IMG/VR virus record: IMGVR_UViG_3300027851_000041
Coordinates: 1 to 48,615 of that record
Source: a virus
DNA: 48,615 bases
Strand: one strand, 5' to 3'
Shown here: one piece after another, positions 1 through 48,615 of the stretch
Layout: each line of letters begins with the position of its first letter
Position numbering within the stretch: the stretch's first letter is position 1
Translations under genes and position numbers: made by a program
Notes under the pieces: generated by a model
Told to the model about the DNA's origin: nothing
The model's input: only the letters and a program-made list of their open reading frames with translations
Databases searched by the model: none

Positions 1-632
1 GAGCTACGCTTGGTGTGGCCCAGCTCATCGGTCGTCGCCTCGTTCTCGTTGTGCATCAGTTCTTCGAAACCGACCACCTCGAATTCTTCATCGACAAAAC
101 GCTTGAGCTTCCAGAGGATGCCCTGCTTCATCGTCGAGCGACCCATCTTATAGGCCCCTTCCAGGCTGCGGCCCATCACGCCTTCATAGCCTTCAGACAG
201 CCAGAGGTCTTCGAACTCCAGCAGACCCGTTAGGTCGTGTACGGTGATGTGTGGTACCAGCTTCGCAGGGGAGGGCAGAATGCTCAAACTCGCAAACCGT
301 TCTCTGAACGGTGTCGTTGGGCTGTCCCAACGATCAAACACGTAGTAGGTGAAGTCAGGCTCACCATCGCGGCTCATGACCGCAGACATGGTTTGTCGGT
401 AGGCGTCATCCGCGTTCGGCGGACCAACGATCAGTTCACCGTCAAGACCATCGAAGACGCCAGAGGCAAACACACTCTGGACGTAGAGGTTCGGAATCTC
501 GATCAGCTTTCGGCTCATCGGTTTGCCGTTGATACCAAGGCACCGAATCCCATCCAGCTTCGGGGAAATACTGCAAGGGTATTTGATCTCTTCTTCGCTC
601 GCTGTGGCAGCGAGTAGTGGCTTGATAACCAT
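1..632 (-). CDS. ATP-dependent DNA ligase, 3' end beyond window
   Basis: Seals nicks in phage DNA during replication or repair. The open frame starts at ATG 632 after a GGAGAATAAAAAG ribosome site and runs off the left edge, so about 210 residues are visible. Near residue 24 is KLDGIR, the ligase motif I lysine that is adenylated; further on are EGVMGR (motif IV type) and LWKLKR (motif V type). The start codon follows closely upstream of motif I, as in short T7-like ligases with no N-terminal DNA-binding domain. It lies downstream of the SPFH lipoprotein gene. The C-terminal OB domain is outside the window. Family assignment is firm. Confidence 0.9.
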   Translation of the reverse strand, partial: MVIKPLLAATASEEEIKYPCSISPKLDGIRCLGINGKPMSRKLIEIPNLYVQSVFASGVFDGLDGELIVGPPNADDAYRQTMSAVMSRDGEPDFTYYVFDRWDSPTTPFRERFASLSILPSPAKLVPHITVHDLTGLLEFEDLWLSEGYEGVMGRSLEGAYKMGRSTMKQGILWKLKRFVDEEFEVVGFEELMHNENEATTDELGHTKRS

Positions 633-711
633 CTTTTTATTCTCCAATGCTGAGGCCACCGTGATGGCGGCCTCTATGATTCTTGAGCGGTTACGCTTCA
701 ACCACGGTCTG

Positions 712-1572
712 TTACTTTTGCACGCTCAGAAACGGAAGAGGGGACGAGCCGTACATGTTCACCGGCAGCTTCCCGTCCCACTTCTCTACCGCATTCAGCT
801 CCACGAGCTTTGGGTTCTCACGCAACGCCTCGGCCTTGATCCGGATCGCCTCAGCTTCAGCCTTGGCCATCATCAGACGGGACTCGGATTCGCCTCGGGC
901 CTGAGCCACGGCCTTATCCGCCTCAGCCCTGGCTGCCGCCACTTCGTTCTCCCGTTGCTGCGCGATCTGGGTTGCTTGAATCTTGGCGTTGATCGAATTG
1001 ATCACAGCCTGGGGCAGCCGGATGTCTCCGATCCAGTACACCCGCTCGACGTTGATACCGATGGGAGATACCTGGCGACGAACCTCCTCTTCGACCTCGG
1101 CGATCAGCTCAGTCTTTCCACGACCATACACGGTCTCGATGGGCTGGTCGGAAGCAGCCTTGACCAAGGCATCCCGGACCATGTTGCGCAGGTACATGTC
1201 CGTGATTTCCCCAACACCCTTGCGGTACTTCTGGAAAACCTCCGAAACCTTTGCCGGGTCAATCGCGTAGCTGATCCCGATGTCGGCGTTGACGCTCATC
1301 CCTTCCACGGTTTGGAACGAGATCGACTCGTCCGTCTCCGACCCGGCCTGAGAGTCCTGCGTCCAGACGAAGTTCTGAGTGAAAGTCGGGAACAGGAACA
1401 GGTCCTCGTTCAGCCCAACCCAGTAACGACCCGGGCCGACGACCTCGGAATCGACGCCCTTATCCCCGCCCAGGAGATAGACCTTGACGCCTACATTCCC
1501 TGCCGGCACCTTGGAACACGCGGCAGTCAAGAGAGCGATAGCAGCGATGGTGATGAGTTTCGTGATTTTCAT
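712..1572 (-). CDS. SPFH/band-7 (prohibitin-like) lipoprotein
   Basis: A 286-residue membrane-anchored SPFH-domain protein. The N-terminus is a lipoprotein signal peptide with lipobox LLTAAC and Cys19 as the probable lipidated residue. The band-7 fold follows at about 25-200, then an alanine/glutamate-rich coiled coil at about 200-255 with repeated A-E-A-x-A-x-R pattern, typical of prohibitins. SPFH proteins form rings or cages on membranes and often restrain proteases. The start overlaps the stop of the upstream membrane-protein gene (ATGA), so the two are probably co-translated. A role in membrane protection or lysis timing is inference. Confidence 0.85.
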   Translation of the reverse strand: MKITKLITIAAIALLTAACSKVPAGNVGVKVYLLGGDKGVDSEVVGPGRYWVGLNEDLFLFPTFTQNFVWTQDSQAGSETDESISFQTVEGMSVNADIGISYAIDPAKVSEVFQKYRKGVGEITDMYLRNMVRDALVKAASDQPIETVYGRGKTELIAEVEEEVRRQVSPIGINVERVYWIGDIRLPQAVINSINAKIQATQIAQQRENEVAAARAEADKAVAQARGESESRLMMAKAEAEAIRIKAEALRENPKLVELNAVEKWDGKLPVNMYGSSPLPFLSVQK

Positions 1573-1811
1573 GATCCTTCCTTTTCTTGGTTATTTTTGC
1601 GGAGGGTGCAGAGGATTAAGGCCCCCAGTGTGTAAATCTCCATAACATGGAGGACGACTAGAGGGGCGCTGAACAACACGAGCAACACGCCAAAAGACAT
1701 GGCGATGTAGCTGTCATCACTGATCATGGGAGGTACCACACCAAACCACACGATGATCCAGGCAGCTACTGCAAGTGTCCGGATATAGATTCCGAGGAAA
1801 GTGCGCGACAT
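1569..1811 (-). CDS. small membrane protein with two or more TM segments
   Basis: An 80-residue hydrophobic protein with predicted membrane segments at about residues 8-28 and 38-70, and a charged C-terminal tail rich in K, N, Q and E. It is coupled on both sides: its start overlaps the stop of the Nmad5-like gene (TGATG) and its stop overlaps the SPFH lipoprotein start. The pairing suggests it may help place the SPFH protein in the membrane, but no family is recognised. The longer GTG start three bases upstream is possible; ATG is preferred. Confidence 0.75.
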   Translation of the reverse strand: MSRTFLGIYIRTLAVAAWIIVWFGVVPPMISDDSYIAMSFGVLLVLFSAPLVVLHVMEIYTLGALILCTLRKNNQEKEGS

Positions 1812-2290
1812 CACTTGCCCTCCGACGCGGCTTCAACCGGAGGCTTCCAGCCCAGCTTTACCATCTCCGCCACAAGATTGGATGTAGCCGGCAGCTGTGC
1901 AGTCGGCTTCGACTCGCTCGGCAGGTGGTGAGCCAGTTCGGGGAAGGCGTCGCGCACTTGTTTGACAGTCGTGAATACCTCGATGGCGGATGTGAGCTTC
2001 TTGCGGAAGTGACTCCAGGCTGCGGACTGCTGTACGAAAGGTTCCTTGACCTTTTCGAAGTCCGCGTCCCCGACGATAAACGTGCGGCCGCCTCCGCGCT
2101 CGTCGAAGTTGTATTCGTACCCAGTGCGCAGAGCCTTCGGAACCTTGCGGTAAACACGCCGAACATCGGCGGACATGGCGGCGTAGAGCGCCTCCTGAAG
2201 ATCGTCGCCAATCTTCTTGTAGTCGGGTTTGGGGATGTCCTGCATCACAGAACGGACGAACACGGAACGGATGTGGTTAGTGAGACGCAT
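1811..2290 (-). CDS. Nmad5-like (nucleotide modification associated) protein
   Basis: A 159-residue protein beginning MRLTNHIRSVFVRSVMQDIP. That opening, followed by a predicted helical DYKKI..DLQEALY segment, matches phage proteins I know as Nucleotide modification associated domain 5. The family was named by genomic association with modified-base systems; its biochemistry is not established. The ATG at 2290 follows AGGAGAAGA and is preferred over an upstream in-frame ATG that lacks a ribosome site. It overlaps the zinc-ribbon gene upstream by 14 bases. No base hydroxylase or glycosyltransferase is visible in the window, so modified DNA is only a possibility. Confidence 0.65.
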   Translation of the reverse strand: MRLTNHIRSVFVRSVMQDIPKPDYKKIGDDLQEALYAAMSADVRRVYRKVPKALRTGYEYNFDERGGGRTFIVGDADFEKVKEPFVQQSAAWSHFRKKLTSAIEVFTTVKQVRDAFPELAHHLPSESKPTAQLPATSNLVAEMVKLGWKPPVEAASEGK

Positions 2291-2420
2291 TCTTCTTCTC
2301 CTGATTATCAAAACGTTTGCCACTCATTGCACATCTAGAAGCACCGTCGTTGTGTGGCGCGTACTTCCGGTGCTTCGTTACATCAACTTCTTTCCCACAA
2401 ACAGGGCACCGCACTTTCAT
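2277..2420 (-). CDS. 47-residue zinc-ribbon protein
   Basis: A short protein starting MKVRCPVCGKEVDVTKHRKY, with CPVCG at residues 5-9, a histidine near 17 and a later cysteine (RCAMSG), consistent with a small zinc-binding knuckle. The start ATG overlaps the stop of the nuclease gene (ATGA), which fixes the start; a longer frame into the nuclease gene has no ribosome site. The C-terminus is basic (KRFDNQEKKN). It could bind nucleic acid or assist the adjacent nuclease, but this is inference. Confidence 0.75.
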   Translation of the reverse strand: MKVRCPVCGKEVDVTKHRKYAPHNDGASRCAMSGKRFDNQEKKNASH

Positions 2421-2869
2421 AGGATGACATCCAGAATGTCTGCGAGACTGGTTTCCGTGCGGACGCTGCGCAGGTCCCAGGACGGGACGCCGTACTCCAG
2501 TTCGGCTGTTGAGGCAAACCTCCACACACCTTCGACGTAGTGGTGGACCAGCACCACTGTCCGAGCACCGGCATAACAGAACTTGTTGAGGACCGCATGC
2601 TGCGTCAGCCGATCCTTGGGCAACCTGTATGGGTGCTTCAGCGCCTTCACCTCCAGGAAGGTCGTCCGACCTTCACACAGGATCAGGAAGTCAGCAGGTT
2701 GGGCGGCCAGTACGCCTCGCGCTGAGGTGGCGTCTGGAAGTCGGTGCCAGGCGAAAGTTGTTTGCCTGTTCCGTTCTTCAAGGTACGACTTGACCAGCCG
2801 CTCCGTCTCTTTCCCGGCCTGCTCAGGCCGGAGTTCAGCCCACCACTCGGGGCTTCCACGCTTTGCCAT
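2417..2869 (-). CDS. PD-(D/E)XK superfamily endonuclease
   Basis: A 150-residue protein with the restriction-endonuclease-like core: an early glutamate (GKETERLV, about residue 22), then PADFLIL and FLEVKA, giving the D...E-x-K metal site at about residues 59-74. It resembles phage VRR-NUC or Holliday-junction-resolvase-like nucleases and probably cuts branched DNA or works in recombination. It is the first gene after the promoter at 2.9 kb; the ribosome site is AAGGAGAAGAAT. The exact substrate cannot be told from sequence. Confidence 0.75.
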   Translation of the reverse strand: MAKRGSPEWWAELRPEQAGKETERLVKSYLEERNRQTTFAWHRLPDATSARGVLAAQPADFLILCEGRTTFLEVKALKHPYRLPKDRLTQHAVLNKFCYAGARTVVLVHHYVEGVWRFASTAELEYGVPSWDLRSVRTETSLADILDVIL

Positions 2870-2888
2870 ATTCTTCTCCTTATAGGCA

Positions 2889-2908
2889 AGGCACCCTTTC
2901 GGGTGCCT
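2889..2908 (-). promoter_or_regulatory. Leader hairpin at predicted mRNA 5' end
   Basis: An 8-bp perfect stem AGGCACCC/GGGTGCCT closed by GAAA (a GNRA tetraloop on the minus strand). It begins within about two bases of the predicted transcription start. It has no U-tract, so it does not look like a terminator. Position and shape fit a 5' stem-loop that protects mRNA from decay. Confidence 0.55.
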
Positions 2909-2915
2909 GACTGTT

Positions 2916-2943
2916 ACTTTAGCACATCAAACAGTTTCGGCAA
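2916..2943 (-). promoter_or_regulatory. Phage promoter P1 (TTGCCG-N16-TAAAGT)
   Basis: Minus-strand -35 TTGCCG at 2943-2938 and -10 TAAAGT at 2921-2916, 16 bp apart, with GTGC before the -10. It is almost identical to promoters at 11.4, 18.7 and 33.2 kb. The -35 lies inside the last codons of the polymerase gene. It should drive the nuclease, Nmad5-like, SPFH and ligase genes. Confidence 0.75.
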
Positions 2944-5900
2944 CTTTCTGATCCGTTTTTCTGTGGAAAAGGTTGTCCAGAATCTCCTGGATATTCTCCT
3001 CCACGAACCAGTCCCCAGCTTCGTGTTGATCAGCGAAGTCCGGCCCAAGGCTGATAGAGCCCAGGAAAGGTACTGGCAGGTCCCCATAGGGTTGGGTCAT
3101 GCAGTCATGGACGATGCGGATGACATCAATGGCGTGATCCTTGTGGACTGAGAACACGAGTTCGTCGTGAATCGGCGCAAAGAACACCATGTCATACTTC
3201 CACAGCGCCCCAGACTTCCACAGCCGAGCCATTGCCAACTTCGTCTGCTCGGCACTGGAGCCCTGAATCTTGAAATTCGGCCCCTGTCGAAGCGCCTTCT
3301 CGACGTCCCACTTGTTGTCGGACAGGAGCGCATCACGAAGATGGCGACGGGCACCCATGCAGGTGGTGACGAACCCGTCTCGCATGACCTGTTGCTTGAC
3401 CTCTTCCTTCCACTCTTCAAAGCGGGGGAACATGGCAAACTTCGCGTCGAGGAAGGTCTGGGCATCCGCCACGGGGATGATCAAGGTCTCCGCCAGCTTG
3501 GGAGCCTGGGCGTCGTACTGCGCACCAAAGTTAACGTTCTTCGCGTTCTTGCGAAGGTCGTCTGCCAGCTTGGCCACCACCTCATCTTCCTTGGTCTTCC
3601 TCAGCCGGATGAAGAGTTCATAGTCACTGTCATCGGGTTTACCAAACCTGGAGATGAGTTCGTCCAGTTTCTTGCGACCCCACTTCTTCTCCATCGCACC
3701 AGCGGCAGTCATGCTGTGCATGTCTTTCAGGTTGTCGCCCACAAAACACGCAAGCATGTTGGCGTCGCCAGACTGGCCGGCGCCCTGACGCAACTCCTGT
3801 CCGGAGAAGTCAATCGACACCACAACGGCGTCCTTCTTGTGTGGCTTGAAGCAACCACGGAACTTGACCCCTTCCCCTTTCTTCGGGAGCTGTGCCAGGT
3901 TCGGGTCAGACGGGGCAAACCTCCTGGTTACCGTGCGAGTCTGACCAGCTTGACCGTGGATCTTGTGGTCCCGCCAGTGCAGCAGGTTGCGGTAGTTGTT
4001 GTAGTAGAGGGTCTGCCGGGTCATGCACTTCTTCATGACCTGAAACGCCTTCAGAACGGGGTCGTCCGGTCGGTCAAGCAGTAGCGCAAAGTCCACCGCC
4101 GTGTCGTCCGTCTTCGCCTTGGCTTTCAGGAGGTCCATCTCCTCCTTCGTGAGGGGAGGCTCTGACCCCGACCCCGCCCATATCTTCTTGTGGCGACTCA
4201 CCGCAGCCGCAAGTTGTGGCTTCTCCGCTCGCTCCTTCTCCGTGCACGAATTCACGATCCGCACGGGCAGGTTGAGCGTGTCGTAGAAGAACTTCTTCAT
4301 CTGCTTCGGCGAACCTGTATCGAAGATTGGCTCCCCCTGGAAACGGGACTTCACCCAGTCGTTGATCTGGTCAAGGTTTCCCTCTTCAACATACTGAGCC
4401 AGAAGTGGCGCGTCATCATGGTCCATGACCTCGATCAACTTGGCGAGCTTGCTCACCGTGCGGACCATCGTCTTGAGTTCCAGCCCAAGGACAATCGTGA
4501 CGATCTCTTTCACAGCGGCTGGCGTCAGCTCCCGGTATGTCGGGCATACCGTACCTTCCCACCCAGAATCAATCAGGAAGCTGCGTATAACCTTCCACGC
4601 CTCGTTGTAAGCCTCCTTGTCTTCCTTCTCCAGTTCGAACATGCGTTCGAGACTGAACTTCGTTCCCTGCGTATAGGCTAGGGCGCACACATAGGCTGGG
4701 AGTTGCTCAACCTCAAGCATCACGTCCCAAGTCCCCTCCAGTTCCATCCGCAGACGGAAGAAGTTGAATAGGCCAGCCGTGCAGATGGTGTCATCGGTAC
4801 CATAGGAGAGGACATGCTCAGCAGTAAGCTCGTTCATCTTGTACTGCTTAACGACATGAACCAAGCCTTCGCCCAAGTCCTCCTCACTGACCACCTTGCC
4901 TCCACTGGGCAGATTGCCGTGAGTACCTGTCATCGTGGTCACACTAGCGTAACTCTGCTGCTCGTAGTCGAGGTAGAGCTTGGAGTTTTGTTTCAACCCT
5001 TGGCTCTGATTCTCATCCACATAACTGCTACAGATAGCCGTATCGACCACGTTCGGAAGGAACCCGTACCAACCGTTACCAAGTTGGTCTGCACCCCAGG
5101 TCTTGTGCAGGACAGGCAGCTCAAACGCGGCGTTGTGCACAACTGTGTAAATACCTTGCGGAATGAGCGCCACAGCCTCACGTACCTGCTCCACCGTGCA
5201 GTTGTTCGTGTCCCTGTGGTCCACAGAGAAGTAGTACGTGTACTGGTTGTTGTCGCCAAATGTAAGCCCTAGACCTGTTAAGTCTGACCCTAGAACATCC
5301 AACTTCTCTTCGGCGCCACGAGCCTCCATCCAAGCGTCGGACTCTTCCGACGTTGAGGTCTCAATGTCCAGCGTGACGAAAGGAGAAAAGCGAAGGCGAT
5401 CAGCCAAGAAGGTCACAGCTTTGTCGTAGTTGTCAGAGGTGATGAGCCTCACCTGCTGCCCCCACTTCTTCAGGCGATAGTCCTCAGCCACCTTGACCAT
5501 ACCTGCCCTCCATTGAAGCGGCGCCCGCAGAGTATCGACCCACTCTGGATGAAGCAGCGCACATTCGTATGACTGATAGACATGCGCGGCTCCGTCAATC
5601 ACCTTTTGGAAGGGTCGGAAATCTTTGACGTCGTCCTTCAGTTCGGAGAGCTTCCGGGTCCGCATCAGGGTTTCCAGCGCGTCGAGGCAATCCCCGTAGT
5701 TCACCAACAGGTCCATCCAAGACTGCTTCCCGAACCCGACCGCACCCTTGTACTCGTCGCCGTCCCCGACCAGTGCCTTCATGACCGGAATGTGGCGAGT
5801 CTCGAACGGGCCGTAGGGGTTGGTCACCAGCAACGCCCCTTGCCGGTACATGCTGACCTCGTCACTGATAAGCGTGGCCAAGTCGCCGTCTTCCGAGAAG

Positions 5901-6328
5901 ATGACCTTCGGCCCCTTCAACTTCTGAGCAAGGTAGGCGACCACGTCGTCGGCCTCGACATGAGGCTGGGTCACCACATGCGCCCCCAGGTGGCGGAAGG
6001 CGTTGACGACCATGTCCCGGGCTTCGCCGTAGGCCGTGTTCATCTCCTTCGGCTTGTCTTCCCTGGTTTCCTTGTAGCCCCGATAAATCTGCTGGCGGCG
6101 GATCTTGGAGGTCCCGGTTTCCACGACCAGGATCATGTCACGAGGGACGAGGTTCAGCGTCTCAAGGCAGGCTACGATGCTGTTGACCGCGTTGTCGTAC
6201 CCATACATCGCCGAGTTACACCACACGGCCTTACCGTTGAATACGACCTCGACCCCATTCTCAGAGTCTTTGCCAACGTAAAGGCACCGCTTCACGACTG
6301 ATGACACATCCACAATCAGGCGGGTCAT
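2927..6328 (-). CDS. polA: DNA polymerase I with fused FEN and proofreading domains
   Basis: The replicative polymerase, about 1133 residues. An N-terminal FEN/5' nuclease has RRQQIYRGYKETRE, EADD (about 125), SEDGDL (about 145) and GDGDEYKGAVGFG (about 188). The 3'-5' exonuclease has DIETS (about 321) and VVHNAAFELP. The polymerase shows motif A SIDFSGQELR (about 839), motif B RKNAKNVNFGAQY (about 926, with Phe at the ddNTP-selectivity position) and motif C HDE (about 1054). The ATG at 6328 follows AAGGAGTAGC; a 25-residue upstream extension lacks a ribosome site. Many phage family A polymerases lack the 5' nuclease, so this three-domain form is notable. The motif B tyrosine is followed by Asp rather than the usual Gly. 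Confidence 0.95.
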   Translation of the reverse strand: MTRLIVDVSSVVKRCLYVGKDSENGVEVVFNGKAVWCNSAMYGYDNAVNSIVACLETLNLVPRDMILVVETGTSKIRRQQIYRGYKETREDKPKEMNTAYGEARDMVVNAFRHLGAHVVTQPHVEADDVVAYLAQKLKGPKVIFSEDGDLATLISDEVSMYRQGALLVTNPYGPFETRHIPVMKALVGDGDEYKGAVGFGKQSWMDLLVNYGDCLDALETLMRTRKLSELKDDVKDFRPFQKVIDGAAHVYQSYECALLHPEWVDTLRAPLQWRAGMVKVAEDYRLKKWGQQVRLITSDNYDKAVTFLADRLRFSPFVTLDIETSTSEESDAWMEARGAEEKLDVLGSDLTGLGLTFGDNNQYTYYFSVDHRDTNNCTVEQVREAVALIPQGIYTVVHNAAFELPVLHKTWGADQLGNGWYGFLPNVVDTAICSSYVDENQSQGLKQNSKLYLDYEQQSYASVTTMTGTHGNLPSGGKVVSEEDLGEGLVHVVKQYKMNELTAEHVLSYGTDDTICTAGLFNFFRLRMELEGTWDVMLEVEQLPAYVCALAYTQGTKFSLERMFELEKEDKEAYNEAWKVIRSFLIDSGWEGTVCPTYRELTPAAVKEIVTIVLGLELKTMVRTVSKLAKLIEVMDHDDAPLLAQYVEEGNLDQINDWVKSRFQGEPIFDTGSPKQMKKFFYDTLNLPVRIVNSCTEKERAEKPQLAAAVSRHKKIWAGSGSEPPLTKEEMDLLKAKAKTDDTAVDFALLLDRPDDPVLKAFQVMKKCMTRQTLYYNNYRNLLHWRDHKIHGQAGQTRTVTRRFAPSDPNLAQLPKKGEGVKFRGCFKPHKKDAVVVSIDFSGQELRQGAGQSGDANMLACFVGDNLKDMHSMTAAGAMEKKWGRKKLDELISRFGKPDDSDYELFIRLRKTKEDEVVAKLADDLRKNAKNVNFGAQYDAQAPKLAETLIIPVADAQTFLDAKFAMFPRFEEWKEEVKQQVMRDGFVTTCMGARRHLRDALLSDNKWDVEKALRQGPNFKIQGSSAEQTKLAMARLWKSGALWKYDMVFFAPIHDELVFSVHKDHAIDVIRIVHDCMTQPYGDLPVPFLGSISLGPDFADQHEAGDWFVEENIQEILDNLFHRKTDQKVAETV

Positions 6329-6489
6329 GCTGCTACTCCTTGCTTCGTGTTCATCGGCAGCGCAATCCAACGGTGGCCGAGATACACCACCGCCTTCTTC
6401 CACTTCTCAATATTCTTCTGGCGCTGATCCTCGTCCGTCAGCTCATGGAGCGGCCAGACACGTTCAGCCAGGGCGTCAATATCGACCAT
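6325..6489 (-). CDS. 54-residue protein of unknown function
   Basis: A small protein starting MVDIDALAERVWPLHELTDEDQRQ, mostly helical and charged, with a YLGHRWIAL segment. Its start lies inside the end of the DksA-like gene, using that gene's AAGGAGAAA as ribosome site, and its stop overlaps the polymerase start (ATGA). This places it in a tightly coupled run with the polymerase. A 14-residue basic extension is possible but less likely. No family recognised. Confidence 0.7.
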   Translation of the reverse strand: MVDIDALAERVWPLHELTDEDQRQKNIEKWKKAVVYLGHRWIALPMNTKQGVAA

Positions 6490-6718
6490 ACATTTTCTCC
6501 TTCTTTTCTTTGATGGTTTGGCACGACACACAACGACACTTCAACATCTGGAGGCGGACCTCCTCAATGGGGTTGCCGCAATCCACGCAGTCAGGGTCAA
6601 GGTCGTCCGGGTCCTGTTCCGGCGCCGCAAGCCTACGAACATGGTCGACGGCCTCCTGAGTGGCCGCCTCGGCAATGTAGTTGGCTCGGTCGATCAGGTC
6701 AGAGTATTGCTCGCTCAC
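6476..6718 (-). CDS. DksA/TraR-type C4 zinc-finger protein
   Basis: An 80-residue protein with a CVDCG...CRCVSCQ zinc finger (pairs about 17 residues apart, residues about 44-68) followed by a basic helix. Size and finger match the short TraR-like branch of the DksA family, which enters the secondary channel of host RNA polymerase and changes promoter choice. Start is GTG at 6718, overlapping the dNMP kinase stop (GTGA) with GAGGTGAC as ribosome site. A transcription-control role is inferred from family; other phage C4 finger proteins have no known function. Confidence 0.75.
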   Translation of the reverse strand: MSEQYSDLIDRANYIAEAATQEAVDHVRRLAAPEQDPDDLDPDCVDCGNPIEEVRLQMLKCRCVSCQTIKEKKEKMYGRY

Positions 6719-7275
6719 AGGTCACCTCGACGAGTAAGACGATCAACGATGAGGTCGGTGAAACCTCGTAGGTCCTTCAGGGAGCCATTGTTGTCGATCC
6801 CGAAATCACCTGGAAACGGTGTCACACCTTGCTCCGAAGCATGGTTGGACGTGCTGCCAACCAACCCCGCTGCGTCACGGTTCAGGTGGAGGATGACGCC
6901 TCCTATATTCCGAAGATATTGGGCTTCCAGGTCGAACCGGACATCGGGGACGACGCACGGGTCGCTATCCTTGAACATGGAGTAAGAGATGAGCCAACGC
7001 TTCAACCAGATGTCTTCACCGAAGACGGGTTTTGTCGCCTCGGTACCCAGTAGCTGGAGAAGCTCCCGAGGAGACTTACCCCAATAGGGATGCACGGCCT
7101 CCTTCTTCTCACGGTTATGAAACATCTCCCGAGGCAAACCAAAGATCGCTTCAGCGGCCAACTTCAAAGGGTCGGCAAAAGCCAGCTTCAGGAAGCCATG
7201 ACGCTCCCATAGCCAATCTGCCACGGTGTCCTTACCACTACCGGCCTTGCCGGTGATACCAATCAGTAGTTTCAT
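6715..7275 (-). CDS. Deoxynucleoside monophosphate kinase
   Basis: A 186-residue P-loop kinase of the T4 gp1-like dNMP kinase family. The Walker A GITGKAGSGKDT is at residues 6-17, and LKLAFADPLK fits the family's nucleotide-binding helix. It phosphorylates dNMPs released from host DNA to feed replication. The start at 7275 follows a purine-rich AGAAGAAGAAA; a 35-residue upstream frame has no ribosome site and lies in the preceding gene. It is co-oriented with MazG-like and polymerase genes, fitting a nucleotide-supply role. Confidence 0.88.
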   Translation of the reverse strand: MKLLIGITGKAGSGKDTVADWLWERHGFLKLAFADPLKLAAEAIFGLPREMFHNREKKEAVHPYWGKSPRELLQLLGTEATKPVFGEDIWLKRWLISYSMFKDSDPCVVPDVRFDLEAQYLRNIGGVILHLNRDAAGLVGSTSNHASEQGVTPFPGDFGIDNNGSLKDLRGFTDLIVDRLTRRGDL

Positions 7276-7286
7276 TTTTCTTCTTC

Positions 7287-8108
7287 TCAGGTAAAAAACA
7301 GGTTCGCGCACTTGTTCCAGAGGTGTCTGCGAAACTCTTGATCTGGGTTGACCTTCCAAGCGTTCAGTGGGTAGATGCACTGTTCGAAGAAGGTGCGGCT
7401 ACAGAACTCTGGGACAAGGTAGATGAACAGCTCAGCCGCAGGGTTTGAGGAGGTGGTCACGATCTCGCTCACCCGATTCTCATCTGGCTTGATCTGGGGT
7501 ACCCAGACCCAGGGTGCGATTCGACGCCAGGGGTGCGAGCTGCTCCCCCGGATGGCCGACAGCGCCTGCATCGCACCCATGTTCTCCAGCTCCTTCGCCC
7601 TCCTGTAGAGGGCGACGAACCCAGTCTCCCTACACCGGAAAGTCCTACCCTCGGTCAGGTCGGTGGTGGGGAACTCCACCGCGTAGTCATCAGACTCACA
7701 AATCGCCATCCCGTCAGCCAGACCGAACGTGTACTCCCCCAGAACCAAGGCACGCCCAGCCTCGATGTCGACGTCGAGGTCAACCTCGCGGTGGCCCCCC
7801 GCCCAGATCACGTACCTGGCCAAGCTTCCGTCCACGAACGGTTGAATCGGCTTGGGTATCCCGACATCCTTGGAGATCCCCAGCTTCCATCTGGCCAGGT
7901 TCGTGAACCCCGTGGCAAGGTCTGACACCGACCCTCGGCACGAGGGGACAAGTAGATCCCGAATCGGGATTCCGGCGTAATGCTCGTTGGTCAGGATAGC
8001 GGGGACCTGCACCGTAACGGCGTAGGACCCCTCGAACAGTTGCCACCCACTCAGGTCAAGCCGTAGAGCGTCCAACGCCAGACTCAGGGGCGAGGACGCT
8101 TGCCTCAT
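7287..8108 (-). CDS. 273-residue protein of unknown function
   Basis: No family recognised. The start overlaps the stop of the MazG-like gene (ATGA). The sequence is soluble and mixed alpha/beta, with an acidic centre (REVDLDVDIEAGRALVLGEYTFGLADG) and several conserved-looking aromatic residues (WAGGH, WRRIAPWVWVP). The centre could be a PD-(D/E)XK-type core, since D-x-D...G-E-Y lies near a YVIWAGGHREVDL strand, but the expected E-x-K is not seen. Its place between MazG and dNMP kinase genes suggests nucleotide or DNA metabolism. Confidence 0.75.
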   Translation of the reverse strand: MRQASSPLSLALDALRLDLSGWQLFEGSYAVTVQVPAILTNEHYAGIPIRDLLVPSCRGSVSDLATGFTNLARWKLGISKDVGIPKPIQPFVDGSLARYVIWAGGHREVDLDVDIEAGRALVLGEYTFGLADGMAICESDDYAVEFPTTDLTEGRTFRCRETGFVALYRRAKELENMGAMQALSAIRGSSSHPWRRIAPWVWVPQIKPDENRVSEIVTTSSNPAAELFIYLVPEFCSRTFFEQCIYPLNAWKVNPDQEFRRHLWNKCANLFFT

Positions 8109-8644
8109 TGCTGCATAGCCTTCGCTTCGGCTTCGACGTCCCGGTTGTTGGCTCGGTCAACGTCAAAGCGCAGGTCGGGGTACCGAGCTTCCAGCTTCTT
8201 GATGTTGAGATCCATGATTTCGTCGAGACTTGACCCAAAGTCGAGGGCTAAGGTGTGGACTACGCAGAGTGCTTCCCTCATGACCTCCCCTCTCAACTCA
8301 GCTGCTTCGCCTTCTGACACCACCATAAGAACTGTGCCTGAGCTAAATACAAGTGTTCCCAAGGCCATGCTGGTTCTTAATCCCCAGTCCTCTACCTCAA
8401 AATCCTCAAAGCCCTCCCCCAGCATATTGGCTAGTCCAACCGTATAGAAGGTGAAGTCCCCGAGTTCCTCAAGGACTTTGAGTTTGTCTAGTGGTTTGCC
8501 ATAGGCGAACGACTTCTTCAGAATATCCACAACCTCACCAATCTCGCCGACCATACCCATCGCCATGTGCAGGTGGTCGTCTTCAACGGTGTTGAGTCGG
8601 TTGATAAGGCCTCGAACCTTCGGCACGTAGTCTTTAATGTCCAT
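8105..8644 (-). CDS. MazG-like nucleotide pyrophosphohydrolase
   Basis: A 179-residue all-helical protein with the MazG/PRA-PH metal-binding pattern: GEIGEVVD (E-x-x-E, residues about 33-40) and LEELGDF (E-x-x-D, about 58-64), then a terminal DEIMDLNIKKLEARYP helix typical of the family. Such enzymes hydrolyse NTPs or dNTPs, and in phages may lower (p)ppGpp or remove non-canonical nucleotides. Between the motifs and C-terminal helix is an extra stretch of about 65 residues (TSMALGTLVFSSGTVLM...), longer than minimal MazG. The start follows AAGGAAGA. Confidence 0.8.
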   Translation of the reverse strand: MDIKDYVPKVRGLINRLNTVEDDHLHMAMGMVGEIGEVVDILKKSFAYGKPLDKLKVLEELGDFTFYTVGLANMLGEGFEDFEVEDWGLRTSMALGTLVFSSGTVLMVVSEGEAAELRGEVMREALCVVHTLALDFGSSLDEIMDLNIKKLEARYPDLRFDVDRANNRDVEAEAKAMQQ

Positions 8645-8663
8645 GTTTTTATTCTTCCTTGGT

Positions 8664-8693
8664 TAAGCAAAAGCCCTGCTCGAAAGCAGGGCT
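8664..8693 (-). terminator. Rho-independent terminator after the 91-residue gene
   Basis: A perfect 9-bp stem AGCCCTGCT/AGCAGGGCT with a 4-base loop (8672-8693), followed on the minus strand by TTTTGCTT. It lies 20 bases beyond the stop of the gene at 8714 and just before the MazG-like gene, so it may attenuate read-through into the nucleotide-metabolism block. Confidence 0.7.
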
Positions 8694-8713
8694 GAAGGTA
8701 GTCAGTACCCGGG

Positions 8714-8989
8714 TCAGCTGTTCTCAGCCAACCAAAGCGAGATCGCCTTACGGGCGGGTCCGCGACCGCCGTTCTGCTTCGACTTCAGGACAGGCTTGCC
8801 ATCGTTGTCCAGCTTCGGGCTGCCGTCATCGTTCAGGACGGCTTCCGGCGCCGGGATCGGGAAGTGGCGGTCGATGAAGTCGTCGATCTTGGCCTTGTTG
8901 GCGGTCATCGCGTCATGAGCCAAAGCTTCCGATTCTTCGCCGAACAAGGTGCCGTCATTTGCAACATACACAGTCTTGGCAGTAGCCAT
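8714..8989 (-). CDS. 91-residue phage protein of unknown function
   Basis: Starts MATAKTVYVANDGTLFGEESEALAHDAM and contains a repeated-looking NDDGSPKLDNDGKPVL segment before a basic tail (SKQNGGRGPARKAISLWLAEN). No enzyme motif is visible. The ATG at 8989 is seven bases from AGGAG, and the ATG six bases upstream is too close to it. A hairpin CCATGAC/GTCATGG (9022-9047) lies in the 67-base gap upstream, and a terminator follows. It may be a short well-expressed accessory protein. Confidence 0.7.
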   Translation of the reverse strand: MATAKTVYVANDGTLFGEESEALAHDAMTANKAKIDDFIDRHFPIPAPEAVLNDDGSPKLDNDGKPVLKSKQNGGRGPARKAISLWLAENS

Positions 8990-9056
8990 TTTCATTCTCC
9001 TGATTACGCGGGGGTTGTTACACCATGACTCTCCCGCAAGGGTCATGGATTGGAAG

Positions 9057-9740
9057 TTAGTAGCCCAGCTGCTTGAACGCATGCACAAGGTCGGGGTCGG
9101 GGTTTTCAGCCTTGTTGAGGAACCAGCTCACGTAAGACGCTGGCACATCCTTCAGTGGCAACCCCTTGTGTTTACCAAAGGGCATAGAAACGTACTCCAT
9201 TGGGCTGTTGGCGTACTCGAACAGCTCATACAGAGATCGGCCGGTATCCTCAGACATCTTCTTCAACAGGGCCGTCAGGATGGCCATGTCGCCGTCAGCA
9301 GAGTGGAAGCGGTCCTTATCGACCTCCAGCCCCAACTCATACACCAGTGTGCCAAGCTTGTGATTGTCCGCCTTCGGGTAAATCTTCCTCGCCAGACGCA
9401 ACGTACACATCTGGGGCGTACCTTCCACAAGGTACGGTGACAGGTAGCGGTAGTCGAATGCGCTGTTATGGGCTACGAAGATGAACTCTTCAGAGCCCAG
9501 CTTATTGTTCAACACACCAGCCATGTAGTCGTCGAGAGTCGGCGCATCGGCAACGTCCCGGTTGGTAAGCCCATGAACAGCACTTGCCCCTGCCGGAATC
9601 GGCATCAGCGGGTTGATCAGACTGTGCCCACTGTCCAGAACAGCAAGGGTGTCGTCAACGATCATCCAAGCAACTTCGACAACTCTGTCGTTGGTGGAGA
9701 CGCCAGTGGTCTCGGTGTCGGCAAGGAGGTACTTGTTCAT
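9057..9740 (-). CDS. DnaQ-like 3'-5' exonuclease with DUF3820-type tail
   Basis: A 227-residue exonuclease. DEDD residues are visible in order: LADTETTG (about 5-12), VAHNSAFDYRYL (about 88) and HSADGDMAILTALL (about 150). The C-terminal 50 residues (MPFGKHKGLPLKDVPASYVSWFL) match the small DUF3820 module that often follows ExoX/DnaQ-type domains. It could proofread or degrade DNA, but the polymerase already carries its own exonuclease. ATG 9740 follows AGAAGAAAAACC; the long frame starting inside the tRNA genes is not used. Confidence 0.85.
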   Translation of the reverse strand: MNKYLLADTETTGVSTNDRVVEVAWMIVDDTLAVLDSGHSLINPLMPIPAGASAVHGLTNRDVADAPTLDDYMAGVLNNKLGSEEFIFVAHNSAFDYRYLSPYLVEGTPQMCTLRLARKIYPKADNHKLGTLVYELGLEVDKDRFHSADGDMAILTALLKKMSEDTGRSLYELFEYANSPMEYVSMPFGKHKGLPLKDVPASYVSWFLNKAENPDPDLVHAFKQLGY

Positions 9741-9774
9741 TTGGTTTTTCTTCTTTTTATGGCAACTTGTTTGG

Positions 9775-9848
9775 CCTGCCTGGTAGGAGTCGAACCCACA
9801 ACCCACGGTGTAGAAGACCGATGCTCTATCCAGTTGAGCTACAGGCAG
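9775..9848 (-). tRNA. tRNA-Arg (anticodon UCU)
   Basis: A full cloverleaf on the minus strand: 7-bp acceptor CTGCCTG/CAGGCAG, D-stem GCTC/GAGC, anticodon loop CTTCTAC giving UCU (reads AGA), T-loop TTCGACT. The 3' CCA is not encoded. AGA is a rare codon in G+C-rich hosts, so this probably supports phage codon needs. Confidence 0.9.
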
Positions 9849-9849
9849 G

Positions 9850-9924
9850 TGGCGCCCGACTACCGACTTGAACGGTACTCTGATGCTTACAAGGCAACTG
9901 CATCGCCATCTATGCTTGTCGGGC
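9850..9924 (-). tRNA. tRNA-Thr (anticodon UGU), CCA encoded
   Basis: A cloverleaf with acceptor GCCCGAC/GTCGGGC, D-stem GCAT/ATGC, anticodon loop CTTGTAA giving UGU (reads ACA), and T-arm TACCG/CGGTA with loop TTCAAGT. A discriminator G and encoded CCA follow. The anticodon stem has one U-U mismatch. It ends one base before tRNA-Arg, so both must be cut from one precursor. Confidence 0.85.
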
Positions 9925-9925
9925 A

Positions 9926-9990
9926 CATGTATAGAAGCTCACGGAACGCCTATACATGCGCCCGGTGGATTTATTGAGCGCCCACCGGGC
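9926..9990 (-). other. Two tandem hairpins upstream of the tRNA pair
   Basis: Two strong stems lie between the HNH gene stop and the tRNA-Thr 5' end: GCCCGGTGG/CCACCGGGC (9960-9990) and CATGTATAG/CTATACATG (9926-9958), each 9 bp and perfect. The second abuts the tRNA. Neither has a U-tract. They could mark RNA processing sites or insulate the tRNAs from the upstream message. Confidence 0.5.
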
Positions 9991-10008
9991 AGGCGCTGCG
10001 GGAGAAGC

Positions 10009-10512
10009 TTAATATGTCAGGGGCTCGTAATTAGGGTGTTCTGGGTGGTACCTCGAATTAACCCCATGCACTCTTACATGAGCCTCAGAAAACGCTTTGT
10101 GAGCCTCTTCAGGGCTGTGGAAGAACCCAAGATACTTTGTACCCTCGCAGGTTCGTATACTGGATACAAACCCTCCGTCTCGGGCCGTAACACCCTCCAG
10201 AGTCCTCTTATTCCTGACTGACCTGTTGAGCAGATTAACCGACCGGGTTACGTCCCTTAAATTTTCTACCTTGTTGTTCGTCGGGTCTCTATCAATATGG
10301 TCAATGTCATTCGTAGGCCACTTAAGATAATGCCACAACCAGACAACGCGAGAGACTAGGTACTTAGACCTAAACACAGATACACGTCTTTTCCCACCAT
10401 CTAAGAACCCAGCTACAGCCCCGACCACAACCTTATCTGAAATCTTCTGCTTCCAGATAAGGCTTCCTTCCTTATAGTCGAAGATGTCTCTCACGTTATC
10501 TGGTCCAAGCAT
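10009..10512 (-). CDS. HNH homing endonuclease with AP2-type DNA-binding domain
   Basis: A 167-residue mobile endonuclease. The HNH core is IDHIDRDPTNNKVENLRDVT (about residues 69-88) followed by NLLNR. The C-terminal GVTARDGGFVSSIRTCEGTKYLGFFHSPEEAHKAF is an AP2-like DNA-binding module. Proteins with this layout are typically free-standing homing endonucleases in phage genomes, spreading by cleaving uninvaded alleles. Its start overlaps the previous gene's stop (TAATG), so it has entered a working operon cleanly, beside the tRNA pair. Confidence 0.88.
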   Translation of the reverse strand: MLGPDNVRDIFDYKEGSLIWKQKISDKVVVGAVAGFLDGGKRRVSVFRSKYLVSRVVWLWHYLKWPTNDIDHIDRDPTNNKVENLRDVTRSVNLLNRSVRNKRTLEGVTARDGGFVSSIRTCEGTKYLGFFHSPEEAHKAFSEAHVRVHGVNSRYHPEHPNYEPLTY

Positions 10513-11270
10513 TACTTAACCTTCTTTGGCGCGTGGAAGGACCAATTCGTATAGCGAAGGGTGCCCTTGCTACGAGCTTCCGCGTGGATCTCGATCTCGC
10601 TGAACTCCGCGCCAATGCCCTTCGAGCGGAGCAGACCCTGAGTGGTGCAGAACGCTTGGAAAGCACCCATCGAGGTTTGCGACGCTTGCAGCAGGTGCAA
10701 GGTTTGGGCTTCAGGGTCGACATCGCCATCCTTCTCAGTCCAGGTCACGAAGCCCCAGATGTCAGCATACGGCGTGGAGCGAGCCTTGTCGTAGCCGAGG
10801 GACTTCAGATACTCGATGTAGTCCTTGACCGAGGAACCGTCGCCGTGGATGGTCTCACCATCGTAGGAGTTGCGCAGGTACTCAACCGACTCCTTGTAAC
10901 CCGGATCGTTGGGACCCAGACCAGCAGACACCAGGAGGCGGGTATTCCACGATTCCACGGTCATGCGGATCTTGGCGCCGAGGTTCTTCTCACCGACATA
11001 GGCCGCGCCCTGCTCCGCCTTGATACGCGGCGTGCTCATCGACAGGCCAACGACGGCGTCGACGGGGAAGGCGTCCTTCTGGTCAGAAAACCCGAGCTTG
11101 AACTTCAGCGCGGGGCGAGCGACAGCAACAGCGCCAGCGGAGGCGGCAGCGATGGCAGTGGTGGCAGCAACCGATGCGGTGGCGGCCTGGGATTCAGTAG
11201 CAGTGGTCATGGTTTCATCCTCGGATTCGAATGCGGGAGCGGAGGTGGTTTGGTTGTCGCGGAGGCCCAT
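10512..11270 (-). CDS. Phage protein, possible ssDNA-binding or DNA-coating protein
   Basis: A 252-residue protein of no firm family. The first 50 residues are low complexity (T, A, S and V rich). The rest is a globular domain starting LKFKLGFSDQKDAFPVDAVVGLSM and ending GTLRYTNWSFHAPKKVK. It is the first gene behind promoter P2, has a strong ribosome site (AAAGGAACC) and lies between primase-helicase and tRNA/exonuclease genes, where an ssDNA-binding protein would be expected. The SSB idea rests on position alone; an OB fold is not evident. Confidence 0.6.
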   Translation of the reverse strand: MGLRDNQTTSAPAFESEDETMTTATESQAATASVAATTAIAAASAGAVAVARPALKFKLGFSDQKDAFPVDAVVGLSMSTPRIKAEQGAAYVGEKNLGAKIRMTVESWNTRLLVSAGLGPNDPGYKESVEYLRNSYDGETIHGDGSSVKDYIEYLKSLGYDKARSTPYADIWGFVTWTEKDGDVDPEAQTLHLLQASQTSMGAFQAFCTTQGLLRSKGIGAEFSEIEIHAEARSKGTLRYTNWSFHAPKKVK

Positions 11271-11309
11271 TTTGGTTCCTTTATGGTCTTGGTTTGAGAA
11301 ACAACTTGG

Positions 11310-11349
11310 TTTGGCCCTGATTACAGGGATTCAGGGCGGTGCCCTGAAT
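11310..11349 (-). promoter_or_regulatory. Leader with two mutually exclusive hairpins
   Basis: On the minus strand, ATTCAGGGC (11349-11341) can pair with GCCCTGAAT (11337-11329) across three bases, and that second arm can instead pair with TCAGGGC further downstream (about 11320-11314). The competing stems lie between P2 and the 252-residue gene. The layout resembles an attenuator, but no U-tract follows. Confidence 0.45.
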
Positions 11350-11373
11350 GTGGTGCAACTGCCAACGATTAAT

Positions 11374-11402
11374 ACTTTAGTACATCGCAAGCAGTTTGGC
11401 AA
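11374..11402 (-). promoter_or_regulatory. Phage promoter P2 (TTGCCA-N17-TAAAGT)
   Basis: -35 TTGCCA at 11402-11397 and -10 TAAAGT at 11379-11374, 17 bp apart, preceded by GATGTAC as at P4. It lies immediately after the primase-helicase stop. Predicted start is near 11367, giving a leader of roughly 95 bases before the 252-residue gene. Confidence 0.8.
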
Positions 11403-11406
11403 CTTT

Positions 11407-14274
11407 TTACATCTCGAACAACTCACATCCGTCGTTCGCCAGAACAGCGCAGTCGAACCTGAAGAGCGGCTCATACGGGTTCCGGTACAACGTTGAATCG
11501 GGGCAGGAGTCGGCGATCTTGCCTTCGTACCGCTTCACTCCTTCAATAAAGGCCCGGTCGTTGTCGAACAGGACTTCCTGACGCAGGCTCAACTGGTAGC
11601 GAACGTACTTGGCATAGGCTGGGCGCAACTTAAGATCGACCGTGTTACCGTCAGTGACGTAGTCGGTGCCCTTGACCAACTGATACTGGACGTCACTCAC
11701 GCGGGTCAGTTGAGCCATGACATCTAGCACCTTGGCTGCTTCCGACATCGTCCGGTGGGTATTCACGAGCGCATTACCGATAAGGGATTCCTTCAGCCCC
11801 TCGATTGTCTCGTTGTACCGGTCCCCGAAGGTCCGCTCCAGCGTGAGCTTGAGCAGGTCAAGTCCTGTGAGGACCACAGCAAGGTTGTGCCAAGGTCTGT
11901 TCTGGTTCTCGTATGCGACAGTCCCGATCTTCTCTCTGAACATCTTCCGGTAGTCTTCCACCTTGAGGTTCATTGCGTCGGGGTCAAGTGCGAGGGTCAT
12001 GTCCACCATGCTTCGCCCGAGGCTGGCCATTGACCGACCCTGTCGGCGTGCATACACATACTCGAAGAACTCGCTGCGACCTGACCGGTCGGCCTTGGAC
12101 AACGGGACAGATACACACCGCTCTGCAATGGCTGTCTGGGATTCCACCGCCTCACCGATGAACATGATCGGAGCCACGTTATCGTAACCGTTGACCTTGG
12201 TGCCGCCTCCGGCCACGTCCTTATTCACGGAGCCACGCTCAAGTGCGTCTCCAGTGTAGTTCGTCCGCATCAGGTTCTGCACCTGGTCCAGTTGATACTT
12301 CGCCATCTGTCGTGGCTTCAGCTCCTCGAAGATTACCGGGATGCTGGCTGACTGTGTGACCGCAGCCATCATCGGGAAGAACGTGTTACCTGCCGAAGAG
12401 ATTTTCTTCGGATTCCGCAGGTAGTAGTGCAGGTGGCTCCACAGCTCAACAGTCTGAGACTTCCCTGCCCCCGCTTCACCCCACACCTGGAGCATGGGGA
12501 ACGCTCGCCAACGGTGCCGGATGAGCTGGCACAAGAAGGCGGCCGAGAACCACCCAGCAACCTTGGCAAGGTTTTCTTGGGTGTTGATGTGCCACAACTT
12601 GTCAAAGAACTCACGGTGCTCCTCCGTATCCTCCAGACGAGGTGCATCCAGAAGATCAGACTTGAACGCGCCATGCTCGTCATGCTGGCCACGGAACCTG
12701 TATGGCCGGTCCTTCGGCGACAGGCACTCGGATGGGGACGCAAAGATCAGGTCAAACTCTTCAATGGACTTCGCGCCAGGCGGGATGATGAGGTCAACCC
12801 CCTCTCGTGATGTCACAATCATTTTCTTCTTACTCCGCTCTGTTCGAACACGCAACGCATCAAGCAGGTGGGTCACCAGTAGGTCGGTGATGTTCTGCCA
12901 GGTCGCAAACTGATTGACCCACTCGTTGAAGCTCGCTTTGGTTTTCAGGTGACCAAGGGTGATGAACGCTTGTCCGAGTTCCCTGCCGCCGAGGTATGCC
13001 TGGAACTCAAAACCGATGTGCTTGTGTTCTTTGTTCACCAAGCTGCATGGCATCGTGATCCCGATTGGGCAGACCTTCTTCGGACCTTCCTCAGTCAACG
13101 CAAAGATCCCGTTCTTACCGAACATGATCCGCGCATCCTTATCCTCGTCCTCGGTCGGGGCCTCGTCGCTGTCTCCATCTTCGCCCTCAGCTTCATCACC
13201 CTCTACGCTGGGCTCCGGGTCGTCTTCCACAGTCCCGGTCCAGTCGATGTCTGAGGTGTAACTACCCTTGGCAAACAGGCTTTTGATCCCACCCAGCGAG
13301 AACTCGTAACACGGGTTCCCGTCTTGGTACCGGTACTGGTTGCGCAGCTCACGCTCCCGCTTCTTCGGGGAGCCATAACGGTCAGAGTCCCCAGCGTGGT
13401 AGTTGATGAGTCCTTGAGCGTCCTCAATCACCTGCTCCTCAGTCTTGCCCAACGCAATCCCGAAGCTGGCGACCTGCATGGCGATCTGGTTCCACCCGAC
13501 TGTTGGCTTCAGGTTCTCCCCAGTCAGCAGGAGGCGGAAAGAATCCGGCCACTGTCCGTTGAATCGTTCAGCCTGCTCTGCACTCGCCTTCTTCGACTTG
13601 CGACGACGCAGGGACAACTCCGTTTTCTCCTTCGCCTGGTTGAACAATAAACCAAGCTTGGGGTTAAACGATGCAGGTGACAGAGGTAGGGGTGCCCGAG
13701 GAGCCTTGCAGATTGACTCATAGGTTTCTGGTGTCGCATCCAAAAACTCATCGACCGTGACCTGAACTTTATAGAGTCCGTTACTGCGCTGTACGTTCGG
13801 GGTTCTCCATTGCCTACCTCGCTTCCCTGTGTACACCCTCAAATCAAGCGTGTCTACATACAGCATCATTGCAATCTCTTTGAAGATTGCAGGCAGGTGT
13901 GCAATACCTGACGGAGGTACCTTTGGTAGAAAACATGGGATAGGCAACTCGATGTGACACCCTCGTCCCCCGGTGAACCACAGGCGAGCTTGTGAGAGGT
14001 CAAACTTCTGTTCGTCCTGGAGCTTCAGGAGAAACACCTTCGCCTGCCCCAGCACCTCTTCAAGGTCGCCGTCGAAGTCAGCGTAAAACCCGTTGGGTGC
14101 TGCATACTTGACCGCGTCCAACTCCTCCCGGGTCAAGTCTTGTGTGAAGCTGTTGTCGACGTCGAGTACAGAGACAAACTCGACCTTGTCCTGGGAAATC
14201 AACCGATCTCGTTCAGACGCGAGAGCGCACTCCCAAGCGTGCGCCCCGCCCTTTGTCTGGTAAAAACAGTACAT
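11407..14274 (-). CDS. Primase-helicase with N-terminal AEP-type primase
   Basis: A 955-residue replication protein. The N-terminal part looks like an archaeo-eukaryotic primase: FYADFDGDLEE (about 62, the metal-binding D-x-D) and LWFTGGRGCHIELP (about 98, the S/TGG-x-G-x-H pattern). An acidic linker (EDDPEPSVEGDEAEGEDGDS, about 350-380) follows. The C-terminal ATPase has Walker A GEAGAGKSQT (about 592) and a likely Walker B IPVIFEELK (about 645), fitting a helicase of the DUF927/SF3-like type. One protein could thus unwind DNA and lay primers. The start is at ATG 14274 behind a modest AAGGATAGGG. Confidence 0.82.
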   Translation of the reverse strand: MYCFYQTKGGAHAWECALASERDRLISQDKVEFVSVLDVDNSFTQDLTREELDAVKYAAPNGFYADFDGDLEEVLGQAKVFLLKLQDEQKFDLSQARLWFTGGRGCHIELPIPCFLPKVPPSGIAHLPAIFKEIAMMLYVDTLDLRVYTGKRGRQWRTPNVQRSNGLYKVQVTVDEFLDATPETYESICKAPRAPLPLSPASFNPKLGLLFNQAKEKTELSLRRRKSKKASAEQAERFNGQWPDSFRLLLTGENLKPTVGWNQIAMQVASFGIALGKTEEQVIEDAQGLINYHAGDSDRYGSPKKRERELRNQYRYQDGNPCYEFSLGGIKSLFAKGSYTSDIDWTGTVEDDPEPSVEGDEAEGEDGDSDEAPTEDEDKDARIMFGKNGIFALTEEGPKKVCPIGITMPCSLVNKEHKHIGFEFQAYLGGRELGQAFITLGHLKTKASFNEWVNQFATWQNITDLLVTHLLDALRVRTERSKKKMIVTSREGVDLIIPPGAKSIEEFDLIFASPSECLSPKDRPYRFRGQHDEHGAFKSDLLDAPRLEDTEEHREFFDKLWHINTQENLAKVAGWFSAAFLCQLIRHRWRAFPMLQVWGEAGAGKSQTVELWSHLHYYLRNPKKISSAGNTFFPMMAAVTQSASIPVIFEELKPRQMAKYQLDQVQNLMRTNYTGDALERGSVNKDVAGGGTKVNGYDNVAPIMFIGEAVESQTAIAERCVSVPLSKADRSGRSEFFEYVYARRQGRSMASLGRSMVDMTLALDPDAMNLKVEDYRKMFREKIGTVAYENQNRPWHNLAVVLTGLDLLKLTLERTFGDRYNETIEGLKESLIGNALVNTHRTMSEAAKVLDVMAQLTRVSDVQYQLVKGTDYVTDGNTVDLKLRPAYAKYVRYQLSLRQEVLFDNDRAFIEGVKRYEGKIADSCPDSTLYRNPYEPLFRFDCAVLANDGCELFEM

Positions 14275-14347
14275 GGGCTGCCCTATCCTTCTTCTTATAC
14301 CCGCAGGGGCCAGAGACTACCTTACCGCCCCGAGAAGCGGCAAGGGA

Positions 14348-14376
14348 TTCTTTGGGTGTATCGGGTTTTCTGGCAA
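14348..14376 (-). promoter_or_regulatory. Degenerate copy of the phage promoter
   Basis: TTGCCA at 14376-14371, 17 bp, then AAAGAA at 14353-14348. It sits just after the SNF2 helicase stop, as P1-P3 sit after stops, but the -10 is poor and the GTAC block is absent. It may be a weak promoter for the primase-helicase or a decayed copy. Confidence 0.3.
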
Positions 14377-14380
14377 CTTG

Positions 14381-15787
14381 TCAGCCCCCGTTGATTGCGT
14401 CCCGGAGGTCCTGCGGGCCACGAATCACGGAGTTCACAAGCGTGTCCAGCTCCATGACGATGTCCCAAATTCTCTTCTGGATCGTCCGGTTTGCAATGGC
14501 GACCCGGATGTTGACCCCGTTCTTCTGCCCATCCCGGTGCAATCGCGCCACCGCTTGCCTGAACGTGGTGGAGCGGTATGGCATCTCCAGAAACAGGGCA
14601 TCGCGGCACACATCCTGCAAGCCATCAATCCCGGCTGAGGCCGCCTGATTCTGGAGAATAATCACGCGGCAGTCAGGGTCTTTGATGAACCTGTCCAATT
14701 GAGCCTGCCGATCTTTTGTCTCACCATAGACAGCCACCGCGTTGTGCCTGCTGAGGTGGTCGAGCAGACGCCGAGTGGTCATCTTGTAGTGGCAGAAGAC
14801 GACCAGCTTCTTGTCCCCAAGTTCGTCCAATACCTCATCCACCAGATCAAGTGCCGTACTCTGTACTGCACCCTCACTGAAATGTTCAGCGTTGCACGGG
14901 ATCTGCTGCAAGGCTTGGTACAACGCGCTCACGTTTGTGAGGTCAATCTTTTCCCCGTTGGTGAGCTTGACCATTTGCTCGTCAGCCAGGCGCCGGTAAA
15001 GCGTCAGGTGCTCTGGCGCCAACTCGTAATAGATCGGGCTGTAGGTCACCTCTGGCAGATCCAGCAGGACATCCTCTTTCAGCACCCGGATCGCGGACAA
15101 CATCAGGTTCTTATGGAGAAGATCCAGGTTGGCGTACTTGGTAGGCTTCTTGAAGAAGTCCCTCTCAGCCACATGGATAGACTCAAACTGGTACTGAGTC
15201 TTGTAGATATTGGGGCTCACCAACTTGATCAAGGCATAGCCATCCGTGGGGATAGACAGTGGTGTACCTGTTAACAAGCATATTTGCTGGTGGATGAAAA
15301 AGTCCCTCACCTTACGGAAGTTGTCAGAGGCAGGATTCTTCAACATCTGCGCCTCGTCAACGATCCCGAACACTGCCTTTTCTTGCAACCTTTCATTCAG
15401 GTAGGCAAAGTCTCGCTTAAAAATCTGAATCCCAACAACGATGAACTGTTTATTGAGGTCAATGCGCTTACGTTGTGCTGGGGTCCCGGCATAAATGGAG
15501 TAAGTCACTCCTGGTATTTTGGCAATGTTGCGCGCCCAGTTAGCCAACAGTACAGGCGGGACAATAATTAATACTGTCTCCGCCATACCTGTGATCAACT
15601 TGTAAACTGCAATGGCAAGGCTTGTAAGGGTTTTGCCTGTACCTACGTCCAGATACAGAGCTGACCTATCTAGTGGGCTCAACTCCTCTACAGCTTCTTG
15701 CTGAAACTCATACAGATCAATGGGGAAATGTCCCCGAGCCTTAACTAGGTTGTATCTGGCTCGCTCCTGTACAGGAGCTTCAATCAT
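14381..15787 (-). CDS. SNF2-type superfamily 2 helicase
   Basis: A 468-residue DNA-dependent ATPase. Seen in order: YEFQQEAVEEL (Q-motif area), LYLDVGTGKT (motif I, about 44-53), VDEAQMLKN (motif II DEAQ, about 142), LLTGTPLS (motif III), VVFCHYKMTTRRLLDHL (motif IV), and ARLHRDGQKN (motif VI, about 415), the Q/D-rich form typical of SNF2. The family translocates on duplex DNA and remodels protein-DNA complexes or branches. It precedes the primase-helicase, fitting replication or recombination. The start follows AAGAGGCACC. Confidence 0.9.
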   Translation of the reverse strand: MIEAPVQERARYNLVKARGHFPIDLYEFQQEAVEELSPLDRSALYLDVGTGKTLTSLAIAVYKLITGMAETVLIIVPPVLLANWARNIAKIPGVTYSIYAGTPAQRKRIDLNKQFIVVGIQIFKRDFAYLNERLQEKAVFGIVDEAQMLKNPASDNFRKVRDFFIHQQICLLTGTPLSIPTDGYALIKLVSPNIYKTQYQFESIHVAERDFFKKPTKYANLDLLHKNLMLSAIRVLKEDVLLDLPEVTYSPIYYELAPEHLTLYRRLADEQMVKLTNGEKIDLTNVSALYQALQQIPCNAEHFSEGAVQSTALDLVDEVLDELGDKKLVVFCHYKMTTRRLLDHLSRHNAVAVYGETKDRQAQLDRFIKDPDCRVIILQNQAASAGIDGLQDVCRDALFLEMPYRSTTFRQAVARLHRDGQKNGVNIRVAIANRTIQKRIWDIVMELDTLVNSVIRGPQDLRDAINGG

Positions 15788-15819
15788 TGGTGCCTCTTGT
15801 TATCGTTATCAGCTGTGGA

Positions 15820-16227
15820 CTACTGCCCGAACCTACGTTTGTTGAGGAAATCGACACGCAAAACGTTAGGACCCAACCCTGCGATAAGGCGTTTGTTTGC
15901 TTCCCGAGCCCGAGCCCACATGGTCTGTAGGTAGTTGTGCGGCCACGTCTCGGTCAACAGTAGGTCGCCAGTGTCGATGATGCAGAAGTCCTGCATGAAC
16001 TCGATAGGAGGTTTATTGAGCGACCGCATGGTCTGCTTGTCCAGCAGTTGGTCAATGCTGGCGCTGATCTCGTCCCCTTCCCAGGGTAAGTGGGCGAACG
16101 TGTCGATCTTGGGGTTCACCAACCAGAGTAGGTTCATCTTGCGCTCGTTGTGCCGAAACGCTGTTTGAGCCCACTTGTGTGGCATCGGGTAAGGGAAATA
16201 CTTGACGTCTGCTTTGATGTTGATCAT
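15820..16227 (-). CDS. 135-residue protein of unknown function
   Basis: A soluble, mixed-composition protein starting MINIKADVKYFPYPMPHKWAQ and ending in a basic VLRVDFLNKRRFGQ tail. It starts in an ATGA overlap with the nucleotidyltransferase stop, with AAAAGGAGAACC as ribosome site, and ends in TAG. No recognisable motif. Coupling suggests it acts with the nucleotidyltransferase. Confidence 0.7.
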   Translation of the reverse strand: MINIKADVKYFPYPMPHKWAQTAFRHNERKMNLLWLVNPKIDTFAHLPWEGDEISASIDQLLDKQTMRSLNKPPIEFMQDFCIIDTGDLLLTETWPHNYLQTMWARAREANKRLIAGLGPNVLRVDFLNKRRFGQ

Positions 16228-17225
16228 TGGTTCTCCTTTTGCAGTTCTGCGTGTGTGCGTCTCACACGGAATGCGATTTCCGATTGTGGTTGGGTCAGGA
16301 GGTACTCGACCATGTCCGTATGATCTGGGAACGATGACTTGAATCTGGCCATTAAAGCTCCCAGTTCTTTACCTTGTGCGCCTGTCAGGGAGTACACCCA
16401 GGTCCCATTGAACTTCTCCTTGACCTCCTTGATTTTTGCCAATTCTCGTAAAGCGCCTTCGTACTCCTGTGCAAAATCAGGAAAATACAGGAAGATGTAG
16501 TCCATCCAAGTGGATTTATCCTGCGGGTATTTATAATCTACCCGGGGATTCAGTTCCATCCACTTGAGGAACTCGTGATATGTGTGGCGCTTACGGTCCC
16601 TCACCCTAGAGGCATAATTGCGATTCTCCAGAAGATATATCTCCTTGCTGAAGAAATCTGAGTCGACCACGTACTTGAATATATCTTCAAGTGTGTTAAA
16701 CCCTCTCTGAAAGACGCCAGGCGAGAAACCCAGGAATTCCAATGCCAGCAGGTAGTCCTTGGTTAGGCATATTTCTTTGAACTTGTAGTCCCCATCCCGG
16801 ACAGGGAAATAGAGACCATTGTGCTTGTGCGATAGTCCCATCTTGTGGGCGACACGTCCTACCAGATTACCCAGGTCGTTGTAACTGAAGTAGTTGTGAG
16901 CGTACCCAAAAGAGTCTTTGTCGATATAGATCAGGTCGACTTGAAACAGCCCCCCTGATGTCCAGACACCCAAGGATGTGACCGGGCCATTTCGTACAAC
17001 CTCCTCCGCTGACAACGCTTCTGCCGCAACCATTGGCTCCAGCTCCCCGGTGGAGATCAGGATGTCCAAGTCCCCGAACGTCTCCTTGGAAGCATAGGCG
17101 GGGATCGCCTCCACGAGTGACCGAGGGGCCTCCGCCTGTAGTGTCGTAACGGCCCACCTCTCCTTTTCCAGGTAATCAGCCCTGGCAAGTCTTACAGAGG
17201 GTTTGCTTAACGCATTTCCGCCCAT
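16224..17225 (-). CDS. Nucleotidyltransferase-fold protein
   Basis: A 333-residue protein with features of the Pol-beta nucleotidyltransferase superfamily: MGGNAL near the N-terminus, FGDLDILIST (about residues 50-59, the D-x-D metal pair), and a third acidic strand FQVDLIYID (about 94). The remainder is helical. Related phage proteins are annotated as nucleotidyltransferases of unknown substrate; they may modify RNA, DNA ends or a protein. The start follows GGAGGTTGAG. The residues fit an active enzyme, but the target is unknown. Confidence 0.7.
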   Translation of the reverse strand: MGGNALSKPSVRLARADYLEKERWAVTTLQAEAPRSLVEAIPAYASKETFGDLDILISTGELEPMVAAEALSAEEVVRNGPVTSLGVWTSGGLFQVDLIYIDKDSFGYAHNYFSYNDLGNLVGRVAHKMGLSHKHNGLYFPVRDGDYKFKEICLTKDYLLALEFLGFSPGVFQRGFNTLEDIFKYVVDSDFFSKEIYLLENRNYASRVRDRKRHTYHEFLKWMELNPRVDYKYPQDKSTWMDYIFLYFPDFAQEYEGALRELAKIKEVKEKFNGTWVYSLTGAQGKELGALMARFKSSFPDHTDMVEYLLTQPQSEIAFRVRRTHAELQKENQ

Positions 17226-17235
17226 CTCAACCTCC

Positions 17236-17601
17236 TCAATCCATCACGGTGACAACCTTGCCGTCTTTCACGACAACTGCTGTCCCATCTCGTTTGCGTA
17301 ACTTGAAGTCCCCCGCCTTGAGGGCCTGACTACCGCCCATCTGACTCAGGATCTCAGCGCGAATGGCGTCCGTGTCCAACCCAAAGATCCTCTCCAGATA
17401 ACGGAGAACGGCGTGATCGGTGACCCCTCGCACTTCCTCGGTCTTTTGCTTCTCAAGTTGGACGCGGAGGTTGTGGATCTCCTGCTTCTTCGGGCCGAGG
17501 AGCCCGGTGATTCGGGTCTTCTCCCGCTCCAGCGAACGAATCTCAGCTTCCAGATTCGAGATCGCCTGGTTGATGTCCTCTGCGGAAAGCAGGTGTCGCA
17601 T
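17236..17601 (-). CDS. Coiled-coil protein
   Basis: A 121-residue protein with a heptad-rich coiled coil at about residues 5-60 (NLEAEIRSLEREKTRI...NLRVQLEKQK), then a compact domain TDHAVLRYLERIFGLDTDAIRAEIL and a basic beta-like tail (FKLRKRDGTAVVVKDGKVVTVMD). The middle segment resembles phage proteins with a conserved HA[VI]LRYLER sequence of unknown role. The ATG at 17601 follows TTGGAG; an upstream TTG start overlaps that ribosome site and is unlikely. Confidence 0.72.
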   Translation of the reverse strand: MRHLLSAEDINQAISNLEAEIRSLEREKTRITGLLGPKKQEIHNLRVQLEKQKTEEVRGVTDHAVLRYLERIFGLDTDAIRAEILSQMGGSQALKAGDFKLRKRDGTAVVVKDGKVVTVMD

Positions 17602-17635
17602 CTTCAACTCCAAAAAATCATCGTTGCTCCTGTGG

Positions 17636-17709
17636 TGCCCCTGCCGGGTTTGTCGAAGTTGTTTTAGACCGTCGACGGAGACCGATTCTCCATTACTTTG
17701 GCAGGGGCA
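17636..17709 (-). other. Stem-closed structured element
   Basis: A 10-bp perfect inverted repeat TGCCCCTGCC/GGCAGGGGCA encloses 54 bases containing GGAGA/TCTCC and the palindrome CCGTCGACGG. It fills most of the gap between the 48-residue gene and the coiled-coil gene. It does not fold as a tRNA despite a chance CACCA at the 3' side. It could be a leader or processing structure. Confidence 0.5.
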
Positions 17710-17720
17710 TTGACCATCAA

Positions 17721-17867
17721 TCAGATGCCGGTGTAACCACTCGGCTTCTTCACTTCATAATCCATGATCGCCCGCTCACGGTCGGGCTGACAGAACTGCT
17801 TGCGGATCGCCTTCGGCATCTTGCCCTTGTACAAGGTGATCATCATCGTTTTGTGTTGATGTTTCAT
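17721..17867 (-). CDS. 48-residue protein overlapping the gene upstream
   Basis: Starts MKHQHKTMMITLYKGKMPKAI and ends in a YEVKKPSGYTGI tail. ATG 17867 follows AAGGACTCGAAG, a fair ribosome site. Composition looks like a real small basic protein, with C/Q/D/R patterning (RKQFCQPDRERAIMDYE). It overlaps the last 92 bases of the frame at 17776-18018 in another reading frame. Either both are genuine or the upstream frame ends through a shift. Confidence 0.6.
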   Translation of the reverse strand: MKHQHKTMMITLYKGKMPKAIRKQFCQPDRERAIMDYEVKKPSGYTGI

Positions 17868-18018
17868 TCTTCGAGTCCTTATATCGTTTGAGCCGCTCGC
17901 GGTTGCGAAGGGCTTTCTTCTTGGCTGCTTGCAGAGCTTTGATGTTGGGGCTGTCCCCGTACCTCTGCACCAAGATGGCTTTCCTGATGCTCCGCTTCTG
18001 TCCCTCAGTGAGTCTCAA
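17776..18018 (-). CDS. 80-residue basic protein (TTG start)
   Basis: The N-terminal 50 residues are basic and helical (MRLTEGQKRSIRKAILVQRYG...AAKKKALRNRERLKRYKD), as in small nucleic-acid-binding proteins. The last 30 residues (STQNDDDHLVQGQDAEGD...) look unlike the rest and coincide with the 48-residue gene in another frame. The TTG start at 18018 has a strong GGGAGG five bases upstream and overlaps the previous stop (TTGA). No family recognised. Confidence 0.6.
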   Translation of the reverse strand: MRLTEGQKRSIRKAILVQRYGDSPNIKALQAAKKKALRNRERLKRYKDSKNETSTQNDDDHLVQGQDAEGDPQAVLSARP

Positions 18019-18251
18019 CGAACCCTCCCTGACAACGGAAGAGTTCGCATCGTCTCCGGGTCGTCGTAGATCCTCTCATCAAGGATCTCCAGACCCCATA
18101 CTGCCTTGAGCGTAACTGGGTGGCCGTACAGCGGACGGCCCCCAGTCCTTGTGCTCACCTTCTCCGCTCGGGCAATCGGCTTACCCTTAAACGGTCCCGC
18201 TGACGGGCAAATCTCGATGGATTCCCCAATTCTTCTGAGAACTGCGTGCAT
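18015..18251 (-). CDS. 78-residue protein of unknown function
   Basis: Starts MHAVLRRIGESIEICPSAGP, then a basic stretch KGKPIARAEKVSTRTGGRPLYGHPVTLKAVW and an acidic end (LDERIYDDPETM). ATG 18251 follows CCAGGAATCAA. It overlaps the C-terminal part of the KTSC gene by 65 bases in another frame, a longer overlap than usual here. No family recognised. Confidence 0.6.
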   Translation of the reverse strand: MHAVLRRIGESIEICPSAGPFKGKPIARAEKVSTRTGGRPLYGHPVTLKAVWGLEILDERIYDDPETMRTLPLSGRVR

Positions 18252-18489
18252 TTTGATTCCTGGTTGGTAGGGCAAATGGGTCACGGTCCAACCGGGTGTA
18301 ACGATACCGGCCCTTCACCTGGCGATGAAAGGTCGAGCCCACGGATTCGGCCTTCTCCAACATCTGATAGACGTCGTAGGGCGTGCCCTCGTAGCTGTAC
18401 GCTACACCCGACTTGAATTGAACGTAGAGGGTGCCGTCCTGGTAACCAATACGCTCAATGGTCGACGAAACAACATGGGTTGAGATCAT
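18187..18489 (-). CDS. KTSC-domain protein
   Basis: A 100-residue protein whose first 70 residues match the KTSC domain: SSTIERIGYQDGTLYVQFKSG, then YEGTPYDVYQMLEKAESVGSTFHRQVKGRY. KTSC is a small beta-rich domain found alone or fused to lysyl-tRNA synthetase; its function is unknown. The ribosome site AGGAGGTTCAA is strong. The last 30 residues (PFALPTRNQNARSS...) lie beyond the domain and overlap the next gene, so they may be a junction product. Confidence 0.8.
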   Translation of the reverse strand: MISTHVVSSTIERIGYQDGTLYVQFKSGVAYSYEGTPYDVYQMLEKAESVGSTFHRQVKGRYRYTRLDRDPFALPTRNQNARSSQKNWGIHRDLPVSGTV

Positions 18490-18498
18490 TTGAACCTC

Positions 18499-18714
18499 CT
18501 AGCTTGTGTCGAGGGTCTCGACAGGGGTGGCAGCCTCAAGTGCGGCAGCCTTCAGATCAGCCCAGATGTCCGAGTCCGCTAGAAACGAGGCATCAAGGCC
18601 GTTACAGCACAGCGACAGGAATACAGTTTCAACCTCCTCGTCTTCGAACCACGGTTGAAGAAAATCGACCTCCGCCTGGAAGTCGAGCCCGATGAACTGG
18701 AAAGTGATGTGCAT
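18499..18714 (-). CDS. 71-residue acidic protein, predicted leaderless mRNA
   Basis: Starts MHITFQFIGLDFQAEVDFLQ and is strongly acidic (FEDEEVETV, DSDIWADLKAAALEAATP). No family recognised; the size and charge resemble phage inhibitors or DNA-mimic proteins, but that is speculation. There is no ribosome site upstream of ATG 18714. Instead the -10 of promoter P3 ends six bases before the A of the ATG, so the mRNA probably begins at the start codon. It ends in TAG, followed by the ribosome site of the KTSC gene. Confidence 0.65.
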   Translation of the reverse strand: MHITFQFIGLDFQAEVDFLQPWFEDEEVETVFLSLCCNGLDASFLADSDIWADLKAAALEAATPVETLDTS

Positions 18715-18720
18715 GGCTAT

Positions 18721-18749
18721 ACTTTAGTACATGCAGTACATTGTGGCAA
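18721..18749 (-). promoter_or_regulatory. Phage promoter P3 (TTGCCA-N17-TAAAGT)
   Basis: -35 TTGCCA at 18749-18744, -10 TAAAGT at 18726-18721, 17 bp apart, with ATGTAC before the -10. Predicted transcription start is 18714 or 18715, on the initiation codon of the next gene. It should drive the KTSC to nucleotidyltransferase genes and possibly beyond. Confidence 0.8.
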
Positions 18750-18750
18750 C

Positions 18751-18978
18751 TTAATCCCAAGCCCACGTAGACACGATCCGATTACCGACGCCGAGCTTGA
18801 CGGTACCGATCTGCATGCCAGTCTCGGCGTGCGACAGCTCAATGACGTCCCGGGGGTGACCCTCCAGGAGCGCGAGCTGGGTGCAGCGTGGGATTGCCGT
18901 GTCGAGTCTGGCGTACCGCCGTGACCAGACAGGCTTGTTACCTCTCAACAGGGTTGCAACGAGGTTTCGTTGGCTCAT
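18751..18978 (-). CDS. 75-residue protein of unknown function
   Basis: Starts MSQRNLVATLLRGNKPVWSR, basic at the N-terminus, with a PRDVIELSHAETG segment and a C-terminal VSTWAWD. It follows the ArdA C-terminal half by a few bases, with TGGAGTTAGCG as ribosome site, and is the last gene before promoter P3. No family recognised. Confidence 0.65.
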   Translation of the reverse strand: MSQRNLVATLLRGNKPVWSRRYARLDTAIPRCTQLALLEGHPRDVIELSHAETGMQIGTVKLGVGNRIVSTWAWD

Positions 18979-18981
18979 TCG

Positions 18982-19215
18982 CTAACTCCAGAAAAAGTGG
19001 TGGTCGTGCTCGACCATGTCGCCGTTGAGGCGGATGTCCCGACCGTAGGCCTGGAAGTCGATGTAGTTGCGCAGCTGCTCGGGCACATCGGCCAGCGCGC
19101 CTGTCTCGTCCAGGAAGTCCTCAGCCATCGCAGCCCAGGATTCATACTCCCCGCGGTACTTGTTATTGAAGTCTTCCTCATCCCAACCATCGAATAGGGC
19201 AAGGAAGGCGTTCAC
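18982..19215 (-). CDS. ardA: ArdA antirestriction protein, C-terminal half
   Basis: 77 codons continuing directly in frame from the amber codon at 19218-19216. It opens (GTG)NAFLALFDGWDEEDFNNKYR, then GEYESWAAMAEDFLDE, VPEQLRNYIDFQAYGRDI and the DNA-mimic-like ending LNGDMVEHDHHFFWS, all matching the C-terminal half of ArdA, which carries the dimer interface. The GTG directly after the stop has GAGGA four bases upstream, so the half could be made by reinitiation. Read through the amber, the protein would be 164 residues, the usual ArdA length. ArdA blocks type I restriction enzymes by mimicking DNA. Confidence 0.8.
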   Translation of the reverse strand: MNAFLALFDGWDEEDFNNKYRGEYESWAAMAEDFLDETGALADVPEQLRNYIDFQAYGRDIRLNGDMVEHDHHFFWS

Positions 19216-19476
19216 CTAGTCCTCGCCATACTTACCGTAAGCCTCCATCACGTCCCAACAAGATTCGCTGATCCAGCACTCCCCGATCAAACCCTTGGGG
19301 ATACCCTCCCAGTCCTGAAACATGAACTCAGGGTCGTGCTCGACCTTGTGCAGCTTGGCGCAGGCCTTGTAGAACTCTGTCCGACTTTCATAATCGGACA
19401 GGTTCAACCATTTGCCACGGAGGCTGCCGCTGTTGTAGGCGGCATAGGTGCCGACATACACCCTCATCTCGACCAT
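19216..19476 (-). CDS. ardA: ArdA antirestriction protein, N-terminal half ending in TAG
   Basis: 86 residues matching the ArdA N-terminal half: MRVYVGTYAAYNSGSLRGKW, LNLSDYES, KACAKLHKVEHDPEFMFQDW and EGIPKGLIGE, with an acidic surface typical of this B-form DNA mimic. It ends at TAG (19218-19216) after YGKYGED, and the reading frame then continues without shift into the C-terminal half. No sequence is missing around the stop, so it looks like a single-base change or a functional stop-start split. ATG 19476 lies behind CGGAGTATTGATC, the junction sequence it shares with the next gene upstream. Confidence 0.82.
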   Translation of the reverse strand: MVEMRVYVGTYAAYNSGSLRGKWLNLSDYESRTEFYKACAKLHKVEHDPEFMFQDWEGIPKGLIGECWISESCWDVMEAYGKYGED

Positions 19477-19478
19477 GA

Positions 19479-19853
19479 TCAATACTCCGACGTGAGCATC
19501 ACCACGAACCGACCCTCGTCAGCCAGCGACAGGTAGAGACGGATCTCGTCGAGAGGGAAGTCGCTGTACTCGACAGCCTGTGTTGCATAGGTGATGTGGG
19601 CCGGGTCATCGTCCGTGATGGAGAAAAGGCCGCTGCCCCCAGGCTGTCCCGCATACCGGACCAAGGCGAAGGTCTCCCGCTTACGCTTGAGCGTCGGCAG
19701 GTAGGACCAGATCATGTCCATGAGCCAGTACGCCTTCGCGTTGTCGGCCAGGTATTTGACCCCGTCCGTCATCAGCAGCCCGGGCAGAAACATGTAATAA
19801 TTCTCAGTACCGTAGAAGGTGCCGAGACTGTCCTTCAATTCTTGCGCATCCAT
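19479..19853 (-). CDS. 124-residue protein of unknown function
   Basis: Starts MDAQELKDSLGTFYGTENYYM and is aromatic-rich, with LLMTDGVKYLADNAKAYWLMD and a C-terminal FVVMLTSEY. The LMTDGV..LA..A.AYWL..I pattern is shared by a family of small phage and plasmid proteins (often DUF6876-like), function unknown. The gene ends SEY-stop in the junction GGAGTATTGATCATG, which doubles as ribosome site of ardA. Its own start lies in an identical junction. Confidence 0.68.
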   Translation of the reverse strand: MDAQELKDSLGTFYGTENYYMFLPGLLMTDGVKYLADNAKAYWLMDMIWSYLPTLKRKRETFALVRYAGQPGGSGLFSITDDDPAHITYATQAVEYSDFPLDEIRLYLSLADEGRFVVMLTSEY

Positions 19854-19855
19854 GA

Positions 19856-20236
19856 TCAATACTCCGTAGTGAGGTCACCGTTCGGCAGCCGCTTCATGAT
19901 GTCGACGTGTAGTTCTTCGCGCTCCTGCTCGTAGGGGAACTGTTCGTGCATCGCCGTCCAGGCATCGTCGTAGTTGCGGCACTCGCAGACGATGCTTTCG
20001 CGCTCGTATCCTGCATGTTTCACGACGACCCACGGGTTGAGGACGTTGTTGAACGTGTTCAGGAAATCTGTGGCATCTTTCTCTGGGATCAGGACCCAGT
20101 GCCAGGTGTCCGGGTCGCCACCGTCGCGTTGTCGGATCGAGATGAATTGAGACTGTTCACGAACCAGCCAGGGTTGAGCTTGTCCTTCAGGGAGGTCTTC
20201 GACCCAGTCAGGGATCAGTTTCTCGGTGTTGATCAT
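19856..20236 (-). CDS. 126-residue acidic protein of unknown function
   Basis: Starts MINTEKLIPDWVEDLPEGQA, then a tryptophan-rich segment (DTWHWVLIPEKDATDFL), ending VDIMKRLPNGDLTTEY. Overall acidic, as is common for phage accessory inhibitors. Its start is an ATGA overlap with the EKLK-ending gene upstream; its end TEY-stop forms the GGAGTATTGATCATG junction. No family recognised. Confidence 0.65.
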   Translation of the reverse strand: MINTEKLIPDWVEDLPEGQAQPWLVREQSQFISIRQRDGGDPDTWHWVLIPEKDATDFLNTFNNVLNPWVVVKHAGYERESIVCECRNYDDAWTAMHEQFPYEQEREELHVDIMKRLPNGDLTTEY

Positions 20237-20418
20237 TTCAGTTTCTCCTTCGGTTGAAACAGCGGGTCGGCACCGATGAACACCTCATCGGGCACGTTCG
20301 ACCACTCGTTGCGGATAGCGTCGAAGTCGCCGTGAAACCAGCAGTACATAAACTCCATCGGAGAGTCACCACGGTTGGCGAGGGCGTACTCGATTGCGGC
20401 TACGGCTGCGTTGCTCAT
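20233..20418 (-). CDS. 61-residue acidic protein ending in EKLK
   Basis: Starts MSNAAVAAIEYALANRGDSP, then MEFMYCWFHGDFDAIRNEWSNVPDEVFIG. It ends PLFQPKEKLK, where the last codons GGAGAAACTGAAATGA contain both stop and the ribosome site and start of the next gene. It is one of five genes sharing this junction. The motif F-M-x-C-W-x-x-G-D-F is seen in other small phage proteins of unknown role. Confidence 0.68.
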   Translation of the reverse strand: MSNAAVAAIEYALANRGDSPMEFMYCWFHGDFDAIRNEWSNVPDEVFIGADPLFQPKEKLK

Positions 20419-20591
20419 TTCAGTTCCTCCGTCTTCCACTGCTCGATCACGTTCCACCCGTGGCTGCACATCTGATCCTCGACCAGCGACGGATCAACGT
20501 CGCCAAGCTCTTCCGGGGTGAAAACACATACCGCGCACCCCATCAGGCGCAGGGTGTGGCACAGGTCGCTGATGCTTTTCTCGATACTCAT
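20415..20591 (-). CDS. 58-residue protein ending in EELK
   Basis: Starts MSIEKSISDLCHTLRLMGCA, then VCVFTPEELGDVDPSLVEDQMCSHGWNVIEQWKTEELK. The CVFTPEEL..VDP..VED.M...GW..IE pattern recurs in small phage proteins of unknown function. Both ends are ATGA overlaps. The terminal GGAGGAACTGAAATGA is a close variant of the EKLK junction. Confidence 0.7.
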   Translation of the reverse strand: MSIEKSISDLCHTLRLMGCAVCVFTPEELGDVDPSLVEDQMCSHGWNVIEQWKTEELK

Positions 20592-20803
20592 TTCAGTTTC
20601 TCCAGTGCTTCCAACAACTCATCCGGCACCACCTCAACCTTACAAGTCCAAGTTTCAACCTCGGCGTCGCAGTTGCCGGTGAGCAACCCTTCACCGGCTG
20701 CCAAGGTCGGAATGTAGTCGAGACGGTCACGGAGATAGCTCTCCACGTCAGGGGTGTCGACTTCGTACTCAACATCCAACGTCAATCTAAGATGCAATTT
20801 CAT
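20588..20803 (-). CDS. 71-residue protein ending in LEKLK
   Basis: Starts MKLHLRLTLDVEYEVDTPDV, a beta-strand pattern, followed by SYLRDRLDYIPTLAAGEGLLTGNCDAEVETWTCKVEVV. The layout (strand, short helix, strand with alternating V/T) suggests a small alpha/beta protein; related phage proteins are uncharacterised. It ends LLEALEKLK in the shared junction and starts in another copy. Confidence 0.7.
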   Translation of the reverse strand: MKLHLRLTLDVEYEVDTPDVESYLRDRLDYIPTLAAGEGLLTGNCDAEVETWTCKVEVVPDELLEALEKLK

Positions 20804-21042
20804 TTCAGTTTCTCCAGTGCGGTTTGTAGATTGAACAATTCATCGCTCGCTTCTTCACAGAGGAAGTAGCCGCCGTCCTTGTCCTCATTCATGTTGAACA
20901 CAAGGTTGTTGGCCGCACGAACGGCAGCCTTGAGCGCCTCGTGCTCCTTCTTCGCCGCCTCCACGAGCGGCAGCAGTTCGGCTTCCTTGCCCTGTAGATG
21001 GGCGAGGGATTCGACCGTGAAGATGCAGTCTTTGATGGTCAT
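20800..21042 (-). CDS. 80-residue helical protein ending in LEKLK
   Basis: Starts MTIKDCIFTVESLAHLQGKE; residues 15-50 form a likely amphipathic coiled coil (ELLPLVEAAKKEHEALKAAVRAANNL). An acidic segment NMNEDKDGGYFLCEEASDEL follows before the shared LEKLK end. The start at 21042 lies in an ATGA overlap. A 14-residue extension upstream is less likely. Confidence 0.68.
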   Translation of the reverse strand: MTIKDCIFTVESLAHLQGKEAELLPLVEAAKKEHEALKAAVRAANNLVFNMNEDKDGGYFLCEEASDELFNLQTALEKLK

Positions 21043-21326
21043 TTCAGTTTCTCCAAGATTTGCCGACACCCGGGCGCAGCCCACATCTCACCAGGTTGTT
21101 GTCTGTCGTCGAGGTACGGGCTAAGAAGCTGTAGAAACTCCACCGCTTCGAGCAGGGCGGGCATGTTGTTGTGTGCGCATACTGTGAATCGCGCCAGACT
21201 TTCACTTGTAGAAGTGGCGATGATGTCATCCCCGCTCCCAATCGAGTACGTATCTCCGGCGTCTCTACACAGCCAGAGATACTCAAGATACTGATGCGCG
21301 GCATACAGTTCTTCGAGCTTGGTCAT
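21039..21326 (-). CDS. 95-residue protein ending in LEKLK
   Basis: Starts MTKLEELYAAHQYLEYLWLC, then a beta-rich centre with AGDTYSIGSGDDIIATSTSESL. No family recognised. It starts in an ATGA overlap with the amber-containing gene upstream (ribosome site AAGGAGATGCTGG) and ends in the EKLK junction, so it is the first member of the chain. Confidence 0.66.
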   Translation of the reverse strand: MTKLEELYAAHQYLEYLWLCRDAGDTYSIGSGDDIIATSTSESLARFTVCAHNNMPALLEAVEFLQLLSPYLDDRQQPGEMWAAPGCRQILEKLK

Positions 21327-21352
21327 TCCAGCATCTCCTTGAGTTGCATGAG

Positions 21353-21496
21353 CTAGGTGCGGGCCGTTTCTTCATCGACGATCCACACGACGCTTATCCT
21401 CAGCGACCCGTCGATTTGCTCTAAGGTTTCAAACTCCCCCACATAGATCATGTTGCCGTTCATGTCGAGGGCGTACCACTTATTCGTCTTCAGCAT
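21353..21496 (-). CDS. 47-residue protein ending in an early TAG
   Basis: Starts MLKTNKWYALDMNGNMIYVG and runs to ISVVWIVDEETART before TAG at 21355-21353. Beyond the TAG the same frame gives LMQLKEMLE and a TGA that overlaps the next start (ATGA), the usual junction in this block. Read through, the protein would be 57 residues. ATG 21496 follows AAGGGAGAACG and overlaps the Lar-like gene by 17 bases. Either the short tail was lost through a TAG mutation, or the tail is only a ribosome-site spacer. Confidence 0.6.
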   Translation of the reverse strand: MLKTNKWYALDMNGNMIYVGEFETLEQIDGSLRISVVWIVDEETART

Positions 21497-22097
21497 CGTC
21501 GTTCTCCCTTTGTTCCCAGATCGCCGCAGCGGCGCGCACGATGGCGAGGCGGGTGGTCGCGCAAGGGTCCTCTCCGGCAGGCTCTGTTACAGAAACCGAA
21601 AAGTCATGGTTCATGGCCATTGCGTCCTTGACGGTGTCGTCGGTTGGGATGCCCCGCACGGAATCCTTGGTGAGCTCATAGGATCGTTTCCATTCTGGCC
21701 ACTTGTTCGCAATGGCGCTGGCACGTTCAAAATTACTGTTGGGATTTGCAGCGACTTCATGCGCATCCCGCAGCACCTTGGCGCGCTTCCAGTTTCGTTC
21801 TATGCGCTGTGCGTTCAGCGCCCTGGCGTACTGGTTCCAGAACTTCACCGCCTCGGCGATCCGGCCCCGGTAAAAATCCTGCGGCGGCATGTAGAGCAAA
21901 CAGCCTTCGTTCATTGCGCCGTCCTGCGGCCCGAAACGGTCGCCGTTGCTGCACATGATCAGCTTGTCGATGGGGCCGTTTTTGAAATCGTTGCTATGCT
22001 GCCAAAGCTCCGCATCAGCGCCGCACACCGGGCACGGTTCAACATCCATTCCGGCCGGCAGTTCGGCCGGCTTGTACAGTTCCTTGCCTTCTTTCAT
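21480..22097 (-). CDS. Lar-like restriction-alleviation zinc-finger protein
   Basis: A 205-residue protein. The first 80 residues have the Lar-type layout: CPVCGADAELWQHS (about 22-35), a later cysteine cluster (MCSNGD, EGCLLY), then EAVKFWNQYA (about 83-92), equivalent to the Lar E-A-x-x-x-W-N motif. Lar proteins soften type I restriction by stimulating host modification. The 110 residues beyond are extra, basic then acidic (ENDDAEDE end), and of unknown function. It lies in the same block as ArdA. The ribosome site is AAGGAGAAAAGC. Confidence 0.62.
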   Translation of the reverse strand: MKEGKELYKPAELPAGMDVEPCPVCGADAELWQHSNDFKNGPIDKLIMCSNGDRFGPQDGAMNEGCLLYMPPQDFYRGRIAEAVKFWNQYARALNAQRIERNWKRAKVLRDAHEVAANPNSNFERASAIANKWPEWKRSYELTKDSVRGIPTDDTVKDAMAMNHDFSVSVTEPAGEDPCATTRLAIVRAAAAIWEQRENDDAEDE

Positions 22098-22132
22098 TGC
22101 TTTTCTCCTTGCTCAACCAGTGCCGCCTCAAG

Positions 22133-22672
22133 TTAAGCCCGCAAGCGAGATGCCTCAGACGCCTGTTCATACACGCTGCGGAGGAAGTCACTGGCACGGG
22201 CCTCTGCTGCTGACAACTCTCCTTGCAGCCTGCGCACCTCCCCGATCAGCTCCAGCACTGCTGCGGGATTGGCGGCTGCATAGAACTTTGCCAGCGGCAG
22301 CGAATCGCCACCGTGGTAATTCGGTACAGGGGCGGCGTAGAGCGGGGTCCAGTCGATGCCTAGGACTGGACCGCCTGGCAGCCGCTTGGACAGCATGCCG
22401 TCGCGGTGTTTGTACGCAACCGGCTCTTGCCGCTTCAGCGCATCCAGTTCAGCACGCAGGGCTGCAATTTCCTTGGACTGTTCTTCATAATCCTCCATCG
22501 TCATTGCGACCATCTCAACGACATGGCGATGCTGAAGTCCAATCTCCTGGTTTGCCTGGATTACCCGTTGTGCCTCTTTGGCAGAGAAGTAGATCCTGCC
22601 ATCTGTCTTGTGAAGATCGGCATAAACCTTTCCGTCTTTACGTTTCTGCATGTTTACGAAGAAGGTGAACAT
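22133..22672 (-). CDS. Coiled-coil phage protein with PVAYKHRDG...PLYAAP motif
   Basis: A 179-residue protein: a predicted beta-rich N-terminus (FFVNMQKRKDGKVYADL), two coiled coils at about 65-83 (EEQSKEIAALRAELDALKRQ) and about 140-175, and between them EPVAYKHRDG...TPLYAAPVP, a motif widely seen in prophage and phage proteins of unknown role. The ribosome site CCGGAGGAAC is strong. It overlaps the end of the NinX-like gene by 19 bases. Confidence 0.72.
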   Translation of the reverse strand: MFTFFVNMQKRKDGKVYADLHKTDGRIYFSAKEAQRVIQANQEIGLQHRHVVEMVAMTMEDYEEQSKEIAALRAELDALKRQEPVAYKHRDGMLSKRLPGGPVLGIDWTPLYAAPVPNYHGGDSLPLAKFYAAANPAAVLELIGEVRRLQGELSAAEARASDFLRSVYEQASEASRLRA

Positions 22673-23043
22673 AGTTCCTCCGGGATTTCGATTTCGTTGC
22701 CTAGTTTCGAGGTGACTAGGCAGCGCATTGCTGCTATGAGTGGTGCTGATGCGTATCTAGTGAATCCCCCGTCAATATGGGCGCACCAGCATTCAGGATG
22801 AGGTGCCATTGCATCATCAAGAGTGCGACCCACTTTTGCTAAACAGATTTCTTCTCGTTCAATTCTTAGACCCCCTTGTGCCCAGTCCGTTGAGGGTGAA
22901 TAACTGTGTAGAGGCTGATCTGCAATGCCATCAACAACCAACCAAGGATCTCTGGGGTCATCAAACTCAATCCCCTTCCCCTCACACTTCGCCACCGCCC
23001 AGTCAAGGGTGGGGCCGATCAATTCAGACGTTTTGATTTTCAT
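22654..23043 (-). CDS. NinX-like (DUF2591) protein
   Basis: A 129-residue protein starting MKIKTSELIGPTLDWAVAKCEG, which matches the NinX/DUF2591 family found in lambda-like phages. WLVVDGIADQPLHSYSPSTDWAQGG and the YASAPLIAAMRCLVTSKLGNEIEIPEEL ending also fit. Function is unknown. The start at 23043 is the family start; a longer upstream frame crosses the next gene. Confidence 0.85.
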   Translation of the reverse strand: MKIKTSELIGPTLDWAVAKCEGKGIEFDDPRDPWLVVDGIADQPLHSYSPSTDWAQGGLRIEREEICLAKVGRTLDDAMAPHPECWCAHIDGGFTRYASAPLIAAMRCLVTSKLGNEIEIPEELCSPSS

Positions 23044-23044
23044 C

Positions 23045-23341
23045 TCACGCCCCTTTCGGCTTGAATTCGGTCTTCTTGTTGTAGCTGCGCACCAAATCAG
23101 CCTTGATCGCAGCGATGGTCTCAGCAGACAAGCCATCGGAGATCATGACCGGCGTAAGTGCCCTCCCTCCAAGTGCGGACAACTCAAGGATCACGCCGGA
23201 CCCCATCATCTTGTCGATACCAAACCTGTCAAGCTCGGCAGAGGCGAAGTGGTGCGTGTGAATCTGGCACGCTTGAGCCTCTTTCAGCTTTCGCTCAAGC
23301 TCGATGATTCGCTGGGCTTTACTTTGTTTTTGGTTCTTCAT
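23045..23341 (-). CDS. 98-residue protein of unknown function
   Basis: Starts MKNQKQSKAQRIIELERKLK with a short N-terminal coiled coil, a histidine pair (HTHHF), a predicted alpha/beta middle (GVILELSALGGRALTPVMISDG) and a basic C-terminus (SYNKKTEFKPKGA). ATG 23341 follows AAGGGGCGTGACC and overlaps the previous stop. No family recognised. Confidence 0.65.
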   Translation of the reverse strand: MKNQKQSKAQRIIELERKLKEAQACQIHTHHFASAELDRFGIDKMMGSGVILELSALGGRALTPVMISDGLSAETIAAIKADLVRSYNKKTEFKPKGA

Positions 23342-23343
23342 GG

Positions 23344-23607
23344 TCACGCCCCTTGTTCTTCAGCCCAGTCGATCCATTTGCCAACGACGCTGGCAAGAGC
23401 TTTTTCGCACAGTTCGGCCTGTCTTCGCACAGGCGTTTCTGCCCACAGTTCGCAGTCGCAGTATGTGTTCCAGCCGCCGGCTTCGGTATTGATACACGCC
23501 TTGAGGACGTCCGCGTCGAACTCGTGCTCTTTGTTTGTCCGTTGAATCTCGGAGTATGCCCAGTCGGGCAGGGTTACCGAGACGCGGTAGATGGTTGATA
23601 TGCTCAT
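23344..23607 (-). CDS. 87-residue protein of unknown function
   Basis: Starts MSISTIYRVSVTLPDWAYSE and has CINTEAGGWNTYCDCELW, then helices VRRQAELCEKALASVVGKWIDWAEEQGA. Six cysteines and several tryptophans stand out. The start is an ATGA overlap with the gene upstream; no strong ribosome site precedes it, so translation probably depends on coupling. Confidence 0.63.
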   Translation of the reverse strand: MSISTIYRVSVTLPDWAYSEIQRTNKEHEFDADVLKACINTEAGGWNTYCDCELWAETPVRRQAELCEKALASVVGKWIDWAEEQGA

Positions 23608-23990
23608 GAGTGAAAGCCCCACTTACCGTCGCTCAGCAGCACAGCGCCCATGACGAAAGGCCGCCGCCCGTCGGTCAGGTTCTTCAGCTCGTTGGTGAAG
23701 TCGTCGAGCTTGGCTGCTGGCGACCCGAGATAGCGGGCGCTGCCGTCCTCGTACTTTATCGGCTGGCTGATGATAGGTGCATGATAGGCGCACAGGATCT
23801 CGGTCGGCCTGGTGCCAAACGCCATCGGCACCCACTCGATAACCGACTCATCGGTCGGCGCAGTCCGCAGGCCGTAGGCCACCATGCGTCCCAGGGCACG
23901 GTGCCACTCGTCGATCTCGTCCTGGGTCTCGAACGTGGGCACGCTGGCGTCGTTGTAGGTCAGCGTAATGATGCGTGTGTGGTAGGTCAT
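23604..23990 (-). CDS. 128-residue protein of unknown function
   Basis: Starts MTYHTRIITLTYNDASVPTF; the region ETQDEIDEWHRALGRMVAYGLR is helical and the rest beta-rich with a PIKYEDGSARYLGSPAAKLDDF segment. Acidic overall. The start overlaps the stop of the next gene upstream (TGATG), with GTGGAGATTCT as ribosome site. No family recognised. Confidence 0.65.
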   Translation of the reverse strand: MTYHTRIITLTYNDASVPTFETQDEIDEWHRALGRMVAYGLRTAPTDESVIEWVPMAFGTRPTEILCAYHAPIISQPIKYEDGSARYLGSPAAKLDDFTNELKNLTDGRRPFVMGAVLLSDGKWGFHS

Positions 23991-24328
23991 CACAGAATCT
24001 CCACTTTTATCGTTCCAACTTCTTCCTTCATCTCTACCCACTGCAACAACTCTGCGATGTGGTCCCTGCCGGGGTTGTAGGTTTCGTACCCGATCACTGG
24101 TCCTTCAGCAAACAGGTCATCCTCAGCATAAAGTTCAAGCTGCTCATCCTTGCTGACGCTCAACACCCAATCGCAGTAGGCCTTGATAGGGTCCCCAGAC
24201 TGGGCTATTTCATAGCTGACGTCTGTGGGCGTCTGCCATACAGTGAAGAACTCCTTCACCGTTTTTTGTTTGTTGTTCTTCAACTGAAGAACAGGTATTT
24301 CCACAAAGACACAGATATTCATACTCAT
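23990..24328 (-). CDS. 112-residue protein of unknown function
   Basis: Starts MSMNICVFVEIPVLQLKNNK; then KTVKEFFTVWQTPTDVSYEIAQSGDPIKAYCDWVLSV and an acidic C-terminal half. First gene after the strong terminator at 24.35 kb; ribosome site GTGGAGAGTG. The AYCDWVLSVS.DE..ELYAEDD pattern resembles other small phage proteins without known function. Confidence 0.66.
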   Translation of the reverse strand: MSMNICVFVEIPVLQLKNNKQKTVKEFFTVWQTPTDVSYEIAQSGDPIKAYCDWVLSVSKDEQLELYAEDDLFAEGPVIGYETYNPGRDHIAELLQWVEMKEEVGTIKVEIL

Positions 24329-24340
24329 GTCACTCTCCAC

Positions 24341-24364
24341 TAAAGAAAGGCCCCGAAGGGCCTT
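24341..24364 (-). terminator. Strong rho-independent terminator
   Basis: Stem AAGGCCC/GGGCCTT with loop TTCG-type (24347-24364) followed on the minus strand by TTCTTT. It overlaps the stop codon of the 50-residue gene and precedes the accessory block, so it separates that block from the peptidase operon. No consensus phage promoter is seen downstream, so transcription of the block may rely on read-through or antitermination. Confidence 0.8.
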
Positions 24365-24515
24365 AGCAAGCTCGCAGGACTGCGTACCACAGCAATCCTA
24401 TCGACTTGGCGAAGTCGTCTGCTTCATCAAACGACGTGAAGGGGCGAGCAAACCGGACGTTGTGGACCGGCTTCTTCTCACCCACATAACCTTGGGCAAC
24501 TCCGATGTAGAACAT
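24363..24515 (-). CDS. 50-residue protein of unknown function
   Basis: Starts MFYIGVAQGYVGEKKPVHNV, then RFARPFTSFDEADDFAKSIGLLWYAVLRAC. The F.S..EA..FA....L pattern suggests a small strand-helix-strand fold. The start overlaps the peptidase stop (TGATG) and the stop lies in the terminator stem, so it is the last gene of this operon. Confidence 0.7.
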   Translation of the reverse strand: MFYIGVAQGYVGEKKPVHNVRFARPFTSFDEADDFAKSIGLLWYAVLRAC

Positions 24516-25711
24516 CAACTGTCTCCAGCCACAAGGTCGTCAAGAACGTAGTAGACCGAGAGCGCAAAGTACGCAGGGTCCTCCTCCGCCAACTGGACCA
24601 GTTCTCTCTTGCTCATCGACAGCAGTTGCTGGAGGTCGAAGAAGTTGTCCGGGTCATCCTTCCACTTCTCGCCTTCAGACCTCAGTTCAGATGGGGTAAA
24701 GAGATCGTCGAGGAACTCGTCCATCTCGTCCTCCCCGTCTGGAATCCTGTTGTTCTTGTCGAGCCAGTTCGACTTCAAGTTGTCCCACGCACTGCTGCGC
24801 TTGTAGCTGCCGAACCCGAAACCAAACCCATAGCTACCAAAGCCATAGTCCGGGGGACCCGGCTTGCGAACCACCGGCAATGCCTCCCAGTAGATATTGA
24901 GTACGGCAGTCAGCAACGCCTGTGCATGCTCGACGTCTTGCAGCTCGTCGGCGCTGTGCTCATGGTCATAGCCGCAGGAGATGTTCGTGCACTCCGGAAT
25001 GTGCTCGATCCAGTTGGCAGTATCAGTGAATACTCCGCCATCGCACGGGGCATAGTACAGGCCGAACTCATTGAGAGAAGCTGCCAACGCCTTGGCAAAC
25101 TCGTCTGAGCAGCACCGGCCACACGACTGGTGCGTGATCACATCCCCCGTACCACGGCGGTCGAAGGCGATGGCGTAGTCGAATTGACTCAACCACTCAG
25201 CGTGGTGATCAGCCAGAAGGCTGGACCCGATCCCGCCCTTCTCCTCGCCCCGGGGAAACACATAGACCCCCGGCACGCCCTCGTTGATCATCCGGGTCAG
25301 CAACCAGACGCCGGTCGCATCATCTGCCCCCAACGGCTGCTTCTCTACCGTCAAGGCCAGCCCCAGGTTTGCATCAAAATCCACCGGCTGACGTGGCCCC
25401 GCCTCGATCCAATGAACGGAGTCCAGGTGCGCCGAGAACAGGACCGGGGGGTAGGTCCCATCTTCGCTCAGGACTTCGACCACATAGGCGGCCACCTCCT
25501 CCTTCGGCCCATACATCGGATAGACCCCGGGCAGCGATTTGATGAAGCGTTCGGTGAACTGGCGCTCACCTTCAGATCCGTGGCAACGGCAGTACGTCAG
25601 CATGGACAACAACACCCCTACGTTCTCCTCCACGCCCCACTTCTCCGCCACAGTGGTGTACTTCTTCGGGGGTGCCTGATTCAGGGCCACAACATTTGTT
25701 TTCTTGGACAT
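24515..25711 (-). CDS. M20/M28-type zinc metallopeptidase
   Basis: A 398-residue protein with the di-zinc peptidase pattern of M20/M28 enzymes: LFSAHLDSVH (about 90-99), LGADDATGVWLL (about 127, bridging Asp), FPRGEEKGGIGSS (about 154, catalytic and zinc-binding Glu), AIAFDRRGTGD (about 183) and a late histidine in HEHSADE. It should be a hydrolase of peptides or small amide conjugates. A glycine/tyrosine/phenylalanine-rich linker (GFGSYGFGFGFGSY, about 290-305) joins an extra acidic C-terminal domain of about 90 residues not known from the family. Such enzymes are unusual in phages. Start is TGATG-coupled to the zinc-finger gene, with AGGAGAATGTGTG. Confidence 0.82.
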   Translation of the reverse strand: MSKKTNVVALNQAPPKKYTTVAEKWGVEENVGVLLSMLTYCRCHGSEGERQFTERFIKSLPGVYPMYGPKEEVAAYVVEVLSEDGTYPPVLFSAHLDSVHWIEAGPRQPVDFDANLGLALTVEKQPLGADDATGVWLLTRMINEGVPGVYVFPRGEEKGGIGSSLLADHHAEWLSQFDYAIAFDRRGTGDVITHQSCGRCCSDEFAKALAASLNEFGLYYAPCDGGVFTDTANWIEHIPECTNISCGYDHEHSADELQDVEHAQALLTAVLNIYWEALPVVRKPGPPDYGFGSYGFGFGFGSYKRSSAWDNLKSNWLDKNNRIPDGEDEMDEFLDDLFTPSELRSEGEKWKDDPDNFFDLQQLLSMSKRELVQLAEEDPAYFALSVYYVLDDLVAGDS

Positions 25712-27732
25712 CACACATTCTCCTGAACAGTTTCCTTGGCTTCATCTTCATCGAGCCAGGCTTGATAGTCTTCCGGCGTCATGAACTCCTCTCCGTCCAG
25801 CATGTCCTCGTGGATCATGACTTCCTTCCCGGTAGAAACCCGGACTGCCTCTACCGCGTCGTCAGTGCACGCCCACTTGTTCCCATACGGGTCCTCCACG
25901 TCGAGTTCGACCGTGTCAGTGCAGCTGCATACAGGGCCACGAGAGGTCTCGGTCAGGTCGTCTGACTCCACCCACTCATCGCACTCCTCACACTGGGCGA
26001 ATCCACATCGACGAAGCAGATCCGAGTCTTCCAGGTAGGTGTCGCCGTCGATCTCGATGGTCTCAGACTCCTCAACCATCTCGGTGAACCTGTAACCGCT
26101 ACTGGATACACCGACAATTGCCTCGACGAGGTCTTCGCAGTTATCACAATAATCCCCGACGTGATCGTTGTAGTTCGTCTCATCCCCCGACCCGAGGGTG
26201 GCGCCGCACCGGGGGCATGAATGCTCCTCATAGCTGATACAACCTTCGCTCGTCGAGTCGATTCCGTCACTTACCACCAGCAGGTAGCCTTCATGGACCT
26301 CGACCTCACCACTATCGAGATAGGGGCAGATGATCAGGTCGTCGTCACAAGGGTGCTCTCGGCGTACGAGCTTCACACCCCTCAACCCTACCTTTTCACC
26401 GTACCCCTCTTTTTCGAGCAGCACCTTCAGGCGCTCGTCCCCGTAGATCCGGACGTAACCCTTGGTACGGGGCTCGTCTCGGACAATGGCTCGGGCATAG
26501 ACCCTGCCTCCAGGCGTCCCGACGTCGTCCCCGATGTAGGCAAGGCGGAGGCCGTTTCCCTTGTAGGCATAGGCTCGGACGGGGTGGTCGACCCCATATA
26601 GGTCTGAGTCGATGTACCGGCTCTCGGGGTGGTCATACATCATGCAGGACGAGAACCCGGAGGCGTTCTCGTAGACCCACTCCCACCCTTCCGGGTTGTC
26701 GTTCTCGACAAACTTCATCTTGGTCCTTGTGTCGTGGTACAGGGTTTGACGCTCGGCCCACCGCTTGATCTCTGCCTCAGAGAGCACGTCGGAGAAGAAC
26801 TTGGTCAGGAACCGCCCCGGCTTGCACCGGGTAAAGAGTTCCCGCTCCATCTTGTCGACCGAGTCGATGTAGGCGACCTGCTGCGCGTCCTCGGTAGAGA
26901 CATGGCACAGGCGGGCTGAGGCGGGGTGCGACTGGTACCATTCCTCCCCCGACCAGACTGGCGACTGCCACTCGTCTTGAAGGAGTCGATTCCTGAATGT
27001 GGCGTAGCATGTCGCTTGAGGGTGGCGATGCAGGTACGCGGAAGGGAGGATGTCGAACAGGACCCTCATGGAGGCCAGCTTCAATCCTTCATCCTTGCTC
27101 GTTCTCAGGAGCTTGACAGCGTCCGATACTCTTCTCCCCTTGTTTTTCGCGCTGTTACGCAGATCGAGCCACTCCCTCCTGTCACCGAGTGCCCACCACC
27201 ACCGACCTTGCCTGGCAGGCGCCATTTTCCGGGCCAGCTCATCACGAGCCTGCCTGAGCCTCGCGTCACGTTGCCGTTTCCATTGCGCAAACCGCTGACG
27301 ACGACGCAGCTCGTCCTCGCCCTCCTCGTTCATGGAGTAGGAGCGGTAAATCTCGGACAGCATCACGTCCCCGTAGATGTAGTTCGGGCTCATGTCAGAA
27401 ATGTTGAAGACGTTAGCGAAACCCGTCTCGGGTAGCGGGGCGCGAGGAGCAGTCAACGTCACGAACCTTGGGTTGGCCCATGAGCTGAACGACCTGTCAT
27501 GGTAATCTTCCGGAATGAGGTAAGCGTCTAGGTTCCTCGTGGTGTAGACGGTCATCACCACCCCCAGTGCGGTCACTACACGGTCACCACGACGCAGGAC
27601 AGAGACATGGTTGGGGTTTTCGGCGAAGGGTTCAGCCTGATGGGCCTTGGGGTGTAGGCCACCATAAGACATGGCCAGCGCATCAAGCTTCTCAAAAACG
27701 GCAGTGGGATTTAATACAAAATCAGAAGGCAT
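25711..27732 (-). CDS. Large zinc-finger phage protein of unknown function
   Basis: A 673-residue protein. The N-terminal half is basic and helical, with RRRQRFAQWKRQRDARLRQARDE at about 143-170 and a WWWALGDRREW segment. The middle has SSCMMYDHPESRYIDSDLYG and a globular region. The C-terminal third is acidic with several zinc-ribbon-like knuckles: CPRCG...CDNCED and CEECDEWVESDD...CSC. Similar long proteins with an SxCM motif occur in other phages without assigned function. It starts at 27732 behind TGGAGAAAGAAG; a 28-residue upstream frame crosses the hairpins. Confidence 0.75.
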   Translation of the reverse strand: MPSDFVLNPTAVFEKLDALAMSYGGLHPKAHQAEPFAENPNHVSVLRRGDRVVTALGVVMTVYTTRNLDAYLIPEDYHDRSFSSWANPRFVTLTAPRAPLPETGFANVFNISDMSPNYIYGDVMLSEIYRSYSMNEEGEDELRRRQRFAQWKRQRDARLRQARDELARKMAPARQGRWWWALGDRREWLDLRNSAKNKGRRVSDAVKLLRTSKDEGLKLASMRVLFDILPSAYLHRHPQATCYATFRNRLLQDEWQSPVWSGEEWYQSHPASARLCHVSTEDAQQVAYIDSVDKMERELFTRCKPGRFLTKFFSDVLSEAEIKRWAERQTLYHDTRTKMKFVENDNPEGWEWVYENASGFSSCMMYDHPESRYIDSDLYGVDHPVRAYAYKGNGLRLAYIGDDVGTPGGRVYARAIVRDEPRTKGYVRIYGDERLKVLLEKEGYGEKVGLRGVKLVRREHPCDDDLIICPYLDSGEVEVHEGYLLVVSDGIDSTSEGCISYEEHSCPRCGATLGSGDETNYNDHVGDYCDNCEDLVEAIVGVSSSGYRFTEMVEESETIEIDGDTYLEDSDLLRRCGFAQCEECDEWVESDDLTETSRGPVCSCTDTVELDVEDPYGNKWACTDDAVEAVRVSTGKEVMIHEDMLDGEEFMTPEDYQAWLDEDEAKETVQENV

Positions 27733-27762
27733 CTTCTTTCTCCAAAACAGGTTTGATGGTTG

Positions 27763-27840
27763 GGTTGGGCAAAGCCAACCGGCAAGCCTGCAAAGGCTTG
27801 CCGCTTTACTCTGCAAATGGGCCGGGTTACCCGGCCCATT
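27763..27840 (-). other. Three consecutive strong hairpins
   Basis: Between two genes lie three stems: AATGGGCCGGG/CCCGGCCCATT (27816-27840), GGCAAGCC/GGCTTGCC (27781-27802) and GGTTGG/CCAACC (27763-27780). The first follows the upstream stop closely and may terminate part of the transcripts, but only TTGC follows. The other two sit in the leader of the 673-residue gene. Confidence 0.6.
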
Positions 27841-27845
27841 CTTGA

Positions 27846-28367
27846 TTACCGCAGCGTCAGGCTGTGGGTCTGGAGGTCAGCCCAGGTCAGGCTCACCCGC
27901 TTGCCGGTGTCTGAGCGACGGACATAGAGGACGACGCTGTCGCCGGGGTAGATGAACGGATCATCTGCGTCATCGAAGTCGGTTTCGATCGCATTGACTT
28001 CCACCACTTCGCCGTCGAACTCGAACCTGGAGCCCTTCCAGTGGATGAGATCCCAAGGTTCGAGGCTGAGCAAATCTGCGGGCTTGCGGATCGGCTTCAG
28101 TTCCGGGGCCGGGGCCGGGGTCGGTTGAGAAACAGGCTGATCCTGTGCCGGTGCATCGTCCGAGTCCGCGCCCCGTTCGCAACCCGGGCAACCTTCGCTG
28201 CCCGGGCAACCTTCGCTGCCCGGGCAGCCGAACTCGCTGAACTTCTCGGCAAGGTCCTGGATGGAGTTGAGTTGTACGGTCCCGCTTTCCAGGGCCTGAG
28301 CCAGGGAGATGGCGAAGAGGGTCAGCGGGGTCGGGTTCTCGATGGTGATGGTGATGTTGTTGCTCAT
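27846..28367 (-). CDS. Repeat-containing protein with CPGSEG units
   Basis: A 173-residue protein: an N-terminal helical part (MSNNITITIENPTPLTLFAI), then three tandem six-residue units GCPGSE/GCPGSE/GCPGCE at about 47-64 encoded by near-identical 18-bp DNA repeats, a Pro/Ala/Gln-rich linker, and a C-terminal beta-rich domain (LIHWKGSRFEFDGEVVEVNAIET...VVLYVRRSDTGKRVSLTW). Cysteines in the repeats could bind metal or form disulfides. Start follows TAGGAGAATCAC. No family recognised. Confidence 0.68.
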   Translation of the reverse strand: MSNNITITIENPTPLTLFAISLAQALESGTVQLNSIQDLAEKFSEFGCPGSEGCPGSEGCPGCERGADSDDAPAQDQPVSQPTPAPAPELKPIRKPADLLSLEPWDLIHWKGSRFEFDGEVVEVNAIETDFDDADDPFIYPGDSVVLYVRRSDTGKRVSLTWADLQTHSLTLR

Positions 28368-28441
28368 GTGATTCTCCTAGTGGAAGGTACTACGGCGAGG
28401 GGGCAAACCCTCATTTGGTTTAGTGAAAGATTTTGGCAACT

Positions 28442-28948
28442 TCAAGGTAGCTGCCGAGCCTGGTCAAACTCGTGAATCACCGTGTCGAGCAGCTTCGGAG
28501 TCAGGTCTTGCTGCTCTGCACTGACACAGACATAGTTGGGGTCCCCCACCGTACGGCTGTGCAGGTGGCCGTGGATGTTGCCCTTGAAGCGGCCAATGTT
28601 CATGGGGTGGACTGGGACATGGGTGAGGATGAAGTCCCGGTAGTTGGTGCAGCCGTGCAATCTGGAGAAATACTTGAGGTACTCGCTGGACGGGAAGTGA
28701 TCATGGTTTCCCATCACGAGGTGCTTGTGCCCGTTGAGGCGAGCCAGTTTCTCCAGGTTGTGCTGACCGAACACCACGTCGCCGAGTATCCAGAGGGTGT
28801 CCTTTGGTTTGACGACGTGGTTGCACCGGTAGATCAACTCCTCATCATGCTCTTCGATGGACCCGAACGGCCGCGCCTGCGGCTCGAACTTGAGCACGTT
28901 GGCGTGGCCGATATGGAGGTCCGCGATGATGAAGACGCGGTTAGGCAT
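28442..28948 (-). CDS. Calcineurin-like metallophosphoesterase
   Basis: A 168-residue metallophosphoesterase with all core motifs: IADLHIGH (about 6-13), LGDVVFG (about 53), GNHDHF (about 78), a histidine in LTHVPVH, and GNIHGHLHS (about 120), which together bind two metals. It probably cleaves phosphodiesters or phosphoproteins; the size fits small phage phosphatases related to YfcE/MJ0936-type enzymes. The MPNRVF start is chosen because it places the first strand at the N-terminus; an ATG nine bases upstream is equally possible. It overlaps the end of the gene upstream. Confidence 0.85.
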   Translation of the reverse strand: MPNRVFIIADLHIGHANVLKFEPQARPFGSIEEHDEELIYRCNHVVKPKDTLWILGDVVFGQHNLEKLARLNGHKHLVMGNHDHFPSSEYLKYFSRLHGCTNYRDFILTHVPVHPMNIGRFKGNIHGHLHSRTVGDPNYVCVSAEQQDLTPKLLDTVIHEFDQARQLP

Positions 28949-29570
28949 CAGCCTCATCCAGCTTGTCGAGGAACTCGATGGCCTCAGCCAGCTTCGCCTT
29001 GCGCTCTTCCAGCGCCTTGGTGATGCGCTTGGGTCGGGGGTTGAGCTTTTCCAGCTCGGCGATGGCCGCCTGCTCGTGGAGGATGGCCTTGACCAGGGTG
29101 GCGTTGTCCATCTCGGACACGTCCTGGCCGTTGATGTAGTGCTTGGTTTCGAACTTGAACATGGTGGTTTCCTCGGTGGTGAGTGGGGCAGGGACGGTGT
29201 TGTCGAGCTTCAGTGCTACTGTGTGGCAGAGGGCGACTTGGCCTGTGTCCTCGGACTTGAGCGGGGCGTACTCATCGGCTGGCCCTGACGGATCGTCGGG
29301 GCCTCGGTGGTGGATGCCCCCAGTGACTTGGTTGAACCTGTCGTGGGCTCGCTTCACGAGTTCAGAGTCCGGAGGATACGGCGTGCCGTACCCGAACGCT
29401 TCTCTCGGGCCGTTAAGACCGAGTTTTTCGAACTGAGCGAGGATCGAGTCCGTCTGCCTGCCCATGTGTCTGGCGATTTGGTGTACAGACCTGCCGGCCA
29501 TCCACAGCTTCAGCATCCGAAGATGCTGTTGAGGCGTCCAGAGTTTCCCGTGGTTTACGGGTGTCGTCAT
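28941..29570 (-). CDS. HTH domain fused to a coiled-coil phage protein
   Basis: A 209-residue protein. Residues 10-50 (LWTPQQHLRMLKLWMAGRSVHQIARHMGRQ) form a Myb/HTH-like DNA-binding domain. A linker follows, then from residue 137 a segment starting MFKFETKHYINGQDVSEMDN with a coiled coil (AAIAELEKLNPRPKRITKALEERKAKLAEAIEFLDKL), which resembles a stand-alone phage protein. An internal ATG at 29162 has its own ribosome site (GAGGAAACCACC), so a separate 73-residue product may be made. DNA binding is inferred from the fold. Confidence 0.72.
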   Translation of the reverse strand: MTTPVNHGKLWTPQQHLRMLKLWMAGRSVHQIARHMGRQTDSILAQFEKLGLNGPREAFGYGTPYPPDSELVKRAHDRFNQVTGGIHHRGPDDPSGPADEYAPLKSEDTGQVALCHTVALKLDNTVPAPLTTEETTMFKFETKHYINGQDVSEMDNATLVKAILHEQAAIAELEKLNPRPKRITKALEERKAKLAEAIEFLDKLDEADA

Positions 29571-29588
29571 GAGTATCTCCTATGTTGT

Positions 29589-29606
29589 GGGCCGCCTTGG
29601 CGGCCC
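29589..29606 (-). other. Intergenic hairpin
   Basis: A perfect 8-bp stem GGGCCGCC/GGCGGCCC with a 2-base centre lies 9 bases after the stop of the gene upstream, before the ribosome site of the HTH fusion gene. There is no U-tract. It may stabilise the 3' end of the upstream message. Confidence 0.5.
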
Positions 29607-29614
29607 GTACCGGG

Positions 29615-30016
29615 TTAATCGAGTTCCGCAAGTCGCTTCTTGATCTCCTCGCGGGACAGGCCTTTCAGCTCGTCATCTTCCTTCTGGTCGAGGATCTCCA
29701 GCAGGCGCTGACGCTCGGCGGCACGGTCGCTGCGGATCTTGGCCTTGGCCGCTTCGTCGAGCTTCACGGCGATGATTGCCTTGATGACCTCCAGTTGCTC
29801 CTGGAGGGTGGTCTTGGCCGGGTTGCTGCTGGTGACCACGAAGGACTCTTCGCTTGCAGCCTTCAGGTGTGTGTTGACCGTCTTGGCCACGGTGTCGAGG
29901 TCGAAGCCGTTGCGGCTGGTGAGCGGCAGATCCCAGAGCTGTTCGACGGACAGGTCGCCCTTGTTGGAGGGGAAGCGGAACTTACGGCGGGTTGCTTGCA
30001 GGAACAGGTCAGTCAT
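29615..30016 (-). CDS. Conserved phage protein of unknown function
   Basis: A 133-residue protein starting MTDLFLQATRRKFRFPSNKG, then LSVEQLWDLPLTSRNGFDLDTVAK and an EESFVV segment. This pattern recurs in many phages of unrelated hosts, where the protein is uncharacterised. The C-terminal half is a charged coiled coil (DEAAKAKIRSDRAAERQRLLEILDQKEDDELKGLS). The ribosome site AAGGAGTAAATC is strong. Confidence 0.78.
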   Translation of the reverse strand: MTDLFLQATRRKFRFPSNKGDLSVEQLWDLPLTSRNGFDLDTVAKTVNTHLKAASEESFVVTSSNPAKTTLQEQLEVIKAIIAVKLDEAAKAKIRSDRAAERQRLLEILDQKEDDELKGLSREEIKKRLAELD

Positions 30017-30042
30017 GGTGATTTACTCCTTGGTTGAGGGTG

Positions 30043-30477
30043 TTACTTGACAAGTTGTGCGGCGTACTCAATCAGCCACACTTTGGGTGCGATGAGGATC
30101 TGAAGCCATTCGAGGTTGAAGAAGGTGTCAATCACTACCCCACTGATAACTGAGGTTATAAAGACTGAGCCAATCATGTGGGCACCAATATCCCCGCGCT
30201 CGTCGTGGGTCAGAGTGAAGCTGTATTTGGAGTCTCGGTAATTGCTCCCTTCCTCCAATACTCGACCACGTCCGCTGTACTTGACCCAGACGTAGATCAG
30301 GCTGGCGATAATCGCCAACCCTGTCACAAACATGATCAAGTGGTACGTCAAGTGCCAGAGCAGCAACTGGTGGATGACTTCCGGGATTTCAGCCTGGAGA
30401 AAAGTAGCGGCCGAGTCCATTGCAGCCAGACTGGCCTCGATCAGCTTGGTCAAGGCTTGGTTCAGGTTTTCGTTCAC
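30043..30477 (-). CDS. Membrane protein, possible holin
   Basis: A 144-residue protein with a soluble N-terminal amphipathic helix (NQALTKLIEASLAAMDSAATFL), a TM segment at about 44-66 (LIMFVTGLAIIASLIYVW), a polar charged loop, a second TM at about 98-118 (MIGSVFITSVISGVVIDTFF) and a possible third near the C-terminus. Layout and size fit a holin, but it lies among early genes on the minus strand, away from any visible endolysin. Start is GTG, overlapping the previous stop (GTGA), with CTGGAGCAATC. Confidence 0.68.
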   Translation of the reverse strand: MNENLNQALTKLIEASLAAMDSAATFLQAEIPEVIHQLLLWHLTYHLIMFVTGLAIIASLIYVWVKYSGRGRVLEEGSNYRDSKYSFTLTHDERGDIGAHMIGSVFITSVISGVVIDTFFNLEWLQILIAPKVWLIEYAAQLVK

Positions 30478-31001
30478 GATTGCTCCAGTTCGATGATCTT
30501 GTCTTCAGACGGGACGCGCAAATAGTCGGGTGGGGCCTCAAGTCCTTCTTTTCTCCAGAAAAGGTGGCCGCTGCGGTCGATGTACGCCAGAAACTTCAGT
30601 TGTTTTTTGGGGATCTCCCAGGTGAGGTTTTCGAGATGAGATCCACAATTATTCTTTTCACAAAGGGTGTCGCTGCTCTTCATGTGGTGCGCCGTGACTA
30701 TGCACTGGCAACGCTTGTGCCACAGCTCGTCACCCTTGTAGACAGGCTTGCCTTCGACCCAGCAGAGTGGGGCCATGCGGAGGTCATATACGCTTGGTTC
30801 GTCCCGCCAACGATGGCCGTTTTCCCCATGTGTGGAGATACCAGTAGGGCTGAGTGCAATGACTCCCCAGTCCTTTAGGTATGGGTGCCCTTGCTCGTGT
30901 GCAATGAACTTAGCAGACGCCCCATCTGCAAAGCAGATAGGCTCTCCATTCTTGGCTGCGTCCAGGTCGAAGGGACGCAGCAAGCTATAGTTGTTGTTCA
31001 T
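30474..31001 (-). CDS. 175-residue phage protein of unknown function
   Basis: Starts MNNNYSLLRPFDLDAAKNGE, then ICFADGASAKFIAHE, an opening shared by phage proteins beginning FDLEKAL.G.P....G. The middle has GKPVYKGDELWHK followed by cysteine/histidine pairs (CQCIVTAHHM, CEKNNCGSH) that could form a zinc site. The end contains SGHLFWRKEGLEAPPDYLRVPSED, also seen in such proteins. Ribosome site AAGGAGTAACC. Confidence 0.68.
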   Translation of the reverse strand: MNNNYSLLRPFDLDAAKNGEPICFADGASAKFIAHEQGHPYLKDWGVIALSPTGISTHGENGHRWRDEPSVYDLRMAPLCWVEGKPVYKGDELWHKRCQCIVTAHHMKSSDTLCEKNNCGSHLENLTWEIPKKQLKFLAYIDRSGHLFWRKEGLEAPPDYLRVPSEDKIIELEQS

Positions 31002-31014
31002 GGTTACTCCTTGG

Positions 31015-33057
31015 TTAGAACTTCACGTTGTACAGACGGCCGTCGCAACGCACGATGACCTCGTCGTTGCGGGTGCTGCTGAACCCGAGGCCGCTCATAC
31101 CATCCTGATCCGGAGCACACTTGGTCTTGCCTCCCAAGATTTCGAACACCTTCCGGTGCTGATCCAGATCGCCGCGCAGGAACTCGTTGTAGATGCCACG
31201 CATGTCCTCGTCGGTGCGGCAGCCGTCGAGCACGAAGAAATAGTGCTTGTTGCCCACGGCGCTGTCGCCCCAGTGGTTCGGGGAGAGCATCACCGTGCTA
31301 ACGTCGACGAAGGACTCGGTGTTGATGCCCCAGACGGTCTGCGAGGCAGACGCACAGGGCAGCTTGTGCTGGATCGAGAAGCGCCCGTCCTTCAGCGTGA
31401 CCACTGCGACGGTAACCCACTCCTTGTTCTTGAGCGGGCGGTCGACTTCGTACTCAAACACTTGCCCTTCGAACTCGATCTCGGCCTTGAAGCCGCCCTC
31501 TGTGGGGTGTCGAAGTGCCCAATTGTGGATCTTGCAGATGTACTGGCCCTCGGGCATCTTGCCCAAGTCGGGGAACGTGATGTTCTCTACCGGAACATAC
31601 CCCACCGGCGCCGCATTGGTGTAGTCCACGTCCTGGACCCCACCCGAGTGGTAGTCATTGCGGTGGTTCCAGCCCACGCGCCGACCGTTGCCATAGTAGT
31701 CGGAAATGTCGTCCTCGACTTTCTTGGTGCTCCCCGGCATGAAGACGTGCAGGTCCATGAGGCTGGCATTGCGCTTGCCATAATTCCACATGTGGGAGAA
31801 GCGGAACACGCCATCGACCCGGCCGCCACGTCCGGCCACGGCCTGACGAAGATCGGAGTCTGCCACGTTGCCTGCATACGACCAGCCGAACCCGTTGTCC
31901 CACTTGAATAGCCGCGGTGCATCGGGCACGACCGGGGCCGTGAGCACCATCAGGTTCGAGCGGTGCTTGTTCTTCACAAAGACAGACATGTCCGTGGTCT
32001 TGGGCAGCACGTCGGCCATGAAGGCGTCGATGCCGATGTCGGTCGCTGCCTTGGGGACCTTGGTCTTGACGCTACTGGCGAGCAGATCGGCGACGCCGCC
32101 GACCATCTTGCTCTTGGCCTTGTTGCTGGCCCAGAGCACGTTGTTGACATTCACGTCGGACAGACGGGCAAGGCGGCGCTCCAGCGCCGCTTCCAACCCC
32201 AGCGCATTGATCGTCTTCACGGCCTGGTCGATCATCCCTTGAGTGATCAGGGCAGTCGGGCGCTTGTAGTTGGCCGGCGCGACCTTCTGCTCGAAGGACT
32301 TCACGGCGTGCTCCAGGTCCTTGCCCTCGGACAGGTCCTGCACCAGCGTACCGATCACGCTGTTGCGGAAGAATGCGGACGGGGAGGATGCTCGCATCCA
32401 CAACACCAAGTTGCGCTCTGTCTCGTCCTTACATGCAAGGTAGTTGGCCTGCTCGTGGCAGAAATTCTCCACTGCCCGCTTGTGCTCTTCACCCCGGTAC
32501 AGTGCCTTGGACTCGATCAGATCCAGTACTGTGCTCAGTGCCCCTGACGTGAGTTCGGTGAAGCCACGGTGAAGGGTCTGCGCCTGGGTCCGGTAGTCGC
32601 CTCGCGCTTTGTCCGGGGTTTTGGTGTGGTGGTGGCTGCTGACCTCGCCCCAGAGGTGGTGCCACTTCTTGGCCCCGCCGTCTTCGAGCTTCTCGAAGTT
32701 GTGCTCGGCCCCATACTTGGTTTCACTGGTGCGGAACAGGTTGGTGATCGGGTGCCCGGTCACTGCTTCATGCAGCGACTTGGCTACGACGTCGTAGGGT
32801 GCGGGGGCGCCTTCGACGTCCCAGATCGAGGTCAACTCGCCGTCGATGATGGCGACGACGTTGCCATAGTTGCGGATGAAGTTCTTGCAGCACGAGCAGT
32901 CGTGTTCGGTGCGCTCCCGGTAGATCGGGTTCGTCCCCTCGGGGAACGAGGCGAGGTAGGTGTCCCAGAGGGTGTCGCCGTCCACCGTAACGAAAAGCTC
33001 GCCTTTGGCGAGCTGATTGAGGCGGTGGTTCACTTGTTTGGCGAAGGTGGTGAACAT
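31015..33057 (-). CDS. Conserved 680-residue phage protein of unknown function
   Basis: The first gene behind promoter P4. The N-terminal region has RTEHDCSCCKNFIRNYGNVV (about 47-66), with a CSCC cluster that may bind metal, then EVSSHHHTK (about 138). The rest is mixed alpha/beta, with a late domain containing WVTVAVVTLKDGRFSIQHKLPCASASQTVWG. Proteins with the same cysteine cluster occur in various phages with no assigned role. The promoter, long leader and strong ribosome site (CAAGGAGAAACTG) suggest abundant synthesis. Confidence 0.78.
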   Translation of the reverse strand: MFTTFAKQVNHRLNQLAKGELFVTVDGDTLWDTYLASFPEGTNPIYRERTEHDCSCCKNFIRNYGNVVAIIDGELTSIWDVEGAPAPYDVVAKSLHEAVTGHPITNLFRTSETKYGAEHNFEKLEDGGAKKWHHLWGEVSSHHHTKTPDKARGDYRTQAQTLHRGFTELTSGALSTVLDLIESKALYRGEEHKRAVENFCHEQANYLACKDETERNLVLWMRASSPSAFFRNSVIGTLVQDLSEGKDLEHAVKSFEQKVAPANYKRPTALITQGMIDQAVKTINALGLEAALERRLARLSDVNVNNVLWASNKAKSKMVGGVADLLASSVKTKVPKAATDIGIDAFMADVLPKTTDMSVFVKNKHRSNLMVLTAPVVPDAPRLFKWDNGFGWSYAGNVADSDLRQAVAGRGGRVDGVFRFSHMWNYGKRNASLMDLHVFMPGSTKKVEDDISDYYGNGRRVGWNHRNDYHSGGVQDVDYTNAAPVGYVPVENITFPDLGKMPEGQYICKIHNWALRHPTEGGFKAEIEFEGQVFEYEVDRPLKNKEWVTVAVVTLKDGRFSIQHKLPCASASQTVWGINTESFVDVSTVMLSPNHWGDSAVGNKHYFFVLDGCRTDEDMRGIYNEFLRGDLDQHRKVFEILGGKTKCAPDQDGMSGLGFSSTRNDEVIVRCDGRLYNVKF

Positions 33058-33137
33058 CAGTTTCTCCTTGAAAGTTGTCTTTGGTGGGAAAGCCCACCGC
33101 CAAAGCCTTTAAAGGGCCTTGGCGCTTTGCTTTCCGC

Positions 33138-33180
33138 TGCGGTGCCTTGCGTTGCGCTGCGGTGCAGTGCGATGCGATGC
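33138..33180 (-). repeat. Pentanucleotide TGCNN repeat in the P4 leader
   Basis: On the plus strand TGC occurs at 33138, 33143, 33148, 33153, 33158, 33163, 33168, 33173 and 33178: nine units spaced exactly 5 bp. In the predicted minus-strand transcript this is a run of NNGCA units between the promoter and the 680-residue gene. Confidence 0.85.
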
Positions 33181-33214
33181 GCTACCTTGGCCCAAGGTTC
33201 GAGCCCAGGAGTCT

Positions 33215-33242
33215 ACTTTAGTACATCTTCAGATTTTGGCAA
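33215..33242 (-). promoter_or_regulatory. Phage promoter P4 (TTGCCA-N16-TAAAGT)
   Basis: -35 TTGCCA at 33242-33237 and -10 TAAAGT at 33220-33215, 16 bp apart, with GATGTAC before the -10. Predicted start is near 33208, leaving a leader of about 150 bases that contains a short palindrome (33184-33198), the pentamer array and a hairpin (33098-33124). Confidence 0.8.
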
Positions 33243-33275
33243 CTAACCCAAGTTGTGCCAACGCCTGTTCCACTT

Positions 33276-33482
33276 CTATTCGTCCTCCTCCAGTACCTGA
33301 TCCGGTACGCAGACTTCAGCCCTGGAGACAAGGTTGTCGATCTCCTCTGCCTTCTCTTTCAGCAGGGCGTAGGAGACCCCGACCCCGCTGCTCAACTGCC
33401 TTGACAGGTTGTACAGCGCCTTCAGATCCCTGCCGGTGATCTCAATCCTGGCATCGTCGGCCAGGGTTCTCAGGTTAAGCAT
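33276..33482 (-). CDS. 68-residue protein of unknown function
   Basis: Starts MLNLRTLADDARIEITGRDL, then KALYNLSRQLSSGVGVSYALLKEKAEEIDNLVSR, a helical protein with an acidic end (VLEEDE) and a TAG stop. It overlaps the end of the beta-helix gene by eight bases, so it is translated with it. It is the last gene before promoter P4. Confidence 0.68.
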   Translation of the reverse strand: MLNLRTLADDARIEITGRDLKALYNLSRQLSSGVGVSYALLKEKAEEIDNLVSRAEVCVPDQVLEEDE

Positions 33483-34110
33483 GGTGCAGGCCCTCCAACG
33501 ACTTCACGACAGCGGACACGATGGCCACATAGACGTGCTTCTCTTCACGCTTGGCTCTTTCGACGAAATTTTCGAGCGAACCGAAGAAGCAGCCTGCTTC
33601 AACCCAGACCTTCCCTTGCTCGTCTTGCAGGATCAGGACCATGCGCCCGGACCCGTCGACGTTGGCGAGGGTGAGCCAGCGGGAGACCTTAACCCCGCGC
33701 CAGGTTGGGCTTGGAATGTGGCAGCCGACGCCGAGCTTGCAGATGTTGCCGAGCTTGCAGTAGTTGCCGAGCCGGCAGCCGTCTCTGAGCATGCAGCCGT
33801 CGCCGAGCGTGCAGTAGTTGCCGAGCGTGCAGCTGCGGCCTAGTAAACATCTGCGGCCAAGCGTGCATTTGTCGCCAAGCTTGCAGTATTTGCCGAGCGT
33901 GCAGTCGTTGCCGAGCCGGCAGCCGTCTCTGAGCATGCAGCCGTCGCCGAGCGTGCAGTAGTTGCCGAGCGTGCAGCTGTGGCCAAATGTGCAGCTGTGG
34001 CCAAACGTGCAGCTGTAGCCAATCTCTGACCAAGGTGGGATTTCAGTGCCACCGGGCACTTCCGTATTGGGCGGGATGATCCACCCTTCACGGGCATTGA
34101 GCTGGTACAT
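33475..34110 (-). CDS. Left-handed beta-helix protein with a cysteine ladder
   Basis: A 211-residue protein. Residues about 31-132 are 17 consecutive hexads of the form G-x-x-C-x-L/F (GYSCTF, GHSCTF, GHSCTL, GNYCTL, GDGCML and so on), with no break. The [L/I/F]-G-x-x-C spacing equals the hexapeptide repeat of left-handed beta-helices, with cysteine at the small inward-facing position. The block GNYCTL/GDGCML/RDGCRL/GN occurs twice. A C-terminal alpha/beta domain follows (VEAGCFFGSLENFVERAKREEKHVYVAIV). ATG 34110 is eight bases from AAGGAG. No acyltransferase residue is evident, so an enzyme role is unproven. Confidence 0.82.
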   Translation of the reverse strand: MYQLNAREGWIIPPNTEVPGGTEIPPWSEIGYSCTFGHSCTFGHSCTLGNYCTLGDGCMLRDGCRLGNDCTLGKYCKLGDKCTLGRRCLLGRSCTLGNYCTLGDGCMLRDGCRLGNYCKLGNICKLGVGCHIPSPTWRGVKVSRWLTLANVDGSGRMVLILQDEQGKVWVEAGCFFGSLENFVERAKREEKHVYVAIVSAVVKSLEGLHHA

Positions 34111-34122
34111 GTTCACCTCTCC

Positions 34123-34341
34123 TTAAAAGTCGCAACCGCAGTCGCCGTCCGGGGCGTACTTCTGGTTGCAATCCGGGCAGAGCCCGTGCTTATCGCAGTA
34201 GGCAAGGTACTGCTGGAGGTTGGCCCGCATGTTGGCGGCCCGGGAGGATTCCAGGGCGTCGAGCAGCGTCTCCTGCCGCCTTGCCGTCTCGATCCGGCTG
34301 AAGACCTGCCCGTCCCGGGTCCGGTAGCACGTCTCAATCAT
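34123..34341 (-). CDS. 72-residue protein with C-terminal zinc knuckle
   Basis: Starts MIETCYRTRDGQVFSRIETA, a predicted beta-turn-beta then a helix (ARRQETLLDALESSRAANMRANLQQYLAYCDKHG), ending LCPDCNQKYAPDGDCGCDF, a likely four-cysteine zinc site. It overlaps the gene upstream by eight bases, with GGTGGAGAGTCTCTGCC as the ribosome-site region. Upstream frame extensions cross that gene and are rejected. Confidence 0.7.
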   Translation of the reverse strand: MIETCYRTRDGQVFSRIETARRQETLLDALESSRAANMRANLQQYLAYCDKHGLCPDCNQKYAPDGDCGCDF

Positions 34342-34555
34342 GGCAGAGACTCTCCTCCACCTTGATGCGCCCCTCCTGGAGCACGCCCACAAGCTGCTCT
34401 GAGCCGTTTGGCAGGATTTGACGTACCTCGGCCCACCCACGGAAGAATTTGGGGCGCAGGCGGGCCAGGAGCGCCCTTGGCGGGGTACTGCTGGGGTGGC
34501 CATAGCGCACGAGCGGGTCCCCGGGCCGCTCGGCTGTGTAGGTGCGGAACTTCAT
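34334..34555 (-). CDS. 73-residue basic protein
   Basis: Starts MKFRTYTAERPGDPLVRYGH, then PPRALLARLRPKFFRGWAEVRQILPNGSEQLVGVLQEGRIK. Arginine/proline-rich, predicted beta-rich C-terminal part. The start is an ATGA overlap with the upstream membrane-protein gene. No family recognised. Confidence 0.66.
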   Translation of the reverse strand: MKFRTYTAERPGDPLVRYGHPSSTPPRALLARLRPKFFRGWAEVRQILPNGSEQLVGVLQEGRIKVEESLCHD

Positions 34556-34761
34556 GAGACAAGGTCCTCGAACAACTCAACGATACGGGCGCCGATCATG
34601 ACCACACCAGCGCCCAGCACGAGGGAGGGGCTGTAGTACCCCTCCTGGATCAGGCGCAGGGCAATGACCCCGCCCCCGATCATGACGAGCAGCCACAGGG
34701 CTGCGTACAGGATCAGGTGGACGATCTGCACTGCGTGCAGGATCGGGTCTCTTGGTCTCAT
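34552..34761 (-). CDS. 69-residue membrane protein, two TM segments
   Basis: TM segments at about residues 13-35 (LILYAALWLLVMIGGGVIAL) and 43-62 (SPSLVLGAGVVMIGARIVEL), with a short polar loop between. Both ends are ATGA overlaps. The ribosome site AAGGGAGACCAG lies in the preceding mini-gene. Together with that mini-gene it may form a membrane pair; a holin/antiholin or superinfection role is only a guess. Confidence 0.7.
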   Translation of the reverse strand: MRPRDPILHAVQIVHLILYAALWLLVMIGGGVIALRLIQEGYYSPSLVLGAGVVMIGARIVELFEDLVS

Positions 34762-34868
34762 TTCTGGTCTCCCTTGTTACAAAGGATCATCAGGAGGGCG
34801 ATGCCCGACAGCACCGCCAGTTCGATCAAGGCGGGGTGGGCCTCCGCCCAGGTGAGGAATGGGGTCAT
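34758..34868 (-). CDS. 36-residue single-TM mini-protein
   Basis: Starts MTPFLTWAEAHPALIELAVL, a single membrane helix (LIELAVLSGIALLMILC) and a short basic tail (NKGDQK). It starts in an ATGA overlap with the gene upstream and ends in an ATGA overlap with the two-TM gene. The exact coupling on both sides supports a real gene despite its size. Confidence 0.65.
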   Translation of the reverse strand: MTPFLTWAEAHPALIELAVLSGIALLMILCNKGDQK

Positions 34869-35122
34869 AGCTTGTCCACGGTGTCCTTGAGGCCCCTCAA
34901 CAAGGTGTTGAGGTCGGCTTTGGCTTGATTCAGGGCACGGACGTACTCCTGCGGGTTCAGGTCGCCGTCCAGGGCGAGGTTCTCCAGCTCCGACTCCAAC
35001 GTCTTGACCGCCAGGCGGAAGTCGGAGCGGACCTTCGTGAGGACCTGTTCAGGGCCCTTGAGGGTGTCGGACCTGAACCCCAGGTCCTCGAAATAGGATT
35101 TCAGTGTGGGGATCATGCTCAT
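34865..35122 (-). CDS. 85-residue helical protein
   Basis: Starts MSMIPTLKSYFEDLGFRSDT; almost fully helical, with TKVRSDFRLAVKTLESELENLALDGDLNPQEYVRALNQAKADLNTLLRGL. The central NLALDGDL could be a loop between two helices of a hairpin. ATGA overlap with the gene upstream. No family recognised. Confidence 0.66.
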   Translation of the reverse strand: MSMIPTLKSYFEDLGFRSDTLKGPEQVLTKVRSDFRLAVKTLESELENLALDGDLNPQEYVRALNQAKADLNTLLRGLKDTVDKL

Positions 35123-35253
35123 TCCCCCAACAGCAAGAGCCCGACCAGCCGGTCGGGCAGGATGGGCAGCTCCAGCACCTGCTGGGCGGCCTGTTCGGTC
35201 AAGTCCTCAAGGTACGACTTGAGGGCCTGGAGGGACAACTCATGGGTTTCCAC
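35119..35253 (-). CDS. 44-residue protein (GTG start)
   Basis: Starts (GTG)ETHELSLQALKSYLEDLTEQ, then AAQQVLELPILPDRLVGLLLLGE. GTG 35253 has a perfect AAGGAGG seven bases upstream; the long frame that continues upstream through the hairpin region is arginine/proline-rich and not credible. It ends in the ATGA overlap with the next gene. Confidence 0.68.
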   Translation of the reverse strand: METHELSLQALKSYLEDLTEQAAQQVLELPILPDRLVGLLLLGE

Positions 35254-35280
35254 GATAAACCTCCTTGAATGATAGTCAGG

Positions 35281-35371
35281 AGCGCCGCTATCCGGGCGCT
35301 GGGGACCAATAACACCTCGGGGTAAAGGGTAGCCCAAGGTGTTATTGGAGAAACGGCCTGTGGGGCCGTTT
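35281..35371 (-). terminator. Cluster of three hairpins after the 275-residue gene
   Basis: In transcription order: AAACGGCC/GGCCGTTT (35371-35351) close to the stop, then CCAATAACACC/GGTGTTATTGG (11 bp perfect, arms 35348-35338 and 35316-35306, 21-base loop), then AGCGCC/GGCGCT (35300-35281). The first could be a weak terminator though only CTCC follows. The second is the longest perfect inverted repeat in this arm and could be an operator. Confidence 0.5.
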
Positions 35372-35387
35372 GGGCGGCTGGATGGAC

Positions 35388-36215
35388 TTAGATTACGCCC
35401 ATCTCCTCCTCCAGCCAGTCGTACCTGTGCCACCGGGGGCACAGGTCCTCGTCCTCGTCGATGTACTCGACGAGTCCTTCGGCGCCTGGCCCATATCCGT
35501 CCACCCAGATTGATACCTGGGGATCGGCTACCCGGACCACTCGGCCCAGGACTCGGGTCTGGACCCGGACTCTGCACTCGACCCTACCAAGAGGGGTCCA
35601 GCCTTCCTCCAAGGCTTGGAGGAGGCCACTAGGGGCGACGACGCGGCTGTCGCTACCTTTGACGACCTCCTCATCCTCCCGGGGCAGCCAACCCCGCTTC
35701 AGGGCGGCTTTGAGCGCCCCGTCGTGCCAGTGAAACTGGTCGACGTAGTATCCCCGTGTCTCGTATACCCCGTGAAACACGGGGACTGTGGTCGGCTTCG
35801 GAAGCCGAACCTTTGCACCGCCAAGCCACTGCTGGCACTGGTGGTACCCGGATGCCAGCAACAGGGCTTCCAGCACGTGGTGCTGGACTCCATAACAGGT
35901 GTTGTACCTGTTTTCGCAGACGAGAGCACGGGCGACTACCTTACCCGTCTCGTCGGCGAGGGTGGCGACCTCTACGCCAAGCTTGGCGTAGAAATCGTGG
36001 ACGTCGGCGCCCCTGCTTTGCATGCAGGAACGGACGTCGTCGTAAGCCTTGCGGAAGGAGACCACATCTCCCGCAAGGTTGAATTCCAGCCCGGCCAGCT
36101 CAGCCAGGCTGTCGATGTCGGCGTCGGGGCCGAAGACCCGACGGGCTGCCCGACCGGGGCGCATACCCCGGCTGGACAGGAGAGAGAAAAATTCTTCCAA
36201 GAGGGCAAAAATCAT
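35388..36215 (-). CDS. 275-residue protein of unknown function, first minus-strand gene
   Basis: Starts MIFALLEEFFSLLSSRGMRP with an amphipathic helix, then a domain with FNLAGDVVSFRKAYDDVRSCMQSRGADVHDFYAKLGVEVATL, a middle segment with CYGVQHHVLEALLLASGYHQCQQWL, and an acidic C-terminus (EYIDEDEDLCPRWHRYDWLEEEM). No family recognised. The ribosome site is ATGGAGAAAAGTG. It is the gene nearest the divergent control region and probably among the first transcribed. Confidence 0.72.
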   Translation of the reverse strand: MIFALLEEFFSLLSSRGMRPGRAARRVFGPDADIDSLAELAGLEFNLAGDVVSFRKAYDDVRSCMQSRGADVHDFYAKLGVEVATLADETGKVVARALVCENRYNTCYGVQHHVLEALLLASGYHQCQQWLGGAKVRLPKPTTVPVFHGVYETRGYYVDQFHWHDGALKAALKRGWLPREDEEVVKGSDSRVVAPSGLLQALEEGWTPLGRVECRVRVQTRVLGRVVRVADPQVSIWVDGYGPGAEGLVEYIDEDEDLCPRWHRYDWLEEEMGVI

Positions 36216-36507
36216 CACTTTTCTCCATTATGACAAGTGAGGAAGTGTACATATCTCATCTGGATAAACCCAGGAATGGCGCGGGTTCTAGCCGTTTTCT
36301 ATACAGAAACGCGGCAAAAGTGAAACGCTCCAAGGATTGGGCTTTCGTAGATGAGAGTTTTTCTCAAATGAGAATTACTGTTGCCTAGACAAGAAATTTA
36401 TTTTTAAGCTTTTTTTGTATAGAAAAGGCTTGAAACCCTTATAAATACAGGAAGAGCACACTTGGGAAAATGTACTGTTTGCTTAAAAAAGAGGCAGCAA
36501 ATTGCTG
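36216..36507. promoter_or_regulatory. A+T-rich divergent control segment
   Basis: About 290 bases without a gene and distinctly more A+T-rich than the coding arms. It holds an 11-bp inverted pair TTTTCTATACA (36295-36305) and TGTATAGAAAA (36416-36426), overlapping small palindromes TGAGA/TCTCA and TTCTCA/TGAGAA near 36352-36374, and a plus-strand TATAAA near 36440. On the minus side CATAAT lies just before the 275-residue gene. These look like promoters and operator sites, not assigned individually. Confidence 0.5.
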
Positions 36508-36668
36508 AACTTGAGCCAGCTAGACTTGAGCCAGCTAGACTTGACTGCGCTTGACTTGTCTAAGGGGGTTTTTGACTTGTTTCAGGGATTTTAGGACTTG
36601 TCAAGAGGGTTTCCTGACTTGTCGGGGTTGGCTTGACTTGTCGGGGTTGGCTTCTCGACTTGTCGGGG
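36508..36668 (+). repeat. Phased direct-repeat (iteron-like) array
   Basis: Nine copies of (G/A)ACTTG begin at 36508, 36523, 36538, 36553, 36574, 36595, 36616, 36635 and 36657. Spacing is 15, 15, 15, then 21, 21, 21, 19 and 22 bp. The later copies share GACTTGTCNNGGGGTT; two are almost identical over 19 bp. Repeats near 21 bp (two helical turns) beside an A+T-rich stretch are typical of initiator- or partition-protein binding arrays. Confidence 0.75.
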
Positions 36669-36688
36669 TTTGGCGGCTGATGTTGCGG

Positions 36689-36717
36689 CTGTCCCTGTCC
36701 CTGTCCCTGTCCCTGTC
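36689..36717 (+). repeat. CTGTCC hexanucleotide repeat
   Basis: Nearly five perfect copies of CTGTCC in tandem immediately after the iteron-like array and before a terminator stem. No reading frame runs through it convincingly. It may be a slippage product or part of the origin-like region. Confidence 0.85.
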
Positions 36718-36771
36718 TTTTCTTTGTCCGCTTAATCAAACAGACAAAGAAAAGGCCACTTGTCGGTGGCC
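36717..36771 (-). terminator. Rho-independent terminator of the 80-residue gene
   Basis: On the minus strand: stem GGCCAC/GTGGCC (36771-36754) followed by TTTTCTTTGTC, seven bases after the stop codon. The T-rich run is itself one arm of a 12-bp inverted repeat (GACAAAGAAAAG 36743-36754 with CTTTTCTTTGTC 36717-36728), so the site could also stop plus-strand transcription. Confidence 0.8.
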
Positions 36772-36778
36772 TTGCTGC

Positions 36779-37021
36779 TTACTTGTGGGCAAGCAGCCAG
36801 TTTTTGGTCAGATACAGCCTCTGAGCAGCTTTGATCTGCTCGGCTGTACCTTCCCAGGTGCCCAATAGGCGTTCGGCTTGCTCCCTCACCTCTGCTCCTA
36901 CTTCACACCTTTGGATTCTGAGGTGTGAAGCCTCGTCTCGACTGAGGTTGAACTGCTTGCTTGCAGTCCAAACAAGTCTGTCTTCTGTCACCTCAAGGGG
37001 CGACTTGATATAGGTTTCCAT
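36779..37021 (-). CDS. 80-residue protein inside the control region
   Basis: Starts METYIKSPLEVTEDRLVWTA, then KQFNLSRDEASHLRIQRCEVGAEVREQAERLLGTWEGTAEQIKAAQRLYLTKNWLLAHK: helical and charged, with a possible helix-turn-helix around RDEASHLRIQR. ATG 37021 follows AGGAGGTGGGCT, a near-perfect ribosome site, and a strong terminator follows, so it is a self-contained unit. Lying next to the iteron-like array, it could encode a repeat-binding protein, but no family is recognised. Confidence 0.72.
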   Translation of the reverse strand: METYIKSPLEVTEDRLVWTASKQFNLSRDEASHLRIQRCEVGAEVREQAERLLGTWEGTAEQIKAAQRLYLTKNWLLAHK

Positions 37022-37050
37022 AGCCCACCTCCTGAAAATCTTGACAACCC

Positions 37051-37887
37051 TGCCAGCCATGACCCACTGCTTGAGTGGGCATGACTTCCAAGGCTGGAAA
37101 TTGGAGCTTGTCGAGGATGTTGCTTAGGTGTCATGGCTTTTGGCTTTCGTACTCGCTTCTGACCCTAGATTCACTATTCTGCCAATTTGGGATTGACTTA
37201 GAATCTGGCAACATCCTTGCTCCCTGGCAAGCGGGCGCAGTGATTCCCGATATGCCGGAATGTGTGCCTGCTCTCTTGCTTGCTCAGGGTTGAAATCACG
37301 GGCTTTCACCGGCTAAACCCCCACCTTCTAGGGATGCCCCTAGACCCTATCTGGCCACTGCTCAGCCTGGCTAACACGTTGAAGAGCCGTATTTCAAGGG
37401 CGACTCCGGCAAAGCTTGCGCCTTGCTTTCTCAGTCTCCGGCTTATCCTACACATTCAACGCTGCTGATTCCCATTTACGGAATCCGGGCGAAGCAGGCC
37501 TTTAGCCCAGACTACAGGCGGCCTTACTCACATCTTGCTTGGGTGTGGTTTGCTGCTCAGTTCAAAGGAATTGACGCTTCCAATGCTGAGCCTACGCTAC
37601 AGGTTCTTTGTTGTACCTTGCTGATGCTGAGTCTTGCCGGATTGCAGCCCGTTTCCCTTCTCGCTCTCGGCGAAACGTAAGACACACTGCTCTCGTTGAA
37701 GACTGGCCAGCTAACGCACGCTGCTAGGTTTGATGTCCGGCTTTGCGCCGGATCTGCTGCACGCTTTGTAACCTGTGCAAATCGTGGTTTTTGGCAACTT
37801 CCAGGCGTAACTTCTCCCTGGTCCGCGACCATAACCCGTTTTTTGCTATGCGCCGACATCGTGACTGGCGCATTACGCCTGATGTCG
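37051..37887. ncRNA. Candidate large structured RNA, or structured control DNA
   Basis: About 840 bases without a credible gene, unlike the packed coding arms. It contains many complementary pairs: CCAGCC/GGCTGG around CCCACT/AGTGGG (37053-37097); AGGATGTTGC/GCAACATCCT (37114 with 37208, 10 bp, 84 apart); CTTGC/GCAAG; TCTAGGG-ATGC-CCCTAGA (37327-37344); CGTTGAA/TTCAACG (37377 with 37455); GATTCC/GGAATC (37467-37485); GCTCAG/CTGAGC around GGAA/TTCC (37555-37591); TCCGGC/GCCGGA (37736-37752); CGACATC/GATGTCG around GGCG/CGCC (37854-37887). Nested and long-range stems resemble large phage RNAs such as GOLLD or ROOL in general character, but no match to either is claimed. Strand is not resolved. 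Confidence 0.45.
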
Positions 37888-37920
37888 TTAAATCCGAATT
37901 GTGTTCGATGATGGTCTCTG

Positions 37921-38004
37921 CTGCTGCGTCGGCTGCTGCGTCGGCTGCTGCGTCGGCTGCTGCGTCGGCTGCTGCGTCGGCTGCTGCGTCGGCTGCTGCG
38001 TCGG
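37921..38004 (+). repeat. 12-bp tandem repeat, seven perfect copies
   Basis: CTGCTGCGTCGG repeated seven times without a mismatch. Plus frame would give Ala/Ser runs and minus frame Ser/Arg runs, but neither has a credible start or upstream coding sequence. It lies at the right edge of the structured segment. Confidence 0.9.
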
Positions 38005-38269
38005 CTGCAAATTGTTAATGAACGTGATATGTCACGTGAATACAAGCATTGTTTCCCATTGCGCCACCTGAAAACATGCCGGCATCCGGCCTCGTTTCTT
38101 TCCGCTATCCTGAATTGCCACCATGTTGCAGGGCTTGCGCTTTCTTATGTCCTAAAGACAAGGGCTTGCCTTACTAGCCGTGCTCTCTGCTTTGGATGCT
38201 CTAGGCCGTGTTGCTGGTCTAGCTACAGTGCATTGCGCATGGGTTTCGGGCTACCGTGCAAAGTATCCT

Positions 38270-38322
38270 GCGCCACCATTGGCGCGCATGCTGGCGAGCA
38301 TGCGCACCGATGGCGGAGGCGC
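38270..38322. repeat. Imperfect 53-base palindrome
   Basis: A perfect core GCGCATGCT-GGCG-AGCATGCGC (38284-38305) extended outward by CC/GG, CCAT/ATGG and GCGCC/GGCGC with small mismatches. It is the first of three large palindromes within 190 bases. Purpose unknown: RNA hairpin, protein-binding site or cruciform. Confidence 0.75.
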
Positions 38323-38377
38323 GAATAACAGGCCGTGACCACAACGTGATCACGGCAAAACGAGGCGAGTTTTTAAA

Positions 38378-38453
38378 GATCAGGGTTAGCCACTGTATAT
38401 TTATACAGTGGCTAAGCCTGATCACACTGGCATGCTATGCGCATGCCAGTGTG
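38378..38453. repeat. Two abutting long palindromes
   Basis: First, GATCAGG-g-TTAGCCACTGTATA-TT and its mirror to 38423: 21 of 22 arm pairs match. Second, CACACTGGCATGC/GCATGCCAGTGTG (38423-38453), a 13-bp perfect stem with a 5-base loop. They share a base and lie five bases beyond the stop of the alanine-tail gene. They may act as a bidirectional terminator or a DNA site; there is no U-tract. Confidence 0.8.
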
Positions 38454-38458
38454 TGGCG

Positions 38459-39220
38459 TTACGCTGTTACCGCTTTGCGCTGGCGCTGGCGCTTAGCAGG
38501 CTTAGCCGGCGCTTCTGCTGCCGCTGCCGCTTCTGCCGCTGCCGCTTCTGCCGCTGCCGCTTCTGCCGCTGCCGCTTCTGCCGCTGCCGCTTCTGCCGCT
38601 TCTGCCGCTTCTGCCGCTGCCGCTTCTGCCGCGTCGGCGTCGGCGTCGGCATCGGCCATGCTGGCAATGGCTTGCGCTAATGCCTGCACAATCGCTTGCG
38701 CCTGCGCCTGAGCATCTTCCAATGTGGCGCGATCAGCCGATGCGGTCTTCTTTGCGAAGGTTTCCCATGAGACCTTCAGGAAGTCGAAGGGTCCCGCCTT
38801 TTCTCCAGCCGGCGCAGGGGCGAAAACCGACATGGTTGCAGTGGTCACGTTAGCCGCGACCGCTTCGATGGCGGTCTTGCGTGCTGCGATGTCTTGGCAC
38901 TTGCGGCTATTGCCACCGATGTACCCTGCAACCGTGGTGAAACCAAAGCCCTTGTTAGTGCATGCGACGTGACCCCATGCACCGATGGCGGACCAGTCCG
39001 CCGTGCGGATTGCCTTGCGCAGTTTGCCGGCAATGGCGCTCTTGCCACTGGCATGCACGGCGGACAACAGTTGGTTGAAGGCGTCGGCGCCTTCAACCAA
39101 CTGCGCCGTTAGAGCGTTTGCGACAGAATCGGCGAGGAAAGCCGCCATTGTGGTGGCGCGGTCGTCACGGCCGGCAGTCATTGCAGCAAGGGCAGCACGG
39201 AAAGATTTGATGTTAAACAT
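38459..39220 (-). CDS. Protein with alanine-rich repeat tail
   Basis: A 253-residue protein. Residues 1-170 form a globular, mostly helical domain (MFNIKSFRAALAAMTAGRDD..., AIAGKLRKAIRTADWSAIGAW, GYIGGNSRKCQDIAARKTAI). From about 180 it turns into an alanine-dominated helix, with a five-residue E-A-A-A-A unit repeated in the tail (15-bp DNA repeats, about 38510-38635), and ends in basic PAKPAKRQRQRKAVTA, like the tails of histone-H1-type proteins. ATG 39220 follows GGAGTTTTCGCC. It may bind DNA near the control region; no family is recognised. Confidence 0.75.
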   Translation of the reverse strand: MFNIKSFRAALAAMTAGRDDRATTMAAFLADSVANALTAQLVEGADAFNQLLSAVHASGKSAIAGKLRKAIRTADWSAIGAWGHVACTNKGFGFTTVAGYIGGNSRKCQDIAARKTAIEAVAANVTTATMSVFAPAPAGEKAGPFDFLKVSWETFAKKTASADRATLEDAQAQAQAIVQALAQAIASMADADADADAAEAAAAEAAEAAEAAAAEAAAAEAAAAEAAAAEAAAAAEAPAKPAKRQRQRKAVTA

Positions 39221-39713
39221 GGCGAAAACTCCGAAAAAGAAGCCGGAAAAGCCCGGCGGCACAGACTTAAAGCATTTCGTATGCCAGTTTTAAAACAACT
39301 AATAGAATCAAAGGCTTAGCAGAATCGGCCTGGCGAAGCCTTGCCGTAACTGTAAAGTTTTCCGACACAACATTCACCTAAGTATCTGTTTTATATGGGT
39401 TTGCGTTAATCGCTCGTTTGTCGGAAAACTTTACACCATAACATGTTGATTTTCCGATGTTTTATATACCGCAGCCTGCAATAGTGTCGGAATTTTTTAC
39501 AGTGCCGTTTTCGGGTTGGACCCGGTTTAGGCTTTTGTCATGCACTGCGCTTTATACCTTTGGCATGTCCGAATTATGCGCATTGGTTTCTAGGCATGAC
39601 GGGGCAGCTTTTCTGCCCAGGCTGGCGACGGGGGTGCCAACCTGGCCCCCAAAAAATCCGCCAGCACTTTCGAAACTTTGTATGCTATAGTTAAAACACA
39701 CAAGGAGAAAAAG
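39221..39713. promoter_or_regulatory. Divergent control segment with three 17-bp elements
   Basis: About 490 bases without a gene. TGTAAAGTTTTCCGACA (39351-39367) recurs as its exact reverse complement at 39419-39435 and with three changes at 39485-39501; a partial TTTTCCGATG lies between. A 7-bp stem AAGGCTT/AAGCCTT (39311-39342) precedes them. The elements lie between two divergent genes and look like operators for a phage regulator. From 39510 to 39660 nothing further is evident. Confidence 0.7.
39683..39691 (+). promoter_or_regulatory. Extended -10 promoter for the plus-strand regulator gene
   Basis: TGCTATAGT, an extended -10 with a near-consensus hexamer at 39686-39691; no good -35 is seen, as is common for extended -10 promoters. 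Predicted start near 39698, about 16 bases before the ATG, leaving room for the AAGGAGAAAA ribosome site. Confidence 0.55.
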
Positions 39714-40010
39714 ATGCCCTCGATACCACGCGCCTTCTACATACCAGAGACCACACTGAAGAAACTGCAAAGCCTCGCAGACAAAGGCCGCAGCTCAGCC
39801 AGTGTTTTCCGGGAAACACTCAAATCAGCAAAGTCTGTAAGCCTCGTTCCCAAGTTGGACGGCAAGATGGTCAGAACCGCTTTCCGGCTCGACGATGATG
39901 AGTTGGCCAAGATCAACCAGATCACTGAAGCCACCGGCCTGTCCCAAAGCAAAGTCGTTACCCTCCTCATCGAAAACACCTGGCAAGCCAACCAAGGAGA
40001 AAACCAGTGA
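39714..40010 (+). CDS. Ribbon-helix-helix-type regulator
   Basis: A 98-residue basic protein. The C-terminal half VRTAFRLDDDELAKINQITE...ATGLSQSKVVTLLIENTW has the strand-helix-helix pattern of RHH repressors. The N-terminal half SIPRAFYIPETTLKKLQSLA..GRSSASVFRETLK looks like a second, diverged copy. RHH proteins dimerise and bind paired operators. It lies directly downstream of the three 17-bp elements, its likely targets. Start is ATG 39714 with AAGGAGAAAA. Target binding is inference. Confidence 0.72.
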   Translation: MPSIPRAFYIPETTLKKLQSLADKGRSSASVFRETLKSAKSVSLVPKLDGKMVRTAFRLDDDELAKINQITEATGLSQSKVVTLLIENTWQANQGENQ

Positions 40011-40375
40011 AGCGCACTACGAACCTCCTATTACTAATGTTGTTGCTGAGCCTACCTACAAGCGCCCAGCTCCCAAAACCAGACAGAGTGACTGTTGGTA
40101 TCGATAACACGACCGTCTCCAAAGCACTGGACAAGGCTTACTACGCCATCACAGAGGACCTCAGAGACCCCGACAGCGCCAAATTCCGCTGCGTATCCGT
40201 GGGCAGGAACGAGGATGAAACCCTCTTGTTCGTCAGGGGCGGGATAAACGCCACCAACGCATCAGGGGGTTACTCCGGGTACAAGGCCTTCATCGTAGCC
40301 TTTTACCTCCCAGACCTAACTATCCGTAACGCATCAATCCTGAACTCCAGTGACCGCCTTGCTTGTGACCGATGA
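40007..40375 (+). CDS. Small exported protein
   Basis: A 122-residue protein with a clear signal peptide (KRTTNLLLLMLLLSLPTSAQ, cleavage about residue 20). The mature part has DLRDPDSAKFRCVSVGRN and INATNASGGYSGYKAFIVAFYL, a D-P-x-S-x-x-F / N-A-x-N-x-x-G-G-Y-x-G-Y-K pattern seen in small periplasmic proteins of proteobacteria and phages. GTG start at 40007 overlaps the regulator stop (GTGA). A role in superinfection or envelope change is possible, not shown. Confidence 0.72.
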   Translation: MKRTTNLLLLMLLLSLPTSAQLPKPDRVTVGIDNTTVSKALDKAYYAITEDLRDPDSAKFRCVSVGRNEDETLLFVRGGINATNASGGYSGYKAFIVAFYLPDLTIRNASILNSSDRLACDR

Positions 40376-40541
40376 GGAGTATTTCAGACTTTAAATGTCC
40401 ATAGCTGAAGAAAGAACAAGACCATAGGACATCTGTTTAACCAATTCGTCATACATCAAAAGAGGTACTTGTATATACGTACAATCCACAAGTGTCAGCC
40501 CTTCCAAGAAAAAGAACAGTAATTTGGGGCATATACCAAAA

Positions 40542-40570
40542 TTGACAACTTATTCTTCTTCTGCTAGAAG
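40542..40570 (+). promoter_or_regulatory. Possible promoter before the multi-HTH gene
   Basis: TTGACA at 40542-40547, 17 bp, TG then TAGAAG at 40565-40570. The -35 is consensus, the -10 weak. If used, transcription would start only a few bases before ATG 40580 and the ribosome site AAGGGG would not be in the mRNA, so a longer transcript from upstream may matter more. The rest of the 200-base gap has a TTGTA/TACAA palindrome near 40470-40485 and nothing else evident. Confidence 0.35.
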
Positions 40571-40579
40571 GGGCGCATC

Positions 40580-41626
40580 ATGGAACGAAGCCTGAAAGAC
40601 CTAATCCCGAACATCTCCAAAGTCGCCCGCGAGGTCGGCGTCAGCGCCACGACCGTGCGCAACTGGATGGAGTTGAACGCAATCCCACCAAAGCGGGTGA
40701 TTGCGGTCGCCAACGCCCTCGATGTCGAGATCCCAGAGCTGCTGGAGTTCGCAAAACGGGCGACGAAACCGCCCCAGATCGTGCAGAAGACAGAAAACGA
40801 CATCGACACCTTGTTGGCGGCGTATGAGGGTCGGCCCTACACGTCAAACCTGTCGCCCAGGTCGATCCGTAATGTGTTGGAGCGGTGGGGTCAGCGGCTA
40901 CCCCTGCTCTGCCAGACCTTGAAGGACTTGAGGGACAGGAAAATCTCTGTCCAGGAGGCGTCTGATCGGCTCCAGATCACCAAGAGCGCGATCAACAACC
41001 TCAGAGTGCGCTATGGAATCGCCCCCGGAAGAAGAAAAGCCGACCCAAAACCACTGGGGCCGACAAAAAGGACCGCGAAAATCGCCGTCAAACACTGCCT
41101 GGACGTGATCGCAGGTCGGAAAACAGCCAGAAAGGCCTCCCTGGACAGTGGCATCCCTCTGAGAACCCTGCATCGGCACATCGAACCCCTCCTGGACGGC
41201 CTGAGCTTGAATGAAATCAGCCACTGGAGCCCCAGTTTCCGTCTGGCCTTGGCTTGGGAGACTGAGAAAAAGCATGTTCGGGAGACCGTGCGCTGGAGAA
41301 AGTGGGCGCAGGATCGAGGAATCGTGCTCAGCAGGAAGCAGGCTTGGCCGAATCCGCCGAAAAGCTGGCGTGAGGCACCGATGCGCAGGTTGCTGGCCTG
41401 TTGGTTGGCTGAGGAGCTGAGTCTGGAGGAGTTGGCGGTGGCCCGAGGTGGCGAACCTTCGGTTCTGGAGGGGCTCTTCAAGGCTGAACTGGATAGGATG
41501 GAGATGAACCCGCTCGGGTTGTCAATCCACCACAGAACAGCTGTCGCTGAGATTGTCCTCGCCTTCCAGAGGAAGGTCGACGAGGCCAACGAACCTCCCA
41601 AACCCAGAGAGGAGCAAGAAGAATGA
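40580..41626 (+). CDS. Multi-helix-turn-helix DNA-binding protein
   Basis: A 348-residue basic protein with several likely HTH units: ISKVAREVGVSATTVRNWMELNAIP (about 12-36), VQEASDRLQITKSAINNLRVRYG (about 123), TARKASLDSGIPLRTLHRHIE (about 187), and a later LSLEELAVARGG (about 288). Tandem HTHs spanning one protein fit a phage regulator or a terminase small subunit recognising a long site. It precedes two terminase-linked genes, so packaging-site recognition is attractive. It may instead control the plus-strand arm. The stop overlaps the next start (ATGA). Confidence 0.72.
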   Translation: MERSLKDLIPNISKVAREVGVSATTVRNWMELNAIPPKRVIAVANALDVEIPELLEFAKRATKPPQIVQKTENDIDTLLAAYEGRPYTSNLSPRSIRNVLERWGQRLPLLCQTLKDLRDRKISVQEASDRLQITKSAINNLRVRYGIAPGRRKADPKPLGPTKRTAKIAVKHCLDVIAGRKTARKASLDSGIPLRTLHRHIEPLLDGLSLNEISHWSPSFRLALAWETEKKHVRETVRWRKWAQDRGIVLSRKQAWPNPPKSWREAPMRRLLACWLAEELSLEELAVARGGEPSVLEGLFKAELDRMEMNPLGLSIHHRTAVAEIVLAFQRKVDEANEPPKPREEQEE

Positions 41627-42054
41627 TCAACGAAGAGAAACTCGCCCGCATCCAGGCGGGCGAGGAGTTCAGGCGGGCTGGGCAAGGCCCGGTGCCTATT
41701 GATGACCTGGATACAAAGGAGTTGCTCGCCTTGCGGGCGGAGATCGACATCCGCCTCCCCTCGACGTCACTTCAGCAGATGGACCTGGAGAAGGAGCTGG
41801 TGCTTCAATACCACCGGGTCCAGGCGCTACAGGAGCGGGTTTTGACGGACCTGGGGACGCCGGCAAATCAGTTGGCGCAAGTTAGCAACGCGGTTGCCTC
41901 CACCTTGCAGCAATTGGTGACAATGCAGACAAAGTTTCACACGTCTGAGCGGTTCAAGGAAATTGAATCAAGGTTGATTCGGGCACTGGATAAGGTGCCG
42001 GAAGAATACTTGGTCGAATTCTTTGAGTGGTATGAATCACAAGAAGAAGAATAA
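41623..42054 (+). CDS. 143-residue protein, candidate terminase small subunit
   Basis: Starts MINEEKLARIQAGEEFRRAG; acidic and mostly helical, with DTKELLALRAEIDIRLPSTSLQQMDLEKELVLQYHRVQALQERVL, a long amphipathic segment suited to oligomerisation. It lies between the multi-HTH gene and the terminase large subunit, the usual place of a small subunit. No DNA-binding motif is evident, so it may be the oligomerising partner, with binding supplied by the upstream protein. Confidence 0.6.
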   Translation: MINEEKLARIQAGEEFRRAGQGPVPIDDLDTKELLALRAEIDIRLPSTSLQQMDLEKELVLQYHRVQALQERVLTDLGTPANQLAQVSNAVASTLQQLVTMQTKFHTSERFKEIESRLIRALDKVPEEYLVEFFEWYESQEEE

Positions 42055-42062
42055 GAACCGCT

Positions 42063-43766
42063 ATGCAGCCGCAATCAATAACAAGTACAAGGCTATTCAA
42101 GAATCACGTTGAGCGTCTTAAAGCTTCTACGCTCAATAAGCTCACCATGTCGGATATTCCTAAGTGGATCACGACTAATACTTATATTAATGGTGAGCTT
42201 TATTCATTTACGGATCACGAGTACCAGCATGCCGTTTTGTCAGACGGCAGTCGGGAAATTGTGGTCCGAAAGTGCTCCCAGGTCGGGCTCTCTGAGACGA
42301 GTGCCCGAATGGCGCTCGCCCTGTGCGCGGTGACCCGAGGCTACACAGTGGCCTACACCTTGCCGACTGCCGGCTTCGCCTCGACCTTCATGAAGACCCG
42401 GATAGACCCGGTCATCGCCGGGTCCCCCTACCTGAAGGATATGCTCCAGGGGGAGTTGGATAACACCGAGGTCAAGAAGATCGGGGACAGCTTCCTCTAC
42501 CTGCGCGGGGCTCAAAGCTCAAACGCACCTATTTCGGTGCCGTGTGACCACCTCATCCACGACGAGGTGGACTTCAGCGACCCGGAGGTGCTTTCGCAAT
42601 ACCAGTCGCGCCTGACCCACTCCAAATACAAACGCAAGACCAAGTTGTCTACGCCGACACTGCCTGATCGAGGTATCGACTATGAGTTTCAGCGGTCACG
42701 TAGAAAGTACAACCTGATCAAGTGCAACCACTGCAACCACTGGTTCCAGCCCGACTATTTCACCCATGTACGTGTCCCAGGCTTCAAGGGCAACCTGCGG
42801 GACATAACCAAGGCTAACCTACACACAATCGAATATGTTGACGCTTTTGTTGAATGCCCTAAGTGTGGCAAGCAACCTTCCCTACAACCTCAACACAGGG
42901 AGTGGGTGTGCGAAAACCCTGACGATAACTTCGTCGCCTCGGGTTTTCAGGTTTCTCCTTTCGATGCGCCTAACATCATCACACCTGGGTTTCTGATTGA
43001 GGCGTCGACGCAGTACAAGCGGTATGTCGACTTCATCAACTTCGGATTGGGTCTGCCGACGCTGGACCAGGACGCCACCCTGACGGAGGAAGAGCTGGGG
43101 CTCTGCATCAATGCAGAGCTTGAGGAGGTTGGTGGCAGCTACGTGATGGGCGTCGACATGGGGATGACGTGCCACTTCGTCATCGGGAAGGTACGTTCGG
43201 ACTCCACCTTGCGGATTGTGCTGGTTGAGCAGGTTCCCGTGGCGCAGGTGCGCAAGCGGTATGAAGAGTTGCGCATGATCTGGCGACCCCGCATCACGAT
43301 CATGGACTCACAGCCCTACACAGAAACGGTACTGAACCTTCAGCAGACGGACAGCCGGCTCTACGGCTCAGTCTACACACGTCAGAAAGGCTTGGCGTTG
43401 TTCAACGTCGTGGACCGTGAAGAGGACCGGGACGAAGGCGAGCAAGACCTCCGGCAGATCAACATCAACCGGGACCGTGCGTTGGACTCCCTCATGGACT
43501 TCATCCGGATGGGCAATCTGAGCAAGCGCAGTTGCCTACTCGATGACACCTGGAAGCGCCACCTCACGGACATGCGCAGGGTCAAGGACTGGGACAATCA
43601 AGCTCAGGAGATCGTCTACAGGTGGATGAAGTCGGAGCAGGCTGAGGACCACTTCCACCACGCAACACTTTATATGTACATTGCATCAATGGTGCTTGGT
43701 GTTGGTCGAGGCTCCCAGGTCAAACTCCCAGCCATGACGACGATCAAGGTGAAGGCTAGAACATGA
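42063..43766 (+). CDS. terL: Terminase large subunit (GpA-like)
   Basis: A 567-residue packaging motor. An ATPase domain has a degenerate Walker A, RKCSQVGLSETS (about 69-80), Walker B HLIHDEVDF (about 163-171) and a following RLTHSKYKRKTKLSTPT. A zinc-ribbon insertion, CNHCNHWF...CPKCGKQ...WVCEN (about 225-290), is typical of GpA-type terminases. The nuclease domain opens VMGVDMGMTCHF (about 368). It translocates DNA into the prohead and cuts it. No portal gene follows directly, unlike many phages. Confidence 0.93.
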   Translation: MQPQSITSTRLFKNHVERLKASTLNKLTMSDIPKWITTNTYINGELYSFTDHEYQHAVLSDGSREIVVRKCSQVGLSETSARMALALCAVTRGYTVAYTLPTAGFASTFMKTRIDPVIAGSPYLKDMLQGELDNTEVKKIGDSFLYLRGAQSSNAPISVPCDHLIHDEVDFSDPEVLSQYQSRLTHSKYKRKTKLSTPTLPDRGIDYEFQRSRRKYNLIKCNHCNHWFQPDYFTHVRVPGFKGNLRDITKANLHTIEYVDAFVECPKCGKQPSLQPQHREWVCENPDDNFVASGFQVSPFDAPNIITPGFLIEASTQYKRYVDFINFGLGLPTLDQDATLTEEELGLCINAELEEVGGSYVMGVDMGMTCHFVIGKVRSDSTLRIVLVEQVPVAQVRKRYEELRMIWRPRITIMDSQPYTETVLNLQQTDSRLYGSVYTRQKGLALFNVVDREEDRDEGEQDLRQININRDRALDSLMDFIRMGNLSKRSCLLDDTWKRHLTDMRRVKDWDNQAQEIVYRWMKSEQAEDHFHHATLYMYIASMVLGVGRGSQVKLPAMTTIKVKART

Positions 43767-43771
43767 GTTGT

Positions 43772-43806
43772 GGTAAATTCAGTGTCACCGAACTACCCGG
43801 GACACT
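43772..43806 (+). other. Intergenic inverted repeat before phoH
   Basis: TCAGTGTC and GACACTGA, 8 bp each and 14 bases apart, lie between the terminase stop and the PhoH start, overlapping the weak ribosome region of phoH. The stem would hide that region, so it may limit PhoH translation. Confidence 0.4.
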
Positions 43807-43809
43807 GAC

Positions 43810-44511
43810 ATGGCCAAGACAAGAAGAAAAGTCACAACTCAAGCCGAAATCCTGACGTTGGATCTTCCGACGATGAGACCTAAACCGACGCCGCTGACCG
43901 CGAAAACACCCGCGCAGCGGCGTCTTCTTTCGAGCCTGCGGTCCAATACGTTGACTGTGTGTGCAGGGTCTGCGGGGGTCGGGAAGACCTACGTGACGTT
44001 GAGTTATGCGGCAGACCTGCTGCAAAGGAAAGAGATTGAACGGATCGTGCTTGCCCGCCCGATGGTAAGCGCGGACGGGGAGGATGTTGGCGCCCTGCCC
44101 GGTGACCTGGACATGAAGCTGGCGCCCTGGGTCTTCCCGATGATGGACATCCTGGAGGAGCGGCTCGGGAAGTCGTTCGTGCAGTACCTCCTGAAGACGG
44201 ACAGAATCCGGATCTCTCCGTTGGCCTACATGCGCGGCTCGTCGTTCAAGGACGCTTTCATCGTGATCACAGAATGCCAAAATGCGACGGTGTCCCAAAC
44301 TAAGATGGCGCTGACCCGAGTTGGGGAGAACACCAAAATTGTGCTCGACGGAGACCCGGGACAGACAGACCTCAGACAGGCGAACGGGTTGGAAGACGCC
44401 GTGACACGACTTGAAGGCGTGGAGGGTGTTGGCGTCGTCCGGTTCTCAAAGCAGGATGTCGTCCGGTCTGGGTTCTGTCGGACAGTCCTAGAGCGGTACG
44501 AAGAAGAATAA
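43810..44511 (+). CDS. phoH: PhoH-family ATPase
   Basis: A 233-residue P-loop ATPase of the PhoH group: CAGSAGVGKTYVTLSYA (about 51-67) as Walker A, RIVLARPMVSADGEDVGALPGDLDMKLAPW (typical PhoH segment, about 85-115), FIVITECQNATVSQTKMALTRVG (Walker B with Glu, about 154-176) and IVLDGDPGQTDL. PhoH proteins are common in phages and are thought to act on RNA. The start is ATG 43810 without a good ribosome site. Confidence 0.93.
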   Translation: MAKTRRKVTTQAEILTLDLPTMRPKPTPLTAKTPAQRRLLSSLRSNTLTVCAGSAGVGKTYVTLSYAADLLQRKEIERIVLARPMVSADGEDVGALPGDLDMKLAPWVFPMMDILEERLGKSFVQYLLKTDRIRISPLAYMRGSSFKDAFIVITECQNATVSQTKMALTRVGENTKIVLDGDPGQTDLRQANGLEDAVTRLEGVEGVGVVRFSKQDVVRSGFCRTVLERYEEE

Positions 44512-44580
44512 AATTTTTTGATTCTATGATAAACTTCGTTTATCAACGGTACACACCCAAGACATTGCGAGGACAGCATC
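44512..44580 (+). promoter_or_regulatory. Possible promoter/operator before structural genes
   Basis: The A+T-rich gap contains TATGAT (44525-44530, close to a -10) and the palindrome GATAAAC-TTC-GTTTATC just after it. No good -35 is found. The palindrome on the predicted start point suggests operator control of the structural genes, tentative. Confidence 0.35.
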
Positions 44581-45012
44581 ATGGCTTCCCAGAATTACAC
44601 GAACCTCCCTCGGGCGTTGGCCCTCGGGCAGATCAACTTCAGTACCGATACGTTCAAGGTGCTGCTCCACACTTCAGTACCCACGGAAGCAAACCTCGAT
44701 GCTTGGGATAACCGAGCCTCGGTGACAAACGAAGTGACGGCTGGAAACGGGTACACGGCTGGAGGTTTTGCCTGTACGGCATCGGTGTCGGCGAAGGACA
44801 CGGTCAACAACCGGGTGTCGGTGACATTCAGTACGGTTAACCCTGTGGCGCAGAACAGTACCATCAGTGCCGCGGCTGCTTCGATCTACAAGAGCACCGG
44901 AACTGCGGCAAACGATACCCTGGTTGCGATGGTGGATTTTGGTGGGGTGGTGGCCAGTTCGAACGGAGACTTCTCCATCTCCTTTACCAACCCACTGTAC
45001 ATCAACGCTTGA
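44581..45012 (+). CDS. Phage structural (head or tail) protein
   Basis: A 143-residue protein with a beta-sandwich look: MASQNYTNLPRALALGQINF, alternating T/V/S-rich strands, IYKSTGTAANDTLVAMVDFGG and an FSISFTNPLYINA end. Related proteins are found near structural genes of siphophages and are probably minor head or tail-associated proteins. Start follows GAGGACAGCATC. No catalytic motif. Confidence 0.7.
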   Translation: MASQNYTNLPRALALGQINFSTDTFKVLLHTSVPTEANLDAWDNRASVTNEVTAGNGYTAGGFACTASVSAKDTVNNRVSVTFSTVNPVAQNSTISAAAASIYKSTGTAANDTLVAMVDFGGVVASSNGDFSISFTNPLYINA

Positions 45013-45021
45013 GAGCGAACC

Positions 45022-45261
45022 ATGAGCCGCCCTTCTTACCTGATTCGTGTTGGTGATGCGTTGTCCCAGTTCGGGAATGTCCTGCTGCTCAATGGCGACG
45101 CGAATGAATCAATCTCGGGTCGCGCTCACCGTGAGGGCTGGCAACGCACGGAACGTATCATCAACCGCCTGCTGGCCTGGTTAGAGCCGGATCACTGCCG
45201 AACTGCATACCTGGCTGATCTGGAGCGTGCTCGTGTGTTGGTTGGGGTTGATCGTGGCTAA
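45022..45261 (+). CDS. 79-residue phage protein
   Basis: Starts MSRPSYLIRVGDALSQFGNV, then LLLNGDANESISGRAHREGWQRTERIINRLLAW...DHCRTAYLADLERARVLV. The S.FGNV.L.NG..NESISGRA pattern is common in phages, next to tail and lysis genes, function unknown. The stop overlaps the start of the sialidase-fold gene. Confidence 0.72.
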   Translation: MSRPSYLIRVGDALSQFGNVLLLNGDANESISGRAHREGWQRTERIINRLLAWLEPDHCRTAYLADLERARVLVGVDRG

Positions 45262-46450
45262 TCCGGTTCCGCTTTCGTACCAAACCGCCGTCTCACCACT
45301 TGTGGTGGGTCGGTGGCGCTTCCCTGGGCCTCAACAGATTAGGGCGGATGCCGTTTCTGCTGGCTCTTTGACGGCGTCCCTCTACTCCCAGGCAGCAAGA
45401 GCAGTATTTACGTCTTCTGCGAACCGAGACGGTACGGTCAAGGTAAGTAAGATTACAGCCTCCGCTGTTGAGCATGTGACGTTGAAAGATTGGGGCAGCG
45501 TGGATGTACACAATAACGCTGGCTTGATCACGCTTAATGACGGCCGGATCATGGCAGTCTATTGTTACCATCAGTCTGCCAATACTTACAAGAGAGTTTC
45601 AGCTACTCCATATCAATTGGATTTCGGTGCTGAATCTCAAATTTTCTGGACAGGTAACAGCGCCTCTTACCCCTCGCTGTATCGCACATCAAATGGAACC
45701 CTATGGATTTTCTACTGCGTCAATGCCAATGGTAGAGACATCTATTACCGAACATCAACTGATGAGGGTGTTACGTGGAGTGCCCCGACAGTCCTATGGC
45801 AGTCCGTCAATGGTCGCATTCCATATTGGGGTGTTGGTGTTCATGGTAATGACGTTCTGATTGCCATTGCAGGTAACAATGCGTATGCGGATTCAGCCGG
45901 CACAAGCTCTGGCTATTTCGCTCGATTCGATGGCTCTACAGGTCAATGGAAACGTGCAAATGGGTCCGCATACTCGCTGCCCATTTTGGAATCTGCTGCT
46001 GAAATCTATTTCAATGCGTCGACATACACTCGAAATGCTGGATTCAATCCGTCACCTACCGTTACACAAGATGGGCGACCAGTGATTTTCATTGAGGGGA
46101 CAGACCCCAATAGCACCTATTACCGCTGCGAATATTCCGGAAGCACTTGGACTGTTTCCGCATTGCCTTCTGAATCGTCTGGATCATATAACCCCTCATC
46201 ACCTGTTCCAGCATTTGGGGACTCGAACACATGCTATCTGATTCGCCCTGTGTCTGGTCGTGGTCAGGTTTTCAGATACACATTCAATGGCTCTGAATGG
46301 TCAGCAGAACAGTTGACGAATTTCACAACAGGTAATGCCACTCAGCAAATCATGCGGATTGATGGTAATGGTCCACGGTGGATTGTCCACCAGTTGAACC
46401 GAACGAATAACAGCGATTGGCAGTCGGTCATGCACCTCGGGAGAAACTAA
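45254..46450 (+). CDS. Sialidase-fold beta-propeller protein (tail fibre or spike)
   Basis: A 398-residue protein with BNR/Asp-box-type repeats of a six-bladed propeller: STDEGVTWSAPTVLWQ is a clear Asp-box (S-x-D-x-G-x-T-W) near residue 180, followed by other blades with YPSLYRTSNGTLWIFY and FNPSPTVTQDGRPVIFI. The serine/asparagine-rich composition is typical of tail fibres. It may bind or cleave host surface glycans. The catalytic Arg triad cannot be judged by eye. GTG 45254 is chosen, nine codons into a longer frame, because that upstream part lies in the previous gene. Confidence 0.68.
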   Translation: MANPVPLSYQTAVSPLVVGRWRFPGPQQIRADAVSAGSLTASLYSQAARAVFTSSANRDGTVKVSKITASAVEHVTLKDWGSVDVHNNAGLITLNDGRIMAVYCYHQSANTYKRVSATPYQLDFGAESQIFWTGNSASYPSLYRTSNGTLWIFYCVNANGRDIYYRTSTDEGVTWSAPTVLWQSVNGRIPYWGVGVHGNDVLIAIAGNNAYADSAGTSSGYFARFDGSTGQWKRANGSAYSLPILESAAEIYFNASTYTRNAGFNPSPTVTQDGRPVIFIEGTDPNSTYYRCEYSGSTWTVSALPSESSGSYNPSSPVPAFGDSNTCYLIRPVSGRGQVFRYTFNGSEWSAEQLTNFTTGNATQQIMRIDGNGPRWIVHQLNRTNNSDWQSVMHLGRN

Positions 46451-47907
46451 TGGCACTGATTCTTAACGGCACCAGTTCAAAGCTGGAGTGGTCCGGCAAT
46501 CTGTTTGGTCAGACGCTACCCTATTCTTTCCTGATCTGGGTGAAACCTGCTGCGGGTGCGCTCACTTCTAATGGCTGGCCTATTGGCTGGGGTGTTAGTG
46601 GTGGTGGAGAACTAGGTATTCAGTTCGCTGGTAATGACGCTGGTGACCCAGTGATGGCTCACGCCAGATCGTCATCAGACGTCACGGATTGGACCTGTTC
46701 CGTATCACCTATGGTTGCAGGTGAGTGGAAGCCTGTTCTTGCCGTGTATACCAGCACTACGTCCAGGACTATCTACTATGATGGTAAGTCGTTCACCAGT
46801 ACAACTGACGTGGGTATTACCTGGACGGATTTTAACCGTCTGACTATCGGTATTCGCGCAAGAACTGGGGACGGGTTTTTCAATGGTGAGGTGGCAAACG
46901 CTTGTGTTTGGAACACTGCTCTTACCCCAGAAGATTATGCTGCGATTCTCTCTGCTCAAGACCCGAGTACGATCAAGTCTGCAAATGTCGTGGATTATTG
47001 GTCTCTCTCCACACAAGCTGCTACGCAGACCGGTAAAAATGGTCGAGTTCTAACCGCAACGAACACCGCTCAGGCAAGTACGCACCCGGCTCCGGGGGCC
47101 GCCCCACAGGGTACGGTAACCATCTCCGGCGTCACTCCGTCGTCTGCCTCTGCTGTTGTAACGTACAGCTACAGCGAGTCAGACCAGACCGGGTTCGAGT
47201 ACCGTTTGAATGGTGGGGCCGCTGCTGCGCTGGGAGCTTCCCCGGCAACGATCAGCGGATTGACAGCCTCGACCAGCTATAACTTGGAGGTCAGAGCTGT
47301 AAACGCAAACGGCCCCGGGTCATGGTCTACCGTGAGTGCCTTTACTACGCCCGCAGCCACAGATACCACGCCACCTACACTGACTGGGTCAGTAACGTTT
47401 GCTTCCATCACCCAGACCAGCTACACAGCATCCTGGCCTGCCGGGTCTGACAACGTCGCTGTGACTGGTTACGAGTATCAGATCGGCGGCACCGCAGGCG
47501 CATGGACGAACGCCGGCAACAGTTTGTCCGCTGCGATCACTGGGCGCACGGCTGGCACAACCGAGACCGTGTATGTCAGGGCCTACGACGCGGCAGGTAA
47601 CCGCTCTACACCTGCGATAAGCGGCAGCGTGACACTTGCGTCCGTGGCCACTGCAACGATCACGGTAGGATCGGCGCTCTATCCTATCAAGTACAGTTCA
47701 GCGAGCGTGCTAAACGAGACCGGACTATTGGCCACCGTATTGCGCGCAGACACCCTTGCATCAGTGCTAACGGTCTCAGGTGTCGCATGCAATGCCGGCG
47801 TGATCACTATCAGCAATGCTGCGCTCACGGCCGGCACTACATACCACCTTGCGGTCAAAACAGCATCAGGTTGGACCGGGCTCAGTGACGAGGTAATTGC
47901 AGCATGA
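46450..47907 (+). CDS. LamG/concanavalin plus fibronectin type III protein
   Basis: A 485-residue multi-domain adhesin. Residues 1-190 form a LamG/concanavalin-like domain (MALILNGTSSKLEWSGNL, then FNRLTIGIRARTGDGFFNGEVANACVWNTALTPEDYAAIL). Two Fn3-like domains follow, at about 215-300 (GLTASTSYNLEVRAVNANGPGSWS) and about 305-395 (AGTTETVYVRAYDAAGNRSTP), and a further beta domain at the end. Start is coupled to the previous stop (TAATG), with GGGAGAAACTA. Such proteins bind carbohydrates on host surfaces. Confidence 0.8.
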   Translation: MALILNGTSSKLEWSGNLFGQTLPYSFLIWVKPAAGALTSNGWPIGWGVSGGGELGIQFAGNDAGDPVMAHARSSSDVTDWTCSVSPMVAGEWKPVLAVYTSTTSRTIYYDGKSFTSTTDVGITWTDFNRLTIGIRARTGDGFFNGEVANACVWNTALTPEDYAAILSAQDPSTIKSANVVDYWSLSTQAATQTGKNGRVLTATNTAQASTHPAPGAAPQGTVTISGVTPSSASAVVTYSYSESDQTGFEYRLNGGAAAALGASPATISGLTASTSYNLEVRAVNANGPGSWSTVSAFTTPAATDTTPPTLTGSVTFASITQTSYTASWPAGSDNVAVTGYEYQIGGTAGAWTNAGNSLSAAITGRTAGTTETVYVRAYDAAGNRSTPAISGSVTLASVATATITVGSALYPIKYSSASVLNETGLLATVLRADTLASVLTVSGVACNAGVITISNAALTAGTTYHLAVKTASGWTGLSDEVIAA

Positions 47908-48615
47908 CGCGCATGCGAGTGACTTCTGCACAGATCCTGCCCAATTGCCCTATGGTAGTTGGGTTTGGGGGGTGGGGCATACTGGGCGCTGACCTTCCGG
48001 ATGAGGGGGATCACGGGGCCTCCGTTGGGTCGCGTTGGGTCACTCTGCCTGGTGACGCAGCCTCTGAGATATGGGTGAGGATCACATCCGACGCCCCATC
48101 TGGTACGTTGTTGATGTACCCAGATTCGTCGTTTGAATACGACGGAGCGAGTACAACGTTTTCAGCTCAACTGGCTGTTGGCGGGACCGATGTTGGCACA
48201 CCTCAGACCATCACGCTCAACGTTGGTGAAGTAGCGTCTGGGAGCGCATCTGGAGGGTTGGACTCAGTCGCACTACAACCTGTACCTGGGGCCGCATCGG
48301 GCACAACCGTATCTACAAATGCGCAGGCGACAGGAGCCTTAGCAGCCATTGACCTGGTTGAGGTTGGAGGTTGGGCGGGGTCGGCCACCCACGCTTCAGC
48401 CCAGTCTGGTTTTGACTTCGTGAGTCTGTCTACGATCCAAGCTACAACTTCAGTAGGGTACTCTGGGGTCGCAGTAGGCCAACTCCCCCACCTAACACTT
48501 GACCCGGTACACGCGGCAGTCGCTTACTCAGCACAAGCCCTTGTAGAGTTCAGGGGGGTTTCGCTTCACCGGCCGATGGCGACGGCGTCAACTGTTGACC
48601 GCCCCACCCCAACAC
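47904..48615 (+). CDS. Structural protein of unknown type, 3' end beyond window
   Basis: An open frame of 237 residues starting MTRMRVTSAQILPNCPMVVG, with ATGA overlap to the previous stop. Thr/Ser/Val/Ala-rich, beta-strand pattern, with EYDGASTTFSAQLAVGGTDVG and a later EVGGWAGSATHASAQSGFDFVSLSTIQATTSVG stretch resembling repeats of phage fibre proteins. It runs off the right edge. It probably continues the tail-adhesin operon. Confidence 0.7.
   Translation, partial: MTRMRVTSAQILPNCPMVVGFGGWGILGADLPDEGDHGASVGSRWVTLPGDAASEIWVRITSDAPSGTLLMYPDSSFEYDGASTTFSAQLAVGGTDVGTPQTITLNVGEVASGSASGGLDSVALQPVPGAASGTTVSTNAQATGALAAIDLVEVGGWAGSATHASAQSGFDFVSLSTIQATTSVGYSGVAVGQLPHLTLDPVHAAVAYSAQALVEFRGVSLHRPMATASTVDRPTPT

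Follow-up and report, generated by a model that had tools for sequence, protein, structure and literature searches.

What is encoded in the stretch of about 1.4 kb, at 37,051-38,453, that a first-pass annotation of this phage DNA picked out as gene-free and rich in stems, and for which it proposed an undescribed large RNA or a DNA control element? The window, by which we mean the whole 48,615-nt stretch of DNA that was analysed (IMG/VR virus record IMGVR_UViG_3300027851_000041), does lack a gene here. With a codon-usage model trained on 18 long window genes, every ORF of at least 60 aa inside 37,061-38,458, on either strand, has a codon log-odds between -0.37 and -0.06. The two minus-strand genes that flank the segment, at 36,779-37,060 and 38,459-39,262, score 0.14 and 0.22, the training genes themselves mostly 0.2-0.45, and wrong-frame ORFs have a mean of -0.20. 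Since all of the inner ORFs are negative and both neighbours positive, the segment is best read as gene-free on both strands from about 37,022 to 38,458, as had been claimed. The proposed RNA and its neighbours are arranged as follows.

38,459-39,262, minus strand: upstream neighbour gene, 267 aa, repeat-rich, without a family match.
37,050-38,335, minus strand: proposed large noncoding RNA with the L1-stalk mimic, without a coding ORF, co-directional with its neighbours and with putative ends.
36,779-37,021 (ORF to 37,060), minus strand: downstream neighbour gene, 80 aa, with an ATG start and AGGAGG upstream, without a family match.

No relatives of the downstream neighbour's protein were found. 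Over the proposed RNA the AT skew is -0.24 on the plus strand, that is, the minus strand is A-rich. We infer that the minus strand here gives rise to a noncoding RNA, some 1.0-1.3 kb long, which would be transcribed across most of the gene-free stretch.

An Rfam scan of the whole window matched, besides a tRNA, only a fragment of the LSU model RF02541, at positions 2127-2214 (minus strand 37,376-37,462, 54.6 bits, E 1.4e-13); the LSU match in the whole record is confined to these positions and no other 23S rRNA was found there. In ribosomes the head formed by H77 and H78 of this region is the binding site of protein L1 (PMC5309774). The reading of minus 37,375-37,465 as a copy of the 23S L1-stalk head is well supported by sequence comparison, and the mimic, whose strand agrees with both flanking genes, has the following predicted parts.

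37,375-37,465, minus strand: L1-stalk mimic (23S H76-H78), from Rfam, blastn, a covariance model and covariation.
37,443-37,439 with 37,389-37,385, minus strand: mimic H76.
37,436-37,434 with 37,404-37,402, minus strand: mimic H77.
37,426-37,422 with 37,413-37,409, minus strand: mimic H78.
37,460-37,455 with 37,383-37,378, minus strand: extra closing stem of the mimic, GUUGAA/UUCAAC.

A covariance model (R3) for which 15 of the other phage copies were used and the window was left out has the mimic as its sole match in the window (70.9 bits, E 1.6e-15). On alignment with E. coli 23S rRNA, the start of the core falls at T2113 and its length is 62 nt in both, and in H76 all five pairs are kept while most are replaced, E. 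coli GGUGG/CCACC standing against AGCCG/CGGCU in the window. By blastn to plasmid-borne sequences and 23S genes, 67-75 nt were matched, covering the L1-stalk piece only. The homologues of the whole segment that the first-pass annotation looked to in related phages were not found by blastn, plasmids matching the L1-stalk piece alone, and phage and plasmid blastn likewise returned no homologue of the ~1.2 kb of this RNA that lie outside the mimic.

The same module recurs in other viruses. Pattern scans of IMG/VR combined with covariance scoring, to which one later pattern scan added none, gave 18 further contigs of 3.9-413 kb with isolated mimic copies (L003, L004, L005, L023, L024, L025, L027, L030, L033, L036, L163, L165, L166, L168, L169, L170, L171 and L172), and thus 19 phage contigs including the window. 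The mimic-bearing contigs are metagenomic, and near relatives among the copies are L024/L025, L004/L163, L165/L166 and L169/L171. As the viral search used exact patterns, the 19 copies are a lower bound and biased to conserved ones. Eleven records searched whole with model R1 hold one copy each, a second match in one record being at noise level (17 bits). LSU searches of the mimic-bearing records returned nothing, or only about positions 2126-2215, so these records are not 23S genes; L006, found by the identical patterns, is a real 23S gene and was used as contrast. Among 50,697 records no cultured phage with the module was found, at the sensitivity of blastn and with the queries used, and the L1 module is absent from 12 terminase relatives.

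Several other matches were set aside. L026, L028, L029, L031, L032, L034, L035, L164 and L167 are chance pattern matches, and module matches in INPHARED look like 23S sequences in phage records, many of them so annotated, and are not mimics. The match in Paenibacillus phage Pd_22F (L156) belongs to a complete 23S-5S operon in that record; the operon lies between phage-like genes and is probably host sequence. Matches of L170 to Streptomyces and Microbacterium phages cover an adjoining tRNA-like piece without the L1 module, and those from a pattern scan of genome contigs are ordinary 23S genes, mostly of Bacteroidota and Alphaproteobacteria.

Covariation across these copies indicates that the module is maintained as RNA. 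In 16 distinct copies aligned to the H76-H77-H78 structure and compared with 500 shuffles, standard pairs fill 97.1% of helix cells (shuffles 65%), changes on both sides occur in 66 cells (shuffles 20) and at 11 of the 13 pairs, and the covariation score is 0.860 against 0.207+/-0.035, with 0/500 shuffles as high. Pairing falls to 32-53% when the partner is slid by 1-3 columns. In H76 all five pairs are 100% paired, each with variation on both sides. Invariant letters of the core between the helices are TAGGATA, GAG, GGAG, TG and ATA; this invariance is partly built in for those letters that the search patterns demanded. Apart from the GAG and GGAG ends, the patterns placed no constraint on the helix pairs, and their covariation is not built in. 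Judged by these alignments, the mimic is neither a pseudogene nor a chimera but a conserved RNA domain. At L169:634-724 and L171:6495-6585 the core reads AAAAGTGGAATA in place of CCTTGAAATA, and may form a divergent subtype.

In the model that we propose, host uL1 is captured by a large noncoding RNA of the phage through the L1-stalk head copied in it. Captured uL1 would be kept off ribosomes and off its autoregulatory mRNA or, alternatively, would serve as an anchor by which a phage ribonucleoprotein is built or the RNA is placed on or near ribosomes; in either case translation would be tuned to the phage's benefit. No uL1 (Ribosomal_L1) gene was found in 18 of the mimic-bearing contigs, so any bound uL1 would be the host's. 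Furthermore, the neighbours in the window are without a family match, and with no Ribosomal_L1 gene on these 18 contigs this is not the setting of a ribosomal-protein operon. As the uL1-binding core is kept, no phage uL1 is present and some other large RNAs contact ribosomal proteins or ribosomes, capture of uL1 is the most economical explanation, and we consider it probable, without great confidence, that the minus-strand RNA acts in this way, by sequestration or by anchoring. Binding itself would follow from the conserved core, and what capture brings about (sequestration, loss of autoregulation or ribosome anchoring) would follow in turn from the binding.

The surroundings of the copies differ. 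Noncoding sequence, at most about 2 kb of it, surrounds most of them, and tRNA arrays are a frequent setting. The noncoding stretch measures roughly 1.4 kb in the window, 1.0 kb in L030 and 0.5 kb in L023, and the L036 mimic sits in about 1.9 kb of noncoding sequence between two tRNA genes. The L169/L171 mimic lies 24 nt past a coding sequence. Given the shorter stretch in L023 and the 24-nt gene distance in L169/L171, a large size may be of no importance to the RNA, and the contexts are not alike. In L004, L163, L024 and L025 the noncoding sequence around the mimic is conserved over about 430-560 nt; helices of long range close it, and some two-sided changes are seen outside the mimic (four sequences, two nearly identical). 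GGAARCGTACAGCA occurs twice in each of these RNAs (L024:4030-4564 for L024), and each copy makes up the 5' strand of a long-range closing stem in the predicted fold. L170 has a promoter-like TTGACA-17-TAAGAT about 135 nt upstream of the mimic on the mimic's strand; this points to a stand-alone RNA, although such matches are not in themselves a sign of function. In its tRNA-rich region (L170:5500-7030) one strand carries several promoter-like stretches that are nearly identical (AAATTGACAA.CAAATGGTTAAGTAGTAA..), as though a separate small noncoding RNA were transcribed from each, the one with the mimic among them. Outside the module, similarity across phages is limited to close relatives and to one ~30-nt element shared by L004 and L030. 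L004:860-950 (minus) and L030:6450-6600 have ATGGTARAGRYGTATTCCAGACCACAAACAAA in common, followed in L030 by the motif TATAGTGGTA; the element precedes the mimic in L004 and follows it in L030, the RNAs being otherwise dissimilar, as if RNA modules had been shuffled.

These contexts bear on the possibility that the module is a cis-acting operator, placed in the leader or 3' region of an mRNA so that free uL1 controls a neighbouring phage gene. A precedent exists in L1, which autoregulates its own operon through an rRNA-like site in the mRNA. Papers on this autoregulation are cited in a review (PMC10931766). The window mimic is followed, at a distance of about 350 nt, by a gene that has a Shine-Dalgarno sequence; in L023 a following gene start is about 120 nt from the start of the core and, as described above, a gene ends just before the L169/L171 mimic. 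There is, however, no neighbour common to the copies, tRNAs being next in L004, L024 and L163, noncoding sequence in L170 and L036, and various genes in the others; in the window, moreover, the 350 nt to the next start codon argues against such control. We regard a cis-acting operator as unlikely.

Capture of uL1 must also be weighed against the binding of tRNA, as the double T-loop head might hold tRNAs by the elbow and serve the phage's tRNA genes. The window mimic retains G2112 and A2169, the two bases that stack on the tRNA elbow, and many of the copies are found within tRNA arrays. Indeed, the double T-loop module is common to the L1 stalk, RNase P and the T-box (PMC5309774). Across the phage copies, however, G2112-A2169 is less conserved than the other core positions (G in 14/19 copies, A in 15/19), and the two tRNA genes of the window, at 9,772-9,924, are far from the mimic. 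Most of the core is thus more tightly conserved than the surface that contacts tRNA, which may reflect selection for protein binding. A role in holding tRNAs seems to us rather improbable.

A further reading takes the segment as a DNA control element (a replication origin, a packaging site or a recombination site) with no functional RNA. The first-pass annotation had argued from stems, repeats and palindromes, all of which are present in the sequence: the 10-bp stem 37,114-37,123/37,208-37,217, the nested arms and the hairpin at 37,327-37,344; the 12-bp unit GGCTGCTGCGTC, repeated about seven times at about 37,922-38,008 and probably a low-complexity insertion; and large palindromes at 38,386-38,415 and 38,423-38,453 (13-bp stems), with a third such stretch at about 38,266-38,327. 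Three different short tandem repeats occur in the neighbourhood, at 36,680-36,720, 37,922-38,008 and 38,515-38,645, one of them inside the 267-aa upstream gene. The structured features outside the mimic are the following.

38,266-38,455, no strand assigned: strong palindrome cluster, between the RNA and the upstream gene, terminator-like or a DNA element.
37,114-37,217, minus strand: domain closed by the 10-bp stem in predicted minimum-energy and centroid folds.
37,056-37,101, minus strand: strong predicted hairpin CCAGCC...GGCUGG with inner CCCACU/AGUGGG, the proposed 3' end of the RNA.

Richness in stems beyond chance, counted against dinucleotide shuffles, held only in part. Stems of at least 8 bp with a span below 150 number 8 in 37,051-38,453 against a shuffle mean of 1.5, and 3 against 1.5 (shuffle maximum 3) without the palindromes that follow 38,240, in which case only the rare 10-bp stem, with 0.13 expected in shuffles, still stands out. 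The folding energy of 960 nt is weakly better than that of shuffles for either strand (minus z -1.95, plus z -1.50), and neither it nor the energies in sliding windows tells the strands strongly apart. As most of the stem excess comes from the palindromes and the energies are only slightly better than shuffled, the argument from stems is weak when taken alone. The region's strongest fold signal is the palindrome cluster (z about -10 on both strands), within which there is one terminator-like match on the minus strand at 38,356-38,332. The plus strand had been favoured on account of a G-U pair in the helix 37,165-37,172/37,201-37,208; the pair exists, but this lone wobble is outweighed by the 23S-like module on the minus strand. 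The undescribed phage RNA proposed in the first-pass annotation is thus supported, on the opposite strand, by the L1-stalk copy and the covariation across phages, which had not been seen at the time. The strong palindromes and tandem repeat at 37,922-38,455 would suit a DNA element, which could fit the palindromic end alone and leaves the L1-stalk module unexplained; as an account of the segment we think it very improbable. Least credible of all is a functionless remnant, either a decayed or captured fragment of host 23S or an assembly chimera, which the clear resemblance to 23S rRNA might recommend but which does not fit the compensatory changes in all five H76 pairs, the invariant core, boundaries that are equal in all copies with no other 23S sequence, or a window H76 unlike the 23S stems seen in this analysis.

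Returning to capture of uL1, a second possible contact with the ribosome lies in the same RNA. The 15 nt at minus 37,562-37,576, CGUCAAUUCCUUUGA (CGTCAATTCCTTTGA), are the exact complement of a near-universal stretch of 16S rRNA around 910-925, and sit inside a stem-loop closed by GCTCAG/CTGAGC. A match this long to 16S or 23S rRNA arose in 21 of 3000 shuffles, which is rarer than chance, but the find is post hoc and the complement is not common to the other phage RNAs; an antisense contact with 16S rRNA is suggestive only. That several phage lineages deploy trans-acting L1-stalk RNAs which capture uL1 and engage or reprogramme host ribosomes, the 16S complement perhaps adding a contact, is in our judgement an even call.

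We found no Rfam family for an L1-stalk mimic in phage RNA, and no paper describing one among open-licence publications. We know of no function assigned so far to large phage RNAs such as GOLLD and ROOL, and a ribosomal-protein site inside such RNAs would supply a directly testable one, uL1 capture or ribosome docking. If true, this would be an undescribed RNA-based way for phages to engage the host protein-making machinery through a viral RNA that mimics rRNA, and to our knowledge the first case of a virus that takes over its host with the help of a copied piece of rRNA. The module (model R2, alignment A4) also provides a sequence handle for large phage RNAs that have no similarity to one another.

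Comparison with the Rfam models of GOLLD, ROOL and OLE, to which the segment had been likened in size or kind, gave no match in the window, and the other mimic loci scanned hold no GOLLD or ROOL match. GOLLD and ROOL are often, though not universally, found near tRNA arrays and form homo-oligomeric cages. Our RNAs resemble them as large phage noncoding RNAs and, in many of the other mimic-bearing phages, in their proximity to tRNA arrays, and differ in having no Rfam match and, for the window mimic, in not being near a tRNA array. Binding of GOLLD to ribosomes has been reported from pull-downs, according to a citation in PMC12286853, where the term 'L1 stalk' does not appear. OLE RNA, also a large noncoding RNA, binds ribosomal protein bS21 (PMC12054373) and so offers a precedent for binding a ribosomal protein, although OLE is cellular and the protein a different one. 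The L1 stalk of 23S rRNA itself (RF02541, about 2126-2215) shares with the phage copies H76-H77-H78, the invariant core letters, G2116, G2168 and A2171-A2173, whereas the phage copy is isolated from the remaining 23S inside unrelated phage noncoding sequence, has a rewritten H76, and carries its own outer closing stem in place of the H75/H79 junction. Finally, ribosomal-protein leaders such as that of the L11-L1 operon likewise imitate an rRNA site to catch a ribosomal protein; in contrast, the RNAs described here are phage-encoded, are accompanied by no phage uL1 gene and copy the whole stalk head.
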